64,000 bases of DNA from Methanosarcina sp. KYL-1 (GTDB lineage: Archaea; Halobacteriota; Methanosarcinia; Methanosarcinales; Methanosarcinaceae): assembly GCF_024372725.1 (NCBI RefSeq), contig NZ_VOUA01000012.1, positions 31,619 through 95,618 of the forward strand, written 5' to 3'. The notes beneath the pieces are model-generated. The model saw nothing but the letters and a program-made list of their open reading frames with translations. It had not been told where the DNA came from and made no database searches. This document shows, one piece after another, positions 1 to 64,000 of the stretch. The translations under genes were made by a program, and so were the position numbers. Every line of letters begins with the position of its first letter. The stretch's first letter is position 1.

Positions 1-143
1 TCCGGCGGAATTTTGGTAGCTTTCTGGTGCATCTGGGTCCCGTCAGCCCTGTAAGCGACAAAACGGATATTATGCCGGGTTTTATTTTTAATTATGGCCA
101 GTATACCACTCCCCTGATTTTGAAAATATAGGATAGACCCCAA
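1..143 (-). CDS. possible 5' part of an unrecognised gene running off the window
   Basis: A minus-strand frame stays open from a possible TTG start at 143 to the window edge (47 codons), with no stop. The predicted peptide includes RHNIRFVAYRADGTQ. I do not recognise the family. There is no convincing Shine-Dalgarno sequence before the TTG, and no upstream promoter stands out, so this may be a chance open frame or the remnant of a gene. Confidence 0.2.
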   Translation of the reverse strand, partial: MGSILYFQNQGSGILAIIKNKTRHNIRFVAYRADGTQMHQKATKIPP

Positions 144-294
144 TTACGGAAAATTATGATATGGATTTAATTCAAAAAAGTAAATACTTTTGGAAGCACA
201 GTTCCTTAAATTAGTTCTGTTACCGAAAGCGGTTCTGCAGGAAAGCTTTTCCGGAACTGCAGAAAAGGCCCCTCCCCGGATGAAGTTGATATTT

Positions 295-374
295 ACAAAG
301 AAATAAAAAGGTACAAAGAAATAAAAAGGGAATGAAGGCAGCTGGAGGCCGGGATTTCAGCTTTAGACCCGGCC
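295..374 (-). terminator. terminator of the mtx operon
   Basis: Just past the mtxH stop, the minus-strand transcript would form a hairpin with a perfect 7-bp GC stem (GGCCGGG at 347-353 with CCCGGCC at 368-374). It then runs into two copies of a T-rich 17-bp sequence (ACAAAGAAATAAAAAGG on plus, 295-328), giving U-tracts. Further on, 233-264 holds a second inverted repeat (TTCTGCAG / CTGCAGAA with an inner GGAAA/TTTCC) that could back up termination. Confidence 0.6.
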
Positions 375-385
375 TGCTGCTTCAT

Positions 386-1318
386 TCAGACAAGCAGGTG
401 GATAGGGTGCCGGGAAGCGGGTTCTATGTCAAGGTCTGCGACAGCCTCTGCGATCATGATATCGCCCATGGCAGCCATGGGGAAGATGTAGGGAGCGTAT
501 TCGATTGGCCCGTAGAGGATGAAGTCCCCGGTAGCGGCCTGCTGCAGGCAGGTTGAACCGATGTCGCAAATTTTGTACAGGACGGGGTCTTTTTCTTTCT
601 GCTGCTTCAACCAGTTCCAGGCGGAAGGGGCGTTATGGATTCCCGAGCCAGTGGGATGTCCCCATTTTGCTTTTGCGGTGATGGTCATCCTGAGGGCAAT
701 TCCTGCCCCGTTTCCCATGGGGGTAATGCTGGGGTCAATCAGCTTGTTGACTATCCCGCACCTGTCAGCTATGGGAAGCAGCCCCTCTTCCAGGAGGCCT
801 GCCCCGGTTTCCAGCATCTCCATCCTGCCCTGCAAGGAAGAGTCAACCGCATTGAAACCCAGGATGATTGAGCTGTCGATGTCGGAGAGGGCAAGGGCCT
901 CGATTTCGGAAGGGGTGATGCTCATGTTTATGGAGTTGTAGACCGCCCTGTCCGCAAGCCCTACCTCGCTCACGTACTCAGCTGCAAAGGAGCGCACATT
1001 TCCTTCGGAGGAGTCGACCAGGAAGGGGGCGTCCGAAATTTCAGCGATAAAATCAATGTAGCGGGCGATGCTCTCCGGAGTGGTCCCGTAGATATGGACC
1101 ATGTGCGGGTTTCCGGTCTCTTCCGAACCCGCCTCCTGCAGATTCACAAGCTCTTCGGCAGCGGCCCGGTCAAAAAGCCCTTTTGCAGCGTCTTCCACAA
1201 TGCCGTGTTTGTTGTAAAAAATAGTCCCTGCAAGCACGGTCGGGAGCTCTCCTGGCTGCCCGCCTATCTTTACTCCTGCAATGTTAACGATTTCCTGTTC
1301 TTTCTGGAACTTAAACAT
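386..1318 (-). CDS. mtxH: MtrH-like methyltransferase, MtxH
   Basis: This 310-residue protein resembles MtrH, the subunit of tetrahydromethanopterin S-methyltransferase that moves the methyl group between methyl-tetrahydro(sarcina)methanopterin and the corrinoid of MtrA. It is soluble with no membrane segment and carries family-like stretches such as FKFQKEQEIVNIAG at the N-terminus and FLVDSSEGNVR. It starts at ATG 1318 after the Shine-Dalgarno GAGGGAG. It is the last gene of mtxX-mtxA-mtxH, without the membrane subunits MtrCDEFG, so it is the paralogous Mtx copy and not the energy-conserving Mtr complex. The substrate in vivo is not known; a role in feeding methyl groups to or from a corrinoid protein is inferred from the pairing with mtxA. 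Confidence 0.88.
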   Translation of the reverse strand: MFKFQKEQEIVNIAGVKIGGQPGELPTVLAGTIFYNKHGIVEDAAKGLFDRAAAEELVNLQEAGSEETGNPHMVHIYGTTPESIARYIDFIAEISDAPFLVDSSEGNVRSFAAEYVSEVGLADRAVYNSINMSITPSEIEALALSDIDSSIILGFNAVDSSLQGRMEMLETGAGLLEEGLLPIADRCGIVNKLIDPSITPMGNGAGIALRMTITAKAKWGHPTGSGIHNAPSAWNWLKQQKEKDPVLYKICDIGSTCLQQAATGDFILYGPIEYAPYIFPMAAMGDIMIAEAVADLDIEPASRHPIHLLV

Positions 1319-1504
1319 CTTTACTCCCTCAAAATTAACCTGCTAATGAATCAACCTGTTAAAAATCAACCTGCTAATGAATCAGTTCCTTTCTGGCAGA
1401 TTTCTCTTTATGTTAAATGTTTGTAAATGCTGGGCTGTTAACGCTGTTTTCGGGTGCTCATAAAGTATGAAATATATTAAAAACTAAAAGTATTTTCCCA
1501 GGGC
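1319..1504. repeat. mtxA-mtxH spacer with a direct repeat
   Basis: The 186-bp spacer between mtxA and mtxH contains the 17-bp direct repeat AACCTGCTAATGAATCA twice at roughly 1338-1385, separated by a third partial copy (AACCTGTTAAAAATCA). It precedes the mtxH Shine-Dalgarno. No promoter is obvious. Confidence 0.5.
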
Positions 1505-2098
1505 TCAGAGACTTTCAGCCGGGCAGATAATTCCTGCCTTTGCATCCATTACGAATTCTCCGGAAATTATCACGTCCCCGGAAACCGGAGCTACAAGGGA
1601 AACCTGCCTTTTTTTCAGGGAACAGACGACAAGGGGTTCTTCCGGATAGGCTTCTTCCCGGTTTTTGTAGTCGTCCACGATTTTCCGGATTTCTTCCTGG
1701 TCGGTGAGCCCTATGCGGTCGATCAGGACAACCTGCTGCTGGAAGCGCTCGACGGCTTCTGCTGAGATGTTTTCTATGAAGGGAATTGCACCTTCGGAGC
1801 CTACAATTCTTCCCCTTTCATCGATACCGTTTGCATGAATTGCAAGGAGGGAATGGCCTGCCAGGTGGCCCCTTGATTCGGCTCCGCAGACCAGGATATA
1901 CCTTATGTTAGAATTCGAAATCGTATTCACTATGATTTTTTCGACCCCCAGGTTTTCGGTTTTTGAGCTCCCCCAGAGGGCGACTTCCGGATAGGCTTCG
2001 AGGTGGCTTGCCAGGGTCACAACCGCAACCCTGGCTTCGGGGTTTCCTACAATGTAATCTCCTTTTACCACCGGCCAGTTATCTGCAATAACCTTCAA
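1505..2098 (-). CDS. mtxA: MtrA-like corrinoid protein, MtxA
   Basis: A 197-residue protein matching the cytoplasmic, cobamide-binding domain of MtrA. It has the conserved start DNWPVVKGDYIVGNP, the corrinoid-site region LVCGAESRGHLAGHSLLA with His candidates for the cobalt ligand, and EGAIPFIENI. Unlike true MtrA (about 240 residues) it ends without the C-terminal membrane anchor, so it should be soluble. The start is TTG at 2098: the Shine-Dalgarno GGTGAT lies 6 nt before it and no ATG fits. Its neighbours mtxX and mtxH suggest it carries methyl groups for MtxH. Confidence 0.88.
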   Translation of the reverse strand: MKVIADNWPVVKGDYIVGNPEARVAVVTLASHLEAYPEVALWGSSKTENLGVEKIIVNTISNSNIRYILVCGAESRGHLAGHSLLAIHANGIDERGRIVGSEGAIPFIENISAEAVERFQQQVVLIDRIGLTDQEEIRKIVDDYKNREEAYPEEPLVVCSLKKRQVSLVAPVSGDVIISGEFVMDAKAGIICPAESL

Positions 2099-2147
2099 TA
2101 AATCACCTTTAATGAAATTCCCTTGATTATTTCCAATAAATCTCTTT

Positions 2148-2203
2148 AATGAATTTCTTTCAATGAATTTCTTTCAATGAATTTCTTTCAATGAATTTCC
2201 TTT
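2148..2203. repeat. 14-bp tandem repeat at the end of mtxX
   Basis: Four head-to-tail copies of AATGAATTTCTTTC (plus strand), the last imperfect. The array starts in the mtxX-mtxA spacer and covers the mtxX stop codon and last codons. On the minus strand each copy contains CATTGA, so each repeat can supply a His-stop in one frame. Confidence 0.85.
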
Positions 2204-3057
2204 AACGAATCTTTTTTCCTTTCTTTGTTCAGGTGGGAAAGTGCACTTGCAAGCATTATGGCTTTCGTGAAATGTCCGCCTACTCTTGAAGTGTCCACAA
2301 ACACGTAATCATCCATAAGCACCGGAGCCCCGAGTCCGTCTCCTCCTCCCAGGAAAGCGATGGTCCGGAAGATCAGGTTTCCAGAAATCCCGTCCGGGGC
2401 AAGGATAAAGTTTGACTCCTTTATGGCATCTTCTATAAGAATGGTATGGTGCTTTGCATTAATCCCCATTTCAAGGGCTCTCCTTGTTACTAGCTCCCCG
2501 TCCGCAAGGGTCCGGTCAACCCGGCGGTCCCTCCCGATATCGCCCATCCTGCCCCCGGAAAGCACGCCGACTGCAGGCTCAATCCCGAACCTCCTTATGT
2601 GTTCGGCACCCAGGCTTATCATTCGGAGTTTGTCTGCAATGGAGTTACCTTCATCGATTCCCACAGGGGCGAGAAAGAAAGGTGTCCCGTCAACCGTCAG
2701 GAGCAGGGCAAGCCGGCATACTTTCTTCATGCCTAGAGCCTGTTTTAGTTCGGAAAGGGCTCCTGAGGCTTTGGCAGTCCCCCTGATTGCAGCATCGACC
2801 TGTCTTGAAACCAGGAGGTCGGAAAGGGCTTTTTCAGGGTCTTCGGTGTCAATTACCTCAAGTTTGGTCCCTATCTCGTCGATCTCCTTTTTGTTTCCTA
2901 CAAGGACGACCTGTGCAAAGCCCATTTCCTGGGCTCTCCATGCACTTTCAAGAATTTTGGGGGTAGGCTCCCTGATTCCCATAGCCACCCTTGCCCTGTT
3001 TATCCGGGCCCGGCTTTCGATAGCCTTCAGGAGGGCATCCATGCCATTATTTTCCAT
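2188..3057 (-). CDS. mtxX: MtxX, methanogenesis marker protein 4
   Basis: A 289-residue protein of the MtxX / methanogenesis-marker 4 family. It has a phosphate-acetyltransferase-like fold signature (VVLVGNKKEI, VGVLSGGRMGDIGRD, NFILAPDGISGNLIFRT, FVDTSRVGGHFTKAIMLAS). It was named as a putative methyltransferase because of its operon, but the sequence looks like a phosphotransacylase relative, so the reaction is unproven. It is the first gene of mtxXAH and faces away from rfcL. ATG 3057 is the natural start, with a weak Shine-Dalgarno; ATG five codons in is an alternative. Confidence 0.85.
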   Translation of the reverse strand: MENNGMDALLKAIESRARINRARVAMGIREPTPKILESAWRAQEMGFAQVVLVGNKKEIDEIGTKLEVIDTEDPEKALSDLLVSRQVDAAIRGTAKASGALSELKQALGMKKVCRLALLLTVDGTPFFLAPVGIDEGNSIADKLRMISLGAEHIRRFGIEPAVGVLSGGRMGDIGRDRRVDRTLADGELVTRRALEMGINAKHHTILIEDAIKESNFILAPDGISGNLIFRTIAFLGGGDGLGAPVLMDDYVFVDTSRVGGHFTKAIMLASALSHLNKERKKDSLKEIH

Positions 3058-3374
3058 GTCGATCAGAACTGCAGATCATTACTTTTTGGTAAGATTTAAG
3101 GTAGTTCTAAGAATACGATTTTTAGGTAGTTCAAAGAAGAACAGGCACAAACATTAATTAATTTTCGCCTATTTTCTTTGTGGGTAGATATGGCAACTTC
3201 AGCCCTTTTATTATCATGACCAGAAATAATTTTAACACAGACTGGCATGTAAAATTAAACTTCTTTATCCAGAATCAGTATCAGAAGGTATAGCATGAAA
3301 AGCCTTATACATAATAAAAAAAATTAAACATATAAGGTTAATAATGAGTTCTCTTTTTATTGGTATGGTTTAAG
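3058..3374. promoter_or_regulatory. divergent promoter region of mtxX and rfcL
   Basis: 317 bp between divergent genes. For rfcL, the TATA-like ACATATAAGG at about 3328-3337 lies about 40 nt before the start, which predicts a short leader. On the minus side the region before mtxX is AT-rich (AATTAATTAATT near 3150) and could hold its TATA box. No operator-like repeats were seen. Confidence 0.45.
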
Positions 3375-5300
3375 ATGACGTCGGCAATCGAATGGGCTGA
3401 GAAATACCGCCCCCAGACCCTCGCGGATATTGTGGGGAACAAAAAGGCAGTGCATGATTTCCGGAGCTGGGCTGAGGAGTGGCTTTCGGGCATCCCCGAG
3501 AAGAGGGCTGTGATCCTCGAGGGGCCTGCAGGGATTGGGAAAACGTCCAGTGCCCACGCCCTTGCCCGGGATATGGGCTGGGAGGCTATTGAGCTTAACG
3601 CAAGCGACCAGAGGACCGAAGCCGTGATCGAGAAAATTGCGGGGTCGGCAGCTTCTATGAACACCCTCTTTGGGGGAAAACGCCTGATCATTCTGGATGA
3701 AGCGGACAATATCCACGGGACCGCGGACCGGGGCGGGATGCGGGCGATATCCGGGATCATTAAAAATACGCTTCATCCGATCGTACTTATTGCAAACGAC
3801 GTTTACGGGCTCACCCCTACAATCCGGGGGCTCTGCCTGGAAATCAAGTTCGGGTCAGTGCAGAGCCGTTCCATGGTCCCGGCTCTGAAGAAGGTCTGCG
3901 ATGCCGAGGGCATCCGCTGTAGCCCCGAAGCGGTCCAGCAGATTGCGGAAAATGCGGGAGGAGACCTCCGGAGTGCCATGAACGACCTCCAGGCTGCAGC
4001 CAGCGGGAGACAGGTTCTGGAAGCCGAAGACATCAGTACGGCAGGCAGGGACGTAAAGGACAATATTTTCAAGGCAATGCAGAAGATCTTCAAGAGCACT
4101 GACTGCAAAAAGGCCCTTGAAGCTTCACGCGGGCTTGACGAAAGCCCGGAAGACCTGGTGCACTGGATCGATGAAAACCTGCCTATCCAGTATGCGGGAA
4201 AAGGCGGCGAACTCGACGACATCAGGACAGGCTTTGATTATCTCTCAAAGGCGGACCTCTACCTGGGGCGCGTAAAGAGACGCCAGAACTACCGGATGTG
4301 GAGGTATGCCAGCATGCTTATGGTCTGCGGGGCCTCACTTTCGAAGTCCAGGCCCTACCCCGGCTTTATCAAGTACCAGCAGCCTTCGCTCTGGAAGAGG
4401 CTCGGGCAGACCCGGTCAAAACGGGACATGCGGGATAATATTGCTTCAAAGGTAGGGGTACATTCCTTTGAGTCCATGCACTATTCCAGGAGCAGCCTGC
4501 TTGGGCTTTATTCCCGGATGCTAAATGATGAGGCTTATGCTGTTGACATCGCGGCAGGCCTCGGGCTTGAACTTGAAGAGTTAATGTACCTTTCGGGAAG
4601 CAGCAAGGCTAGCAAAAAGCTCCAGAAAATCTATGATGAGGCCCAGGCTTTGCTGATTAGCGGGGACAAAGAGGGGGCCAGGGAACCCGAATTCTTCAAG
4701 CAACCGGAAAAACCAGGGAAAAAGCAGATGTCTCTGGACTGTCCGGCTCCATCAGAGCCCGCAAAAAAGGCCTCTTCCCTTCCTGAGATCTCAGTTGTCA
4801 CCGGACTCGATATACATGTTTCTCCAGATTCTGAAGGAAAGCAGAGGACCCTTAATTTCGGGTTTGCTGCTTCCCCTGAAGAACCCCGGAAACCGGAAAC
4901 AGAAGAAAAGAAGTCCTTTGTCGGCTTTGAATACGTGGAAAGTAAGGCCTTTGAAAGTAATAATTCTGAAAGTAAAGCTCTTGAATGTAATTTTCCGGAC
5001 CGAAAGGTTTCAGGTTCTGGAGTTTCTGAAAAGAGGGGCTCAGCTGATTCCGTAACTGAAGAAAGGAATGCCATTACTGTTTTGGACCCAGTGGAAAGGA
5101 AAGTCCCTGCTGGCCCGCCACTTCCGGAAAAGAATGCCTTTACCGATTCGACCTTTCCAAATAAGAAAACTTCTGTGGTCCCGAAGCTTTCTGAAAAGAA
5201 AGCTTCCGAGGGCACGGAGTCGGCAGGCCTTCCTGAAGTGGAAAGCGAAGCTCCTAAAAAAGCCGAACAGAAAACGCAAAAAACACTGTTCGACTTTTAA
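3375..5300 (+). CDS. rfcL: replication factor C large subunit
   Basis: RfcL is the large subunit of the archaeal clamp loader that opens PCNA and loads it at primer-template junctions. The AAA+ module begins [20 protein letters not shown], has Walker [10 protein letters not shown] and Walker B IILDEADN, and is followed by the helical RFC collar. The last 200 or so residues are a low-complexity, Ser/Glu/Lys-rich tail with degenerate repeats of the type SEKKA. It ends in QKTLFDF, a good PCNA-interacting (PIP) box. The tail makes this protein (641 residues) longer than typical archaeal RfcL of about 480-600. ATG 3375 fits the family N-terminus better than the upstream in-frame TTG at 3360. rfcS is not in the window. 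Confidence 0.95.
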
Positions 5301-5366
5301 ATCATTTTTCAGGTCTTTTGTGGCTTAGAAGTCGGAATAGCTACAGAATTATTTGGGGAATTTTTG

Positions 5367-5446
5367 TGTGAGCGAGTCTGGGGGTTGACTTAAAAGAAGA
5401 AGTTTTGGGGATGTTCTTGGGAAGTGGGGGTATGGACCCGCTCACA
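5367..5446 (-). ncRNA. putative C-rich small RNA, copy 1
   Basis: The minus-strand RNA would be about 80 nt, opening with UGUGAGCGGGUC and closing with GACUCGCUCACA, a 12-bp stem. The one deviation from perfect symmetry is a G-U wobble in the minus-strand RNA but an A-C clash in the plus-strand RNA, which favours minus transcription. The loop is unstructured and has four C-runs (5, 3, 4, 5). On the minus strand a TATA box (TATTTATAA, 5469-5477 on plus) lies about 30 nt before the first G, the normal archaeal distance to a start site. No known family is asserted. Confidence 0.6.
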
Positions 5447-5573
5447 TAGACTATATATGGAAATTTACTTATAAATACTTTTTTAATATATTAAAAAATA
5501 TTTTTACTCGTTGACATAATGGATAATATATTTTGAAGGATAACATTTTCTGCAGGAACTTTTGCAGTCTCAA

Positions 5574-5590
5574 GTGAGCGGGGTGGAATC
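5574..5590 (-). repeat. half copy of the C-rich element
   Basis: GTGAGCGGGGTGG on plus matches the GTGAGCGGGTTGG end of the other copies. The matching ACCCGCTCAC arm, the G-runs and the TATA box are all missing, so this looks like a decayed copy that kept only its 3' arm. Confidence 0.4.
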
Positions 5591-5711
5591 CGGAGTACGC
5601 GTGCGGATGCAGATGGCAGGCAATGCATAACCAGGCCTGGAAAGAGAATGGGATGTTTCTCTCAGGTTTCAGGAAAAGTTCGAAAAGTGGCCAGAAAGGT
5701 TGAAAAGAAGG

Positions 5712-5805
5712 TGTGAGCGGGTTGGAGTGTTTTTGGGAATATTTGGGGGAATAGTTGGGGGATATGAGTTTGGGGGGTTATACTTTGAAAAGAGACCCGC
5801 TCACA
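5712..5805 (-). ncRNA. putative C-rich small RNA, copy 2
   Basis: About 94 nt on the minus strand. The outer stem pairs UGUGAGCGGGU with ACCCGCUCACA (11 bp). The loop has four C-runs (6, 5, 5, 3) set in A/U-rich spacers. A minus-strand TATA box (TATTTATAT; plus 5827-5835) lies 29 nt before the first G of GTGAGCGGG, as in the other copies. The DNA after the 3' arm is pyrimidine-rich and could terminate the transcript. Confidence 0.6.
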
Positions 5806-6439
5806 GAGCATCTGTACCATCACATCATATAAATACTTTTTCCTTATATATTGTATATTTTATAATTCGGGCATGTATCTTTATTTTTAAAAATGTTCTC
5901 CCAGGTCCTCTCGTCCGTCTTTCAATATGTGGCTCTTTCGATATGGCAAAATAAGCTACATGCACGTATTTCTCTCCAATTCAAAGAGTTATTTAAAGGG
6001 TATTTGCCCTTCTGAAGAAAGTCGGTTTTTCCTGTGACAAGTTACAGGCCGGGTGCAAAAATGAAGTGTAAAAGCATTGAGGGAGCATTGGAGGAGGATT
6101 TCTATTTTTGGGTTGAATCCTTTTTTGTTTTAATCTTTTTTTTGAACTTTTTAGTATTAATTGCCTGGTTTATCTGGCAGTGGGGATGTCAGCTGAAAAA
6201 AATGAATAGCTTTTTGAGTTTTCTATGGGGACGAGAGTCTTGCATTCGGAACGTGACAATTTTATATTGAATATATATAATTTTCTCTTTATGCTAATCT
6301 CCGGATGCAAGGATTAAAGGCAGGAATACCGCTTCTGCCCATCTGAATAAACACTCACTTTCGCCGGTTATAGGGTTATCGGAGAAAAAGTCGGTACATT
6401 AATCATTACGAAAATCAGTAAGAATCAGTAAGAATCATA

Positions 6440-6513
6440 GTGAGCGGGTTGGGGAGTATGAATTGGGGGTGTTGGGGGGTTGGGGTTATCTTACAAAATA
6501 GAGACCCGCTCAC
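6440..6513 (-). ncRNA. putative C-rich small RNA, copy 3
   Basis: About 74 nt on the minus strand, the shortest copy. The outer stem pairs GUGAGCGGGU with ACCCGCUCAC. The loop holds C-runs of 4, 6, 5 and 4. A minus-strand TATA box (TATTTATA; plus 6537-6544) is 29 nt upstream. Loop length and spacer sequence differ between copies, while the stem, C-run number and promoter distance are kept, as expected if the RNA is what matters. Confidence 0.6.
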
Positions 6514-6814
6514 AAATACCTTTCATGTTGATATACTATAAATATTTGTTGCTCTGTTCCACTCTGGTTTTTTGTGGATGGCTGAAAACCCCACTTTTTG
6601 GGAAAATATATTTTTTCGGGGCTAATTCTATCATTTTTTTAGATTCTACCCTGATATCATCCTAAATTAGATGCAATCCCTTTAAAGAATATGAGAAACT
6701 TGCCCTGTATTCTTTTCTAAAGTTCATTTGCAATCAAAAACAATATATATAACTAATGCCTTTTTGGTCTTGCATTAAGAGCAAGCTTCTGAAAATGCAT
6801 GTGAATGGCAAAAT

Positions 6815-6888
6815 GGGCTCGTGGTCTAGTCGGTCATGACATCGCCTTTACACGGCGGGGATCCTGAGTTCGAATCTCAGCGGGCCCA
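6815..6888 (+). tRNA. tRNA-Val (anticodon TAC)
   Basis: A full cloverleaf: acceptor GGGCTCG pairs with CGGGCCC, the D arm is GTCT/TGAC, the anticodon stem TCGCC/GGCGG holds the loop TTTACAC with anticodon TAC, and the T arm is CTGAG-TTCGAAT-CTCAG. The discriminator base is A and CCA is not encoded. A TATA-like box at 6743-6752 suggests a leader of about 45 nt. The T-rich run from 6890 probably ends transcription. Confidence 0.96.
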
Positions 6889-7573
6889 TACCCTTTTAAA
6901 TCCTTCTTTTTTGATTATATGGTTTTTTAATACCTTCTTTTCAAGTTTCTCAATTCTCGATTCAATGTCAGATTTAGCGGTGGGTTATACAACTTCTATA
7001 TTACTATCAAATCTTCATACAGGGAAATTGCCTTATAATCCTGTATTTGCCTTAAGGAATCAGTATTTGGCTACTTGATATAAAATTGTTATACCACTCT
7101 TTTTTCCGGGTTATGCCCCAGTTTAACTCTATATAGAAAGTTCACTTTAAAAATAAATCCTTGGTGAAGATTCATTTAAATTTTCAGAGGGCAGGGAATG
7201 AATGTGGCTCTTCTTCGTATTCCCTGATAAGATGATTCAATTCAATGTATTAATTGGTTTTTGGGAGGGATACTCACTCAAAAAACCAGGAAACATTAAT
7301 TCTACAAGGTGCAAGGCTACAAAAAAGATGTTGAGCTCCTGTTTGAGGCAACAGGACTGCTTTTACGTCTAGATGAAAACTCTTTTTCGGTTGAGTTGAT
7401 GAGAAAAATCCTGACGTCGTTTTTGAAAGAGATAGGAAGGAGGCCCCCAAATTCATTTTATTGGCATGAAAGTACTGTGACTTGAAAAGTACTTTCATTT
7501 ATTTGAGCCTGCTATTCGAAGAATACCACGTTCATTTTTGTTACTGCTTTTTTAGGTTATGTTCCTTCCGATC
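6889..7573. other. spacer after the tRNA gene
   Basis: 685 bp, mostly AT-rich. It starts with T-rich DNA that fits termination of the tRNA transcript. It includes one coding-like fragment (7300-7485, separate entry). Nothing else could be supported. Confidence 0.5.
7300..7485 (+). pseudogene. coding-like fragment without a start codon
   Basis: After a stop at 7297-7299, a plus-strand frame stays open for 61 codons. Its composition looks like protein: YKKDVELLFEATGLLLRLDE, then FSVELMRKILTSFLKEIG. There is no ATG and no Shine-Dalgarno at its beginning. I do not recognise the family. It may be the remnant of a gene whose 5' part is gone; a chance open frame is the alternative. Confidence 0.3.
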
Positions 7574-8269
7574 TCATTCCTTCTGTTTCTTCTTTGATTT
7601 ATACATTAGAAGTCCAGCGGCCAGTAACAGCCCAAGGCCACATGCAATTATCAGCATAGTGTTGGAGCCTTCGTCAACAGGAATTGATTTTTCATGTGCG
7701 CTGGAGGTGGCGGCTTCTTCAATTCCAAGGGGAGCTTCAGACTCTATGTCATTTATGGCAGCTTCCTCCTGACTGATGCTTCCTGTTTCGGGTTCTTCAG
7801 CTGCTGCTTTGAAAGAACCGCCCATGCCTCCGGAAACTTTTGGCTTGGCGTTTTCCTCGGATACTTCAGCGTTAATTTTCAGAGTCAGGAATCCGTCGGA
7901 ATCAATATCATTAGTATTAATTACAGGATCCACTTTTACTTTTTCACCGTTTATGTAAAATTCAAGGTCACTATAATCTTCCAGTTCACAGGGAATTGGA
8001 AGTTTGTTGCCGAAACCGTCTCCGTACACTCCTTCAGTCGTCACTACAGTGGAACCTACATCTTCACCGTTGACTTTGACGGTAATCAGAGTTCCTTCGG
8101 GTGCTTTTTCTCCATTTACATATATTTCCCCATCAACATTAATGGGCCGCTCAGGTATCGCTCCCTGAGAATCATCTGCTACAGCAGGGACCACTACCGC
8201 CGCAAATAATAACATCAGGGTCTGAATTATTATTGTAAACTTAATCAATAATTTTTTGCTCCTTATCAT
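7574..8269 (-). CDS. exported, membrane-anchored surface protein
   Basis: A 231-residue protein with a signal-like N-terminus (IRSKKLLIKF then a hydrophobic run ending AVADD). An extracellular region of Ig-like character follows (VNGEKAPEGTLITVKVNGED; YINGEKVKVDP), then an acidic Ala/Glu-rich linker and a C-terminal membrane helix (MLIIACGLGLLLAAGLLMY) with a KSKKKQKE tail. The tail predicts that most of the protein faces outside. ATG 8269 is preferred because GGTGACC sits just before it; the open frame extends 17 codons upstream. It is last in a minus-strand run of three exported proteins. The function is unknown; a cell-envelope role is inferred. Confidence 0.7.
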   Translation of the reverse strand: MIRSKKLLIKFTIIIQTLMLLFAAVVVPAVADDSQGAIPERPINVDGEIYVNGEKAPEGTLITVKVNGEDVGSTVVTTEGVYGDGFGNKLPIPCELEDYSDLEFYINGEKVKVDPVINTNDIDSDGFLTLKINAEVSEENAKPKVSGGMGGSFKAAAEEPETGSISQEEAAINDIESEAPLGIEEAATSSAHEKSIPVDEGSNTMLIIACGLGLLLAAGLLMYKSKKKQKE

Positions 8270-8367
8270 AAGGTCACCGTCCATAAAAAATGTGCATGGT
8301 GAGTTTTGGAAACCCACCACATTCCTTAATTTTTCTTTTCATTTGTCTCCTTTACCGGGATCCGATT

Positions 8368-10083
8368 TCAGGCAAGTGTGCAGCAGTCATCTGTCACATA
8401 CATCCAGTACCCTTTGTACGGATATACGGGGAAGAGATCCACTGTCATATGGGTCTCATCGTAACATGTGTCACTGCACCCGTTTTTGTAACCGGTGTAC
8501 TGGTAGTCCCAGTATCCATTATCACATACCCATGGGCCCACAACCTTTGAGTAGTAGCCTTCAACGGTTACAAACGCACAGTTTGCATATTGAGTGCTTG
8601 TTTCGGGAGAACCGACAGCATTCCAGCCAGGATACAACTTGAGTGCCGGAAGGACGTTATTTGTCTGCTTCCTGACGAGTTTTTCTGCCGGGATACAGCA
8701 GTCTTCCTTGGCATAAATCCAGTACCCTTTCAAAGGTTCCCAGTTCATACTCAGTGAGTGCACCCATTTATCGGCAGTGCAAGTTGCAGATGCGTCATAG
8801 TACTGGACACACGTAACAACATCAGATAAACCGCAGAGGACATCTTTAAAGGCCGGTTTCTCCAGTGTATACGGGATGGATACGAAGTTCCAGCCAGCAG
8901 TGAGACATAGGCCGTCGGGAAGCACTACTTCTGCTACATTGATCTGTGTGTCACAGTCGATTGCTGCAGGTTCAGACATCCCTTCCATCATGAACTCGCC
9001 GTCAAAGGTGTACGTTCCACAAGCTTCTTCAGGAATCTCTACGGTGTAGGTGTATGTCGTGTCTGCTGCACCGCTTGTGATTACCCACTTGACGTGCCCC
9101 GGTTCACAGTTGTAGTCCCCACTACCGCTTGCACCGGTTATTGTCCATCCTGCAGGAACAACCTCGTCAATGGCGTAGTATGTGGCAGAGTCCACTGTCA
9201 CGTCCAGTTTGACGGTAATCGTCGAGCCGGGTGCCTGGTCTTCTTCGGGGAGGTCCCTGCACACATTGCTGTCGTCTCCTCCGGTGACATCATCTGCAAC
9301 ATTGACCTGTGTGTCACAGTCGATTGCTGCAGGGTCTGCCATCCCCTCCATCATAAATTCGCCGTTAAAGGTATATGCTCCGCTGGCATCTTCGGGAATC
9401 TCTACGGTGTAGGTGTATGTCGTGTCTGCTGCACCGCTTGTGATTACCCACTTGACGTGCCCCGGATCTTTGGTGTAGTCCCCGCTGCCACTTGCACCGG
9501 TTACTGTCCAGCCTTCAGGAACTTCCTCGTCAATGGCGTAGTATGTGGCAGAGTCCACTGTCACGTCCAGTTTGACGGTAATCGTCGAGCCGGGTGCCTG
9601 GTCTTCTTCGGGGAGGTCCCTGCACACATTGCTGCAGTCGTCTCCTCCGGTGACATCATCTGCAACATTGACCTGTGTGTCACAGTCGATTGCTGCAGGG
9701 TCTGCCATCCCCTCCATCATAAATTCGCCGTTAAAGGTATATGCTCCGCTGGCATCTTCGGGAATCTCTACGGTGTAGGTGTATGTCGTGTCTGCTGCAC
9801 CGCTTGTGATTACCCACTTGACGTGCCCCGGATCTTTGGTGTAGTCCCCGCTGCCACTTGCACCGGTTACTGTCCAGCCTTCAGGAACTTCCTCGTCAAT
9901 GGCGTAGTATGTGGCAGAACCCACCGTTACACCCAGTGAGACGGTAATCGTTGAACCTGGTGCCAGATCACCCGATGGAAGATCCCTGCAGACATTAGAG
10001 GAACCTGTAGCTGATGCCCCCAAAGGTAATGCCGCTAAAAGCAGCATTGCTACAATTCCAATCGTCATAATTGCTTTATTCAT
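8368..10083 (-). CDS. secreted protein with three tandem beta-type domains
   Basis: A 571-residue exported protein with a signal peptide (residues 1-25, ending GASA). Three repeats of about 120 residues follow, each starting SNVCRDLP and containing GSTITV, SATYYAIDE, GHVKWVITSGAADTTYTYTV and CDTQ(V/I)NVA. The first two are almost identical in amino acids and DNA. The C-terminal 180 residues hold two further related units with GWN near the start and GYW(I/M)Y plus a CC pair at the end. Cysteines are plentiful, which suggests disulfides outside the cell. There is no membrane anchor. It lies 64 bp after the 816-residue protein gene and is probably co-transcribed. An S-layer or adhesion-type role is a guess. 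Confidence 0.75.
   Translation of the reverse strand: MNKAIMTIGIVAMLLLAALPLGASATGSSNVCRDLPSGDLAPGSTITVSLGVTVGSATYYAIDEEVPEGWTVTGASGSGDYTKDPGHVKWVITSGAADTTYTYTVEIPEDASGAYTFNGEFMMEGMADPAAIDCDTQVNVADDVTGGDDCSNVCRDLPEEDQAPGSTITVKLDVTVDSATYYAIDEEVPEGWTVTGASGSGDYTKDPGHVKWVITSGAADTTYTYTVEIPEDASGAYTFNGEFMMEGMADPAAIDCDTQVNVADDVTGGDDSNVCRDLPEEDQAPGSTITVKLDVTVDSATYYAIDEVVPAGWTITGASGSGDYNCEPGHVKWVITSGAADTTYTYTVEIPEEACGTYTFDGEFMMEGMSEPAAIDCDTQINVAEVVLPDGLCLTAGWNFVSIPYTLEKPAFKDVLCGLSDVVTCVQYYDASATCTADKWVHSLSMNWEPLKGYWIYAKEDCCIPAEKLVRKQTNNVLPALKLYPGWNAVGSPETSTQYANCAFVTVEGYYSKVVGPWVCDNGYWDYQYTGYKNGCSDTCYDETHMTVDLFPVYPYKGYWMYVTDDCCTLA
9187..9912 (-). repeat. 363-bp tandem duplication within the surface gene
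   Basis: Two adjacent units of about 363 bp (boundary near 9550) encode repeat domains 1 and 2 of the secreted protein and look nearly identical in DNA. Visible differences are a 3-bp CAG addition near 9632 and sequence drift at the outer ends. The third domain (about 8940-9186) is clearly more diverged, so the duplication is recent or kept uniform by recombination. Confidence 0.85.
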
Positions 10084-10147
10084 AATCTTTCCCCCAAGTA
10101 AGTGTAGCTGAGAGGCAGATTAGTGCCTCTCAGGTGGCATTTGGTTC

Positions 10148-12598
10148 TCAACAATACGGAGTCCCTGCTTTCCAGTAACAGATGACTTCCATCATGTCTT
10201 CCATCGACAGGGATCCTGCTTTCCAGTCTCCGATTGCGTCCATCATTTCATCGATCTGTATTATGCAGTCCTCGTTTGCATCGTACGGGTTGTATTCAGG
10301 TTCCACTGGTGGCTCCTGCGGGTCTTCATCAATATATTCCGGCGGAACGAACAGCCTGAAGTCACCTGCTGTTACAAATCCGGCATGCATGATGTCCTGA
10401 CATTCGGTGATCTGCTTGAGGTACAGGATATCACTGCATGTCCAGTCACCGCTGCAGTCAACATCGAAGATTGAGATGTACCATTCCACAGGGTTGATTA
10501 TGCACATGCCTTCAGGGTCGGTGTTCTTGAAGAACTGCCAGCTAAGGTCCCTGTCTCCAATTTCGATCTGTGAAAATGCTTCACCGATAGAACCAGCAGG
10601 TCCGAACGGTCCGTCGACCACAGGTACCTGGGTGAGCCTGATGTCGCCGGGGCTTGGTCCTACGTCTTCAATTATCGGGAATGCATCCCAATCAATCATA
10701 TCGGTTTCAATGTACAGCGGGTCGGTCACATCATAGACATCGTTGTCATTCAGGTCTACGAAGAAGAGGTATCCGAATCCGAATTCTCCATCACAATATC
10801 CGGGCCCGAAGTTAAGGGCACGCTCAAGGTCCTCAGCGTGCTGGTCGAGTACCTTGGTGTTTGGCGGGTAAGTTGTATACTTGCAGACCGCTTCTGTCAA
10901 CCTGATGTCACCAATTGAAACTTCTCCATCACCGTCCATGTCAATGTATGCTGCCTCACCAACATCGAATTCATCATTGTCGTTCTTGTCAAAGAATCCG
11001 ATGTCAATACACAGATCATCATTCATTAATGGCCACCAGTAGAGAGCGTGTGTCACGTCGATGTCGCACATCGTGACTTTCGTGCCACAGTCGTACCATC
11101 CTTCTTCCTCGATTGCTTCAGGTGGGACGTAGATCCTGAGGTCACCGATGGTCACGAACTTGTTGTGTGGCAGTGCGTGGTTTTCATCAGTCTCTACCAT
11201 CTGCTGCAGGTACAGCTTGTCCACGCAGGTCCAATCCCCGCTGCAGTCGGAGTCAACATATCCGAGCAACTCCCATACGCATGCATTTTCACCATATGCA
11301 TTTGGCACTTCCTCAAGATACCAGCCTGCATCGTCATCATCTACAACTCCGGGTCCGGCAACCACAACAGACCACTGCATTCCAATATCGCCTGCCATGT
11401 AGGCTGGAGTGTCTATCACAGGAACCTGAGACAGCCTGATGTCGCCGTTTGATACGTAATCATTGTAGTCGAGGTCGATGTATATGGGGTCTACAAGTGA
11501 GTAACCGTAATTGGCATCAAAGTCATAGTAGTGGATGATGTCATTCTGATCCGGGAAGCACAGCTGGTGCCCGAGGTCGTAGTAGTCACATTCGGCTACC
11601 TTGGTGTTTGGTTCGTAGTGGTTGGATACGCTTGAAAGCCTGATGTCACCAACAGAAACTTCTCCATCCCCATCCATATCAAGATAGACCTCTACATCAT
11701 TGAATGTTCCAATCTGTGGAAGGTTTGCGTCTCCGTTGATAGACTCCTCCACACCAACACTATCGACCTCACCGAAAACCATGAGGGCGTAGGTGGCGTC
11801 AAAGTCGCCCTGAAGCACCTTGGTGCCGCATTCCGGTACACATTCGTCATCAAGCGGGATGTAAAGCCTGACGTCTCCGATTGTGGCGAAATAGTCAAAG
11901 TGGTGGTTGAGTTCATCGTGTGGCTGGTTCAGGTAGAGTTTGTCACCTGCGCTCCACTCGCCATCACAGTCGGAATCTACGAACCCTACGAGTTCGTCGA
12001 GGTATCCGCAACCTATGTAACAAAGGTCTTCAAACGGATCTATAGTGTCTTTATCCCCAAAGGCTACAACTGTCCACTTCTCACCAAATTCGCCGGCTTC
12101 ATAGATAAGTACACCATTTTCATTGTACACGTCAAGAGCCGGAGAAGCAGTTACCCTAATGTCACCAGGAGTGATTTCTGTGTCGCCATCCAGGTCAAAG
12201 TACACAGGATCTTCAATGTCAAAGCCGTCATCTTTGATGTCCAGGAAGCAAACTAACGGATACTCATCAAGGACCTCAACGATCTGGTCTCCTGCATCTC
12301 CGCCAATGTCATCAACGCCGACCATTGTGTTTGGCCCATAGTTGTTGTGATACCAGGTGATCCTGACATCTCCTTCCGATATGGCATAGTCGTACGGTGT
12401 AAGATCAATGTAATATGTACCATGATCGCTTAGCACGATTTCGGCCGGACAGTTTCTCTCAAGTGCAAATGTACTGTCCTGGTCACATTGCACAACTTTT
12501 GTGCCACAAGGTTCTATGCAGGCACAAGCCTGCACTGCAGCTACCGTGGACAATGCCAGGATAGCTACAATTAAGAACGCGCTTATTTTCCATCGCAT
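10148..12598 (-). CDS. secreted acidic protein with EF-hand-like repeats and dockerin-like end
   Basis: An 816-residue exported protein. The signal peptide ends near VAAVQACA. Three long repeats of about 250 residues follow, each opening with CGTKV and containing three GD(I/V/L/F)R motifs, nine in all. Several of these follow acidic calcium-loop sequences such as DMDGDGEVSVGDIRL and DLDGDTEITPGDIRV. DSDCSGDWTC-type loops recur once per repeat. The C-terminal 50 residues (DANEDCIIQIDEMMDAIGDW, then a second shorter half) look like a dockerin or paired EF-hand module. Calcium binding at the cell surface is inferred. It is the first gene of a three-gene minus-strand run. The family is not named here. 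Confidence 0.75.
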   Translation of the reverse strand: MRWKISAFLIVAILALSTVAAVQACACIEPCGTKVVQCDQDSTFALERNCPAEIVLSDHGTYYIDLTPYDYAISEGDVRITWYHNNYGPNTMVGVDDIGGDAGDQIVEVLDEYPLVCFLDIKDDGFDIEDPVYFDLDGDTEITPGDIRVTASPALDVYNENGVLIYEAGEFGEKWTVVAFGDKDTIDPFEDLCYIGCGYLDELVGFVDSDCDGEWSAGDKLYLNQPHDELNHHFDYFATIGDVRLYIPLDDECVPECGTKVLQGDFDATYALMVFGEVDSVGVEESINGDANLPQIGTFNDVEVYLDMDGDGEVSVGDIRLSSVSNHYEPNTKVAECDYYDLGHQLCFPDQNDIIHYYDFDANYGYSLVDPIYIDLDYNDYVSNGDIRLSQVPVIDTPAYMAGDIGMQWSVVVAGPGVVDDDDAGWYLEEVPNAYGENACVWELLGYVDSDCSGDWTCVDKLYLQQMVETDENHALPHNKFVTIGDLRIYVPPEAIEEEGWYDCGTKVTMCDIDVTHALYWWPLMNDDLCIDIGFFDKNDNDEFDVGEAAYIDMDGDGEVSIGDIRLTEAVCKYTTYPPNTKVLDQHAEDLERALNFGPGYCDGEFGFGYLFFVDLNDNDVYDVTDPLYIETDMIDWDAFPIIEDVGPSPGDIRLTQVPVVDGPFGPAGSIGEAFSQIEIGDRDLSWQFFKNTDPEGMCIINPVEWYISIFDVDCSGDWTCSDILYLKQITECQDIMHAGFVTAGDFRLFVPPEYIDEDPQEPPVEPEYNPYDANEDCIIQIDEMMDAIGDWKAGSLSMEDMMEVICYWKAGTPYC

Positions 12599-13669
12599 TT
12601 CTGTATCACCCTTATTTACTTGTGTAAATGAACCAGTCTCGCGAGGAATCGTGTTTTATCTCAGGAGGTGCTTCATGACATTATAGCCGACCTTCAATCG
12701 AATGCGAGATTAAAACTGCATTTTTCCCCATATCCCATTTTCATTCGCATGGATGGCAAAAGGCTATAATTAATAATTTTTCACAACAATACAGTATTCT
12801 TTAAGACATCAGACCCTCTAAGATGCCCCTCCGGCTTTCCGGAAGTTTGCAATCTTCAGATTTCATTTTGCATTGTTGCAGTACTTGAAGCCTCCAACTC
12901 CCAAACTATTCCCCTAGACAACTGCCAATATTTAGATAAAATGCACAGAATATATACCATTAAGAAATTTTAATAAGAATTATTCATTTGTATATTATCT
13001 TAAACTATATTTTTAAAAAAAGGTGTCTTTTTTGCCCGCCTGGGGAGTTTATAATAATATTTTTTTTAAATAAGTTATCTCCATTCACTTTATATTCGCT
13101 TTTATAGATTGACCCTTAATGTTGCTTATTTTTCTCTTTTTAACTCTAAAAATTTTATTGTATTTTAATTCGTGTGAAGTTTTCAACACGGATAAGGAAT
13201 TTAGATTCGAAGGTATTGCCTCTATTATAATCTCTATTATAATCTCTATATATCTCAACGAATATTTTTGTTTAAAAGTTAAAGGGCTATCCTCTTGTTT
13301 TTTAATATTCTGTTGAGGAGCTTTCCATCAGATTTCCACACAAAAACAAATATCAGGATGTATCTCCCAATTATGGTAACGCCTGTCTATATATAATCTA
13401 CAAATTAGTTTTTTTCAATAAGTTTTGTTTTCTTTTTTTCCGGGTTAACTAATAGGTTTTCAGCATGATGCGGCTGATTCTGAGGGGTCAATTTCATTTT
13501 GATTCTATACACTGACGCTTTTATGTCATACTGATACTGTTATATAGTAGGGAAAACTATAAACAAATTAGAATCTTTGTTTCATAAAATAAAATACGCT
13601 GGAAAGTATTTTGTGAAGCGTTGAATTCTTGCAAAGATATTTTTTACTCGTTGTGGGGGAGTGTCAGTA
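12599..13669. promoter_or_regulatory. 1-kb spacer between surface genes and wHTH gene
   Basis: AT-rich DNA between divergent genes. On the minus side an AT-rich box (TTATTAATTATA, near 12764-12775) could drive the surface-protein run with a leader of about 140 nt. A short tandem repeat of CTCTATTATAAT lies near 13221-13246. A small GC inverted repeat (CCGG-CTTT-CCGG) is near 12830. An open frame at 13119-13316 is compositionally poor and lacks a ribosome site, so no gene is called. Confidence 0.4.
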
Positions 13670-13897
13670 ATGAAAAGGAGGAGTAGGACCGATATTGCAG
13701 TTGATATCTTAAGGGTAGCGATGAACGGGGCCAAAAAAACACACATTGTGTATGAAGTAAACCTGAATTTTAATATCGCCCAGAAGTATCTGGAAATGCT
13801 AAAGGAAAAAGAACTAATTAAGCATGAAAATGGGCTTTTCATCACCACTGAAAAAGGAAAGGTTTTTCAGGAAATGGCTAAAGAACTCAAATTATGA
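13670..13897 (+). CDS. small winged-helix DNA-binding protein
   Basis: 75 residues matching the archaeal winged-helix type seen in HTH_45/SSO10a-like proteins. A basic start KRRSRTDIAVDILRVAMNGA forms helix 1. THIVYEVNLNFNIAQKYLEML is the helix-turn-helix. LFITTEKGKVFQE is the wing and closing helix. The start is set at ATG 13670 because GGGGGAG lies 8 nt before it; an in-frame GTG at 13661 overlaps that site. It stands alone, upstream of the flavoprotein gene. Targets are unknown. Confidence 0.8.
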   Translation: MKRRSRTDIAVDILRVAMNGAKKTHIVYEVNLNFNIAQKYLEMLKEKELIKHENGLFITTEKGKVFQEMAKELKL

Positions 13898-13918
13898 GTG
13901 AAGCCTTTCTTTAAATCA

Positions 13919-13972
13919 TCTTTTTTTCCATTGCTTTTTTCCATTGCTTTTTTCCATTGCTTTTTTCCTTCC
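13919..13972 (+). terminator. T-rich terminator with a 13-bp repeat
   Basis: Shortly after the wHTH stop come several runs of six or seven T, built from three copies of TTTTTTCCATTGC. Oligo-T runs after a stop are the usual archaeal termination signal. Confidence 0.5.
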
Positions 13973-14049
13973 TTTATTTCCCGCCGAAAGTCCTCTTGAA
14001 AAGGGCTTAATGTCCGAGAATAATGTTTCTTAACAATTGTGCCCTTCTG

Positions 14050-14059
14050 TATATATAAG
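14050..14059 (+). promoter_or_regulatory. TATA box of the flavoprotein gene
   Basis: TATATATAAG is centred about 28 nt before ATG 14082. That distance puts the transcription start at or next to the start codon, and no Shine-Dalgarno is visible, so the mRNA may be leaderless. Confidence 0.5.
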
Positions 14060-14081
14060 GGCAGTTCGGAATCTTATTATT

Positions 14082-14732
14082 ATGTCAATGAAGGCACTTT
14101 TTTTGAACTGCACGTTGAAAAAATCGCCTCAGGTTTCAAATACTCGTGCTCTTATCGATAAGGCGTCTTATCTCTTTAAAGAACTGGGTGTTGAAAGTGA
14201 AGTAATAAGGGTTGTTGATTACAGGGTGGCTTTCGGGATTTCTTCAGATGAAGGGGAAGGGGACGAGTGGCCCTCAATCCTTGAAAAAATAAAAGCTTGC
14301 GACATTCTTGTCATTGCGTCTCCCATCTGGTTCGGGGTCCGCTCTTCGGTTGCCCAGATGGTTATTGAACGGCTGGACGGCACATATGCGGAAGGAGACC
14401 CCGTGACCGGACAGTACCCCCTTTACGGCAAGGTGGGAGGAGTCATGGTAACCGGGAATGAAGATGGGGCACACAACGTCTCTGCAAATACCCTCTTTAA
14501 CCTGACGCACCTGGGCTGCACTGTTCCTCCTAATGTGGACAGCTACTGGGTGGGTGATGCCGGTCCCGGGCCAAGCTACATAGAAGCAGGGGGGGATAGG
14601 CACCTTTATACCAATCGGACGGTGCGGTATATGGTACACAATCTGGTATATTTTGCAAAGCTTCTCAAAGAACACCCGATTCCTACCAACCTGAAACAAC
14701 TCGACGAGGAGGCCAGTAAGGTCAGCGACTGA
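14082..14732 (+). CDS. flavodoxin-like NAD(P)H-dependent FMN reductase
   Basis: A 216-residue protein of the NADPH-dependent FMN reductase / flavodoxin fold. The N-terminus KALFLNCTLKKSPQVSNTRA forms the FMN phosphate loop. The central DILVIASPIWFGVRSSVAQMV is the flavin-contact region, and GKVGGVMVTGNEDGAHNVSA follows. It lacks the CxxCxxC cluster motif of the iron-sulfur flavoproteins common in methanogens, so it should be a plain flavoprotein. ATG 14082 and ATG 14088 are both possible; the first fits the TATA spacing. The gene is separate from cdc48 (63-bp gap). The electron partner is unknown. Confidence 0.82.
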   Translation: MSMKALFLNCTLKKSPQVSNTRALIDKASYLFKELGVESEVIRVVDYRVAFGISSDEGEGDEWPSILEKIKACDILVIASPIWFGVRSSVAQMVIERLDGTYAEGDPVTGQYPLYGKVGGVMVTGNEDGAHNVSANTLFNLTHLGCTVPPNVDSYWVGDAGPGPSYIEAGGDRHLYTNRTVRYMVHNLVYFAKLLKEHPIPTNLKQLDEEASKVSD

Positions 14733-14795
14733 AAGGGACAAACCTGGAATACAGAAAAGCTGAAAACTGTTCATTATTTGAGATGGGGGTATTAT

Positions 14796-17090
14796 TTGAC
14801 TGAAGGGGACGAAAAGGAAATCAAACTGAAAGTTGCGGAAGCCGACCAGCGGGATGTAGGAAAAGGAATTGTCCGGATCGACGAAACCTTCAGGGAAAAG
14901 CTGGGCTTAAAGCCTTTCGATATTGTGGAAATCCGGGGAGGGAAGACTACATCGGCTCTTATAGGGCGCCCGTATCCGAGTGATGCAGGCCTTGACATCA
15001 TCCGTATGGACGGGCTTATCCGCACGAACGCTAAGACAAGCATAGGGGAGTATGTGGAAATTCGAAAGGCCGAGTGGAAAGAGGCAAAGCATGTGACCCT
15101 GGCTCCTGTTACCCGGGGGATGCAGATATACGCTCCCAGCGAGACCCTCAGGGCAGTCTTTATGAACCGCACGGTTTCTAAAGGGGACTTCATTTCCACA
15201 ACAAGCTTGCGGAAGTCCAGAGACATGGACACTTTCAGCAAGGGACTCATGTTTGAGGACTTTTTCCAGGACTTTTTCGGTCAGGGTTTTGGGCCTTCCT
15301 TCGGGCTTGGGGAGATCAAGCTGCAGGTGGTCTCGACTTCTCCGCCGGGAATCGTGAAGATCACGGACCTGACCGAGATAGAACTCCTGCCTGAAGCCGT
15401 GGAAATTCCTCCTGAACAAACAATTCCCACGGTCATGTACGAAGATCTTGGCGGGATCAAGGACGCCATTTCCAAGGTAAGGGAGATGATCGAGCTTCCT
15501 CTGAAGCATCCGGAACTCTTTGACAGGCTCGGGATCGATGCCCCCAAAGGAGTGCTGCTCCACGGCCCTCCCGGGACGGGCAAGACCATGCTTGCAAAGG
15601 CGGTTGCAAACGAGTCTGACGCCTACTTTATTTCCATCAACGGCCCGGAAATCATGTCCAAGTATTACGGGGAATCCGAAAAGGCTATCCGGGACATTTT
15701 CGATGAGGCTGAAAAGAACGCCCCTGCCATCATCTTCCTGGACGAAATAGATTCCATTGCCCCAAAAAGAGCCGAGGTTACGGGGGAAGTGGAACGTCGG
15801 GTGGTAGCTCAGCTCCTTTCCCTTATGGACGGGCTCAAGAGCCGAAAGAACGTAATAGTGATCGGAGCTACCAACCGCCCGGAAGCCCTCGACCTGGCGC
15901 TTCGCCGGCCTGGAAGGTTTGATAGGGAAATCGAACTCCGGGTCCCGGACACCGAGGGTAGGCTTGAGATTTTCCAGATCCATACCCGGGGCATGCCCCT
16001 TACCGAGGACGTGAACCTCAGGAGCTTCGCCCAGATTACCTATGGGTTCGTGGGAGCCGACATCGCTGCCCTCTGCCGGGAAGCAGCAATGAGCGCTCTC
16101 CGGCGGATACTTCCCAGAATCAATCTCAAAGAGCCTGAAATTCCAAAGGAGATCCTGGACTCCCTGCAGGTCACAAGGGCTGACTTCGAAGAAGCTATGA
16201 AAGATGTGCAGCCTTCGGCCATAAGGGAAATCCTTATCGAAATCCCCAATGTCACCTGGGATGATGTGGGAGGGCTCGAAGACGTAAAGTGCCTCTTAAA
16301 AGAAGCCGTGGAATGGCCGCTTAAAAATCCCGAGTCCTACCGTAACATCGGAGTAGAAGCTCCAAAAGGCGTGCTCCTCTACGGCCCTCCGGGGACAGGC
16401 AAGACCCTGATTGCAAAAGCTATTGCCCATGAGTCCGATGCCAACTTCATAACAGCCAAAGGCAGCGACCTCCTCTCCAAGTGGTATGGGGAATCCGAAA
16501 AGCGGATCGCTGAAGTCTTCATGCGGGCAAGGCAGGTTGCCCCTTCCATCATTTTCTTAGACGAGCTCGACTCCCTTGCTCCCATCCGCGGGATTTCGGC
16601 AGGAGAGCCACAGGTCACTGCCAGGATCCTAAACCAGCTCCTTTCCGAGATGGACGGGCTTGAGGAACTCCGCAGTGTTGTGGTGCTCGGGGCCACAAAC
16701 CGCCCGGACATCATCGACCCTGCCTTGATCCGGCCCGGACGCTTTGACGAACTCATCCTTGTTCCGATCCCGGATGAGAAAGCCCGGAGGGAAATTTTCA
16801 AGGTGCACATAAAGAAGATGGCCCTGGCAAAGGACGTGGATATCGAGAAACTGGTTTCGATTACGGACAAGTATACGGGCGCCGATATCGCAGCCGTGTG
16901 CAAAAAAGCGGGCAGGTATGCGCTCAGGGAAGACCTCCACGCGAAAAACGTCCAGCAGAAACACTTCCTGAAGGCAATCGAAGACACAGGACCCTCGGTA
17001 ACTCCGGACACCATGAAATACTATGAAGCAATCAAAGGAGAGCTAAGGACCAAAAAGTCAAAAGAAATCGAAAGCCCCTCTTATGTTTGA
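14796..17090 (+). CDS. cdc48: Cdc48/VCP-type AAA ATPase
   Basis: A 764-residue archaeal Cdc48 (VAT) that unfolds proteins, probably feeding the proteasome. The N-domain double-psi barrel starts KLKVAEADQRDVGKGIVRID. An insert rich in Phe and Gly (DFFQDFFGQGFGPSFGLG) lies around residues 150-170. Two AAA domains follow, with GPPGTGKT near residues 257 and 530, Walker B IIFLDEIDS and IIFLDELDS, and the arginine-finger regions RRPGRFDRE and IRPGRFDE. The start is taken as TTG 14796 because GGGGGT lies 6 nt upstream and the family N-terminus begins there. No proteasome genes are in the window. Confidence 0.95.
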   Translation: MTEGDEKEIKLKVAEADQRDVGKGIVRIDETFREKLGLKPFDIVEIRGGKTTSALIGRPYPSDAGLDIIRMDGLIRTNAKTSIGEYVEIRKAEWKEAKHVTLAPVTRGMQIYAPSETLRAVFMNRTVSKGDFISTTSLRKSRDMDTFSKGLMFEDFFQDFFGQGFGPSFGLGEIKLQVVSTSPPGIVKITDLTEIELLPEAVEIPPEQTIPTVMYEDLGGIKDAISKVREMIELPLKHPELFDRLGIDAPKGVLLHGPPGTGKTMLAKAVANESDAYFISINGPEIMSKYYGESEKAIRDIFDEAEKNAPAIIFLDEIDSIAPKRAEVTGEVERRVVAQLLSLMDGLKSRKNVIVIGATNRPEALDLALRRPGRFDREIELRVPDTEGRLEIFQIHTRGMPLTEDVNLRSFAQITYGFVGADIAALCREAAMSALRRILPRINLKEPEIPKEILDSLQVTRADFEEAMKDVQPSAIREILIEIPNVTWDDVGGLEDVKCLLKEAVEWPLKNPESYRNIGVEAPKGVLLYGPPGTGKTLIAKAIAHESDANFITAKGSDLLSKWYGESEKRIAEVFMRARQVAPSIIFLDELDSLAPIRGISAGEPQVTARILNQLLSEMDGLEELRSVVVLGATNRPDIIDPALIRPGRFDELILVPIPDEKARREIFKVHIKKMALAKDVDIEKLVSITDKYTGADIAAVCKKAGRYALREDLHAKNVQQKHFLKAIEDTGPSVTPDTMKYYEAIKGELRTKKSKEIESPSYV

Positions 17091-17694
17091 ATAATTCTTC
17101 CTGCTGGGTGGAAGTTTTATTTCTTCTTTCCTTCTTTCCTTACTTTTCCTTTTCTTTTCCTTTCCCCTTACTTTTCCTTTTCTTTTCCTTTCCCCTTACT
17201 TTTCCTTTTCTTTTCCCCTTACTTTTCCTTTTCTTTTCCTTTCCCCTTACTTTTCCTTTTCTTTTCCTTTCCCCTTACTTTTCCTTTTCTTTTCCTTTCC
17301 CCTTACTTTTCCTTTTCTTTTCCCTTACTTTTCCTTTTCTTTTCCCTTACTTTTCCTTTTCTTTTCCCTTACTTTTCCTTTTCTTTTCCTTTCCCCTTAC
17401 TTTTCCCTTACTTTTTCTATTTTTTCCTTATTCTTCCTTCTTCTTGTCTATTTTTTCCTTTCTTTTCCAACACTTTTTTTGCTTTTTAGCATTTGCAGGT
17501 TCTCTTCAATCGCTTCTTCTAATCGATTCTTTTTTAAGTCCGGTCCTCTCCTGAAACCTATTATTTTTCCAATAATATATTTGGCCGGGATTTTCTAAAA
17601 AATGCCCTTCTGTCATAAAAATCATTTATATACAAACTCTACAAATAATGTTAACCAATCACATTAAATACAATAATTACTATCGGTAATATGT
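17091..17694. other. spacer cdc48 to HTH-CBS gene
   Basis: 604 bp. The first 400 bp are almost purely pyrimidine on the plus strand (separate repeat entry). The rest is AT-rich, with a TATA-like TTATATACAAA near 17626-17636 that would give the HTH-CBS gene a leader of about 35-40 nt. Confidence 0.55.
17142..17420 (+). repeat. polypyrimidine tandem repeat
   Basis: About 280 bp made of head-to-tail units of TTTTCCTTTTCTTTTC followed by variable endings (CTTTCCCCTTAC, CCCTTAC or CCTTAC), giving mixed 21-28 bp units, a dozen or so copies. The plus strand has almost no purines except the A of each TTAC. It follows the cdc48 stop directly, so its T-runs would act as repeated terminators. The purine/pyrimidine asymmetry also allows triplex DNA. 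Confidence 0.85.
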
Positions 17695-18255
17695 ATGCAG
17701 CTTCCAACACCCGAAGATCTTAAAAAAAGGAGGAATGAGCTCGGGCTTACCCAGAGCGACCTGGCAAAAAGGGCAGGTGTAAGTCAGCCTCTGATAGCAC
17801 GCATCGAATCGGGAGATGTGGACCCCAGGCTTTCCACAGTCAGGAAAATTCTTGAGGCCTTTGAGGAAGCCGAGAAGGAGCAGCAGATTATTATCAGGGA
17901 CCTTATGCATTCCCCGGTCATCCATATCTCTTCTGATGATTCGGTGGAAGAGGTTGTAAACCTTATGCATACCCACGGATTTTCCCAGATTCCCGTTCTG
18001 GACAGGGGTATTCCGGTTGGAAGTGTTTCGGAAGATATGATCGTAAGACTGATGGCCGAGAGTAAAAAGAAGTCCATCTCTCAGATGAAAGTCTCGGATA
18101 TCATGGGAGAATCTTTCCCTGCAGTGTCTCCGGGTATTTCAATTTCGGTTGTCTCTCATATACTGGAGGGAAATCCTGCCGTACTGGTCGTGGAAAAAGG
18201 AAAAGTAATCGGCGTCGTGACAAAGCACGATGTGATGAAACTCCTGCAAGGCTGA
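17695..18255 (+). CDS. HTH (XRE-type) regulator with CBS domains
   Basis: 186 residues. Residues 5-65 form a Cro/C1-type helix-turn-helix (LKKRRNELGLTQSDLAKRAG, VSQPLIARIESG). Two CBS domains follow (RDLMHSPVIHISSDDSVEEV; VSDIMGESFPAVSPGISISV), ending GKVIGVVTKHDVMKLL. CBS pairs bind adenine nucleotides or related ligands, so this should be a ligand-responsive transcription regulator, a layout widespread in methanogens. The start ATG 17695 begins the family N-terminus MxLPTPEDL. It is monocistronic. The regulated genes are unknown; the operator-like repeats before the next gene are possible targets. Confidence 0.88.
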   Translation: MQLPTPEDLKKRRNELGLTQSDLAKRAGVSQPLIARIESGDVDPRLSTVRKILEAFEEAEKEQQIIIRDLMHSPVIHISSDDSVEEVVNLMHTHGFSQIPVLDRGIPVGSVSEDMIVRLMAESKKKSISQMKVSDIMGESFPAVSPGISISVVSHILEGNPAVLVVEKGKVIGVVTKHDVMKLLQG

Positions 18256-18410
18256 GAACTGAAGCCTTCCCTAAGGCTCCCCTGTAACTCTGGGTGCTTC
18301 GGGATCAAACGGTGAAAGCACACGATTATATACTAGGATTTGAATTAGAACTGAATCTCAGGATAGGATTTGAATTAAAACTTAATTCCAGGATTAAATT
18401 CGGTATGTTT

Positions 18411-18428
18411 CCGGTCAGGCCTGACCGG
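18411..18428. promoter_or_regulatory. perfect 18-bp palindrome
   Basis: CCGGTCAGGCCTGACCGG is its own reverse complement. It stands in AT-rich DNA, about 155 bp after the regulator gene and 300 bp before the aminotransferase gene. It could be a dimeric-protein operator or the stem of a terminator hairpin for the HTH-CBS transcript; there is no U-tract right after it, which favours a protein site. Confidence 0.5.
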
Positions 18429-18602
18429 TAAATCGGGAATAAATTTGATCGAAACAGGCAGTAGCCATAAATAATTTCGGTTGAATTTCCGGTAAAGGAA
18501 AAGATCCGATCCTAACAACTGATATACATTATACCTATAAGGACTAAACGAAGCAGTATACTTCACTTAAGTCCTTTTTATAAGTTATTTCAAAAAAATT
18601 AA

Positions 18603-18648
18603 AGCTAGCTTAATCAGAGCTTATTTGGAGCTAGCTTGATCAGAGCTT
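18603..18648. promoter_or_regulatory. 20-bp direct repeats, operator-like
   Basis: AGCTAGCTTAATCAGAGCTT at 18603-18622 and the same with one change (TTGATC) at 18629-18648. The 26-bp spacing between starts is about 2.5 helical turns. Each contains the self-complementary AGCTAGCT. They lie just upstream of the likely TATA box of the aminotransferase gene. Confidence 0.5.
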
Positions 18649-18728
18649 AAAATCTTGACTTTAAATGCAAAAAAATATAAATTGAACAATCGCAGTTAAA
18701 TTTTGGAAGAGTTTGGAGCATAATAAAT

Positions 18729-19880
18729 ATGGATCTGGAAGATACCCTCCTCATGATGCCCGGGCCCGTACCCGTTGCGCCCCGGGTCCTGAGGGCCATG
18801 TCAAAACCGATGATCAACCACAGAAGTGCAGAATTTGCCGGGATTTATACCGACTGCCGGCAGATCCTTGCCGACGTATTCCAGACAAAGAACGACATCT
18901 TCTTGCTCAGCGGCTCTGGTACCGCCGGAATGGAAGCTGCTGTCGGGTCCGTTGCAGGGAACGGCGACAAAGTCATTGCCATAGAAAACGGAAAGTTCGG
19001 GGAGCGCTTCAAAGACCTTGCGGCACTCTACGCCGAAGTCGTGCCCGTGGTGTCAGAGTGGGGTCTTCCAGTTGACCTTGAGCTGGTTAAGGAAAAACTC
19101 GAGGAAGGGGCAAAGGCTATCACCCTTGTCCACAACGAGACTTCCGCAGGCATTATGAACCCGGCTGCAGAAATCGGGAAACTTGCCAAAAAGCACGATG
19201 CCCTTTTTATCATGGACGGCGTAACCTCCCTCGGAGGAGATGAGGTCAAAGTCGATGAGTGGGGCGTTGACATTGCGGTCGTGGGATCCCAGAAATGCCT
19301 CGCAGCTCCTCCTGGACTTTCCATGGCCTCCGTAAGCGAAAAGGCTTTTGAGGCAATGAAAGATATAAAGAAAAGGCCTTATTACAATGACCTCAAGGCA
19401 TATAAAAAGAGCGGGGACAAGCCAAGACCCGAAACCCCATATACCCCGGCAATCCCTCTGTTCTATGCGCTTCAGGAAGCCCTGCACATCGTAAAAGAAG
19501 AGGGCATGGAAGCCAGGATCAAAAGGCACAGGACACTTTCCGAGGCCGTTAGAGCAGGCGTTTCCGCGATGAACATCGAGATGTTCCCGCAGCTTAACGA
19601 GTACAGCCAGTACTCCAGCACAATCTCTGCCATGAAATCCCCTGAGGGCATTGACGGAGAAGATATTAAAAACGACATGAAAAAGCGCGGCATAATCATT
19701 GCCGGTGGGCAGGAACGCCTGAAAGGAAAGATATTCAGGATCGGAAGCATGGGCAATGTCAGTGCAAGGGATGTACTCTCAACCCTGCAGGAACTGGAAA
19801 TCGTACTGTACAGGCGGGGTTATGTGGACAGCCTGGGTGCAGGCATAGAAGCTGCAAGCCGGGTAATTGATGGGCTCTGA
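18729..19880 (+). CDS. class V PLP aminotransferase (serine-pyruvate / alanine-glyoxylate type)
   Basis: 383 residues of the serine-pyruvate/alanine-glyoxylate aminotransferase family (COG0075). Family marks are LLMMPGPVPVAPRVLRAMSK at the N-terminus, GSGTAGMEAAVGS in the cofactor phosphate region, FIMDGVTSLGG with the PLP-ring Asp, and GSQKCLAAPPGLS with the PLP lysine. In methanogens such enzymes interconvert small 2-oxoacids and amino acids; the exact substrate cannot be read from sequence. It lies 95 bp before ribC, possibly in one transcript with the riboflavin genes. Confidence 0.88.
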   Translation: MDLEDTLLMMPGPVPVAPRVLRAMSKPMINHRSAEFAGIYTDCRQILADVFQTKNDIFLLSGSGTAGMEAAVGSVAGNGDKVIAIENGKFGERFKDLAALYAEVVPVVSEWGLPVDLELVKEKLEEGAKAITLVHNETSAGIMNPAAEIGKLAKKHDALFIMDGVTSLGGDEVKVDEWGVDIAVVGSQKCLAAPPGLSMASVSEKAFEAMKDIKKRPYYNDLKAYKKSGDKPRPETPYTPAIPLFYALQEALHIVKEEGMEARIKRHRTLSEAVRAGVSAMNIEMFPQLNEYSQYSSTISAMKSPEGIDGEDIKNDMKKRGIIIAGGQERLKGKIFRIGSMGNVSARDVLSTLQELEIVLYRRGYVDSLGAGIEAASRVIDGL

Positions 19881-19885
19881 AGTGA

Positions 19886-20440
<555 letters not shown>

Positions 20441-20480
20441 AGTAACTTTAAGTAAAAACAAAGACTGGAGACCTTATTAG

Positions 20481-20885
20481 ATGACTATCAGCCTAGGATT
20501 TGTGGTAGCTGAATTTAACAGGGATCTTACCTACCAGATGGAACTGCTCGGAAGAGAACATGCGGAGTTCCTGGGGGCAACGGTTAAGGAGACTATTCTT
20601 GTGCCCGGGGTTTTTGACATGCCTCTTGCAATCAAGAAGCTTTGCCAGAGGGATGACATCGATGCCGTGGTCACCATCGGATCTGTCATTGAAGGAGAGA
20701 CGGATCACGACCAGGTGGTCATGCAGCATGCGGCCAGGAAGATCATGGACCTCTCCCTTGAGTTCAACAAGCCCGTGACCCTCGGGATTCCGGGGCCCGG
20801 TATGACCCGGATGGCAGCCCATGAACGTGTGGATTATGCTAAACGGGCAGTAGAAGCTGCGGTAAAACTGGTGCGGCGACTGTGA
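20481..20885 (+). CDS. ribH: 6,7-dimethyl-8-ribityllumazine synthase
   Basis: 134 residues. Lumazine synthase condenses 5-amino-6-ribitylaminouracil with dihydroxybutanone phosphate. Marks are [30 protein letters not shown] and [16 protein letters not shown] with the catalytic His. It supplies the substrate of RibC encoded just upstream. The start is ATG 20481, with GGAG about 11 nt before it. The next gene, a class I aminotransferase, begins 54 bp downstream on the same strand. Confidence 0.95.
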
Positions 20886-20939
20886 GATTCTTTAATGCCT
20901 GAAAAAAGCTAGAAAAATGAAATAACCAGGACCATCCCT

Positions 20940-22082
20940 ATGACATCCGCAAGGCTCAAGCGTGTAGAAGAATCCGCAACGATCAGGATCTCAAACATTG
21001 CAAACAAAATGATAAAAGACGGGACAGACGTCATCAATTTCAGTCTGGGCGAGCCGGATTTCGATACCCCTAAAAACATCTGCGATGCTGCGGCAAAGGC
21101 CATGTACGAGGGAAAGACCCACTATGCCCCATCTGCAGGTATTCCGGAGCTTCGGGCAGCCATTGCCGAAAAATTTAGGACTGAAAACAGGCTCGATGTG
21201 ACTGAAAATGACGTGCTGGTAACACCCGGTGCAAAGCAGGGGATTTTTGAGATTATGATGGGGGTTCTCGACGATGGGGACCAGGCCCTTCTCTTTGACC
21301 CAGCCTGGGTAACATATGACGCATGCATCCGTTTTGCAGGGGCCGATACCGTCTGGGTCCCTACAGTCCCCGAAAAAGGTTTCCTCCCTGACAATTTTTC
21401 CGAGTACATCAACGATAAAACCAAGCTCATCGTTGTCAACAGCCCCGGAAACCCCACTGGAGGGGTATTCGGGAAGAAGACCCTGCAGTGCATTGCTGAC
21501 CTTGCAATCGACCATGACCTGGTGGTTGTCTCCGATGAGATCTACGAGAAGATCATCTACGATAGGGAACACATCAGCATAGGTAGCCTGGAAGGCATGC
21601 AGGAGCGGACCATCACGGTAAATGGTTTTTCGAAAGCCTACGCTATGACAGGATGGAGGCTTGGTTACCTGACCGCGCCTCCCGAGATTTTCAAGCTGCT
21701 TCAGAAAATCCAGTCCCACTCAGTGAGCAGTGCAACCACCTTTGTCCAGTACGGCGGGCTTGAAGCCCTGCAGGGTCCCCAGGACAAGGTAACTGCAATG
21801 GTCGACCGCTTCAAAATGCGGCGTGATATCCTTATTGACGGCCTGAACAATATGGGCCTCGAATGCAAAAAACCCGATGGGGCTTTCTATGCCTTTGCCG
21901 ATGTAAGCGAATACGGAAACGGCACCGAAGTTGCAGAAAGGCTCTTAAAAGAAGCCCAGGTGGCAGTGACCCCGGGAATTGCTTTTGGGCCTTCAGGCGA
22001 GGACTTCATCAGGATTTCCTATGCAACATCTATCGACCGGATCCGGGAAGCTCTTGAAAGGCTGGATAAAGTATTTGCCTGA
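20940..22082 (+). CDS. class I PLP aminotransferase (aspartate aminotransferase family)
   Basis: 380 residues of fold-type I aminotransferase subgroup I-gamma, as in archaeal aspartate aminotransferases. Marks are NFSLGEPDFDTP, VTPGAKQGIFEIMMG, VNSPGNPTGGVF, VVSDEIYEKIIYD and NGFSKAYAMTGWRLGYL with the PLP lysine, and an Arg (DFIRISYA) that binds the substrate carboxylate. Aspartate or a related dicarboxylic amino acid is the likely substrate, though family members vary. It is the last plus gene of the cluster and converges with ribL. Confidence 0.9.
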   Translation: MTSARLKRVEESATIRISNIANKMIKDGTDVINFSLGEPDFDTPKNICDAAAKAMYEGKTHYAPSAGIPELRAAIAEKFRTENRLDVTENDVLVTPGAKQGIFEIMMGVLDDGDQALLFDPAWVTYDACIRFAGADTVWVPTVPEKGFLPDNFSEYINDKTKLIVVNSPGNPTGGVFGKKTLQCIADLAIDHDLVVVSDEIYEKIIYDREHISIGSLEGMQERTITVNGFSKAYAMTGWRLGYLTAPPEIFKLLQKIQSHSVSSATTFVQYGGLEALQGPQDKVTAMVDRFKMRRDILIDGLNNMGLECKKPDGAFYAFADVSEYGNGTEVAERLLKEAQVAVTPGIAFGPSGEDFIRISYATSIDRIREALERLDKVFA

Positions 22083-22182
22083 AGTTCCCTGCAAATTTAT
22101 CGTAAAAACAGATTTAAACAGATTTGCAAAAAGAGGCCGGACCAGCAGGTGCTGCCGGATATGTCAAACGGTAGGGGTAACC

Positions 22183-22602
22183 TTACCCGTACCGTTTAAG
22201 GACTTCTTTTATTATTGCGCCCGTACTGCAGAGGGGGCATTCTTTTGAGAATTGGATGCGGACCACCTTTGCAGTAAGCCCTCTTTTTCTCAGTTCATTT
22301 TCCAGAAGTTCGGCATCAAAGCGCTGGTCATAACCTAAAGCGATGATGTCCGGTTTCATCTCCTTCAGGGGCTCGAACATGTCGTTTTTGCTGCCAAGGA
22401 GCGCTTTATCGACCATCCCAAGCGCGCTTACCATTTCCAGCCGCTGCTCTTCGGGCACTATTGGTTTTGGCTTATGGGTCACGTTTGAGTCCCGGGCAAC
22501 AATGACATAGAGCTCATCTCCGAGAGCCCGAGCCTTTGTTAAGAAGTAGACATGCCCTGGATGGAGAAGGTCGAAAGTTCCGGTGGCAAGTATGCGTGTC
22601 AA
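22183..22602 (-). CDS. ribL: archaeal FAD synthetase (FMN adenylyltransferase)
   Basis: 139 residues of the nucleotidyltransferase fold. TRILATGTFDLLHPGHVYFL holds the HxGH signature, and LGYDQRF lies in the middle. A Cys-containing C-terminus (KECPLCSTGAIIKEVLKRYG) is typical of archaeal RibL, where the cysteines matter for activity. It makes FAD from FMN and ATP. The start is TTG 22602, with AGGTGAT 5 nt before it; the open frame extends 98 codons upstream but without protein character. It converges with the aminotransferase gene, placing a third flavin gene at this locus. Confidence 0.92.
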   Translation of the reverse strand: MTRILATGTFDLLHPGHVYFLTKARALGDELYVIVARDSNVTHKPKPIVPEEQRLEMVSALGMVDKALLGSKNDMFEPLKEMKPDIIALGYDQRFDAELLENELRKRGLTAKVVRIQFSKECPLCSTGAIIKEVLKRYG

Positions 22603-22937
22603 CAGATCACCTGGTCTTCGGGTAATATCTTGCAAGCATAAGAAACTTACTGAATGTGGCTGTAAATCCTGTTCCCTGAAAAGTGTAAAATCCGAAAAGT
22701 AAAAAAAGGATATTGTAAAATTGGTTTCGATTATCATAAGTAATATATATGACTGAAAAATATGACTATTGATTATTGGAATCCGAGGACGTGTTCGAAA
22801 ATATGATAACTGATTGAACCTTTCCGGGGCTTCGTGGCCCTCAGGGAAGTGGCTGCTATCCGGGAGATTACCATAAGTAATATATAATTCGGGCAATTAT
22901 TCAAATTTAGATAAATTTATAAAAAGAGGAAACCTGC
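22603..22937. promoter_or_regulatory. divergent promoter region with duplicated promoter box
   Basis: 335 bp between ribL and the homocysteine genes. The 21-bp sequence GATTAYCATAAGTAATATATA occurs twice on plus, at 22729-22749 and 22866-22886, differing in one base (T/C). Each contains a TATA-like element. The second is about 55 nt before ATG 22938, so it is the likely main promoter and the first a second start point or a control site. Confidence 0.55.
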
Positions 22938-24440
22938 ATGGTTAAAAAATCGGTTCATGAGATCAACAAAAAAATTGAAGATGGAAGCGTCAGCGTAGTC
23001 ACAGCCGAGGAAATGGTCGGAATTGTAGAAGAGCTTGGCGCTGAAGGTGCTGCAAAGGAAGTGGATGTGGTCACTACAGGCACTTTCGGAGCCATGTGTT
23101 CCTCAGGCTTGATGCTGAACCTGGGGCATTCCGAACCTCCCATCAAGATCCAGAAAGTTTGGTTCAATAACGTGGAGGCTTACAGCGGGATTGCGGCTGT
23201 GGACGCCTACCTGGGAGCTGCCCAGATCTCAGACACGCGGGGGATACAGTACGGAGGAGCTCATGTCATTGAAGACCTGCTGAGGGGAAAAGAAATCAGC
23301 GTGCATGCAACCTCCTACGGGACGGACTGCTATCCCAGGAAAGTGCTCGATACCAGCATCACTCTTGAAGACCTGAATGAGGCGGTCCTGCTCAACCCGA
23401 GGAACGCCTACCAGAAATATGCGGCTGCAACCAACAGCTCCAGAAGGACCCTTCACACTTACATGGGCGAGCTCCTTCCCAATTTCGGAAACGTGACATA
23501 TTCGGGGGCCGGAGTGCTTTCTCCTCTCTCCAACGACCCTAGCTATGAAACCATTGGTATCGGCACAAGGATTTTCATGGGAGGAGCCCAGGGCTATGTC
23601 ATCGGGAACGGCACCCAGCATTCCCCCTCAAGTGGTTTTGGGACCCTGATGCTCAGGGGAAACCTGAAGGATATGAACCCCGACTATGTAAGGGCTGCCT
23701 CCTTTACCGGCTACGGGACCACCCTTTATATGGGAATCGGAATCCCCATCCCTATCCTTAATGAAAAACTTGCGGCAGCAACGGCCGTTAGTGATGCGGA
23801 TATTGTGACCAATATCCTGGACTACGGCATCGGAAGCCGGAACAAACCCACGATAAGGGAAGTAAACTATGCCGAACTCCGTTCGGGCTCGGTGCAAATA
23901 GACGGAAAGGACACCCCTACTTCTTCCCTCTCAAGTTTCAAGAATGCGAGAAAGATTGCCAACGAGCTGAAGGAATGGGTGAGGCATGGGAAATTCTTCG
24001 TAAGCATGCCTGTTGAAAAGCTTCTCAACGAAGGTGCAGCCAGGCCCATGAAGCAGACCCAGGCCGTACCCCTCGTAAAGGACATTATGTCCGACTTTAT
24101 CGTGACCATCAAAAAGGACCAGACTGTGCGGGACGCCGCAAAGAAGATCTGGGAAAACTCCTTCAACCACCTGGCCGTGGTCTCGGATACAGGTGAACTT
24201 GTAGGGATCCTGACTGCATGGGATGTCTCAAAAGCAGTTGCCGGGAACTCATTTGATTCGGTGGAAAGCGTCATGACGAAAAAAGTGCTGACCTGTGCCC
24301 CCAACGAGCCCGTCGACCTTGCTGCCCGCAGGCTGGACCGCTACGGGGTCTCTGCAATGCCTGTAATCGACGCCCAGAAGCACGTGCTCGGGATCATCAC
24401 CAGTGACAACATAAGCAAGCTTCTTGCAAGGAGGTACTGA
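22938..24440 (+). CDS. homocysteine biosynthesis protein, COG1900 (DUF39) with CBS pair
   Basis: 500 residues. The first 370 or so form the COG1900/DUF39 domain, which together with the next protein turns aspartate semialdehyde plus a sulfur source into homocysteine in methanogens (shown for the M. acetivorans MA1821-MA1822 pair). Visible marks are VVTTGTFGAMCSSGLMLNLG with a likely catalytic Cys, SYGTDCYPRK, and GAQGYVIGNGTQHSP. Two CBS domains fill the C-terminus (VKDIMSDFIVTIKKDQTV; VESVMTKKVLTCAPNEPVD), suggesting control by adenine nucleotides or S-adenosyl compounds. The Shine-Dalgarno GAGG precedes the start. It lies 2 bp before the ferredoxin gene. Confidence 0.93.
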   Translation: MVKKSVHEINKKIEDGSVSVVTAEEMVGIVEELGAEGAAKEVDVVTTGTFGAMCSSGLMLNLGHSEPPIKIQKVWFNNVEAYSGIAAVDAYLGAAQISDTRGIQYGGAHVIEDLLRGKEISVHATSYGTDCYPRKVLDTSITLEDLNEAVLLNPRNAYQKYAAATNSSRRTLHTYMGELLPNFGNVTYSGAGVLSPLSNDPSYETIGIGTRIFMGGAQGYVIGNGTQHSPSSGFGTLMLRGNLKDMNPDYVRAASFTGYGTTLYMGIGIPIPILNEKLAAATAVSDADIVTNILDYGIGSRNKPTIREVNYAELRSGSVQIDGKDTPTSSLSSFKNARKIANELKEWVRHGKFFVSMPVEKLLNEGAARPMKQTQAVPLVKDIMSDFIVTIKKDQTVRDAAKKIWENSFNHLAVVSDTGELVGILTAWDVSKAVAGNSFDSVESVMTKKVLTCAPNEPVDLAARRLDRYGVSAMPVIDAQKHVLGIITSDNISKLLARRY

Positions 24441-24442
24441 GC

Positions 24443-24829
24443 ATGAAGATCAAGATCACCATTCCCACCGAAAGGATCCATAACCCCATCATTTCCGAAT
24501 CCATAGTCGAGACCGGGGTTCTGCTGAACATCATGGTCGCAAACATCGACTCGACCTATGGGGAACTGATCGCAGACGTAAAAGAATCCCGGTTTGACAG
24601 GATCAAAAAAGCTCTCGAATCCCGGGGGGCAATTGTTTCCATCCTGGACCAGCCCATCCACAGGGACGAGGAGGAGTGCGTTGAATGTGGGGCCTGCATC
24701 TCGGTCTGCCCCATGAACGTCTATTCTTTTGACGAAAACTGGAACCTCCTTGTCGATGAGAAAAAATGTATCCAGTGCGGGGTGTGCATCAAGATGTGTC
24801 CGCACGGGGCGCTAAAGCTGGGCCAGTAA
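24443..24829 (+). CDS. NIL domain-ferredoxin of homocysteine synthesis
   Basis: 128 residues. An N-terminal NIL domain of about 75 residues (ligand-binding, as in methionine transporters) is followed by a 2[4Fe-4S] ferredoxin with CVECGACISVCP and CIQCGVCIKMCP. It partners the COG1900 protein upstream and should deliver electrons or handle sulfur for homocysteine formation. The start is 2 bp after the previous stop, so the two are translated together. The pairing matches M. acetivorans MA1821-MA1822. Confidence 0.93.
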   Translation: MKIKITIPTERIHNPIISESIVETGVLLNIMVANIDSTYGELIADVKESRFDRIKKALESRGAIVSILDQPIHRDEEECVECGACISVCPMNVYSFDENWNLLVDEKKCIQCGVCIKMCPHGALKLGQ

Positions 24830-25303
24830 AAAAGGGTTAAGCTTACAGGCCCCAGTTCCTGTGCATTTCCTCTTTTTTACATTTTTCTTTCCTTATTCTT
24901 ATCTACTTTTTTTCACATCTCAAGACCGGCAAATAGGGGTTTTGTTCTGGATACTGATTTCTATTTTGAAACTGTCATTATTTATAGATTGAATCAAATA
25001 ATTATAATGTGGAATATGAGGACGGCTGGCGAAAATAATTCGCTGTCAAAATTGAATTTCAATAGTTCCTCAAATAGTTCCCGCAAAAAATCAGGTTTCT
25101 GCTGTTGTGGATTTTTTTCTTCATTTTGAGGAGCAAAAGAAGCTGCGGGTGTACTGCTGCAGAATAAGCGGGGTTTTGAAAAGGACCTAAAGACCTTAAC
25201 AAACCTTTTAAAATCTCAAAAGATCTTGAAAGTCTTCCAAGATTTCAAAAGACCTTAAACGATCTTGAAAACCTTAAAAGACCTTGAAAATGGGAGTGAA
25301 TCT
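24830..25303. repeat. spacer with degenerate AAGACCTTGAAAA-type repeats
   Basis: 474 bp with no gene. From about 25180 to 25292 the DNA is built of loosely repeated 13-17 bp units of the form AAAGATCTTGAAA / AAAGACCTTAAAA, many containing the palindrome AAGATCTT. T-rich DNA near 24865-24925 probably ends the upstream transcript. The Shine-Dalgarno of the next gene (GGGAGTGA) follows the repeat directly, so the repeat would lie in its leader. Confidence 0.6.
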
Positions 25304-26110
25304 ATGAGAATTCTTGTGCTTTATTCAGGCGAACTCGGAAGAAAAGTTATCCAGAATCTTATAAATCCATCTAATTTCTGTGTGTCCTGCGGAGAACTCT
25401 GCAACCACTGCAGGCAGGCGAGGAAACCCTATGCAAACCTGATTGTGGGGATCCATGAGTTTCCTGAAGACCTTCCCCCTTTTATCGAAGAGCCCGGGCA
25501 GTACCTGCCCGCAAAGCTCCCGGCATGTGACCTGATCCTTGCCATAGGAATCCACCCTGACCTCCTGGGGGCCCTCCCGGAAGTTGTGCGGAATACGGGA
25601 GCAAAAGCGGTGATTGCACCGGCTGAAGATGCCAGGAAGACCCCGGCAGGGGTGCTGGAACAGGTCAGAAAGGAACTTGAAGCCATGGAAGTGGAGTTTG
25701 AAGCCCCGAAGCCTTTCTGTGCCCTTGAAAAGAGCGGAAAGCCCATAATCGATGCTTTCGTGGACCTGGGTTTTGGAAAACCTGTCCTGAGGATCGAACT
25801 GAGCCCCGATGGGAAGATGTTCGTTGGTGCAGGCGTGATCCGGGATGCTCCATGCGGTTCCACCTGGTTTGTGGCAAAGAAACTCGGCTGGACCGACGTC
25901 TCCGGCTACAAGGAAACCGTCTCCGGAGCCCACCACTCCTATCCTTGTACCGCTAGCATGGACAAGGACCCCCAGCTCGGGGATACCGTCCTGCACAAGG
26001 CCGGCTATATCATCAGGGAGGCCGTGGAAGAAGGCATGGAGGAGGCAAAAAAGGAAAAGGCCCGGCTTCTGGCAGCCGGTGGGAAGGAAACCTCAAGTTC
26101 GATGTCCTGA
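25304..26110 (+). CDS. DUF166 family protein
   Basis: 268 residues of the DUF166 family, found mainly in methanogens and once annotated as a putative thymidylate synthase (M. jannaschii MJ0757), an assignment I would not rely on. The N-terminus MRILVLYSGELGRKV resembles a nucleotide-binding start. The cysteine motif CVSCGELCNHC could bind a metal or Fe-S cluster. Later marks are GAGVIRDAPCGSTWFVAKKL and SGAHHSYPCTASM with conserved Cys/His. The start is ATG 25304 after GGGAGTGA. It stands alone. Confidence 0.8.
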   Translation: MRILVLYSGELGRKVIQNLINPSNFCVSCGELCNHCRQARKPYANLIVGIHEFPEDLPPFIEEPGQYLPAKLPACDLILAIGIHPDLLGALPEVVRNTGAKAVIAPAEDARKTPAGVLEQVRKELEAMEVEFEAPKPFCALEKSGKPIIDAFVDLGFGKPVLRIELSPDGKMFVGAGVIRDAPCGSTWFVAKKLGWTDVSGYKETVSGAHHSYPCTASMDKDPQLGDTVLHKAGYIIREAVEEGMEEAKKEKARLLAAGGKETSSSMS

Positions 26111-26621
26111 GGATCGGGGCTTGAAGCTTTTTGAAGCTTCTTGAGGTCTCTTTAAATCTTTTTAAATCATTTTTATATCATTTTAAACCTCTTTAAACCT
26201 CTCTTAAGAACAAAAACAAGAAATTCAGACCGGTTAAAGAAAGAATGTATTCCGGGGCCGGACCTGGAGATGCATTTTTTCATACGGCTGGATTACTACA
26301 AACCCCTCGTCCCCGAGGGCCATCCGTCTTGCTTTCCCGGGACCATCCATTTTGCTTCCCCCGCTCTTTCACATGAAGGCCTTCAGGGAAATGTCGGTTT
26401 TATCTTTCTGCTCGGTTTCTTTTTTATTACATTTGTCCTGTTTCCCGGGAGTGATTGCTAGCTCTTAAATATAAATGGGTACTTCCATATATAATATTGT
26501 GGACTTTTTGCCTTATTATTTCGGCCACTTCAGGCAAGGCGGCTTTAAGGCAGCAGGAGCAAGTTTCCTATCGTTCATGCGTTTTAATTATGCATTTCAA
26601 TTCTGATTCGGGAGGTAAACC
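26111..26621. other. spacer with short T-rich repeats
   Basis: 511 bp. Directly after the DUF166 gene come GAAGCTTTTTGAAGCTTCTTGA-like and TTTAAATCTTTTTAAATC repeats, probably a terminator. A 63-codon open frame at 26270-26461 starts with ATG but has mixed, unconvincing composition and was not called. The Mth938-like gene has a strong Shine-Dalgarno (GGGAGGTAA). Confidence 0.5.
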
Positions 26622-26984
26622 ATGAAGCCAAAGATTGATTCCACAAGTTTCGGTTCGATTACGGTTGAAGGAGAGACTTATAAGTATGACATACTGATCC
26701 GCCTTGACGGCCGGGTGGAAATGAGGGAAAAACAGCTCTCAAAGGAACTTTACGGGACCTCCCATAAAATTTCGCTTGAAGAGGCAAAGCATATCTATGA
26801 GGAGGGGACTGAGAAAATTATTATTGGAACCGGGCAGACCGGCTTCGTGGAACTTTCTGAAGAAGCTGAGGATTTTTTCAGGGAAAATCGCTGCGGGATT
26901 GAATCGTTTCCCACCCCCTGGGCAATCGAACGCTGGAACGAGGTTGAGGGCAGGATAGCTGCAATGTTTCACGTAACATGTTAA
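26622..26984 (+). CDS. Mth938-like (DUF498/NDUFAF3-type) protein
   Basis: 120 residues matching the Mth938 family, a small alpha/beta fold shared with the mitochondrial complex I assembly factor NDUFAF3. Family marks are FGSITVEGETYKYDILI near the N-terminus, EKIIIGTGQTGFVELS in the middle and the C-terminal ERWNE. The biochemical role is unknown. GGGAGGTAA lies 5 nt before ATG 26622. It converges with mscS. Confidence 0.88.
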   Translation: MKPKIDSTSFGSITVEGETYKYDILIRLDGRVEMREKQLSKELYGTSHKISLEEAKHIYEEGTEKIIIGTGQTGFVELSEEAEDFFRENRCGIESFPTPWAIERWNEVEGRIAAMFHVTC

Positions 26985-27377
26985 TTAGTCATAATTTCTT
27001 CAAAGTTTATTACCAATATCTTCAAAATTTATTTATAAGTTAAAAATCTCTGATTTTAAAAAGTTCTGGATTCAAAGATCCTTACTTTAAAAAAAAGAAA
27101 ATGGGGGAGGGATGGGGTAGTTCTCGATCTCTTAAAAACTACCCCATTTGCAGTTATATTTTACAATTGTCGTATAATAGTATATGATTCAACTAATGCT
27201 ACACCATGTAAGTAATGTTATATATAGATTATCTTTTTTTACACAGTTTTATTTCGCAATCTTTAATCTTTAGGGTTAAAGAACATGTCTGCTTTCAGTC
27301 CCTTTTCCGTATTATTTTTGAGTTTTCTGATGTCAGATTATTGAGAATAAATACTCTTAATCATTCTTTTTATATTT
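26985..27377. other. spacer between convergent genes
   Basis: 393 bp, AT-rich, between the Mth938-like gene and mscS, which point toward each other. Its main feature is the 10-bp stem hairpin at 27113-27146. TATA-like sequences (GTTATATATAGA near 27213-27222) are present without a gene to serve. Confidence 0.5.
27113..27146. terminator. 10-bp perfect stem hairpin between convergent genes
   Basis: TGGGGTAGTT at 27113-27122 pairs perfectly with AACTACCCCA at 27137-27146 across a 14-nt loop. It could end transcription from both sides, though the T-tract after it is weak. A small RNA stem is the other possibility. Confidence 0.5.
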
Positions 27378-28208
27378 TCATTGCTTTTCCATTTTTACAG
27401 CCTCTTTTATGTGTATGTCCAGCTGCTGGAAAGGGATTTCCACTCCTTCTCTCCTGTACGCCTCAAAAATTCCTCCGGTCAAATCGTTTTTTACGGCCCA
27501 GAAGTCCCCGGTATTTGTCCAGGCCCTGAGCTGCAGGTTTACCGAAGAACCTGCAAGTTCGGTGGTGATCACTGCGGGCTCCGGGTTTCCAAGCACATTG
27601 GGGTGCCCTTTCATTAGTTCAAGGGCCACCTTAATAGCCTTTTCAAGGTCAGAAGAGTAGCTTATCCCCACATCCACCGAAACCCTCCTGGTGGGCAGCC
27701 GGGTCATATTGACAATGGGGTTTCCCCAGACTAGCTTGTTAGGAATCGTTATGAACTGGTTGTCCGGGGTAAGGAGTTCGGTTGCCATGATTCCCACGGC
27801 TTTAACCTTTCCCGTCTGCCCGTTTACGATAACTGTCTCCCCCATATCGATCGGACGGCCAGCCGCTATCCAGACCCCTGCTGCCAGGTTTGTCAGGGTA
27901 TCCTGCATCCCGAAGCCTAGGACGAGGCCGATTACTGCAGAGAGCCCCACTATGAAACTGTCAACGTCAAAACCCAGGCTCTTCAAAAAGGCCAGGATGA
28001 CTATTACGTAGAGGAGCACACTCAGGAAACGGGCCAGAAATTCTATAATCAGCTCCGGAAGTTTTGTTTTCTGGATGCCTCTCTGGAACATCGATACCAG
28101 AATCTTTGCTATTATGAAACCCGCTATCAGGACGACAACTGCAAATAGCAGGGCAGATATCGTCAAATCCGTATACGGAATTACCTGTTCCATTATACCA
28201 TTAGCCAT
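27378..28208 (-). CDS. mscS: MscS-type mechanosensitive channel
   Basis: 276 residues. Three membrane helices are followed by the cytoplasmic beta and alpha/beta domains. The pore-lining third helix region reads VGLSAVIGLVLGFGMQDTLT, then NLAAGVWIAAGRPIDMGETV, the MscS signature. Such channels open on membrane stretch and release solutes on osmotic downshock. The start is ATG 28208 after AGGGGATC; the frame extends 19 codons further without support. It is monocistronic. Confidence 0.92.
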   Translation of the reverse strand: MANGIMEQVIPYTDLTISALLFAVVVLIAGFIIAKILVSMFQRGIQKTKLPELIIEFLARFLSVLLYVIVILAFLKSLGFDVDSFIVGLSAVIGLVLGFGMQDTLTNLAAGVWIAAGRPIDMGETVIVNGQTGKVKAVGIMATELLTPDNQFITIPNKLVWGNPIVNMTRLPTRRVSVDVGISYSSDLEKAIKVALELMKGHPNVLGNPEPAVITTELAGSSVNLQLRAWTNTGDFWAVKNDLTGGIFEAYRREGVEIPFQQLDIHIKEAVKMEKQ

Positions 28209-28660
28209 TTGATCCCCTTCACATTTTTGTCCCCGCTTGAGGGAACGACATAATGTTGACACCAATAATTTTTATGATATTGCCTTACAGAATTGCATAC
28301 ATTCAGTATAATTATTATAATAATTTCTGCTATAAGAAACCTTATAAGGACATCCCTGAAGTTTCAGCATGGTAAGCTTCATACATCGTACCAACATCCT
28401 GTTTCCCTTTTTCGTCTTCATTTTGCAGCAAATCCATACAGAATCCGGGAATAGTCTTTCATATAAAAAGTTCTAACATGTATAGAGGTAAGAGAAAAAA
28501 TGCGCTGGCATTTTGAGATACGCAATTATTATTGAGATCAAAATAAGAACTAGAATAAAATTCAGACGTAAAACTCAGAATAAAACCCGGACGTAAAACC
28601 CAGAATAAAACCGGAAATATTTTCTAAACTATTTTATCGGATTATAGGGGAAGGCCTGAA
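28209..28660. promoter_or_regulatory. divergent spacer with a 25-bp repeat
   Basis: 452 bp between mscS and the coiled-coil gene. At about 28563-28612 a unit of the form AGACGTAAAACTCAGAATAAAACC is repeated in tandem twice with minor changes, plus a partial copy. AT-rich stretches at 28300-28325 probably contain the mscS promoter. Confidence 0.5.
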
Positions 28661-29938
28661 GTGAGTTGGATCAAAAAGCTCTTAGGAAAAAAAGAAAGTT
28701 CCCGGGAAGAAATTGTTTCCAGGGAGATAAGCTTTGAGGAACTTCCAGGGTGGCTGGATGAAGGTTTTCGGAATTTGTCTTCAAAAATCGAAAAGGATGC
28801 CTCCGGGCTTTTCAGGGAACTTGAGGCTTCACTTGAGGACCTCAAGGAAAGCAATGCCGCGCTGATGGAGGCAAAGGTTGTTGGGGATTTTGATGTCCGG
28901 GCCGTAAAAAGGGCAAAGAGCAACCGGGAAAACATGATGAAACAGGTAGGGATCCTGGCGGATAAAATCAGGGTTCCCGAGAAAATAGATGTCCGGGCCC
29001 TGGAGGAGTTCAATGAAATAGCCCTGCAGAGCCTGAACTCCTGTATGGAACATATGGGCCGAAGTTTTCGCTACACAAGGGTGGTTTTTCCCCAGGAGTC
29101 AAAAGAAGTAACTGATAGTCTTGCCAGGATCGGAAAGGTCCTGCAAGATTTCAGGGATTTGTTCACCGGGTATAAAAAAGAACTTGATGCCCTTGAAGCG
29201 GCTTCCGGAAATTATCAGGGAATTAAGGATTTATCGGCTTCAATTGGAACCGAAAAGCGGGAAATTGAGTTGAAAGAGAATAAAATCCAGGGTTTGAAGA
29301 GTGAACTTTCAGAGACTGGCCTGGCCCTTGAAGCCTTCAGGCAGGGAGAGACCTGGAAGCAGTTCCAGAGCCTGCAGGAGGAGCTTGATGAGGCCGAATC
29401 CAGGCTCAAACAGGCTGAATCCGGGCTTACTTCTCTTGTCCTCCCCCTTTCAAACACTCTCTCAAGGCTTCAGAAACTCCATGAAACCGGCAGATATACC
29501 CTGAAACCGGAAGTAAAACAGCAGATAAACATCTACCTTAAAGAACCGGAAAATGTCGATCCCATTTTTTTCCCGGACCTGCAAAAAGTACTTGAAGACA
29601 ATGCTCTGGATATGCAGGCCCAGAAAAAGGAAAAAGCCCTTTTACAGGTCAAAGCCGCTATTTCAGGCTTTGAGGCACGGAAAAAAGAGTTTCTTGAAGC
29701 CAGGTGTGCCTTTAAGGCAAAAAAAGCCGAAATCTCCAGCCTTGATACTGGAAAGCTTGCAGAACTCGAACACAGGAAAACCGAACTCGGAAACAGAATC
29801 CGGCTTCTGGAAGAGGAACTTGAACAATCCGGAAAAAAGCTTGAAGTTTCAAAGGAACAGCTTGAAGCCCGGAGGGAAAAACTTCTGAAGGATGTTTCCG
29901 TAATTGACAGCAGCGTTAAGTTAATAATCTCATCCTAA
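28661..29938 (+). CDS. long coiled-coil protein, function unknown
   Basis: 425 residues, soluble, with no signal or membrane helix. After WIKKLLGKKESSREE the protein is nearly all charged helix. Coiled coil is strongest at about residues 160-260 (GIKDLSASIGTEKREIELKE) and 320-415 (LEHRKTELGNRIRLLEEELE). A middle segment (YTLKPEVKQQINIYLKEPEN) breaks the coil, so it could fold back into a hairpin as in SMC-like arms. No ATPase motif is present. The start is GTG 28661. I do not recognise a family beyond archaeal coiled-coil proteins. Confidence 0.75.
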   Translation: MSWIKKLLGKKESSREEIVSREISFEELPGWLDEGFRNLSSKIEKDASGLFRELEASLEDLKESNAALMEAKVVGDFDVRAVKRAKSNRENMMKQVGILADKIRVPEKIDVRALEEFNEIALQSLNSCMEHMGRSFRYTRVVFPQESKEVTDSLARIGKVLQDFRDLFTGYKKELDALEAASGNYQGIKDLSASIGTEKREIELKENKIQGLKSELSETGLALEAFRQGETWKQFQSLQEELDEAESRLKQAESGLTSLVLPLSNTLSRLQKLHETGRYTLKPEVKQQINIYLKEPENVDPIFFPDLQKVLEDNALDMQAQKKEKALLQVKAAISGFEARKKEFLEARCAFKAKKAEISSLDTGKLAELEHRKTELGNRIRLLEEELEQSGKKLEVSKEQLEARREKLLKDVSVIDSSVKLIISS

Positions 29939-30396
29939 AAGTTTGCAGTTGATCTCTAATTTTTTCAATCTTTTTTTCAATCTCTTTTTCAATCTTTTTT
30001 TTAATTCATATAATAAATATAGACCTCATAAAGTTTAATATGCCCACTATATCTTTATATACTCCTTTTTGCAATTTCTTGCGAAAAGTTTAATATCCTT
30101 AACTCATTTAATTTTTTCATATTATGAATTTGATTTGCTACCTATAATTTATCTTTGTTTATTAAATTATGTGTTGATATATATACAAATTTGAATTTTT
30201 ATATTTACTAATTTCTATTTGTATATTTAAATAATTTTTAAACCTATAAGTGGGGTTAATGATGAAATTTTAGTAAAAAATATTCATTAATGGCTTTGTA
30301 TCGGATGAATCTCTGAATAATAAAAATGAACTATTTTCTTGAAGATTCATTTTATATTTTTCCAGAATATTTCATGAACTTTCGCGTGTTGATACC
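29939..30396. other. AT-rich spacer before the surface protease gene
   Basis: 458 bp. The first 65 bp hold four TTTTTCAATC-type runs, a likely terminator. The rest is very AT-rich with several TATA-like boxes, so the protease promoter cannot be pinned down. Confidence 0.45.
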
Positions 30397-33300
30397 ATGA
30401 AAGAAAAAATTTCCAATGTATTTGTCCCGTTATTTCTAATGTTTATAATTTTTTCGGGAATTCCTGCTTCGGGTTTTGCAGATCTGCAAACTACTGCTGA
30501 GGCCGAAGGAGTTCAGGATGAAAACCTCAATGCCTATCAGGCAGCAGCTATATGGCAGGATGGCTTCTCAAAAGAAGCCCTGAGCCCTGCCCAGAAGAAA
30601 CTCTCCACAGATCTGCTGCAGTTGAGTGATAATCGCTACCTGCCCCCGGGTGAAGATCCAGAAAACCTGAAAACCCGGATGGTAAAACTTGGACAGTTGA
30701 GCCCTTCCATTCCCACTCCCGAACTGATAACAAATTCCGAAGGATATGAGGGAGCAAGTTCCTCGGACGATGGGGGTAAGGTCTATGTCTATGTATACCT
30801 GGACCCTTCCGCAAGCTCCAGTCTGCTTGATCCTTACTGTGAGGTCGTGGACCGGGATGAGTATAAGCATATTGCAGTAGCCTGGGTACCTTTGTCTTCC
30901 CTTGAAGCGCTGGCATCTCTGTCGGATGTAAGAGCAATCAGGACTGTTCTGCCTCCGGTCACCAGGACCGGAAGCGTTTCCACGGAAGGGGATTTAATCC
31001 ATAATTCCTTCATGCTCAGGCAGCTCTACGGGGTCAGCGGGGCAGGAGTGAAGATCGGGATAATTTCGGATGGAGTGGACAGCCTCGGGGATGCGGTGGC
31101 TTCAGGGGATCTCCCTCCTGACGTACACGTCCTGAGCAATGAAATCGGAGGAGATGAGGGGACTGCCATGCTTGAAATTGTCCACGACATCGCTCCTGGT
31201 GCCGAACTCCATTTCCATGACTGTGGTAGTAACGAGTATGCATTCAACAGGGCCATTGATGAGCTGGTTGCTGCAGGGTGCACTATCGTTTGCGACGACA
31301 TCGGCTGGCTTGGCGAACCGTACTTTGAAGATGGGATTGTTGCGTCCCATGTGGCAGAGGTGATAAAATCCAGTGATATCCTTTATGTAAGTTCGGCAGG
31401 AAACGATGCATCCCGCCATTACCAGGGGATGTTTTATGATGGAGGGTCCGGCTTGCATGATTTCAGCGGCGGGACTGCAGGTGTCACAGACCTTGATCTG
31501 ACAATCCCGGCTTCCGAAGAGATCTTAATCATTCTTGAATGGGATGACCGGTGGGAGGCCTCAGGTAACGACTACGACCTCTACCTCCTTGACGGTTCCG
31601 ACAATACAATTGGTTTCAGTGAAGACTCGCAGGATGGAACCGGAATTCCTCGCGAGTATATCATATACACCAATCCAAACGATTCTCCGATGGATGCTTC
31701 CATCGAAATCTGTAAGTATTCCGGAGAAGCAAGAGAGCTGGAAATCTACATTTACGGCGCTTCATACATAGATCCCGGATACCTTGTTGCCGGGGATTCC
31801 ATTTTCGGGCATCCTGCAGTCCCGGAAGCTGTGGCTGTGGGTGCAATCAGGGCCAGTGACCCCGGAAACGACGACATCGAATACTTTTCTTCCAGGGGGC
31901 CTGTTACTATTGCTTATCCTTCCCCGGAAATCCGCCAGAAAACGGACATCTCCGGGATTGACGGGGTGAGCATTACGGGTGCAGGCGGCTTTTACAACCC
32001 ATTTTACGGCACAAGTGCGTCGGCTCCCCACGTTGCAGCCGTAGCCGGCCTGGTCTGGAGCGCCTTTCCGGAAAAGTCGAGTATGGACATCAAAAGGCTG
32101 CTCTACTCTTCTTCCGTGGACCTGGGCGAACCGGGGTATGATACTGTTTTCGGGCACGGACGCGCAGATGCTCTCCGGATGTATGAGCAGGCAGTTGCAG
32201 AACCCAGAACCTTTGCCGTGAATGCCAGCGGAGGAGGGGATTTCCTTTCGGTTTCGGATGCCGTAAACTATAGTAAACCCGGGGATACAGTCCTTGTCTA
32301 CCCCGGTACTTACAGAGAAAATGTGCGTGTTCCCTGGAGCCTGACTATATGCTCGGCTTCAGAAAACCCGGAAGATACAGTTATCGAAGCCGCTGATCCC
32401 GGGGAGCCGGTCTTCCTTGCTTCAGGAAATGCTGTCAACATCAGCGGGCTTGGCATAAGAGGCCAGGCCTGCGGGGTATATCTCGAAAGTGTCCGGGACT
32501 GTACTCTTTCCGATAATGCAATTTCAGGCTGTGACCTGGGAGTCTGGCTTGAAGAGTCCTTCAACAATACTCTTTCCGGAAATAATGTTTCAAACAATGC
32601 TGAAGGTCTCAGGCTCACTGCCTCCTTCCTGAATTGTATCTACGAAAATGAGTTCGAGAATACTGACAACATTAATGAGAACCTTGCAGTAGAAAGAGGT
32701 TTATCTAATATCTGGAGCACCTCTTCAGCAGTCAGGTATCTTTACGAAGGTGGGGTATACAGCAGCTGCTTTGGCAACTTCTATTCGGACTACAGGGGAC
32801 TTGATTTCGATGGCAATGGGATCGGTGACACTCCTTACGGCAGTGATTCCCTACCCCTTATGGCCCGTCCGGAGGTTTATTACAGGTCCTTTGCGATCGG
32901 GAGTGCAGTTCCGGCAGGAGACCCCGCCTCCATTGAAGGGGACATCCTGGAGTTCGGGATCAGCTCCACAAAAGACTGCAATTTCAGCTGGTTTGTAAAC
33001 GGCCAACCCCAGCAGGTAAATAGTTCCGTGCTTTTGGCAGGCCTGGCAGTCAATACCAGCGAAGTTCTGGCAGGCATCGTAGGGAGCAGCCCTTCCTCTC
33101 CTTTCACGGTTGAGTATAATGTCACGGTTCTTGCGGAAAAAGGTTCGGAAACCCTGCAGCAGAGCTGGAACTGGACTGTTTTTCTGACAGAAGAAGTGCC
33201 TGGAAAGGTTGAATGGATCTCAACCTCAGTCCCCCTCAATATCAGCAAAAATTCTTCCGTATCCTTCAATTTTACGGAAGGGAATGTGTCTGAATCCAAA

Positions 33301-34440
33301 CCGGGGGATTACAGTGTATACCGTGTATCTTTCTACTCCCTGGAAGCCCTGGGTAATGTGAGTTCAAAGCTAGAATTCCTTTCCGGTCTCCCTTCGGGGG
33401 TGCAGGGCAACCCGTCAGGAAACCTGGTTTACAGTTACCTTAACATCGAATTTAACAACAGCAGCGTTTCTGGCTCGGAGTATGTCGTAAACCGTACAAT
33501 TGCATTCCGGGTTTCCCGGGACTGGGTCAGTGAAAAAAGAGCAGATGCACCTACGATCGGGCTGCAGCGTTATTACAACGGCACATGGAATTCTCTGAAG
33601 GTAACGAGAACCGGAGATGATGGAGATTACCTGTATTTCGAAGCCGAAACGCCTGGCTTTTCTTCCTTTGCTGTCACAGCCTTCAAGAAAGCTTCCGGAG
33701 GTGGAGGAAGCAGCGGAAGTGGAGGAAGCAGCGGAAGTGGTGGAGGGGGAGGAGGGTCCCCTGAACCGGCCGGCAATGTAGAAAGAAAAGAACTTTCCCA
33801 GAAGTTCGTAACCAACGGCAACCACGCCAGGTTTGATTTCCCCAGAAATGCAACTCCTGTTGTTTATGTGGAATTTGATCCTAAAATTAACGCCGGAAAA
33901 ATTACTACTATTGTGGAAATGCTCAAAAACCAGTCCGTGCTGGTATCAAGCCAGCCGGAAGGTGAAGTCTACAGGCATCTAAACATCTGGGTAGGCAACG
34001 GAGGCTTTGCAACCCCGAAAAACATTGAAAACGCTGTTGTAGGTTTCAGGGTTGAAAAGGGCTGGTTCTCAGAAAGCAAAATTGATCCCGACTCCGTCAT
34101 TCTGTACAGGTACGTTGACGACAGCTGGACAGAGCTCCAGACGGAAAAATGCGGGGAAGATGAGAAGTTTTTCTACTTTGAATCAAATACCCCGGGTTTT
34201 TCTCCATTCGCCGTAACCGGGCAGAAACAAATGAAGGATATTTTGCCTGCTTCCGATTCATCTGAAGTGGATGAAAAATCCCAGCAACCTGAAAATGGGT
34301 CTGACAGTGTACAGGGAATCTGGATAACCCGTGATGATTCGGTAAAAAACCCCGAAGAAGAACAGAGTGCTCCGGCTCCCGGCTTCTTGACCTGTATTGC
34401 AGTGCTGCTTGCAGGGGTGGCGTATCTGAAAAAGAGATGA
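30397..34440 (+). CDS. secreted subtilase-like surface protein with beta-helix and PGF-pre-PGF domains
   Basis: 1,347 residues. Signal peptide, then a propeptide-like region and an S8-type domain (about 205-610) with Asp in GIISDGVDS (D225) and Ser in GTSASAPH (S540). Where the usual HGTH histidine would be, it has DEGTAMLEIVHDIAPGAEL (E254). Next is a right-handed beta-helix (NosD/CASH type, about 610-830), starting NASGGGDFLSVSDAVNYSKP. Then come two PGF-pre-PGF domains (FNFTEGNVS... FSSFAVTAF; FSPFAVTGQ) separated by a Gly/Ser linker. The end APGFLTCIAVLLAGVAYLKK is a PGF-CTERM-like sorting signal, so an archaeosortase probably anchors it to lipid. Whether it still cuts peptides is uncertain. 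Confidence 0.85.
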   Translation: MKEKISNVFVPLFLMFIIFSGIPASGFADLQTTAEAEGVQDENLNAYQAAAIWQDGFSKEALSPAQKKLSTDLLQLSDNRYLPPGEDPENLKTRMVKLGQLSPSIPTPELITNSEGYEGASSSDDGGKVYVYVYLDPSASSSLLDPYCEVVDRDEYKHIAVAWVPLSSLEALASLSDVRAIRTVLPPVTRTGSVSTEGDLIHNSFMLRQLYGVSGAGVKIGIISDGVDSLGDAVASGDLPPDVHVLSNEIGGDEGTAMLEIVHDIAPGAELHFHDCGSNEYAFNRAIDELVAAGCTIVCDDIGWLGEPYFEDGIVASHVAEVIKSSDILYVSSAGNDASRHYQGMFYDGGSGLHDFSGGTAGVTDLDLTIPASEEILIILEWDDRWEASGNDYDLYLLDGSDNTIGFSEDSQDGTGIPREYIIYTNPNDSPMDASIEICKYSGEARELEIYIYGASYIDPGYLVAGDSIFGHPAVPEAVAVGAIRASDPGNDDIEYFSSRGPVTIAYPSPEIRQKTDISGIDGVSITGAGGFYNPFYGTSASAPHVAAVAGLVWSAFPEKSSMDIKRLLYSSSVDLGEPGYDTVFGHGRADALRMYEQAVAEPRTFAVNASGGGDFLSVSDAVNYSKPGDTVLVYPGTYRENVRVPWSLTICSASENPEDTVIEAADPGEPVFLASGNAVNISGLGIRGQACGVYLESVRDCTLSDNAISGCDLGVWLEESFNNTLSGNNVSNNAEGLRLTASFLNCIYENEFENTDNINENLAVERGLSNIWSTSSAVRYLYEGGVYSSCFGNFYSDYRGLDFDGNGIGDTPYGSDSLPLMARPEVYYRSFAIGSAVPAGDPASIEGDILEFGISSTKDCNFSWFVNGQPQQVNSSVLLAGLAVNTSEVLAGIVGSSPSSPFTVEYNVTVLAEKGSETLQQSWNWTVFLTEEVPGKVEWISTSVPLNISKNSSVSFNFTEGNVSESKPGDYSVYRVSFYSLEALGNVSSKLEFLSGLPSGVQGNPSGNLVYSYLNIEFNNSSVSGSEYVVNRTIAFRVSRDWVSEKRADAPTIGLQRYYNGTWNSLKVTRTGDDGDYLYFEAETPGFSSFAVTAFKKASGGGGSSGSGGSSGSGGGGGGSPEPAGNVERKELSQKFVTNGNHARFDFPRNATPVVYVEFDPKINAGKITTIVEMLKNQSVLVSSQPEGEVYRHLNIWVGNGGFATPKNIENAVVGFRVEKGWFSESKIDPDSVILYRYVDDSWTELQTEKCGEDEKFFYFESNTPGFSPFAVTGQKQMKDILPASDSSEVDEKSQQPENGSDSVQGIWITRDDSVKNPEEEQSAPAPGFLTCIAVLLAGVAYLKKR

Positions 34441-35104
34441 AAAAAGAGGGGAGTAGTTTTTCCCTTCCCTTTTCTCCTTTCTTTTTCATATTTTATATTT
34501 TTCCTTTTCTCACTTTCTAAGTCACTCGGATAACTTTTTTAGTCCTCTCAATGCCTTTCTCAATCACTCTGGTGACTTTTTTAGTCATCCTAATGCCTTT
34601 ACTCAGTCATCTTGATTCTCTTTCGCTTATCCGTATACACTTTATGGAAAAGGCTGGGGGCTTCGTAACCGATGCGAGTAACGGCACCTGAAAAATAGAT
34701 CAAAAAAGGTTTTTGTGGATAACTGGACGATGGGATTAAGGTTGCTTTGTCTGGATTAAATCCATTTCAACCTGGTTGAAATTTCAATATATTGTAGACA
34801 ACTTCAGAATCAATGTATGAGGTTTAATGACTTAGAAATTAAATGATTTAGAAATTAAATGATTTAGAAATTAAATGATTTAGAAATTAAATGATTTAGA
34901 AATTAAATGATTTAGAAATTAAATGATTTAGAAATTAAATGATTTAGAAATTAAATGATTTAGAAATTCATTTAAAGGAATATTTCATTTACCTTCTTAC
35001 TATAATATTCCAGTACGATATTCAAGTGTGCTTTACCGTATCCTCCCGTTGAAATTATTCACTTAACTCTTCACTTAACTCACAGAAATTTTTGAGGTTC
35101 ATTC
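34441..35104. other. spacer with two kinds of direct repeat
   Basis: 664 bp with no gene. T-rich DNA follows the protease stop. A repeat of about 43 bp (TCACTC...ACTTTTTTAGTC...AATGCCTTT) occurs twice between 34515 and 34605. The 16-bp array (separate entry) fills 34833-34968. alaX has a weak Shine-Dalgarno (TGAGGTT). Confidence 0.55.
34833..34968. repeat. 16-bp tandem repeat, 8.5 copies
   Basis: TAGAAATTAAATGATT is repeated eight and a half times without a visible mismatch. It lies about 137 bp before alaX. Such perfect arrays change copy number easily by slippage. Confidence 0.9.
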
Positions 35105-35842
35105 ATGACGGAAGTGCTTTACTACCTTGACTGTTACCTGAAAGAATTCGAAGCAACCGTGGAAAAAGTCACCGACGATAAATACGTTGTCCTTGACCGG
35201 ACCGCCTTCTACCCGGAAAGCGGAGGCCAGCCTAACGATACCGGAAGGCTGATCCGTGAGGAAGACGGAGTCGGGTTCGAGGTCGTCTATGTCGGCAAGT
35301 TCAATGGCGAAATCAGCCATGAAATAGCCCCTGCAGGAGATGCCCCTTCTACTAGCCTTAAACCCGGGGACAGGGTGAAAGGGGTCATTGACTGGGACCG
35401 CCGCTACAGGCACATGCGCATGCACACCGCCACCCATGTTGTTGCCAACGTTATTGAAAAGGAAGCCGGGGCCCAGATCACCGGAAACCAGCTCGGGCTT
35501 GACCAGAGCCGTGTAGACTTCAGCCTTGAAGCCTTTGATCGCGATAAGTTTGCCGAATATGAAAAGATGGCAAACGACGTGATAGCTTCAAACCATCCCG
35601 TTAATTTCTACCTGATAAGCCGCGAAGAGGCCGAGGAAAAACTTTCAAGGCTCACAACCCTGGCTAAAGGTTTCTCCGACGAAATAAAGGAAGTCCGCCT
35701 TGTGGAAATAGAAGGGATAACCATCGAAGCCTGCGGAGGGACGCACCTGAAGAATACGGGGGAGATCAGGGGAATCAAAATTGAGAAGCTTCAGAACAAG
35801 GGAAAGAACAACAGGAGAATGTACTTCACGCTGGTGGACTGA
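35105..35842 (+). CDS. alaX: alanyl-tRNA editing protein AlaX
   Basis: 245 residues. A free-standing editing domain that removes Ser (and Gly) wrongly attached to tRNA-Ala. The N-terminal part has the beta-barrel with FYPESGGQPNDTG, as in the medium-size AlaX-M type. Zinc ligands are visible: H107 and H111 in HTATH, and C210 and H214 in CGGTH. AlaX from M. barkeri is among the proteins shown to trans-edit. The start is ATG 35105. Monocistronic. Confidence 0.93.
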   Translation: MTEVLYYLDCYLKEFEATVEKVTDDKYVVLDRTAFYPESGGQPNDTGRLIREEDGVGFEVVYVGKFNGEISHEIAPAGDAPSTSLKPGDRVKGVIDWDRRYRHMRMHTATHVVANVIEKEAGAQITGNQLGLDQSRVDFSLEAFDRDKFAEYEKMANDVIASNHPVNFYLISREEAEEKLSRLTTLAKGFSDEIKEVRLVEIEGITIEACGGTHLKNTGEIRGIKIEKLQNKGKNNRRMYFTLVD

Positions 35843-36157
35843 ATCGGGGCGTTTCTTTCAATTCGGTCCAAATTTTCTTTTTTTCAGGGATTTTTGAAGA
35901 ACATTCATCCTGATCATTCAGGGATTAAGTCCAATATTATACTCCTATCTTTAGCCTGATATTATACTCCTATCTTTAGCCTGATATTACTCCTAATTAT
36001 AAATGATATTGCTCTTACTGACAAACTGTTAAAATATTTGAACAGGTTTATATATAATAACTATTCATTTATATTTGTAGATCTTTTCTTACTATAACTG
36101 ATATAATCCTGTCCTGAAAAATGGTTATGCTGTTTTGTGAATAGGTGATATTGAACT
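35843..36157. other. spacer with a 25-bp tandem repeat
   Basis: 315 bp. ATATTATACTCCTATCTTTAGCCTG is present in two full tandem copies near 35934-35983, followed by a shortened third. A TATA-like TTTATATATAA at about 36046-36056 would place the kinase transcript start near 36075-36080, giving a leader of about 80 nt. Confidence 0.5.
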
Positions 36158-39070
36158 ATGGATGAAATCAGGGATATCACTGAAAAAGGAGGGGCTGAAG
36201 AGGAACTAATTGCAGCTCAGGAAGAGTTGCAATTACAGGAAAAACTGAAACTGCTTAGCTGGGCAGCCGAATCTTCAAATATTGCCCTCATTACCACGGA
36301 TTTTGCAGGGAACCTGAAGTCTGTGAACCCTGTCGTTCTCAAAATGTGGGGATACGAAGCTGAAGAACTTCTGGGGTGTCCAGCTTCCCTGTTCTGGGAT
36401 TCTCCGTCGGAAGTACTGCAGGCCGGAAAGGAATGCAGGGCTAGAGGAGAATGGGTTGGGGAACTGGTTGCCAGAAGGAAAGATGGGACACTGTTCGATG
36501 CACACGCATCTCTAAATTTACTCAAAGACGGGGATGGAAAAGCTGTCGGGCTTGTAGGTTCGTGTTTTGACATCACCGAGCGCAAGCAGGTAGAAGAAGA
36601 ACTTAAAAAACGAACCGATGAGCTCCTGGTAGCAAAAGAACGCCTGGACCTGGCACTTGAGGCCACAGGGATGGGGACCTGGGATTGGGACGTTGCCAGC
36701 AACAGCATGACCTGGGACGAAAACCTCTTTCGTCTGGTAGGGGTATCCAGGGAGGAATTTCTCCAGACGCGTGAGAGTTTGCTCGAACTGTCCAATAAAA
36801 TTATGCCCCATGAAGATAACAAAAAGATGCAGGAAGCAGTACAGGAAGTGCTGGAAGGAAAGACGGACGAATATAAGCTCGAACACGGCATCATCCGGCC
36901 TGACGGCACCATCCGCTATTTTTCAGTGAAAGGGCGAGCTTACAGGAATTCAAAGGGCGAGCTGCTGCGCGTAATTGGCACGACGCAGGATATTACGGAG
37001 CGCAGGGCTGCTGAAGAGGCCCTGAGGGAAAGTGAGTCTGACCTTTCCAGGGCTCAGAAGATAGCGCATCTGGGCAACTACTCCTGGAATATCCGGACCG
37101 GTGAAGTCTCCTGGTCAGAGGAACTGAAGTCCGTGTGGGGCTGCAGGCCCGATGAAGAACTTTCATTTGAAGAGGTTCTTTTGCGGGTCCACCCTGAAGA
37201 CCGGGCCCGTGTCCGGGAGGCAGGGCGGCTGGTCAGGGAAGAAAACTATTCCTTCAATGTGGAATACCGAATCATTCTGCCCGACGGCACGGTGCGCTGC
37301 GTTCATGACCAGGGGGAGATTACCCGGAATGAGGCCGGAAAGCCGGTCAGGATGTTCGGGACTACCCTCGATATTACAGAGAGAAAACAAATGGAAGAAC
37401 AGCTTCTTAGAGCCAAAGAAGCTGCCGAAACCGCAAATAAAGCCAAGGGGGAATTCCTGGCTAACATGAGCCATGAAATCCGCACTCCCATGAATGCGGT
37501 TATGGGGATGCTGGAGCTTCTGCTGGATACGGACTTAAATGAGGAACAGAGGGAATACCTTAAGCTGGCCCATGTTTCTGCAGAATCCCTTCTTTCCGTA
37601 ATCGACGATATCCTTGAATTTTCCAGGATCGAGCAGGGCAAAATGGTACTTGAGAACATTGATTTTGACCTGAGAAGTTCAATCTCCCATATCCTGGGTA
37701 TCCTGGCCGGAAGGGCAAACTCCAGAGGAATAAAACTCCTCGGATACTTGAAGGCCGGTGTTCCGGATGCCGTTATTGGGGATCCTATCCGGCTGAAACA
37801 GGTTTTGTTCAACCTTATTGGCAATGCAATAAAGTTCACGGAGAAAGGGGAAGTTGTCCTTAGCGTGGAACCCTTTGAAGCCGGGGGACCGATTGATGAC
37901 GAAGAGCTTATCCTCCTTTTCAAGGTAAGGGACACCGGAACAGGCATACCCCCCAAAAGCCTTGAACAGATCTTCGATTCCTTTACCCAGGCCGATGCTT
38001 CCGTAACAAGGAAATATGGTGGAACAGGTCTCGGTTTATCAATATCCTCCCGGCTAGTGGAGCTTATGGGCGGTCGGATCTGGGTTGAGAGTGAAGTTGG
38101 GAAAGGGAGTACATTCTATTTCACTGTCCGTGTAAATAAAGGAAAAAGGTCCGGAAGTCCCGGAAGTCCCGAAGAAAGACGGGCTGCAGGGAAAGACAGC
38201 TATCCGGGTAAAGGTGACGGAATAGAAATAAAGGGCGTAAAAGAGAATGAAGTGGGATACGGGAAAAAGATCCCTACTGTGAAGGGCCTGGACATCCTCC
38301 TTGCCGAAGACCATCCGATAAATCAGAAGCTTGTTGTCGGCCTGCTTGAAAAGAGAGGGCATAAGGTGACCATTGCATGTAATGGGGAAGAAGTGCTGGA
38401 TCTCCTTTCGAAGAAAGATTTCGATGCCGTACTGATGGATGTACAGATGCCGGGAATGGACGGAATAGAAGCTACCAGGCGGATAAGGGACCCGGCATCT
38501 GATGTGATGAGGCACGACATCCCGGTAATCGCCCTTACTGCCCGGGCCATGCAGGAGGACAGGGTGAAATGTATGGATGCAGGGATGAATGATTATATCC
38601 CGAAGCCCCTGAGGAAAGAAGAGCTTTTTAAGGCTCTTGAATTTCTGGAAAGGGGAAAGTGTAAGAAAGGTAAAACGATTTCTTCGCCTTTTGAAGTTTC
38701 TTCCAGCGAAGTGTTCGACATGGAAAACGGGCTTCTGAGGACTGAAGGCGACGAGCCTCTCTTAAAAGAAATGATACGGATTTTCCTGGATACCTCCTCC
38801 GAATTATTATGCTCCATAAGCAAAGCTGTGGAGGAGGGCAACCCGGAGGAACTCGGAAAGGCTGCCCATACGTTGAAAAGTGCGGCAGGGAGCATATGTA
38901 CAAACAGGGTTTTCAAATCGGCTCAGGAACTTGAAAAAATAGGAAGAGAAAACAAAATGGAAGAAGCATCCGAAAAACTCGACGAATTAAAAAGCAGGCT
39001 TGAAGAGCTGGAGCCTGTTCTCCTGAAATTCCTCTCAGTGCAGGTATCCGGTAAGGAGGAGCCCCTGTGA
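36158..39070 (+). CDS. hybrid sensor histidine kinase (3 PAS, HisKA, HATPase, REC, HPt)
   Basis: 970 residues, no membrane segment, so a cytoplasmic sensor. Order: PAS about 30-150, PAS-PAC about 160-290, PAS-PAC about 295-420, each ending in an (I)TERK/R-type linker. HisKA has the phospho-acceptor H439 in ANMSHEIRTPMN. The HATPase includes GTGIPPKSLEQIFDSFTQAD and GTGLGLSIS. REC has D761 in LMDVQMPGMDG, and HPt has H904 in AAHTLKSAAGS. This is a complete phosphorelay in one chain. Its stop overlaps the start of the next gene by 4 bp. No heme- or flavin-binding motif is obvious in the PAS domains; the signal is unknown. Confidence 0.93.
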   Translation: MDEIRDITEKGGAEEELIAAQEELQLQEKLKLLSWAAESSNIALITTDFAGNLKSVNPVVLKMWGYEAEELLGCPASLFWDSPSEVLQAGKECRARGEWVGELVARRKDGTLFDAHASLNLLKDGDGKAVGLVGSCFDITERKQVEEELKKRTDELLVAKERLDLALEATGMGTWDWDVASNSMTWDENLFRLVGVSREEFLQTRESLLELSNKIMPHEDNKKMQEAVQEVLEGKTDEYKLEHGIIRPDGTIRYFSVKGRAYRNSKGELLRVIGTTQDITERRAAEEALRESESDLSRAQKIAHLGNYSWNIRTGEVSWSEELKSVWGCRPDEELSFEEVLLRVHPEDRARVREAGRLVREENYSFNVEYRIILPDGTVRCVHDQGEITRNEAGKPVRMFGTTLDITERKQMEEQLLRAKEAAETANKAKGEFLANMSHEIRTPMNAVMGMLELLLDTDLNEEQREYLKLAHVSAESLLSVIDDILEFSRIEQGKMVLENIDFDLRSSISHILGILAGRANSRGIKLLGYLKAGVPDAVIGDPIRLKQVLFNLIGNAIKFTEKGEVVLSVEPFEAGGPIDDEELILLFKVRDTGTGIPPKSLEQIFDSFTQADASVTRKYGGTGLGLSISSRLVELMGGRIWVESEVGKGSTFYFTVRVNKGKRSGSPGSPEERRAAGKDSYPGKGDGIEIKGVKENEVGYGKKIPTVKGLDILLAEDHPINQKLVVGLLEKRGHKVTIACNGEEVLDLLSKKDFDAVLMDVQMPGMDGIEATRRIRDPASDVMRHDIPVIALTARAMQEDRVKCMDAGMNDYIPKPLRKEELFKALEFLERGKCKKGKTISSPFEVSSSEVFDMENGLLRTEGDEPLLKEMIRIFLDTSSELLCSISKAVEEGNPEELGKAAHTLKSAAGSICTNRVFKSAQELEKIGRENKMEEASEKLDELKSRLEELEPVLLKFLSVQVSGKEEPL

Positions 39071-39441
39071 AAATCCTTATTGCCGAAGACGAACCGATCT
39101 CCAATCTTTGGCTTAAGACTATGTTGACCAAATGGGGTTATGAGGTCATTTCAACCCGGAACGGAGACGACGCGTGGGAAGTCCTTAAAGGAGCCAATCC
39201 TCCGGAAATTGCCCTTCTCGACTGGGAGATGCCTAAAATAAAAGGCATAGAAGTCTGCGAGAAAGCAAAAAAAGACCCCGGAACCAGCGGCATTTGCATA
39301 ATCTTGCTGAGCGGGAAAGACCGGGAAGAAGACCTAAGGAAATGTTTCGCGGCAGGCGCCGACGCTTACCTCAAAAAACCTCTCGATAATGAAAGGCTGA
39401 AGGCAAAAGTGGATGCTGCAAGGCAAACGCTGGAGCACTGA
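39067..39441 (+). CDS. single-domain response regulator
   Basis: 124 residues, a bare CheY-like receiver. It has ILIAEDEP with the acidic pair, D52 in ALLDWEMPKIKG as phospho-acceptor, LLSGKDREEDL, and K in YLKKPLD. GTG 39067 overlaps the kinase stop (GTGA), showing coupled translation and making this the likely target of the HPt domain. There is no output domain, so its effect must be through protein contacts. Confidence 0.93.
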   Translation: MKILIAEDEPISNLWLKTMLTKWGYEVISTRNGDDAWEVLKGANPPEIALLDWEMPKIKGIEVCEKAKKDPGTSGICIILLSGKDREEDLRKCFAAGADAYLKKPLDNERLKAKVDAARQTLEH

Positions 39442-39685
39442 TCCGGAAATTGCCCGAAATAGTTCCTGAAAAAAGCTCCAGGGCTCAACGGTAAACCAGG
39501 CATATATATACTAACATATTTTTTTATGAAGTATGATTTTTCAGAAGCATGTTTTCTCCTGAAGAAGGCAGACACTTCTAAGTATGGCAGCAGTGACAAA
39601 TGGTTAAAGCAAATTTTTATATATTCAGGAGTATATTCTTTAAATTATTAAAATAGCTTTCTTTCAATTATTAAGGAGGTTTTGG

Positions 39686-39868
39686 ATGAGTCTGTTGACA
39701 AACATCTGGGGATTAATTGCGCTTGCGTCAGTTATATGGGTCATTTATGACGTGCTGACCAGGAACAGAGGCCTGAGCGACATTATGAAAATCGTCTGGA
39801 TAGTAGTTGCCCTGGTCTTTGGGATATTTGGAGCTGCAGCCTATTACTTCATAGGTAGGAAAAGATAA
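39686..39868 (+). CDS. small membrane protein, PLDc_N (cardiolipin synthase N-terminal) type
   Basis: 60 residues with two membrane helices (IWGLIALASVIWVIYDVL and IVWIVVALVFGIFGAAAYYF) joined by a short polar loop with a conserved-looking Asp, and ending GRKR. The pattern fits the PLDc_N domain that also occurs as a free small protein. A strong Shine-Dalgarno AAGGAGGT precedes ATG 39686. Function is unknown. Confidence 0.82.
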   Translation: MSLLTNIWGLIALASVIWVIYDVLTRNRGLSDIMKIVWIVVALVFGIFGAAAYYFIGRKR

Positions 39869-39993
39869 AACTCAAGAAATAATCAGAAAAATATTTTGAA
39901 ATAAACATTTTGAAGAAAAAATCTTTATTAATTTTTTACCTTTATTTCTTCTATCTCTGTTTATTTCTTCTTTCTACTGATTTCTTATTTTGC

Positions 39994-40359
39994 TTACTCA
40001 TTATCTTCCCAGAGCCCGAAAGTGTTATCCTCGGTATCCTTGCAGATTGCCAGATATCCCCATCCGGGCACGACGGTCTTTTGCATCAGTACTTTTCCCC
40101 CGAGTTTTTCTACCTTTGCAAGGTATTCATCTACCGACGGGACCCCTATATAGTTCATCATCCTCTGGTCGGGGGCTCCTCTTTTTCCGAGCCCGCCCCC
40201 GGGGCCTGCTTCTCCTTCAAGGTCTTCGGTTTCGACCAGGTAGTATTCCATAGGAGGCCCCGGAGGCCTTTCAAACTTCCAGTCAAAAAGTTCAGAGTAA
40301 AATTTCCTTGCTCGCTCCGTGTCGTCGGCCGGGATATCGAAATGAACGATTGTAGGCAT
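39994..40359 (-). CDS. VOC (glyoxalase/bleomycin-resistance fold) protein
   Basis: 121 residues of the vicinal oxygen chelate fold, COG3324 type. The start TIVHFDIPADDTERARKFYS gives the first metal-side His. GWGYLAICKDTEDNTFGLWE is the closing half. A Gly-rich loop (GEAGPGGGLGKRG) lies between. Enzymes of this fold use a divalent metal, but the substrate cannot be told. The start is ATG 40359 after GGGGGA. It converges with the PLDc_N gene. Confidence 0.85.
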   Translation of the reverse strand: MPTIVHFDIPADDTERARKFYSELFDWKFERPPGPPMEYYLVETEDLEGEAGPGGGLGKRGAPDQRMMNYIGVPSVDEYLAKVEKLGGKVLMQKTVVPGWGYLAICKDTEDNTFGLWEDNE

Positions 40360-40511
40360 TTTGTTCCCCCTATCCGTACTTATCTCCGGACTCTTATATT
40401 AGGATTGGAAAGGATTTAGGTTTTGGGTTTCCGGATGCCGGGCTTTTTTAAGAAGTATGAAAGGAGATTTTAAGAAACCATGAGTATTTTCTGTTTCCAT
40501 TGTTTCAGTTA

Positions 40512-40805
40512 TTATTTCATTAAATAGTACGCAATAGCCGACAAAACAATAGTAAGCAACCCTGTAAAAAATAAATCTGAGGATAATTTACTTTTTTCTT
40601 TGCGCTCGTCTTCTCCTTGTGAATAATAATTTGCCCTGATCCGGTTTCCGCTAAGAAAAGAACCTGATAAAATCCCTGCCACTACCAGAAAAATCAGGCC
40701 GACTGAGCCGGCTATTTTCAGGATAACTGTTGGGTCTTCAAGTAAGAATGCGGCAATAAGAGCAATTACAAAGGTTCCTACCCCTATAAGTAACAGATTT
40801 CTCAT
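40512..40805 (-). CDS. small membrane protein, DUF5316-like
   Basis: 97 residues with three predicted membrane helices (about 4-20, 29-51, 77-95). It carries GSFLSGNRIRANYYSQGEDE, resembling the SGxRxRAN motif of DUF5316 proteins. Function is unknown. The start is ATG 40805, with GTAGAGG next to it. Monocistronic. Confidence 0.72.
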   Translation of the reverse strand: MRNLLLIGVGTFVIALIAAFLLEDPTVILKIAGSVGLIFLVVAGILSGSFLSGNRIRANYYSQGEDERKEKSKLSSDLFFTGLLTIVLSAIAYYLMK

Positions 40806-41012
40806 CCTCTACACCGTATTAATTTTTTGAGTTAAAAATATAATAGCTTATTGGTGAGATTAGCCTGGATAAACTAAATTGCCCATCCCAAACCTTAGGA
40901 TAGCGGCCCGCCAACCGGATAAAAGAAATGAATAATATCGCGGATTGGAATCCGGATTAAAAAAGTGAAAAAAGTGAATAATAAAAAAGCTTATGCAAAG
41001 CCAGGATTTTTT

Positions 41013-42053
41013 TCAGCTCACATTGAGCAGCACTACCAGAAAGGCCGCGTAAAACAGCATCAAAGCGACTCCTTCCCACTTTTTTATTTCCCATCCGGTG
41101 CTGATAAACACGAGCATAACCACGCTTATGAATATCATGAAGGGAGTTGTAAGGAAGAGGCTGATCTCTGCGACATTTATGGGGAACAGCAGCCCTGAAA
41201 TCCCGAGGATCAAAAAGATGTTTGTGATGTTTGAGCCTATCACATTCCCCAGGGCTATGCTTCCGTACCCTTTTCGGGCAGCAGACACCGTCACCATCAG
41301 TTCCGGAAGAGAGGTACCAACTGCGACCAGCGTGGTGCCTATGATGGTGTCCGGGATGTTCAGCATCTGGGCAAAAAAGATCGACTGCGCTACGAAATAC
41401 TTTGCCCCGAGAATGACTGCTGCGCCGCCTGCGGCCAGGGTAAGGATGTCCTTTCCAAGATCTTTTCGGGCCAGGGCCTGTTCCTCGGTCAGGGTTGAGT
41501 TCCTGTCCCAGCTAGCAGTGTTTATTTTTTTCCTCATGCTGTTTACGTATTCAAACTTAATGAAATATGTCAAAAACTCCTTGAAATATAAACTGCCTTT
41601 ATGTTTGGGCTTGTCCTCAAAGAGGAAAAATACATAAGCCAGGTAAAGCAGCACAAAGACAGCCGCTTCCAGCCTTGAAAGGGCTTCGTTGAGGGCAAAG
41701 GCAAAGAAGAGCAGAGCTGCAAAAAGCATGATGTAGCCGTCTCTCCTCAGCATCTCAGGTTCCGTCCTTACAGGGGAGAGAAAAGCCGCCAGCCCCACAA
41801 TGAGGGCTATATTCGCAATGTTTGAGCCTACCACGTTTCCGATTACGATCCCGCTTGCCTGCTGAAGAGAAGCCGCAATCGAAGACGCAAGTTCGGGGAT
41901 CGAGGTCCCAACTGCGACCAGGGTCAGCCCGATTACAAATTCCGAAACCCCCAGTTTTTTTGCAATCGTTGAGGCGGATTTTACAAAGTAATCCGAGCCC
42001 TTGACCAGGAGAACCAGGCCGGCTAAAAGGATGAGAAAATTGATTGCGATCAT
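41013..42053 (-). CDS. Ca2+/Na+ exchanger (CaCA family)
   Basis: 346 residues with about ten membrane helices in two inverted halves. Each half has the alpha-repeat that binds ions: TLVAVGTSIPELASSIAASL with GNVVGSNIANIALI, and TLVAVGTSLPELMVTVSAA with GNVIGSNITNIFLI. This is the layout of the M. jannaschii exchanger of known structure, so it should export Ca2+ in exchange for Na+. A hydrophilic loop joins the halves (about residues 170-215). The start is taken at ATG 42053; a 13-codon extension is possible. Confidence 0.93.
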   Translation of the reverse strand: MIAINFLILLAGLVLLVKGSDYFVKSASTIAKKLGVSEFVIGLTLVAVGTSIPELASSIAASLQQASGIVIGNVVGSNIANIALIVGLAAFLSPVRTEPEMLRRDGYIMLFAALLFFAFALNEALSRLEAAVFVLLYLAYVFFLFEDKPKHKGSLYFKEFLTYFIKFEYVNSMRKKINTASWDRNSTLTEEQALARKDLGKDILTLAAGGAAVILGAKYFVAQSIFFAQMLNIPDTIIGTTLVAVGTSLPELMVTVSAARKGYGSIALGNVIGSNITNIFLILGISGLLFPINVAEISLFLTTPFMIFISVVMLVFISTGWEIKKWEGVALMLFYAAFLVVLLNVS

Positions 42054-42445
42054 AAAGTTACATCTGACCTGTTTTTGTTTAACTTTACACACGATAAATT
42101 CAATCTATTAATTCAGTTTTTGATTCAATCCATTAATTCAATCTTCGATTTGTAGTTCAGGAGCACCTTTAACTCGGAAGGTATTCCGGAGAATATGTTC
42201 TTAAAGTTTTCCTGTAAATCCAGGGAAAGAGCTTTAGAGGACAATATTACGGGCCTGGAAACCGAAACATTTTTGTCAATCCCCAAAAGGCCGGGACTTA
42301 ACACAACAACAATAAATATTATCATACCAGATATTTATCAGTCAATTAGTTCATCGAGACCCGCTCAGGAATTATACATTAATAAGTGCGGCTCTTTTGA
42401 ATTACTTGATATGAACTCCAGGCATGAACTATAAGGGGATAATAT
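42054..42445. promoter_or_regulatory. divergent spacer
   Basis: 392 bp between the exchanger gene and the zinc-protein gene. Short ATTAATTCA repeats lie near 42108-42140. AT-rich DNA at 42305-42345 could hold the zinc-protein promoter. A lone GAGACCCGCTCAG at 42357 resembles one arm of the 5-6.5 kb RNA elements but lacks their partner arm and TATA box. Confidence 0.4.
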
Positions 42446-42670
42446 ATGGAACGAAAAAGTTTCCAGAGCAAAGATAGGGGTTCCCAGAGTAAGGAACGGG
42501 GTTTCGGCAGAGAACGCGGTTACGGTAGAGAGAGCAGAGAGCCGCAGCAGATGCACAAAGCAACATGCGCGGATTGCGGCAAAGAAACGGAGGTGCCCTT
42601 TAAACCGGACCCTGACAGGCCGGTCTACTGCAGGGAGTGCTATGCTAAACGCAAGCCAAAGAGGTATTAA
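42446..42670 (+). CDS. small CxxC-x17-CxxC zinc-ribbon protein
   Basis: 74 residues. A basic, Arg/Gly/Ser-rich N-terminus (RGFGRERGYGRESREP) is followed by CADCGKETEVPFKPDPDRPV and CREC, two CxxC pairs 17 residues apart, then a basic tail. This fits the small CxxC/CxxC family described from M. barkeri. Zinc binding is very likely. The RGG-like N-terminus suggests contact with RNA, but that is inference. ATG 42446 follows AAGGGGAT. Confidence 0.85.
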   Translation: MERKSFQSKDRGSQSKERGFGRERGYGRESREPQQMHKATCADCGKETEVPFKPDPDRPVYCRECYAKRKPKRY

Positions 42671-42869
42671 GCGAGATCTCAAACCGGATCTTAAGCGGAA
42701 ATCTCAAATGAAAATCTAAAGCGGAAATCTTATAAGGAGATGATGGTCCAATTTCCACCCATAACATCTGATTGTTCAGGCCTCCGACTGTTTTTGAGGT
42801 TCTAAACCAATACCTTTCGTTTTTATACAATTTTATTTCCTTTATTCCTTTTATTCTGGTCGTCCATTG

Positions 42870-43651
42870 TTATATGATTGGTGTTTTGAAACCCTTAAAT
42901 GTTAGAAGGTCTCGTAGTGTCCACTTTGAATCGGTTATCCCTGATTCTCTTGCAGGTGTATTTCTACATTTAACGCCTCTTTCATCTTTGTACTTCAATT
43001 CACCATGCTCTCTACAGAAGTTAAAGTGGGCACAGTAGAGCTTCATTTGATTTACTAACCATTTTGTCACTTTAGAAAATCCTATTGTTTTTCTTGAAAC
43101 TCTATTGTTGTCCTGCCTGAAGGTCAGGTATAAAATCAATTATTAACCTGGAATTTGGTGCAAAAGCTACCCACATCCATAGCCCATCATCTTCATACAC
43201 TTCCATTCTTGGAACTATTTTTTTTAACTATCACCCACATCTCGCCCATTTCTACCTTTGGTACATTCAGATCCTTCGTCATAGTATCATTTACTTTATC
43301 ACATTGCTCAGCTGCACGGGCTAACCATCGTTTTACGCTAGCTGGTTCGACCTCTAAAACCTCTGAAATGGCTTCAGTACTCATACCTTTCATGGACATT
43401 TTTAGAGCTAAGTCGATGGTTTTCTCATCTTTGCGAAGATCATGATAGAAAGTGCCTGTATGGTCACAAAATGCTTTGCCGCAGTGATGGCAAATGTATC
43501 TTCTTGTTTTTTCCCCACGGCTTATGTATGTCCCATTTCCAGTAACATTCTCTTGACCGGTTTGGCCATAGAGTTCACATTCCTTATAAGGACAGGCAAC
43601 ATTAGTGAATAGCGTTTTTGGACCTCGTTTTCCCATAAGAATTATAGACAT
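42870..43651 (-). pseudogene. decayed IS1-like transposase gene
   Basis: The N-terminal part (43651 to about 43200) encodes a zinc-finger and helix-turn-helix region of an IS1-type transposase (CPYKECELYGQTG, YICHHCGKAFCDHTGT, MSMKGMSTEAISEVLEVEPA). The frame breaks at a run of T near 43215-43222. The next piece (MEVYEDDGLWMWVAFAPNSR) lies in another frame. It then jumps to a C-terminal piece (RQDNNRVSRKTIGFSKVTKW) read from 43139 to 42870. The catalytic middle is deleted, so the element cannot move by itself. Terminal repeats were not found. Confidence 0.8.
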
Positions 43652-43923
43652 ACTTACTGAGATATGATACCAGTCGAATACAAATTGACCATCAGCGTAT
43701 TTAATAGAAATAAAGACTATTGATAAGTTAGATCAAAATCTGAAGAACTTTTTTTGAAAGAACTCACTTCGGCTAACTTTCATCATTTGATGAGAGAAAT
43801 ATCCTTACCTTTTTATCCCTAACTCCCTTACAGGTAGGCCTAATTAGCGAAAAGTTAAATATGCACAAACCCCTGTTAAAGCCCATAGCATATTAATTAT
43901 TTTTTATCTACCGGAGTGTCTGT
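43652..43923. other. spacer before valS
   Basis: 272 bp, AT-rich, including the outer flank of the IS remnant. A TATA-like AGTTAAATATGC near 43851-43862 lies about 60 nt before the valS start. No further gene was seen. Confidence 0.4.
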
Positions 43924-46533
43924 ATGACAGAATCGGAAATTCCAAAAGAATATAACGCAAACGAGGTTGAAGAAAAGTGGATGGAGAAATGGAACCTCTC
44001 CATGTACCACTTCAACTGGGGAGAAGACACCCGCCCCCAGTACATCATCGACACCCCTCCCCCTTACCCCACAGGCAATTTCCATATCGGAAACGCACTT
44101 AACTGGTGCTACATCGATTTCGTTGCCCGCTATAAGCGTATGCGCGGGTACAACGTGATGTTCCCCCAGGGCTGGGACTGCCACGGCCTGCCCACGGAAG
44201 TCAAGGTGGAAGAGACCCATGGAATAACGAAAAACCAGGTCCCAAGAGCGGAGTTCCGGCGGATGTGCCGGGAAATGACCGAAGGCAACATCGACAAGAT
44301 GAGAAAGACCATGCTGCGCCTGGGTTTTTCCGTGGACTGGAGCAACGAATTCGTCACTATGGAGCCCTCGTATTTCGTAAAGACCCAGAAGTCCTTTGTC
44401 AGGATGTATAACGGCGGACACATTTACCACGAAGACCACCCGGTCAACTGGTGCCCTCGCTGTGAAACAGCCATCGCTTTTGCGGAAGTCGAGTACGATG
44501 CCGGGCAGACGAAGCTTAACTTCGTCCACTTCGATAAGGTCGACATCGCCACAACAAGGCCCGAGCTCATGGCAGCCTGTGTTGCTGTTGCCGTAAACCC
44601 CAAAGACGAGCGCTACAAAGCATACCTTGGCCAGACAATCACCGTGCCCCTCTTCGGGCAGCAGGTCCCCCTGATTGCAGACGACGCCGTAGAGCCAGGG
44701 TTCGGGACCGGAGCCGTGATGATCTGTACCTTCGGGGACAAGCAGGACGTGCGCTGGTGGGCGAAGTACAGCCTGCCCCTTATCAAAGCCATCGACAAAC
44801 AGGGCAAAATGACGAAAGCGGCAGGCAAGTACGCAGGCATGGGCATCACCGAATGCAGGGAAGCCGTCATTTCCGACCTGAAAGCCGGGACTTTCCTCTA
44901 CGACCAGAAGCCCCTGGACCAGAACGTGGGGCTCTGCTGGCGCTGTGACACCCCCATCGAAATCCTTTCCGAACCCCAGTGGTTCGTAAAAATCAACCAT
45001 GAGGGCATCCTGAAAGCCGCAGACGAGATTAACTGGTACCCCGAGTACATGAAAGTCAGGCTCCAGAACTGGACCGGCACAATGGAATGGGACTGGTGCA
45101 TTTCAAGGCAGAGGATCTTTGCAACCCCGATTCCCATCTGGTACTGCAAGCAGTGCGGGGAAGTAATGATCGCCGAGGAAAGCTGGCTCCCGATTGACCC
45201 GAACGAGAACGCACCAAAGAGGGCATGTGCCTGCGGTTCCACAGACTTTGAGCCGGAAACCGATGTGCTGGACACCTGGATGGACTCCTCGATTACGGCC
45301 CTGCACGTCTCTGGCTGGGAAAGCGAGCATGACCTCCGCCTGCCCGCACAGATCCGCCCCCAGGGGCACGACATCATCCGGACCTGGGCCTTCTATACGA
45401 TCCTGCGCAGCCTCGCCCTTGAAGGCAAGCGCCCCTGGGACTCCATCATGGTCAACGGGATGGTGCTCGGGCCCGACGGGCACAAGATGAGCAAGTCCCT
45501 CGGAAACGTCATCTCCCCCGAAGAAGTGACCACACAGTACTGCGCAGACGCCTTCCGCCAGTGGGGCGCTGTTGGCGGCTCCACAGGTTCGGACGTGATG
45601 TTCCGCTGGAAAGACGTGGTCTCAGCATCTCGTTTCCTCCAGAAGATGTGGAGCATCTACCGCTTCTCCATGTCCCACCTGAAGGACTTCGGAGAAGAAG
45701 ATGCCGAAAACTTCCCGACAGACTCCCTCCTGACAATTGACAGGTGGCTCCTCAGCAAGCTGAACAGGCTTGTGGACTCCTCCACAAAAGAACTGGACGG
45801 ATACCAGTTCGATTCCACCTTCAAGGCGATCAGGGGCTTTGCCTGGGAAGTCCTGGCTGACAACTACCTGGAACTCGTGAAAGGCAGGCTCTACGGGGAC
45901 GAGCCCGAAGGCAGGAAAGCCGCCCAGTATGTCCTTTACAGGGCAATTAAAACCCTTTCCCACCTGCTTGCACCCTTCGTTCCCTTCTTTGCAGAAGAGC
46001 TGTACTCCAGGTTCAGCGAAGAAAGCGTGCACATGCAGGCCTGGCCTGCAGTCGATGAAAGCTTTATCAGCGAGGAAGCCGAAGCCGCAGGGGAATTAAT
46101 AAAAGGCATCACCAGCGAAGTCCGCAGGTACAAGTCCGACCTCGGAATGGCCTTAAACGCTCCCTTAAAGAAGATAGAGGTCTACAACGCAGCCATCGAT
46201 ACGGGAGACATCGCAGGCGCCACGAACTCGGAAGTGGAACTGATGGAAGGAGCACCGACCTTCGAGTACGTGCCTGTTGAAGTCAAGCCCAATATGGGCC
46301 TCCTCGGGCCCCGCTTCAGGAAGGAAGCCGGAGCCGTCGTAAAAGCCCTCAAGGCAGAAGACCCCGCTGCAGTTGAAGCCCAGGCAGCTTCAGGAAAAAT
46401 AAGTGTGACCGTAAACGGAGAGGCAATCGAACTCGAACCCGAAGCCGTGGAAATCAGAAAAGAAGTCATTTCCGGCGGCAGGGAAGTCGATGTCCTTGAT
46501 GTAAGCGGCACGGTCGTTGTGATCGTCAGGTAA
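43924..46533 (+). CDS. valS: valyl-tRNA synthetase
   Basis: 869 residues, class I synthetase. It has [12 protein letters not shown] (HIGH motif), [14 protein letters not shown] (KMSKS), the CP1 editing domain with [17 protein letters not shown], and zinc-type cysteines (CPRCETA, CWRCDTP, CKQCGE). The end is an anticodon-binding helical domain with a short C-terminal extension. It attaches Val to tRNA-Val, one of which (TAC) is encoded at 6815. ATG 43924 follows GGAGTG. Confidence 0.97.
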
Positions 46534-46825
46534 GCTCCGGCTTGCCTGCCATTTTTAATTTTGTGAACGGCCCCTCCCGAAAACATCACCTGAAGGTTTA
46601 GTTTTTGAGGAAGGAGACTTTCAGCCTGCCAAATTAATATGAAAAAACGCACATTTGCTGAAATTTTATTGAAGAATTATGAGGAATCCAGAGAAGATTT
46701 CTATAGAAGAATTATGAGGAATCTGAGGATTTCGATTAACCTCCGACTTCAGCAAATTTAGGAGGAGGCATCTTAAGCATGGCGCTTAATTTGCCAGGGC
46801 TCTCGAAAATCCTCAGAACTTATTT
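46534..46825. other. spacer after valS
   Basis: 292 bp. It holds two copies of AGAATTATGAGGAATC (near 46673 and 46709), separated by about 36 bp. No gene was seen. Confidence 0.5.
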
Positions 46826-46987
46826 TTATCTCCTTATCAACATCATAGAAAAAGAGAGTATAAGAAGCGCCGCATAGAACATCACACTATAATCAAACCT
46901 GTTATACAATGACAGCCATGTGTATACAAGCATCGATCCTGAAAATACTGCTAAAACTATAAGTCCGACGTATTTTGCATCAACCAT
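46826..46987 (-). CDS. 53-residue membrane protein
   Basis: A short gene. The product begins MVDAKYVGLIVLAVFSGSML and has two hydrophobic helices, roughly residues 7-25 and 34-50, ending MMLIRR. GTAAGTGATG precedes ATG 46987, and a TATA-like ATTATATAAC lies about 35 nt further upstream. The pattern of positive residues suggests both ends are inside the cell. No family is recognised. It is downstream of the archaellum run, but a promoter of its own argues against belonging to it. Confidence 0.6.
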   Translation of the reverse strand: MVDAKYVGLIVLAVFSGSMLVYTWLSLYNRFDYSVMFYAALLILSFSMMLIRR

Positions 46988-47242
46988 TTTTTCATCACTT
47001 ACCTTTGTTCATTGTTATATAATATTACATTAACATTTTAGTTCTGTTTTATCTGAAATACTTCCACACGAGCTACCCCTCCCTAAAACCTCCATATGAA
47101 GGCTCGGATTTTGAGGGAGAATGTATCCCACCTGCGGAGATAAGGCTGATTAAACAGCTAAACTGATGATTATACCTACATTCGGCAGGTGTTTTGTATT
47201 TTCTGAATAATTTTTTTACCATCCTTTATCATAAACCATTAA
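46988..47242. other. spacer after the archaellum run
   Basis: 255 bp. It includes the arms CACCTGC (near 47130) and GCAGGTG (near 47185), which could form the stem of a terminator for the archaellum transcript, and the promoter of the 53-residue protein. Confidence 0.35.
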
Positions 47243-48160
47243 TCAGTTATGATTTGAATGCTGCCTGTATTTTTTCAAATTCCCAAGAACATCCTCAAGG
47301 TCAGATTTCAATAATTTCAAATCCAAATTTTCCCCACGCATATCAGCCATGAAATCGATTTTTTCTTCTTTAGTAATAACAATATCTTTCTTTAGTGAAT
47401 CCAATAAACTGTCACTTTCATCACCAAAATTTAGATCTTCAGAGCCAGTACTGAATAATAGATCATCTTCGGAAGATTCATCCTCCATGGCCCCAAATCC
47501 GATATCAAATTCATTATCATCGAACATTAAATCACTATTTAGGGCTGCACCGATATCCGAAGATGCCTCTCCAAAAAATGGATCTACCGTACTAACTGCA
47601 TGAGAACTATCTTTAAAACTGCTTCCAGTAGACATTTCAGTCAGAAGATCATCATCAAAATCCAATTCATCCTTTTTAGCTTCTACTATTTTATCAATAT
47701 TGAAGGCATTAACGGTTTCAGCCCCACCAAATTTAGAAGCCTTTGTCTTATTATCAGATGATAAATCAAATCTTCTACCAGAGCGCTTATTACCCTTTCC
47801 TGGTAAAGTGAACGAAAAGGATGAAATTTTAGTTAGCAAATTGCCAAAAAGTTTTTGAATTTGAGTTATTGATTTCAGGGATTTTATTTCAGCATGTTCA
47901 TGCTTATTTTTGTTGGGGATTCTCTGGATTAAACTACTTAGCTTTTTACCGTACACAGAAAAACCATTCGAACCTTCAAAACCGAAACTTTTTAATTTTT
48001 GGTACAGGGCTGAAAATGGATTAAATTCTCCTGGATTAAATGAGATTTTACCTTCTCTTTGATATTTATCGTATAAAGTTGCGGTTCCCATAACCACCAA
48101 CGTTACAAAGACACCTATAAGTATAGTAAAATTTGTTTCAATCATACCAGTTAAATCCAT
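47243..48160 (-). CDS. acidic membrane-anchored protein at the end of the archaellum run
   Basis: 305 residues. One N-terminal membrane helix (TNFTILIGVFVTLVVMGTAT) is followed by a basic region (about 60-150: KNKHEHAEIKSLKSITQIQK) and a long acidic, low-complexity stretch (about 165-275, e.g. FDDNEFDIGFGAMEDESSED). It ends in a possible amphipathic helix (LKLLKSDLEDVLGNLKKY). It begins 3 bp after arlJ, with GGAGG before its start, so it is part of the arl transcript. I do not recognise it as ArlC, ArlD/E, ArlX or prepilin peptidase. A cytoplasmic scaffold or motor-signal adaptor is one guess. Confidence 0.75.
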   Translation of the reverse strand: MDLTGMIETNFTILIGVFVTLVVMGTATLYDKYQREGKISFNPGEFNPFSALYQKLKSFGFEGSNGFSVYGKKLSSLIQRIPNKNKHEHAEIKSLKSITQIQKLFGNLLTKISSFSFTLPGKGNKRSGRRFDLSSDNKTKASKFGGAETVNAFNIDKIVEAKKDELDFDDDLLTEMSTGSSFKDSSHAVSTVDPFFGEASSDIGAALNSDLMFDDNEFDIGFGAMEDESSEDDLLFSTGSEDLNFGDESDSLLDSLKKDIVITKEEKIDFMADMRGENLDLKLLKSDLEDVLGNLKKYRQHSNHN

Positions 48161-48163
48161 ATT

Positions 48164-49786
48164 TTACAGGCCTCCTGCGATATCGTCCAATAATCCATCA
48201 AATGAAAACACCGAATCCACTAAAGGAGGAACCCCGATCATTAATACACCGGATAGGATAAACATAATCCCACCATAGAATATTGCCAGGTACATGGGTC
48301 CCCCTTTAACAGCAATAATTGCTAAGGCATTAGCTAACGTTAGAATAAGTATGACTATTATGACAAACTGCCCCAGTAATTCGACAGGAACCCCCCCGAA
48401 AATTCCCAGATTCATGCCGCCTATGCCGCCGGGAATCCCTTCAAGTTCAGCCCCATTTATATCAAACCGGGTAAAAAGACTTGATATAATGGTGGTAAAA
48501 ATAGTCAGGATCTTACCGATGAAAAGAAGAAGAGCAACCATCGATATATGAAGAGGAATGACAAGGTTAGTAAATGCACTGGATATCCGTTCCCTCTTCA
48601 TTCTTAACAGAACTATTTCAAGATTGGATGAACTCACAAGTTCCCCTATTGTCTCTGCATTTCCCCCGAGGTTTACAGCATCCACAAAAACATTTGTCAG
48701 TTTATATATCAAGTAACTCCCCGTCTCTCCAACAAACTTTCCCCAACACAGCCTGGGGTCCAGGCCGGTTGCCAGTGTTTTATAAAGTTCCTGGCTCATA
48801 TCTTTAAGCTCCCCGAGATTTTTGGGATCAATCTTTAAGAGGGCATTTGGAACTGTCAACCCGGAACCACTTACAATAGACCCAAGGCTGCTTATAAAAG
48901 TTGTATAACTTTCATCTCTTTTATTGACCTTATGTACATCTCTGTTTGCCACAATTCCAACAGGCAGAAGGCTTATTCCTGCAAAAACCATTCCAATTCC
49001 CTTAATGTCAATGGGATATTCAACCGGGATAATAAAAGCCGGCAGTATCGTGAATAATATAACAATGAAAGCAGACAGAGAAAGTGTAGGAAACATCCAC
49101 TTATAGATGAACACCTGCTCTTTTGATTTTATCTTTAAACCATGGACTCTTGCATCCTTAGGAGCAGCTCTAAAAAGCAATCCCACACCAAAAAATGCCA
49201 TTAAAAAAACAATAAAAATTGCAAAATACAATGTACGCGCAGGGTCACCTAAATTGTATAGAATTACTGAAAGTAATATGATTATAGCTATAAGAGATGT
49301 GGAAACAAGCAAAGCTGTGTACGCATTTGCCCATTCTTTTGTGGTTTCAAGATCTCTTTCGACTTCATCTTTTCTTTTTGTTTTATATAACTTCCACTCT
49401 TTGGTGAGAAATTCGTTATCAGGTTCTCCTGCTGAGATAGCGTTGGACAGTCTATTAAAAAGTTCACGCAGTCTTTCGTGAGTTACTTTTGTGGATATAA
49501 GTTCACAGGAGTTGGCGTAATCATAATGCCAATGCTGAGCCAACTCTCTAACCTTATTAAAATAGATACTTGGGCAATATTCTTTTTTCTCAGAGATACT
49601 TGAAAAGATTTTGTCTCTTGTTAAATTGGCCGTTGAAATTGATGCCATATAAGTAAGAGAAAAAAGCAGATCATTACCCATATAGAGTTCTTTCTGGTAG
49701 CGTTTGAACTTATGAGAAAGCTTGTTAAAAATAGATTGTGAATTATACCTTTTGCTTAAAACGTTTTTTAGCTCAGATATTTTCAT
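48164..49786 (-). CDS. arlJ: archaellum membrane platform protein ArlJ (FlaJ)
   Basis: 540 residues. Polytopic core membrane protein on which the archaellum is built, homologous to GspF/TadC. Hydrophobic helices occur around residues 165-215 and 240-300 and at the C-terminus (440-530), with cytoplasmic loops between. The MKREPxx-like cytoplasmic region (LLRMKRERISSAFTNLVIPL) is present. It works with ArlI, encoded just upstream. The start is set at ATG 49786 after GGTGATC; a GTG three codons earlier is possible. Confidence 0.93.
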   Translation of the reverse strand: MKISELKNVLSKRYNSQSIFNKLSHKFKRYQKELYMGNDLLFSLTYMASISTANLTRDKIFSSISEKKEYCPSIYFNKVRELAQHWHYDYANSCELISTKVTHERLRELFNRLSNAISAGEPDNEFLTKEWKLYKTKRKDEVERDLETTKEWANAYTALLVSTSLIAIIILLSVILYNLGDPARTLYFAIFIVFLMAFFGVGLLFRAAPKDARVHGLKIKSKEQVFIYKWMFPTLSLSAFIVILFTILPAFIIPVEYPIDIKGIGMVFAGISLLPVGIVANRDVHKVNKRDESYTTFISSLGSIVSGSGLTVPNALLKIDPKNLGELKDMSQELYKTLATGLDPRLCWGKFVGETGSYLIYKLTNVFVDAVNLGGNAETIGELVSSSNLEIVLLRMKRERISSAFTNLVIPLHISMVALLLFIGKILTIFTTIISSLFTRFDINGAELEGIPGGIGGMNLGIFGGVPVELLGQFVIIVILILTLANALAIIAVKGGPMYLAIFYGGIMFILSGVLMIGVPPLVDSVFSFDGLLDDIAGGL

Positions 49787-49858
49787 CCAGATCACCGTTT
49801 TTAGATTACCCGGTTTTCAGATTGCCCGAGATGTTTCGGGAAATAAATATATCCCCGG

Positions 49859-51715
49859 TTAGAATTGAATCCTCAGCATACCATGTTTTGTAATCTTTGC
49901 AACCGTATTGAAGAAATCGTAATAATTTACAATCCCTTCATTGTCCAGTCTCTCCAAAATTTTTGCTCGTTTTTCTATTTCCTCATAGATTACTTTTTTC
50001 TTCTTACCTGGAATTCCAAGCCTTGTAGCTATTTTTTGCTCCAGGAGATATGAACTTCCCATGGCACTGAAAACAAAGGAATCGGAAACAGGATCCCAGG
50101 AAAAGGCTTCTATGAATGAAATTCCGCCTTTATCCGGATTAAATCCGAGAACCTCGTTTACACTGAGTATCCTCCTCACAAGTTTGCCGTCCGGCCTCCT
50201 GACCGCAGACTGAATTATGACAAAGTTGAGGTTATCGATGTACGTTTTAGGGATGTTAATAGGTTCAGCGGTAACCCTCTGGATCAATTTTTCTACAGTT
50301 GCAGCGTGAAAAGTCGACATAACAGGGTGGCCTGTTTGCATTGCCTGAAATGCCACGTTTCCTTCAACCCCTCTGATTTCTCCGACCATGATATAATTTG
50401 GCCTCTGCCTTAATGCGGCTTTAAGGAGGTCAAACATCGTAACGTCCGAACCGCTTCCTTCTCCAATTCCACCGCTCCTTGTACTTCCTCTTGTAGTTTC
50501 TCGGGTCCAATTTTTGTGAGGGATCTGCAGTTCAGGGGTATCTTCGATTGAAACCAATTTTGCTTCAGGGTTTACAAATGCGGTAATGCCATTCAATGTA
50601 GTTGTTTTACCGCTTGCAGTTTCACCACATATAAAACCGCTCATACCTTCGGAGATCAGGATCCAGAGGTAAGCTGCAATCCTGTAATCCATAGTTCCGC
50701 CTTTTATAATCTGAAGAATACTGAAAGGGGTCTCATTGAATTTCCGTATGGTGAAATTACTTCCATTCTTACTGATATCATCACCAAAAACAATATTAAT
50801 CCTTGAGCCGTCCGGGAGCGTGGAGTCTACAATGGGGTTCTTGAATGTGATGGGTTTTCCGATCCTTTCTGCAAGCCTTATGACATATTGATTGAGTGCA
50901 TCGTTGTCATTAAATTCGATAACACTTCTCAACCCTTTGAACACCTTGTGTTCAATGAAAATGGGCCCCAAACCATTGCATGTTATATCTTCAATATGCC
51001 TGTCATGTATATACGGATCAAGAAAGCCCACTCCAATTTTATCCCTGATAACCGAATATTTCAGAGCGCCGTACTGCTCTTTTGAGAGGTAGATATGGTT
51101 ATCCTCTTTTTTACCTCCACTCAAAAATGATCCTGACTCAAGTAATTTTCCAAATAAGTTTTTGATCCCTGAACCGGAATTATCAATTGTCATTTTCTTA
51201 CCGATTACGCAAATAGCATCTAAAGATTCCCTCAAGATCCTCTCTTTCTCTTCCAGATTTTCAGGGTCAAAATCAATCCCGGTAAGATAATCTACAAGTT
51301 TGATTTCCAGTTCTTTAATGAGCTTCCCGACCCCTGTCAGAAGTATGGGCTCTATAGGAATATAGAAATTCCTTACATCATTTTTATTCGGATAAATATG
51401 CACATATACATTGTCACTTACCTTGTATATCAGGTTGGGAGCCTCTATATCTCCATGTTTTGATTCAAGCTGAGGGACATATCTGGGTATGCCCATCGTA
51501 TCTATAGGCAGGATATGCAGATACTCCAGGAGATGAAGATTTTTTTCAACTTCTGATTTCATTTCCGGAGGGAGAAGCTTGTAAAGATTACATGTTTTCA
51601 GATTGGAATGGTCGTGTCCCTCATACTTTTTTGGCTTGAACGGGAAATTCGTGTATACTCCCGTATTGAGCACATTACCATCCTCAATACTGAGATTATC
51701 TGCAATACTATCCAT
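49859..51715 (-). CDS. arlI: archaellum motor ATPase ArlI (FlaI)
   Basis: 618 residues, a secretion-type ATPase driving assembly and rotation. The N-terminal domain spans about 1-250, then comes the RecA-like core with Walker A GETASGKTTTLNGI. The Asp box is KLVSIEDTPELQIPHKNWT. Walker B is in YIMVGEIRGVEGNVAFQAMQ, and the His box is TGHPVMSTFHAATVE. The start is ATG 51715 with GGAG upstream. It is between arlH and arlJ, the standard order. Confidence 0.95.
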   Translation of the reverse strand: MDSIADNLSIEDGNVLNTGVYTNFPFKPKKYEGHDHSNLKTCNLYKLLPPEMKSEVEKNLHLLEYLHILPIDTMGIPRYVPQLESKHGDIEAPNLIYKVSDNVYVHIYPNKNDVRNFYIPIEPILLTGVGKLIKELEIKLVDYLTGIDFDPENLEEKERILRESLDAICVIGKKMTIDNSGSGIKNLFGKLLESGSFLSGGKKEDNHIYLSKEQYGALKYSVIRDKIGVGFLDPYIHDRHIEDITCNGLGPIFIEHKVFKGLRSVIEFNDNDALNQYVIRLAERIGKPITFKNPIVDSTLPDGSRINIVFGDDISKNGSNFTIRKFNETPFSILQIIKGGTMDYRIAAYLWILISEGMSGFICGETASGKTTTLNGITAFVNPEAKLVSIEDTPELQIPHKNWTRETTRGSTRSGGIGEGSGSDVTMFDLLKAALRQRPNYIMVGEIRGVEGNVAFQAMQTGHPVMSTFHAATVEKLIQRVTAEPINIPKTYIDNLNFVIIQSAVRRPDGKLVRRILSVNEVLGFNPDKGGISFIEAFSWDPVSDSFVFSAMGSSYLLEQKIATRLGIPGKKKKVIYEEIEKRAKILERLDNEGIVNYYDFFNTVAKITKHGMLRIQF

Positions 51716-51750
51716 GTCTACTCCACGCGGTTAATTGCTTAGAAATCTTT

Positions 51751-52467
51751 TTACACCCTGGCCTGTGAGATCGGAATGATCTTTAGTCCGAACCCGGGTT
51801 GAACTTCAAAACTCACTATATTGCCCGTGCTTTTCTTGGCGCCTCTTATTTTTGAGACTTCCATAACGCTGATATAGCGGTCAGTGAGCTGCTCCTTTCT
51901 GAGAAATAGATGGCAATCACATGCAGACCGTATTCTTACAAGTGTGTCTTCTTTGAAAGCATGTTGATGTAAGGTAATGAAGATTGTATATCCCCTGTCA
52001 CAGAGATTTTTTAAACTTGTAAGAAACTCAAGAATATTGTCTTCATCGGAATAAGTGGTAAACATTGTAAGAGAATCGATAATAATAACCTTTTCTTTCA
52101 TACTTTTTATATGAGTTGTAACAAGATGCAGGGTTCCTTTCATTTGATCAGAAGTCCATTCGACACCCTCAAGATGAACCGGAAAAATTCTAAAATAGCC
52201 CCAGCTATAAAAATCCGAGATATCAAGACTCAGGCTCTCCATCTGCGCCAGCATACTTTTAATGGTATTCTCGGTTGAATAGTATGCTATTCTGTGAAGC
52301 TGGTTTAGTCCTCCATACACCATTTGCTGGCACAGCACACTCTTCCCGGTATCATTTTCGCCCTCAATGAGCACAAGAGAACCTAAAGGAATGCCCTCAC
52401 CCAACTTTTTATCGATTTCATCATTACCACTTGAGATAATGCCCTTTTTATCCTCTTTTTCTCCCAT
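51751..52467 (-). CDS. arlH: archaellum motor protein ArlH (FlaH)
   Basis: 238 residues, a RecA/KaiC-like protein that binds ATP and caps ArlI. Walker A is EGENDTGKSVLCQQ and Walker B is KVIIIDSLTMF. The start is ATG 52467, with AGGTGG 5 nt before it; a GTG three codons upstream overlaps that site. It follows arlF after an unusually long gap (166 bp) that holds a 14-bp repeat. Confidence 0.94.
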   Translation of the reverse strand: MGEKEDKKGIISSGNDEIDKKLGEGIPLGSLVLIEGENDTGKSVLCQQMVYGGLNQLHRIAYYSTENTIKSMLAQMESLSLDISDFYSWGYFRIFPVHLEGVEWTSDQMKGTLHLVTTHIKSMKEKVIIIDSLTMFTTYSDEDNILEFLTSLKNLCDRGYTIFITLHQHAFKEDTLVRIRSACDCHLFLRKEQLTDRYISVMEVSKIRGAKKSTGNIVSFEVQPGFGLKIIPISQARV

Positions 52468-52525
52468 TTTATCCACCTATTACAGATTATCCTGAAGAGA
52501 CGAAAACATATCAGTGAAAATTACT

Positions 52526-52567
52526 ACGATTAATGGAATACGATTAACGGAATACGATTAACGGAAT
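52526..52567. repeat. 14-bp tandem repeat between arlF and arlH
   Basis: ACGATTAACGGAAT occurs three times in tandem (the first with T for C). It is followed by AT-rich DNA with TAATAATCAAATAATAATTGAATGATAATTGAA-like short repeats to the arlF stop. This lies in the one long gap of an otherwise tight operon. Confidence 0.8.
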
Positions 52568-52633
52568 ATAATCAGTTAAATAATAATCAAATAATAATTG
52601 AATGATAATTGAATATTAATATTTTCATACGAA

Positions 52634-53113
52634 TCAAGGCACCACATATTCTGTGGAAGAAGTGATACCGTTTTCAGTGATGATTTTTACAATCAAATGA
52701 TCAGTAGAACTAAATTCAACTGGAAAATCGAATTCAATTTTAATATATTCATTCGGATCCAGAATTTTGGGATTTATGTGATCGTTATAAAATGTAATGT
52801 TTTCATTATTAGTTTTAAGATAGAATACCTGACCATCTTTAACTACAATGATGTCCCATAGACCGAAATTATTTAATTTGGTTTCGCCTGTGTTATTAAC
52901 CATGATAGAAATGCGATTTGGATCTACAGAACTATTCCAGATATTCGTAATTTCAATATTAGTATGAAGCCTATCCATAGTTGTTTCTTGAATCGCAGCA
53001 TATCCTTCATAAGAAGATTCGAGAAGATTACTGGTCCCCATTGTTACAGTACCTGCTACAACCAGAATCATTCCAACTACGAAGAACGCTACGATTACCG
53101 TATCAAGGCCCAT
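52634..53113 (-). CDS. arlF: archaellum stator-type protein ArlF (FlaF)
   Basis: 159 residues. One N-terminal helix (LDTVIVAFFVVGMILVVAGT) is followed by an extracellular beta-sandwich domain (RISIMVNNTGETKLNNFGLW). In other archaea ArlF binds S-layer protein and helps form the stator. The start is ATG 53113 after GTGAT, 4 bp after the arlG stop; the frame extends further only over arlG. The F and G labels rest on the N-terminal helix and NNTG motif and on gene order; the two families are similar. Confidence 0.82.
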   Translation of the reverse strand: MGLDTVIVAFFVVGMILVVAGTVTMGTSNLLESSYEGYAAIQETTMDRLHTNIEITNIWNSSVDPNRISIMVNNTGETKLNNFGLWDIIVVKDGQVFYLKTNNENITFYNDHINPKILDPNEYIKIEFDFPVEFSSTDHLIVKIITENGITSSTEYVVP

Positions 53114-53117
53114 AATA

Positions 53118-53603
53118 TCACTTTGAGAATGTATCTGATACTGATACCCCGTTGTACAGGAAGAAGCTAATCTTATAAGTGCCAGCAGCCAGAGGATCCC
53201 CATCATTAAACGTTATTGCTACCTTAAGGGTCTCTCCACGGTTCCACGTGTCGCCGCTATCTCCATTCTCAAGGGTGTAACTCCATGAGGGAAATGAAGC
53301 AGATTCAAAACCGGGATTATGGTAGCCTGAAGAAGAAATAATAAAGACATCGCTATATTGCAGTTGTGAAAGGGGTACATTTGAGGACCCGACGTTTTTA
53401 ATCCAGACGGAAACATTATTTCCTTCAGGATAAATAAAGATAATATCCATATCTGTTTTAAACTGGTCTTCCATATTACTTGCAATGGATGTATAAGAAT
53501 TAGAGAGATCATATACAGAAGGAAGGACGGCATTAACAAATGCCACTACAGCTATAACACTCGTCATCACGAGCAGTGCTGTAGCTATCACTTCCTTTGC
53601 CAT
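53118..53603 (-). CDS. arlG: archaellum stator-type protein ArlG (FlaG)
   Basis: 161 residues. An N-terminal helix (VIATALLVMTSVIAVVAFVN) is followed by a beta domain (NNVSVWIKNVGSSNVPLSQL). It is the partner of ArlF in the periplasm-like space, forming a filament-like stator element in other archaea. Its start overlaps the end of the arlD/E gene by 16 bp, indicating coupled translation. The assignment as G rather than F is by the helix sequence and position. Confidence 0.82.
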   Translation of the reverse strand: MAKEVIATALLVMTSVIAVVAFVNAVLPSVYDLSNSYTSIASNMEDQFKTDMDIIFIYPEGNNVSVWIKNVGSSNVPLSQLQYSDVFIISSSGYHNPGFESASFPSWSYTLENGDSGDTWNRGETLKVAITFNDGDPLAAGTYKISFFLYNGVSVSDTFSK

Positions 53604-54277
53604 AAGTTTTTCACCGTATCATTTTCATTAAGAACATAATCCAGTACTTTAGAATCAAGAGATATATCTTCAGGATTGAGTATATGATACAACCTGTACA
53701 GGTCCATTACTGCATCATCAAGGTTGTTGTTTTTACCCAGGATTTCAGTGATTCTGATAACAATTTCCTTTATATCACCGGGAATATATCCTAAAAGAGA
53801 GAATATTTCAACTAATTCTTTTATGGTCTCTTGATCATATTTCTCCGCCATGTCCTTGCTCCAGACAATGGTCTTGTAAAAAGACAGGGGATCAACGAGT
53901 TTAGAGCCAGGCCTTTTCATAGCAGCTTTTTTTGAAGCTTCAAAGAGGCTTTTGGGAATATCCTCCATCAACTCCATATCATCAGGTTCGTTTTCTTTTA
54001 TTTTATCTTCTTTAGGAAGACGATCTCCCGCATCATCGGAAGAAGGTTTGGGAGCCAGCATTGCACCGGACATATTCGCAATGCCCTGTATATTCTGGAA
54101 AGGGTTTTCAAGCACACCCATTGTTTCCCTTATATCCATAAGAAGATTTTTTATAGAGCCCTTGATCTCAGTTACCTCTTCTTCAAGATTCGCAACCCTG
54201 GATTCTACGGTGTCACTTTCAGCTGTAGCTACAATTTTATCAATCATGGACTGGTCAAAAACTTCCGGGTTGTTCAT
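53588..54277 (-). CDS. archaellum cytoplasmic ring protein ArlD/E type
   Basis: 229 residues. The N-terminal part is a coiled coil (VESRVANLEEEVTEIKGSIK) like ArlC. An acidic linker follows (KEDKIKENEPDDMELMEDIP), then the ArlD/ArlE globular domain (WSKDMAEKYDQETIKELVEI, LGYIPGDIKEIVIRITEILG). It belongs to the cytoplasmic ring that connects the motor to CheF. No separate ArlC, ArlD and ArlE genes are seen. The start is ATG 54277 after GGTGAT. Confidence 0.88.
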   Translation of the reverse strand: MNNPEVFDQSMIDKIVATAESDTVESRVANLEEEVTEIKGSIKNLLMDIRETMGVLENPFQNIQGIANMSGAMLAPKPSSDDAGDRLPKEDKIKENEPDDMELMEDIPKSLFEASKKAAMKRPGSKLVDPLSFYKTIVWSKDMAEKYDQETIKELVEIFSLLGYIPGDIKEIVIRITEILGKNNNLDDAVMDLYRLYHILNPEDISLDSKVLDYVLNENDTVKNLWQRK

Positions 54278-54322
54278 TATATCACCAAAACTGTAGCATT
54301 AAAAAATAAAAAATAATGGCAC

Positions 54323-54895
54323 TCAGTTGAGTGTCATTATCGAATCAATAGATGGGGGTGCCTGCCTGTGAATGGTATAGGATGCTCCCTGAGGCGGCTT
54401 GATTTCAAGCTGGAACTGATCGTTAGCCTCTATGTTATACTCACCTACGGGGACTACGACTTCAAATTTCTCAAATTTGTCTATGAGGTCATTGCCGTCA
54501 TCATTGTACTTCCTAGTGACATTAAAATACGTAATGGAGTTAGCAGCAAAATCGCCCATTTTTAAGTCAGTTGGTGCCCGTGTAGGGGATGAAAAAACTA
54601 TAAGAGTTTTATTCATATCGACTGATGAACCACCTGACGTCAGCTGCAAGAACAGAGTGACATTCTTAAGTTCATTTGCGCTACCTGTGGCAACTACGTC
54701 TCCACTTAATTCAACACTGCTGCTCGCCTGCTGCACACCCGTGTGCACGACTTCCTGGCTTTTCTGGGTTGTATAGAATCCTGCTCCGAGCATGACATAG
54801 CTGAACACTGCAGCCACGACCACAAAAGCTACAAGGACAATTGCCGCTTCAAGCCCGGTAAACCCTTTTTCATCTTTTAAAAATTTAGTCCACAT
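54323..54895 (-). CDS. arlB: archaellin (second copy)
   Basis: 190 residues, the filament subunit. A class III signal peptide (MWTKFLKDEKG, cleaved before FTGLEAAIVL) precedes the hydrophobic polymerisation helix. The first 65 or so residues are almost identical to the other archaellin, while the rest diverges (ending PPQGASYTIHRQAPPSIDSI). Potential N-glycosylation sites (NVT, NKT) are present. GAGGTGAT precedes the ATG, 11 bp after the first archaellin gene. The prepilin peptidase needed to process it is not in the window. Confidence 0.95.
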   Translation of the reverse strand: MWTKFLKDEKGFTGLEAAIVLVAFVVVAAVFSYVMLGAGFYTTQKSQEVVHTGVQQASSSVELSGDVVATGSANELKNVTLFLQLTSGGSSVDMNKTLIVFSSPTRAPTDLKMGDFAANSITYFNVTRKYNDDGNDLIDKFEKFEVVVPVGEYNIEANDQFQLEIKPPQGASYTIHRQAPPSIDSIMTLN

Positions 54896-54906
54896 TATAG
54901 ATCACC

Positions 54907-55497
54907 TCAGTAAACCGTATAATAATTATCAGCAGCAAGTGATGCAGGCATTGTTCTTTGGATAATAAGAACCGCGCCTTCTGGAGGTTTTACCTCAAGC
55001 TTGACAACTTCGTTTACTCCCGGTTTTGTACTAAGGCCGAGAGAGGTAGCATTCAAGTCGATTTCTATCCGGTATTTCTCACCCTTTTCAACTAGATTTA
55101 GTGCATTGGATCCGGATTCAATTATTGTCTCATATGACCAGAATCCATTTGTTGCATTGTATTCCGCGGTTTTGAAATCATCATCATCTATGTATGTGAT
55201 AATTGTTTTGTCGAGGTCTACAGCTGTCCCACCGGCAGTGTTAGTTACATAAAATGTAACATTAGTTACATTGGTTGAATCTCCACCTTTTACAATTACA
55301 TCTCCGGAAGGTGCGAGACTGCTGCTTGCCTGTGCTACACCCGTGTGCACGACTTCCTGGCTTTTCTGGGTTGTATAGAACCCTGCTCCGAGCATAACGT
55401 AGCTGAAAACTGCAGCTACGACTACAAAGGCCACCAGGACAATTGCTGCTTCAAGCCCGGTAAATCCTTTTTCATCTTTTAAAAATCGATTCCACAT
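54907..55497 (-). CDS. arlB: archaellin (first copy)
   Basis: 196 residues, the first gene of the archaellum run. Signal peptide MWNRFLKDEKG, cleaved before FTGLEAAIVL. The C-terminal domain is unlike the second copy in most places, but both share PP(E/Q)GA near the end. Several N-x-T sites (NVTNVT) suggest glycosylation. GAGGTGAATC precedes ATG 55497. As the promoter-proximal copy it is probably the main filament protein, but this is inference. Confidence 0.95.
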   Translation of the reverse strand: MWNRFLKDEKGFTGLEAAIVLVAFVVVAAVFSYVMLGAGFYTTQKSQEVVHTGVAQASSSLAPSGDVIVKGGDSTNVTNVTFYVTNTAGGTAVDLDKTIITYIDDDDFKTAEYNATNGFWSYETIIESGSNALNLVEKGEKYRIEIDLNATSLGLSTKPGVNEVVKLEVKPPEGAVLIIQRTMPASLAADNYYTVY

Positions 55498-55921
55498 TAT
55501 GATTCACCTCATTTTGAAGAATATTAGTATAATAATGATCGATATAATACTGATTAATATAATATAAATGTTTTGTCAGTTAGGGAGATAAAAAATGAAT
55601 CATTTAAAGAAAAAAAAGTGTTATAGTTTGTAGGGATAAGGTAGGAAAAACTAAGGCCAGAAGAGAGACTGTATTGATCGTGCTCTTACGGAAAAAATAA
55701 AAAATTAGCTTAATAGATTGCGTTTATTTGACAGGCATATAAATTCTATTGTAAGATTTTCTGCACAAAATTCCCTTTCCATTAAGCAAAAAAATAAATA
55801 CAGTAAATATTGTGGAGATGCAAAAAAAGATGCTCAAAATTATTACAATATTTTAGAAAGAAAAATGAAAAAAATAGGAAAATGCAGGGGATATGATTAG
55901 TTGAATCATATAATCAGACAT
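55498..55921. promoter_or_regulatory. spacer between cheR and the archaellin genes
   Basis: 424 bp, very AT-rich. It separates the che and arl runs on the same strand, so the arl genes have their own promoter (next entry). An open plus-strand frame at 55718-55900 lacks a good start and was not called. Confidence 0.55.
55561..55569 (-). promoter_or_regulatory. TATA box of the archaellum operon
   Basis: On the minus strand ATTTATATT, preceded by AACA, lies 64-72 nt before the archaellin ATG. This predicts a transcript start near 55538 and a leader of about 40 nt that contains the GAGGTGAATC ribosome site. Confidence 0.5.
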
Positions 55922-56734
55922 TCATACTTTTTTAAAAATTTTCTCCCTCACACTTACAGGAGTAAACAGCTCTCTAATTTCAGCCGGCAAAGTTTCAGAT
56001 CTGCCAATAATTAGATAGCCTCCATCTGAGAGAGAGTTATAAAAATCATTCAACATTTTTACCTTCTGCTTTTCGTTGAAATAGATCATAACGTTCCTGC
56101 AAAATACAGCATCAAAATGCTTGGAAATTGGGGGTTCGCTGGTCAGATCATGCTTCTTAAACCTGATCAACAGTTTTTTGATATCCCTTACTTTGAAATC
56201 GGAACCTGAAGGTTCGAAATACTTTTGCAGAATGGAGGGATCTAAATTTTTCAATTGATCTTTGCTGTATAATCCCTGGGAAGCACGCTTCAGGCAATTT
56301 TCGTCGATATCCGTCGCATAGATAGACACGCTCCAGTCTTCCGGCAAAACCTCTTTTGAGCAGATGCCAATTGAGTACGGTTCTTCTCCATTGGAACAGG
56401 CTGCACTCCAGAACCTGACAAGGTTGCTTTGAGATTTCTTTTTCCTTTCCATTATGCTTGGTAATAATTCTTCGCGGAAAAACATGAAAGGGGTTTTATC
56501 CCGCATAAACTCCGTGACGTTTACTGTAATTGCATTTATGGTTTCCTTCAGCTCGTTTTGATCTTTTTCCAGGAGCCGAGAGTACATCGCATAATTATCA
56601 ATTCCCAGAGCCTTCATTCTAAGGTCAATTCTTCTCCTGAGATAAGTATCCCTGTAACCGGTCAGAATAATGCCCGAGGATTTCGAAATCTTTCGCACAA
56701 GAAACTGGAAATCATCCTCAATAGTTATAACCAC
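55922..56734 (-). CDS. cheR: chemoreceptor methyltransferase CheR
   Basis: 270 residues. The N-terminal helical domain reads LRRRIDLRMKALGIDNYAMY. The SAM-dependent domain has FWSAACSNGEEPYSIGI, YATDIDENCL and FDAVFCRNVMIYFN. It methylates receptor glutamates for adaptation. Its start overlaps the cheD stop region by 10 bp. Last gene of the che run. Confidence 0.96.
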   Translation of the reverse strand: MVITIEDDFQFLVRKISKSSGIILTGYRDTYLRRRIDLRMKALGIDNYAMYSRLLEKDQNELKETINAITVNVTEFMRDKTPFMFFREELLPSIMERKKKSQSNLVRFWSAACSNGEEPYSIGICSKEVLPEDWSVSIYATDIDENCLKRASQGLYSKDQLKNLDPSILQKYFEPSGSDFKVRDIKKLLIRFKKHDLTSEPPISKHFDAVFCRNVMIYFNEKQKVKMLNDFYNSLSDGGYLIIGRSETLPAEIRELFTPVSVREKIFKKV

Positions 56735-57387
56735 AATACTTCCCCTTTGGTATATTTAACAATCATACTTCCGTCCACGGGATTAAAGATAACATTCCTG
56801 CCAACATCCCCACCCACATCTTTTGCCAGTATCGGGATATTTTTATTAATTAGAGTTTCTTCAACAGATCTTGCGTTCCTGTTGCCAATTTTTAGGATTT
56901 CCAGGTTCATATGCTTGAAAACCTGGGATCCTCCCGCAAACTTTGCGGAAATCTTACTTTTTCTGGCTCCCAGTTTTATCATATCTTCAAGCATTTTTTC
57001 TATAGCCGTTTCAGCATACTTGGTTTCACCATTATTTGAAGCCCCCGGAAGCAATACATGTGCTATTCCGCATATGCCTGTTGAAACATCGGAAAGAACA
57101 ACTCCAACACAGGACCCAAGGCCCATGGCTTTTAGGAGAACGTTTTTCCCGATTTTATATTCCCCTATCCCGGCGGACAATTCTCCATCCAGAGTTACAA
57201 TACTCGGATTTGACGTAGTGTCCACTAAGTAACCTTTTGCAGCATTAGTCATATCACATGACTGGAAGCAATCCTGGAATGAGCAAGTATTTGAAAGTGA
57301 ACAATAAGATTTTACCAACACATTTCTCTCAGTTAGAAAAATCGCCTTTCCGTTTTCATTCCAGGTGAACAAAATAGTGACATTCAT
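56725..57387 (-). CDS. cheD: receptor glutamine deamidase CheD with N-terminal extension
   Basis: 220 residues. From about residue 65 it is a normal CheD, with catalytic Cys and His in MGLGSCVGVVLSDV and CGIAHVLLPG and the loop FAGGSQVF. It deamidates receptor glutamines and partners CheC. The first 60 or so residues are extra and contain four cysteines close together (CSLSNTCSFQDCFQSC). The long start at 57387 overlaps the cheC stop (ATGA), supporting it. ATG 57252 would give a standard-length protein but its ribosome site is too close. Confidence 0.93.
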   Translation of the reverse strand: MNVTILFTWNENGKAIFLTERNVLVKSYCSLSNTCSFQDCFQSCDMTNAAKGYLVDTTSNPSIVTLDGELSAGIGEYKIGKNVLLKAMGLGSCVGVVLSDVSTGICGIAHVLLPGASNNGETKYAETAIEKMLEDMIKLGARKSKISAKFAGGSQVFKHMNLEILKIGNRNARSVEETLINKNIPILAKDVGGDVGRNVIFNPVDGSMIVKYTKGEVLWL

Positions 57388-57986
57388 AATAGTTCCATCA
57401 TTTTCATTATCTCATCAAATAGCCCGGATTCCGGAAGCAAAGCGAAATAAATCTCTATATCCGAATCAGAGCTAAGTGCTGTTTCAAATAATATTATATG
57501 GTTGCTCTCCCTGGCCATTTGTGAAACTACCGAATCTACAACTGCTGTAGGTACATCTAATGCAAAACTTGGGGGAGACGGGAGTAAGATGATATCCATG
57601 AAATCGGCTGAAGCATCACAAAAAGAAGACGAGAGTATGTTTCCGACTTCCATAATTGTGGATTCATACATTTCCTCATCAAGCTCCTCCAAGCCAAATA
57701 AATTGCTTGCAATTTTTCTTGATGACTCCTCCGGAAACATAATATATAAATATCCAGATCTGTTTTCTTCAAGGTCTTGCAATGCTATAATTACTCCTGC
57801 AACAATATCAGGAATAAAGTCATTGAATATGTATTTTATTTCCCCTACCTTGACTTCCGGAACTGAGATAAAGACATCTTTATCAAGAAGTTGAGAAAGG
57901 GACGTTGCTGCATGCCCAGCCCCAATATTCCCGAGTTCTTTTAAAACATCCAGTTCCATTTCACCAAGATTTTCCAAATCAATCAT
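57384..57986 (-). CDS. cheC: CheY-P phosphatase CheC
   Basis: 200 residues. It has two phosphatase motifs of the ExxN type (LKELGNIGAGHAATSL and IMEVGNILSSSFCD), as in active CheC. It lowers CheY-P and is stimulated by CheD. The start is ATG 57986 within the cheA stop region (8-bp overlap) after GAGGTGAT. The second motif is followed by S where N/G is common, which should not matter for activity. Confidence 0.94.
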   Translation of the reverse strand: MIDLENLGEMELDVLKELGNIGAGHAATSLSQLLDKDVFISVPEVKVGEIKYIFNDFIPDIVAGVIIALQDLEENRSGYLYIMFPEESSRKIASNLFGLEELDEEMYESTIMEVGNILSSSFCDASADFMDIILLPSPPSFALDVPTAVVDSVVSQMARESNHIILFETALSSDSDIEIYFALLPESGLFDEIMKMMELL

Positions 57987-60876
57987 CAATATCACCTCTT
58001 ATAAGCACCGATACGTCCAGAATAGGTATTACCCGTCCGTCTCCCAATATTGTAACACCGATAAAGCCCTTTAAATCAGAGAAAATGTTCCCCAATGGTT
58101 TAATGACAATTTCCTGTTGATCTATAATTGAATCAACTATCAGGCCAACTTCCTCATTTTCTTTTTCAACGATTATTGCAAGTTCTTTGTCCAATTTCTC
58201 ACACGGAATGTTAAAAATTTCTTTTAATTTTAATACTGGTAGCAGTTTATCTCTGATATAGAGCAAAGGAGTTTCTTTAACAAACTTGTAATCATTGCTA
58301 TCAACACTCAAAGCTTTCACAACATTAGAAATTGGGATTGCATACGTCTCCGACCCAACCTCCACTAAAAGAGATTTAATTATAGCAACTGTTGGAGGCA
58401 AATCAATTCTGATTTTTGTATACTCTCCCTTCTTTGAATATACCCTGACCTTCCCCCCCAGTTTTTCAACAGCAGTTTTTACTGCATCCATGCCCACACC
58501 CCTTCCAGAGATTTCGGTTGCAGTATCCTTTGTCGAAAAACCAGGAGTAAAAATAAGCATCCTGATTTCATCTTCACTAAGGTTTTCGAGATCAAAAGCC
58601 GACAATAAACCCTTCTCAAGAGCCTTCTTTTTTAATAGTTCCAAATCCATGCCTTTTCCGTCATCTTCGATCTCAATTATGACGTTATTTTTCTCTCTTC
58701 TGGCTGAGAGTTTAATGTGGCCTATTTCACTTTTTCCAGCTTGTTCCCGCTCTTCAGGAGACTCTATACCGTGATCAACGGCATTTCTTACAAGATGAAC
58801 CAGAGGATCGTTAATTTCGTCTAAAATCGTCCGATCTAATTCTGTATCCTGCCCTTCAATTTCAAAATCGATATTTTTGTTGAATTTTCTGCTTAAGTCC
58901 CTTACCATACGTGGAAACTTACTGAATACTCTTTCAATTTTTACCATCCTTATTCTCATCACTTCATCTTGCAAACTTGATATAGACTTATCCAGAGTCG
59001 CCGTTGCTTCCTCTAATTCAGGTAAGTTGTATTCCTGAGAGATCTGAAGCAAACGTCCCTTGTTAATAACAAGCTCACCGACAAGATTCATTATGTTGTC
59101 AAGATTTGAAGTCCTTACCCTGATGGTTTCCTGTCTCTTCGATTCCGAAGACATTTTTTCCGATTTTACCGATTCCGAAATGGGACTGCTTGAATCAGCT
59201 TCTAAACTTGAATCAGAATCTAAGATTCCGGTTTTCTGGATTTCCTGTGACTTAAATCCTTGACCGGGAATTTCCTCCGAGGGTTCTTCAAGGAATTGAA
59301 CTTCATCTGATTGTAAATCGGGACCTGGGATTTCCTCCGGAGGCTCTTTCAGGAATAGGACTTCATCTAATTGTAAATCGGGATAAAGAGTTTCCTCAGG
59401 GGATTCTTCCAGGAGTTGAACCTTATCTAATTGTAAATCGAGATCAGAAATCTCCTCGGAAGGTTCTTCAGGGAATCGAACTTCATCTAATTGTAAATCG
59501 GGATCAATATTTTCCTCGGAGGATTCTTCCAGAAATTGAACTTCATCTAACAGTGATTCTTGACCAGGAATCTCCACGGATGTTTTTTCTAATAATTGGC
59601 TTTCCTGTGACTTCTGCTCGTCACCGGGGAAACTTTTGTATTTGTCCTCCGAAAGTGTTCCAGCACATCCAGTACTCTTAGAACATATAATTTGTTTATT
59701 CATTTTGTTTAAAATAAAACGTATTTTTGTTACTAAATTCTGTAAAGTAGAAGTAAAAATATTCGAATTTATTGCAGATGAATCAGCTGTTGCTTCATGC
59801 ATTGCACTGGGGGTTGATGCTGCAATTGGCTGAGAGTCTTCTGAAGTGGAACTGCACACTGCATCGGGGGTTGATACTGCAATTGGCTGAGAGTCTTCTG
59901 AAGTGGAACTGCACACTGCATCGGGGGTTGATACTGCAATTGGCTGAGAGTCTTCTGAAATGGAACTGCACACTGCATCGGGGGTTGATACTGCAATTGG
60001 CAGAGAGTCTTCTGAAGTGGAACTGCACACTGCATCGGGGGTTGATGCTGCAATTGGCTGAGATTCTCCAGAGGTTGGATTGCAACATTCAGGTTTTTCA
60101 TTGGAAACAATGTTAAAGCATTCAATTTCTGTAATCCTATCCATTAACTCTTCAACTTTCTCCCCATCTCCTGAAAGGAACACGGTGAAGTTACCATTGA
60201 AATTGCTATCCATCTCATCTTCATCAGGATTTGTTTTGACCACTTTGCAGATGTCCCTAAGAGATTCTATAATCAAGGACGCCCTTAAATCTTTCATCAT
60301 GCAGTCTTCAGAAAGGGTTATATCCAAAACAAGATTACAGTCTTCTGCATTGCAAATATTACTGGTTTCCTGTTTATCAAGGCATTTTAAATCTAAAGAA
60401 GAATTGTCCTCTGCTGATTTCAGGGATATTATTTCTGAAGACAGGACGTTATTTTCCACGGGCTCCCGTATACAGAGAGGCACCTGTCCGCTCTCCCTCA
60501 TATTTATGTAATTTCCAAAAACTTCCAGAAGATCATCTATTTCTACATTATCAGTATCGTTATTTTCTATTTGTTTAACCATATCCGTAATTCGGTCAAC
60601 TGTTGAAAGCATAATGTCAACCAGTTCACCGTCTATCTCTATATCTCCGTTTTTTATGCCGCACAGGACTTCTTCCATATTATGACACAGATGTTCAAGT
60701 GATTTATAACCAAGAAATCCGGCCATTCCTTTTATCGTATGTGCGATTCTAAAGATTTCATCAATTGCGGCACAGTCTCCGTTTTCTAAGTCCACGAAAG
60801 CCTGATTGAATACATCGAGGCATTCATAGACTTCCTGAAGAAAATCGCTTTTGTAAGCCGCCATATCACTTTCCAT
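57979..60876 (-). CDS. cheA: chemotaxis histidine kinase CheA with two repeat arrays
   Basis: 965 residues, well above the usual 650-750. The P1/HPt domain has H46 in FRIAHTIKGMAGF. A P2-like CheY-binding region is likely at about 170-260. Then come 19-residue repeats (about 269-354) and 20-residue repeats (about 437-537). The P3 dimerisation helices start near 570 (NLDNIMNLVGELVINKGRLL). P4 has LVHLVRNAVDHGIE and GRGVGMDAVKTAVEKLGG. P5 is the CheW-like end. It phosphorylates CheY and CheB in response to receptors. Overlaps cheB by 11 bp and cheC by 8 bp. Confidence 0.97.
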   Translation of the reverse strand: MESDMAAYKSDFLQEVYECLDVFNQAFVDLENGDCAAIDEIFRIAHTIKGMAGFLGYKSLEHLCHNMEEVLCGIKNGDIEIDGELVDIMLSTVDRITDMVKQIENNDTDNVEIDDLLEVFGNYINMRESGQVPLCIREPVENNVLSSEIISLKSAEDNSSLDLKCLDKQETSNICNAEDCNLVLDITLSEDCMMKDLRASLIIESLRDICKVVKTNPDEDEMDSNFNGNFTVFLSGDGEKVEELMDRITEIECFNIVSNEKPECCNPTSGESQPIAASTPDAVCSSTSEDSLPIAVSTPDAVCSSISEDSQPIAVSTPDAVCSSTSEDSQPIAVSTPDAVCSSTSEDSQPIAASTPSAMHEATADSSAINSNIFTSTLQNLVTKIRFILNKMNKQIICSKSTGCAGTLSEDKYKSFPGDEQKSQESQLLEKTSVEIPGQESLLDEVQFLEESSEENIDPDLQLDEVRFPEEPSEEISDLDLQLDKVQLLEESPEETLYPDLQLDEVLFLKEPPEEIPGPDLQSDEVQFLEEPSEEIPGQGFKSQEIQKTGILDSDSSLEADSSSPISESVKSEKMSSESKRQETIRVRTSNLDNIMNLVGELVINKGRLLQISQEYNLPELEEATATLDKSISSLQDEVMRIRMVKIERVFSKFPRMVRDLSRKFNKNIDFEIEGQDTELDRTILDEINDPLVHLVRNAVDHGIESPEEREQAGKSEIGHIKLSARREKNNVIIEIEDDGKGMDLELLKKKALEKGLLSAFDLENLSEDEIRMLIFTPGFSTKDTATEISGRGVGMDAVKTAVEKLGGKVRVYSKKGEYTKIRIDLPPTVAIIKSLLVEVGSETYAIPISNVVKALSVDSNDYKFVKETPLLYIRDKLLPVLKLKEIFNIPCEKLDKELAIIVEKENEEVGLIVDSIIDQQEIVIKPLGNIFSDLKGFIGVTILGDGRVIPILDVSVLIRGDIDD
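59266..59565 (-). repeat. 60-bp tandem repeat in cheA, five copies
   Basis: Five units of exactly 60 bp (starting 59266, 59326, 59386, 59446, 59506) encode a 20-residue repeat of the form LDEVQFLEEPSEEIPGPDLQ. The copies differ at several positions each, so this array is older than the 57-bp one. The product is acidic and probably extended. Confidence 0.9.
59813..60066 (-). repeat. 57-bp tandem repeat in cheA, 4.5 copies
   Basis: Units of 57 bp starting at 59813, 59870, 59927 and 59984, with a partial fifth from 60041, are almost identical in DNA. They encode the 19-residue repeat SEDSQPIAVSTPDAVCSST. The near identity means recent expansion, and all the units stay in frame. Confidence 0.92.
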
Positions 60877-61918
60877 TACATTTCACCTCTAGCCTGTTCA
60901 CAATTTCTTCAGGGATCTCGAAAATAGGTTTCACAACATCAATAGCTCCATATTCTATTGCAGTTTTTGGCATTCCAAAGACAACGCAGGTATCTTCGCT
61001 GCATGCAATTGTAGAGCCACCTGCATCCTTTATCATTTTAAACCCATATGCACCATCGTTACCCATACCCGTAAGAATCGAGGCAACTATGTTTTTCCCA
61101 TATACGTCTAAAAGACTTTCAGCTGTCACATCAACTGCCGGCATTACAGCATGAACAGGTTGGCCTTTTACAAGTTTTATTCTGATGACATCCATAGCCT
61201 TTCTGACTTTCATGTGGTAGCCACCGGGAGCTATGTAAACAACGCCATTTTTTATTTTTTCATTATTTTTGGCTTCCTTTACTTCCAGCTCAGACAAAAA
61301 ATCCAGTCTTTCTGCCATCTGCCTGCAAAAATTACCCTCTGGCATATGCTGGACAACAAAAACCGCAGCAGGTAAATCTCCAGGAAGCCTGGGAATCAAC
61401 TGTTCAAGAGATGAAGGACCACCTGTAGATGAGCCTATAAGAATTCCAAAGTCTCCCGAACATCCCCATTTTTTCCTGACAACCTCACCTTTAAATTTCC
61501 TCATGTTTAGCAATCTTAAGATATTGGGATTGGACTTATGAATGCCTTTTATTTTTTCAATTAGTTCGCCCTCTACCTTATTCACTTCATGGCGATTATC
61601 AGATTTTGTTACAAAATCTATTGCTCCAAGATGCAAAGCTTCCAATGCCTCTTTCGAACCCTCCGTAGTCAGGGTGCTAAACATGATGATAGGAACCGGA
61701 TCCGTACTCATAATGGTTTTAACAGCCGTTAACCCATCCATAACTGGCATGTTAACATCCATTATAACTATATCAGGGTGTAATTTCTTTGCTTTTTCTA
61801 CAGCTTCTTTTCCATTACAAGCGTCTCCGACTATTTTTATATCTGAGCTGCTGGCAAGCATGCTTCTTATTGCCATCCGCATGAAGGCAGAATCATCAAC
61901 AATAAGAGTACGGATCAT
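60866..61918 (-). CDS. cheB: chemoreceptor methylesterase CheB
   Basis: 350 residues. The receiver domain has LIVDDSAFMR and D54 in VIMDVNMPVMDG. After a linker comes the methylesterase with Ser in GSSTGGPSSLEQL, His in VVQHMPEGNF and Asp in TGMGNDGAYG. It removes receptor methyl groups when phosphorylated by CheA. The start is ATG 61918 (family N-terminus MIRTLIVDDS), 13 bp after cheY; a longer start would overlap cheY. Confidence 0.96.
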   Translation of the reverse strand: MIRTLIVDDSAFMRMAIRSMLASSSDIKIVGDACNGKEAVEKAKKLHPDIVIMDVNMPVMDGLTAVKTIMSTDPVPIIMFSTLTTEGSKEALEALHLGAIDFVTKSDNRHEVNKVEGELIEKIKGIHKSNPNILRLLNMRKFKGEVVRKKWGCSGDFGILIGSSTGGPSSLEQLIPRLPGDLPAAVFVVQHMPEGNFCRQMAERLDFLSELEVKEAKNNEKIKNGVVYIAPGGYHMKVRKAMDVIRIKLVKGQPVHAVMPAVDVTAESLLDVYGKNIVASILTGMGNDGAYGFKMIKDAGGSTIACSEDTCVVFGMPKTAIEYGAIDVVKPIFEIPEEIVNRLEVKCNGK

Positions 61919-61931
61919 GCTATCCCCAAAA

Positions 61932-62294
61932 TTATTCACCAATAACTTTTTTAATCTCTTCAATGACCTTAGGTGCCTGGAAAGGTTTTATTATATAGCC
62001 TCTGGCCCCCAGTTTTATAGCTGTTTTTACAATTTTTTCCTGCCCGATGGCAGTACACATCACAATTTTAGCATCTTTGTCAATGGACTTTATTTGCTTT
62101 AAGGCGTCAATTCCTGTCATTTCAGGCATGACAACATCCATTGTAACGACATCTGGCTTGAGCCCTTTATATAGTTCTACAGCTTGCACTCCGTTTTCAG
62201 CTTCTCCTGCTATGTCAAATCCAGCCCCAAACAGAATATTTTTAAGAAGTTTTCTCATAAAAGCAGTATCATCAACAATCAATACTTTTGCCAA
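61932..62294 (-). CDS. cheY: chemotaxis response regulator CheY
   Basis: 120 residues. A bare receiver with D8/D9, phospho-acceptor D53 in TMDVVMPEMTG, T81 and K103 in YIIKPF. MPEMTG is typical of archaeal CheY, which docks on CheF and not on a bacterial FliM. It sits between cheF and cheB. The start is ATG 62294 with GGTGATAT upstream. Confidence 0.97.
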   Translation of the reverse strand: MAKVLIVDDTAFMRKLLKNILFGAGFDIAGEAENGVQAVELYKGLKPDVVTMDVVMPEMTGIDALKQIKSIDKDAKIVMCTAIGQEKIVKTAIKLGARGYIIKPFQAPKVIEEIKKVIGE

Positions 62295-62311
62295 TTATAT
62301 CACCTAAAAAA

Positions 62312-63112
62312 TTATCCTTTAGAGATTTTATCAACCATACTAACCCCACTCGGGGTCAATTCGATTTCCTTTCTAATTTTAACAACTTTAGCTAACCCGG
62401 AATCAATAAGGCGATCGTAATAACTATTTAATTCATCTGTTGATATTCCGATTATATTTTCAATTGACACGAAATCTAATCCGGAATACACCAGCGTGAG
62501 AATTTGCATTTCCTCCTCAGACAATTCAATTGTGGGTTTATGTTTTTCAAAGAGCCGCTGAAGATAGTTATCAAGCATTTCCAGTGTGCTTTCCGGACAA
62601 AGGACCAGGCTTGTTACGACATCACTTTTTTCAACATGAGAAAGGACAAGGACCATTCTCTGTTTTCCACCGACATTTCTAATATCCTTTTTAACAGATC
62701 CGAAGTTTTCAATTGGAATTCTCTTCTGCTTTTTTGTGGATAGAAACCAGAATCCTTCATCTGTTACGCTGAAATACCCTTTTTCCCACTGTGCAGCCGA
62801 TGAAACAACACCACCAACAGTAGCAGGTGACAAAAAATACACCGCAAATTTATCTGCTTTGAGGTTAAATGCAATATATCTGAAAACCTGTTGATGAATA
62901 TTTGAAGGGAGTTTAATGGTAGTTTTACCGTTTCTTTTAATCTGGATACAACTAACACCCTTCACATCAACATCTTCCAGGTCTTCTATTTCCTTGAGGG
63001 GGACCTTCTGTTTACCTATAATCAAACTGTCCTCGGTTATTACAAGTTCTGTATCCACCCACCCGCCATTGTAAACTTTTACTGGAGTTCGGAGGTGGAC
63101 TTTATCGGTCAT
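62312..63112 (-). CDS. cheF: archaellum-chemotaxis adaptor CheF (DUF439)
   Basis: 266 residues of the archaea-specific CheF family that binds phosphorylated CheY and the ArlC/D/E ring, linking taxis to the motor. The N-terminal part is a beta-rich pair of domains (TDKVHLRTPVKVYNGGWVD; WFLSTKKQKRIPIENFGSVK). The end is winged-helix-like (ELSEEEMQILTLVYSGLDFV, then IIGISTDELNSYYDRLIDSG). The start overlaps the cheW stop by 4 bp. Confidence 0.93.
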   Translation of the reverse strand: MTDKVHLRTPVKVYNGGWVDTELVITEDSLIIGKQKVPLKEIEDLEDVDVKGVSCIQIKRNGKTTIKLPSNIHQQVFRYIAFNLKADKFAVYFLSPATVGGVVSSAAQWEKGYFSVTDEGFWFLSTKKQKRIPIENFGSVKKDIRNVGGKQRMVLVLSHVEKSDVVTSLVLCPESTLEMLDNYLQRLFEKHKPTIELSEEEMQILTLVYSGLDFVSIENIIGISTDELNSYYDRLIDSGLAKVVKIRKEIELTPSGVSMVDKISKG

Positions 63113-63588
63113 CCTTCTAACTCCTTCAGCTCTTCTTCGCCGAATAACTCTTTAAGGTCCATTAAAGTAAGAAGTCCATCCTCAAGTTTCCCCACTCCTT
63201 TTAAAAACTTAGAGTCATTTCTTAGAGCTAAAAAACGGGGTATTTCTTCTATATTCTGGGAAGAAAGATACTTGACTTCACTAACGCTATCAACCATCAT
63301 GCCTATGGTAGCATTATCATATTCAACCACAATAATCCTGGTATTTTCATCGTTTTTCTTCGGTTCTTTGCCAAGTCTTTTTCTAAGATTGATAATGGCT
63401 GCGATTTGGCCTCTGAGGTTTAAGACTCCTTCTACAAAGTCAGGTACATTTGGAATCCTGGTGATTCGAGTTGGCAGGATGATTTCCTTTACCTGGGAAA
63501 TTTCAACTCCATATCTTTCTTCACCAAGATTGAAGACAATTACCTGAATCGTATTATCCACATTTACAATTTGGCTATGATAACTCAT
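63109..63588 (-). CDS. cheW: chemotaxis coupling protein CheW
   Basis: 159 residues. It has FNLGEERYGVEISQVKEII, PDFVEGVLNLRGQIAAIINL and a central VEYDNATIGMMVDSVSEV. It joins receptors to CheA. The start is ATG 63588 (MSYHSQ), with AGGTGAT before it. That ribosome-site plus start sequence is present in two tandem copies (63582-63617), only the nearer of which leads into cheW. Confidence 0.95.
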   Translation of the reverse strand: MSYHSQIVNVDNTIQVIVFNLGEERYGVEISQVKEIILPTRITRIPNVPDFVEGVLNLRGQIAAIINLRKRLGKEPKKNDENTRIIVVEYDNATIGMMVDSVSEVKYLSSQNIEEIPRFLALRNDSKFLKGVGKLEDGLLTLMDLKELFGEEELKELEG

Positions 63589-63686
63589 GCATATCACCTA
63601 AACTCATGCATCACCTAAAAGAGGAGCTAATAGAAATTTCCTGTATTCTATTAGCCCCGGATTCGAATAGTTCCAGCCCCAGAAAT

Positions 63687-64000
63687 TCAGAATTTCCTGG
63701 AGATTCCCTTTCTATCGAAGCTTTGAAGTTTTCCAGAAGAGTGTTGACTGGAAGGGTGTTGACTGGAGTCCATTTCGGTGGAAACGTTGAAGTTTTCCAG
63801 AAGAGTATTGACTGTTTTATGAGCAAGCCCGCTAACATTCTGTACCGAGACACTTACCTGCTGCATTGCAGCGGTCTGTTCCTCGATAGCAGCAGAAGTT
63901 TCTTCACTGCTTGCAGCATTTTCTTCAGCAGTGGAGGCAGCCTCACTAATGCTTTTATCAATATTCTCAATTTTATCCAGGCCGTCTTCTGCAAGTTTAT
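63687..64000 (-). CDS. methyl-accepting chemotaxis protein (3' end only)
   Basis: The last 104 codons of a receptor; the rest lies outside the window. The helix IDKSISEAASTAEENAASSE followed by EETSAAIEEQTAAMQQVSVS is the typical methylation-helix region near the C-terminus of receptors. The tail after NTLLENF changes frame because of a 64-bp direct repeat, so this reading ends at 63687 with an odd tail (SSQHPSSQHSSGKLQ). Removing one repeat would give a different tail ending at 63611. Confidence 0.88.
   Translation of the reverse strand, partial: KLAEDGLDKIENIDKSISEAASTAEENAASSEETSAAIEEQTAAMQQVSVSVQNVSGLAHKTVNTLLENFNVSTEMDSSQHPSSQHSSGKLQSFDRKGISRKF

Follow-up and report, generated by a model that had tools for sequence, protein, structure and literature searches.

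A predicted order-wide family of stem-closed, C-loop small RNA genes in Methanosarcinales, with loops that may pair with G-rich ribosome-binding sites

The interval between rfcL and a tRNA-Val gene in this stretch of Methanosarcina DNA holds three short elements, E1 to E3, which on comparative grounds we assign with high confidence to the genes of a conserved, order-wide family of predicted small non-coding RNAs. Each gene would have its own TATA-box promoter and give rise to an RNA of 50–100 nt, closed by a covarying terminal stem and exposing a C-rich loop that often bears ACUCCC. We predict with moderate confidence that these RNAs act by pairing of the C-rich loop with G-rich ribosome sites. 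The reading that joins all of this—a conserved RNA family with its own promoters whose loops would pair with such sites and lower the translation of chosen mRNAs—is a serious but tentative proposal. Coordinates without a contig or locus name refer to the window, i.e. the whole stretch of 64,000 nucleotides that was analysed. Its relevant features are:

3360..5300, plus strand: rfcL, encoding the large subunit of replication factor C (match to NF003231 at 863.6 bits, cut-off 442), convergent with E1
5368..5445, minus strand: E1, of type C; the predicted RNA is ~78 nt long and begins near 5445; its stem, GTGAGCGGGTC/GACTCGCTCAC, contains a single G-U; loop with four C-runs and CTTCTTC...AAGTC
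5470..5475, minus strand: TATA box of E1, TTTATA, starting at −30 from the first stem G
5713..5804, minus strand: E2, of type B; the predicted RNA is ~92 nt long and begins near 5804; its loop is built from a ~12-nt C-rich unit (CCCCCAACTATT)
5828..5833, minus strand: TATA box of E2, TTTATA, starting at −29 from the first stem G
6440..6513, minus strand: E3, of type A; the predicted RNA is ~74 nt long and begins near 6513; loop ending in ACTCCCCA and almost unchanged across 8 aligned sequences
6537..6542, minus strand: TATA box of E3, TTTATA, starting at −29 from the first stem G
6814..6889, plus strand: tRNA-Val (TAC), flanking the cluster

An initial annotation of this DNA had proposed that the three elements share their arms and their orientation, and the window bears this out. 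The arm GTGAGCGGGT or a one-mismatch copy of it occurs eight times against 1.78 expected, a number that none of 100 shuffles reached; six of the eight copies form the three arm pairs and the other two lie at 5574 and 42359. The arms are 10 nt long, pair with each other and enclose loops of 58 (E1), 72 (E2) and 54 nt (E3), each with four C-runs of at least 3; a search of the window for the arm pattern with a gap of 20–50 nt gave no match, because the loops measure 54–72 nt. On the minus strand, E1, E2 and E3 are predicted to fold with −22.0, −17.3 and −18.2 kcal/mol (z −6.7, −5.9 and −5.3), and none of 200 shuffles was as good; the plus strand folds too (z −3.1, −4.5 and −3.0). The only irregular arm pair, pair 8 of E1, is a G-U in the minus-strand RNA, as first described, and would be A-C in a plus-strand RNA; relatives of E1 have the compensatory arm GTGAGCGGA/TCCGCTCAC. 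A lone arm, GTGAGCGGGG, lies between E1 and E2 at 5574–5583 (+) and is possibly a decayed copy; as an extra element it was rejected, being no more than chance would give by the arm counts of the window. Further along the window, two reading frames on the minus strand (8368–10083 and 10148–12598) look secreted by eye, one with long near-identical repeats and the other rich in short acidic repeats.

Relatives are found at the same place in other genomes. When the database was scanned for arms 45–75 nt apart, 95 stretches matched, and the following figures rest on the 80 listed. Among the matches listed, nine loci came from Methanosarcina, Methanosarcinaceae or a euryarchaeote and were analysed further; the other 71 listed stretches carry the names of other organisms and were left out. 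Eight of the nine loci contained nine elements, C-rich on one strand and preceded by a TATA-like stretch, and rfcL was present in seven of the nine, tRNA-Val TAC in six, both in five and at least one in eight. The copies fall into types that are each separately conserved, namely A (represented by E3), B (E2, in which a ~12-nt C-rich unit recurs) and C (E1), and the order is tRNA-Val–A–B–C–rfcL wherever all three were found. Across 24 loci of ~2–3 kb from the genus, both flanking genes were seen in 16 and at least one in 22. One type B element (L032:5878-5967, minus strand, the same as L103) sits away from this locus, near reading frames that by eye resemble adenylosuccinate lyase and thioredoxin, reflecting either relocation or a misassembled contig.

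A fourth type, E, lies elsewhere in the genome to which the window belongs (C37:7242-7314) and is near-identical in 20 fetched genomes. Mean pairwise identity among 17 genomes, all of the genus, is 98.6% within the element and 94% at −40..−21, drops to 66–75% over the 20 nt that border the element on each side and at −60..−41, and is down to 32–44% beyond −60 and +20. An MFS gene adjoins type E in 23 of 24 loci (22 genomes), and a membrane pyrophosphatase gene at least 86% identical to that of genome G014 is found in 9 of the 24 short type E stretches. The distance from type E to cdhC is 23–27 kb in three genomes and that to nifE ~21–32 kb in six fetched genomes.

A covariance model, R1, built from 24 elements and giving rough E-values, took the place of a whole-genome pattern with a 25–55 nt gap, which reaches short-loop copies only and had matched 5 of 39 genomes. 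Three of these five belong to a second family of the order, whose copies adjoin glutamate synthase- and CoA-disulfide reductase-like genes. The covariance-model search of Methanosarcina genomes that the initial annotation had suggested as a check returned a match in 29 of 30, the one miss being a genome that is 60% complete. Throughout the order, R1 matched 169 of 185 genomes (115 of 117 good ones) in 25 of 27 genera, with 1–8 matches per matched genome and none in genera g16 (0/6 genomes) and g18 (0/2). A phylum-wide sample of 246 genomes yielded 43 with matches, 35 from the same order and eight weak ones from one family of the same class, and none among genomes related only at the level of the phylum. 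Class-wide, 176 of 237 genomes had a match at E ≤ 0.001, 11 of them in the same-class family f6, in which weak matches (E 2e-5 to 1e-3) were seen in G277, G255, G400, G416, G428, G434 and others; the RNA family may thus predate the order. The elements are between 48 and 104 nt long, and family f3 includes two near-identical copies ~176 nt apart with similar promoters (L178, L179). When the window and 15 loci were compared with Rfam 15 at gathering cut-offs, no family matched the elements; only tRNA and, elsewhere, a HEARO RNA reached the cut-offs, weaker matches being far below. The HEARO RNA (RF02033, 106 bits; L146:970-1209, minus strand) lies ~300 nt from a type E element.

The terminal stem behaves as an RNA stem. 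Seven of 125 R1 matches are the G-rich opposite strand and were excluded from the arm, promoter and loop counts, although they are among the 111 rows used for covariation; the rows kept comprise 118 matches, 117 of which are distinct with upstream sequence, and 102 distinct loops. The 118 sense-strand matches contain 21 distinct 9-nt arm pairs, e.g. GTGAGCGGG/CCCGCTCAC, ACGAGCGGG/CCCGCTCGT, GCGAACGGG/CCCGTTCGC and ATAAGCGGG/CCCGCTTAT, and 17 of the 21 pair at all 9 positions, a count that leans towards the stem since R1 prefers pairing sequences. One that pairs badly, L125:827, is a longer type B element that R1 cut short. In the model alignment (111 distinct rows), 8 of 10 stem pairs show changes on both sides with pairing kept. 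Such two-sided changes fill 48 cells against 6.9 after shuffling, a value that none of 500 shuffles reached, and slid structures gave at most 3; the alignment, being fitted to the stem structure, favours pairing, yet controls and raw arms agree with it. Irregular cells over the 21 arm pairs number six G-U and three A-C, and the strand bias of irregular pairs is therefore modest.

The promoter evidence is independent of how the copies were found, as the TATA box played no part in finding them. With a list of TATA-like hexamers (and, for the later comparisons, of Shine-Dalgarno motifs) that we drew up ourselves, a hexamer starting at −36..−24 from the first stem base was present in 114 of 117 distinct copies, with a peak at −28..−32, whereas six equally wide control windows placed further upstream had one in 39, 24, 17, 14, 11 and 19 of the 117. 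The 29–30 nt spacing initially read off E1 to E3, where TTTATA does start at −30, −29 and −29, is thereby placed in a family-wide pattern. Each element hence has a promoter sequence of its own, from which transcription would start at about the first stem base. Both stem covariation and promoter spacing are kept through five families of the order, and taken together with a fixed loop motif across the order they make it very likely, by comparison, that the elements are transcribed as minus-strand RNAs from their own promoters, as the initial annotation had proposed.

Within the loop, C-rich motifs are predicted to be unpaired, and a U-tract of at least four lies near the 5′ side in 105 of 117 copies. 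The initial annotation counted exactly four C-runs and took them to be the working part of the RNA. E1 to E3 do have four, but across the family the number lies anywhere between 1 and 7, with 63 of 117 copies having four and 21 only one or two. Copies that keep the arms while losing both TATA spacing and C-runs, which would have counted against the initial reading, are not the picture that emerged, at least one C-run being present in all 117 copies alongside the spacing in 114. The comparison partly supports the C-rich loop as the conserved working part, with ACUCCC plus the U-tract as its commonest unit. Of 102 distinct loops, 70 carry ACTCCC and none its reversal CCCTCA. With loops assigned to types by short motifs, ACTCCC is present in 31 and CCCACTCCC in 30 of the 33 that fall outside the four Methanosarcina types, compared with ACTCCC in 13 of 33 loops of type B and 1 of 11 of type C. 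E3 has ACTCCC, E1 has ACTTCCC and E2 ACTCCA instead, and type C, mostly without ACUCCC, may have another partner. In loci picked mostly for such elements, a TATA box precedes 47 of 55 stem-enclosed copies of CCCACTCCC, as against 0 of 17 for the reversed motif. Loop units can also be duplicated: type E contains its unit twice, and ACTCCC is found in 1–3 copies per loop where it is present. A type A loop in genome G111 (L136:1501-1603, minus strand) has the unit CAATTCATACTCCCC three times in tandem.

The same layout recurs on an unrelated stem. A second class of elements is closed by GGGCATCTG/CAGATGCCC, and the pattern GGGCATCYG-N45-75-CRGRTGCCC matched 28 of 30 genomes from the genus and 5 of 6 from two close genera, together 33 of the 111 searched in the family; none of the remaining 75 had a match, nor did any of the 111 when the pattern was read backwards. 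The genome to which the window belongs has seven such sites (contigs C10, C11, C19 and C21; L203, L212 and L291), four of which lie within 13 kb on contig C10 (27392-40304). Among 35 distinct copies from 30 loci, a TATA-like hexamer at −36..−24 precedes 34 (0–5 in controls), all 35 have the U-tract and 19 have ACTCCC; the variable stem pair is T-A in 26, T-G in 6 and C-G in 3. With four first-class and seven second-class elements, this genome therefore has at least 11 C-loop elements. Both stem sequences are conserved beyond the needs of pairing, which suggests that a protein recognises each class-specific stem, and the U-tract could be used by an Sm-like protein. A C-loop element in genome G147 (L197:1472-1536, plus strand) has a third stem, AGGTGTGTGTG/TACACACACCT, with CCCCCCACTCCCCCCACTCCCCCC in its loop. 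Comparison between genomes thus supports the family, its second class, stem pairing, promoter position, loop motif and locus order.

Whether the loops mask ribosome sites, as the initial annotation had suggested, was examined on 265 predicted genes, 227 from G014 and 38 from the window. GGGG is enriched at ribosome sites, lying in that stretch in 33 of the 265 genes whereas background windows contain it in 7, and real loops pair more strongly with ribosome-site than with background windows. However, the loops did no better over these genes than 20 dinucleotide-shuffled versions of each, and types A and B did somewhat worse, sites at −12 or lower numbering 32 against 44.1 ± 4.9 for type A and 36 against 48.6 ± 4.6 for type B. 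A global tuning of the loops to ribosome sites was therefore rejected for the genes sampled, and masking of such sites stays plausible but weakly supported. Nor was a long conserved antisense target of the 11-nt core found among the sites examined in the window's own genome, G014, G015 and others. In G014 and G015, the complement of the core occurs only inside the type E element itself. Of four further sites in the window's own genome, two are C-loop RNAs of the second class (AGGGCATCTGA/TCGGATGCCCT and AGGGCATCTGA/TCAGATGCCCT) and one is within an open frame; sites in G109 are second-class elements too, and four sites in other genomes are not.

The pattern GGGGAGTG-N3-10-ATG has 322 matches in 30 genomes against 118 for its backward control, about two per genome being type E itself; the reversed motif before ATG has 169 matches against 182 for its backward control and also recurs at some sites. 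With these GGGGAGTG sites, loop E would form 8 bp and loop A, by way of its ACUCCCC, 7 bp. They precede nifE in six fetched genomes (L253-L258), one of the frames stopping after 96 codons, an acetate uptake transporter gene in three (L228/L259/L260) and a DUF2193 gene in G014, each of the three gene families having been tested on one protein; downstream of six of the fetched sites there is no long frame, and one group lies before a conserved frame of 40 codons. With the nifE and acetate transporter sites, loop E has predicted energies of −17.6 to −20.0 kcal/mol, matched by 2–6 of 265 genes, low values that are partly expected because the sites were picked by motif. The genes for nifE and the acetate uptake transporter, whose sites recur between species, are candidate targets, chosen for their match to the motif, but Shine-Dalgarno function alone can preserve such sites. 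Pairing with a handful of 8-nt sites, moreover, would not require a loop as nearly invariant as that of type E, which counts against the pairing model.

The main rival to this pairing model is that the RNAs are protein sponges of the CsrB type, in which a protein binds the C-rich loop motif and mRNA pairing plays no role. We consider this unlikely overall, but several observations fit it well: motif units are freely duplicated (C-runs from 1 to 7, ACTCCC in 1–3 copies and threefold units in one type A loop), the motif stays constant though stem letters change and even across unrelated stems, and the search for targets gave neither an extended conserved site nor ribosome-site pairing above that of shuffled loops. 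Against it, type A and E loops are fixed in full sequence and spacing, beyond what a sponge would need, and we know of no protein that binds such C-rich loops. A scaffold of a stable housekeeping ribonucleoprotein would explain why 169 of 185 genomes of the order have 1–8 matches, why the stem runs end to end around a pyrimidine-rich loop with a U-tract and why two stem sequences are each widely kept. Y RNAs likewise combine a stem with a pyrimidine-rich loop, and the resemblance is one of outline. Element lengths of 48 to 104 nt, the absence of matches from genera g16 (0/6) and g18 (0/2) and the lack of any matching Rfam family nevertheless render a scaffold improbable. It is far less probable still that the elements act as DNA, be it as G-quadruplex or i-motif inverted repeats or as mobile repeats: E1 to E3 do each have four G-runs on the plus strand and arms that are inverted repeats, but C-runs vary from 1 to 7, the TATA box keeps a constant distance and side (114/117 in the first class, 34/35 in the second), stem changes are compensatory and the cluster is fixed at one locus, next to both flanking genes in 16 and at least one in 22 of 24 genus loci.

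Alternatively, sRNA41 of Methanosarcina mazei, or another sRNA already numbered in that species, could be identical with one of the types. sRNA41 is said to mask ribosome sites in the polycistronic ACDS mRNAs (PMC5867862), and type E lies 23–27 kb from cdhC in three genomes. Five ACDS ribosome sites paired with four loops gave −6.3 to −16.2 kcal/mol, with one in the strong tail. That site pairs fairly well with loop E (−16.2, with 9 of 265 sampled genes equally low), but the other four are poor partners of loop E (−6.3 to −9.2), several ACDS sites read AGGAGG, and the loops have no CCUCC; identity with sRNA41 or another numbered sRNA appears improbable. Returning to pairing with ribosome sites, the proposal can be extended to a modular system of translation control, carried by nearly the whole order, with at least 11 C-loop RNA genes in one genome, two unrelated but fixed stems as addresses for a carrier protein, interchangeable C-rich loops sharing an old ACUCCC seed and a regulon that includes acetate uptake and nitrogen fixation. 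Taken with all its parts, this extension is speculative and rather unlikely to hold as it stands.

A covarying stem and a fixed promoter spacing on the scale of an order, together with a second class of the same layout, provide a rare handle on the action of archaeal sRNAs, and the family is open to deletion, mutation and rescue in tractable Methanosarcina strains. If the loop seed has been fixed in evolution, its partner, be it mRNA or protein, must be old too. Should the partners be ribosome sites including those of nifE and acetate uptake genes, the family would bear on the control of methane-forming metabolism.

In the literature searched, no description of the C-loop family was met; the original M. 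mazei sRNA papers lay outside this search, so that a copy may already have an sRNA number. Searches with element fragments returned, judged by title, other organisms and subjects only, and a search combining the second stem with Methanosarcina found nothing. The closest parallels come from Gram-positive bacteria, in which the LhrC family of Listeria and RsaE are C-rich sRNAs that pair with Shine-Dalgarno sites. Like these, the C-loop family has short C-rich loop motifs, several gene copies, a tandem cluster and G-rich ribosome sites as likely partners; unlike them, it is archaeal, has TATA promoters and the motif ACUCCC, and is closed by one terminal stem. CsrB and RsmZ, protein sponges with a repeated GGA motif, share with it a repeated short single-stranded motif of variable copy number, whereas the C-loop motif is C-rich rather than GGA and no binding protein for it is known to us.

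Closer in phylogeny are the sRNAs of Methanosarcina itself. M. mazei sRNAs are mentioned in general in one paper (PMC11456600), and differential RNA-seq in Methanolobus psychrophilus is reported to have revealed nine sRNAs, highly conserved and induced by cold, that have a ‘cold box’ upstream in common (PMC5378194). Reviews describe sRNA41, sRNA154 and sRNA162 (PMC5867862, PMC3432209), and the regulatory sRNAs of Methanosarcina are presented as conserved in the genus or in a few species (PMC5867862, PMC3432209, PMC3510493). The description of sRNA41, an intergenic Methanosarcina sRNA for which ribosome-site masking has been proposed (PMC5867862), resembles the action predicted here, yet fairly good pairing with a C-loop was predicted for no more than one of the five ACDS sites. 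The primary reports give 191 nt and three stem loops for sRNA162 and its copy sRNA171, with homologues of sRNA162 reported in two relatives only (PMC3510493), and 130 nt for sRNA154 (PMC3177094). These too are intergenic in Methanosarcina and are described as masking ribosome sites with their unpaired parts (PMC5867862, PMC3510493); set against the lengths quoted there for sRNA162 (191 nt) and sRNA154 (130 nt), the C-loop elements are shorter, at 48–104 nt, have a single terminal stem and are spread through the order.
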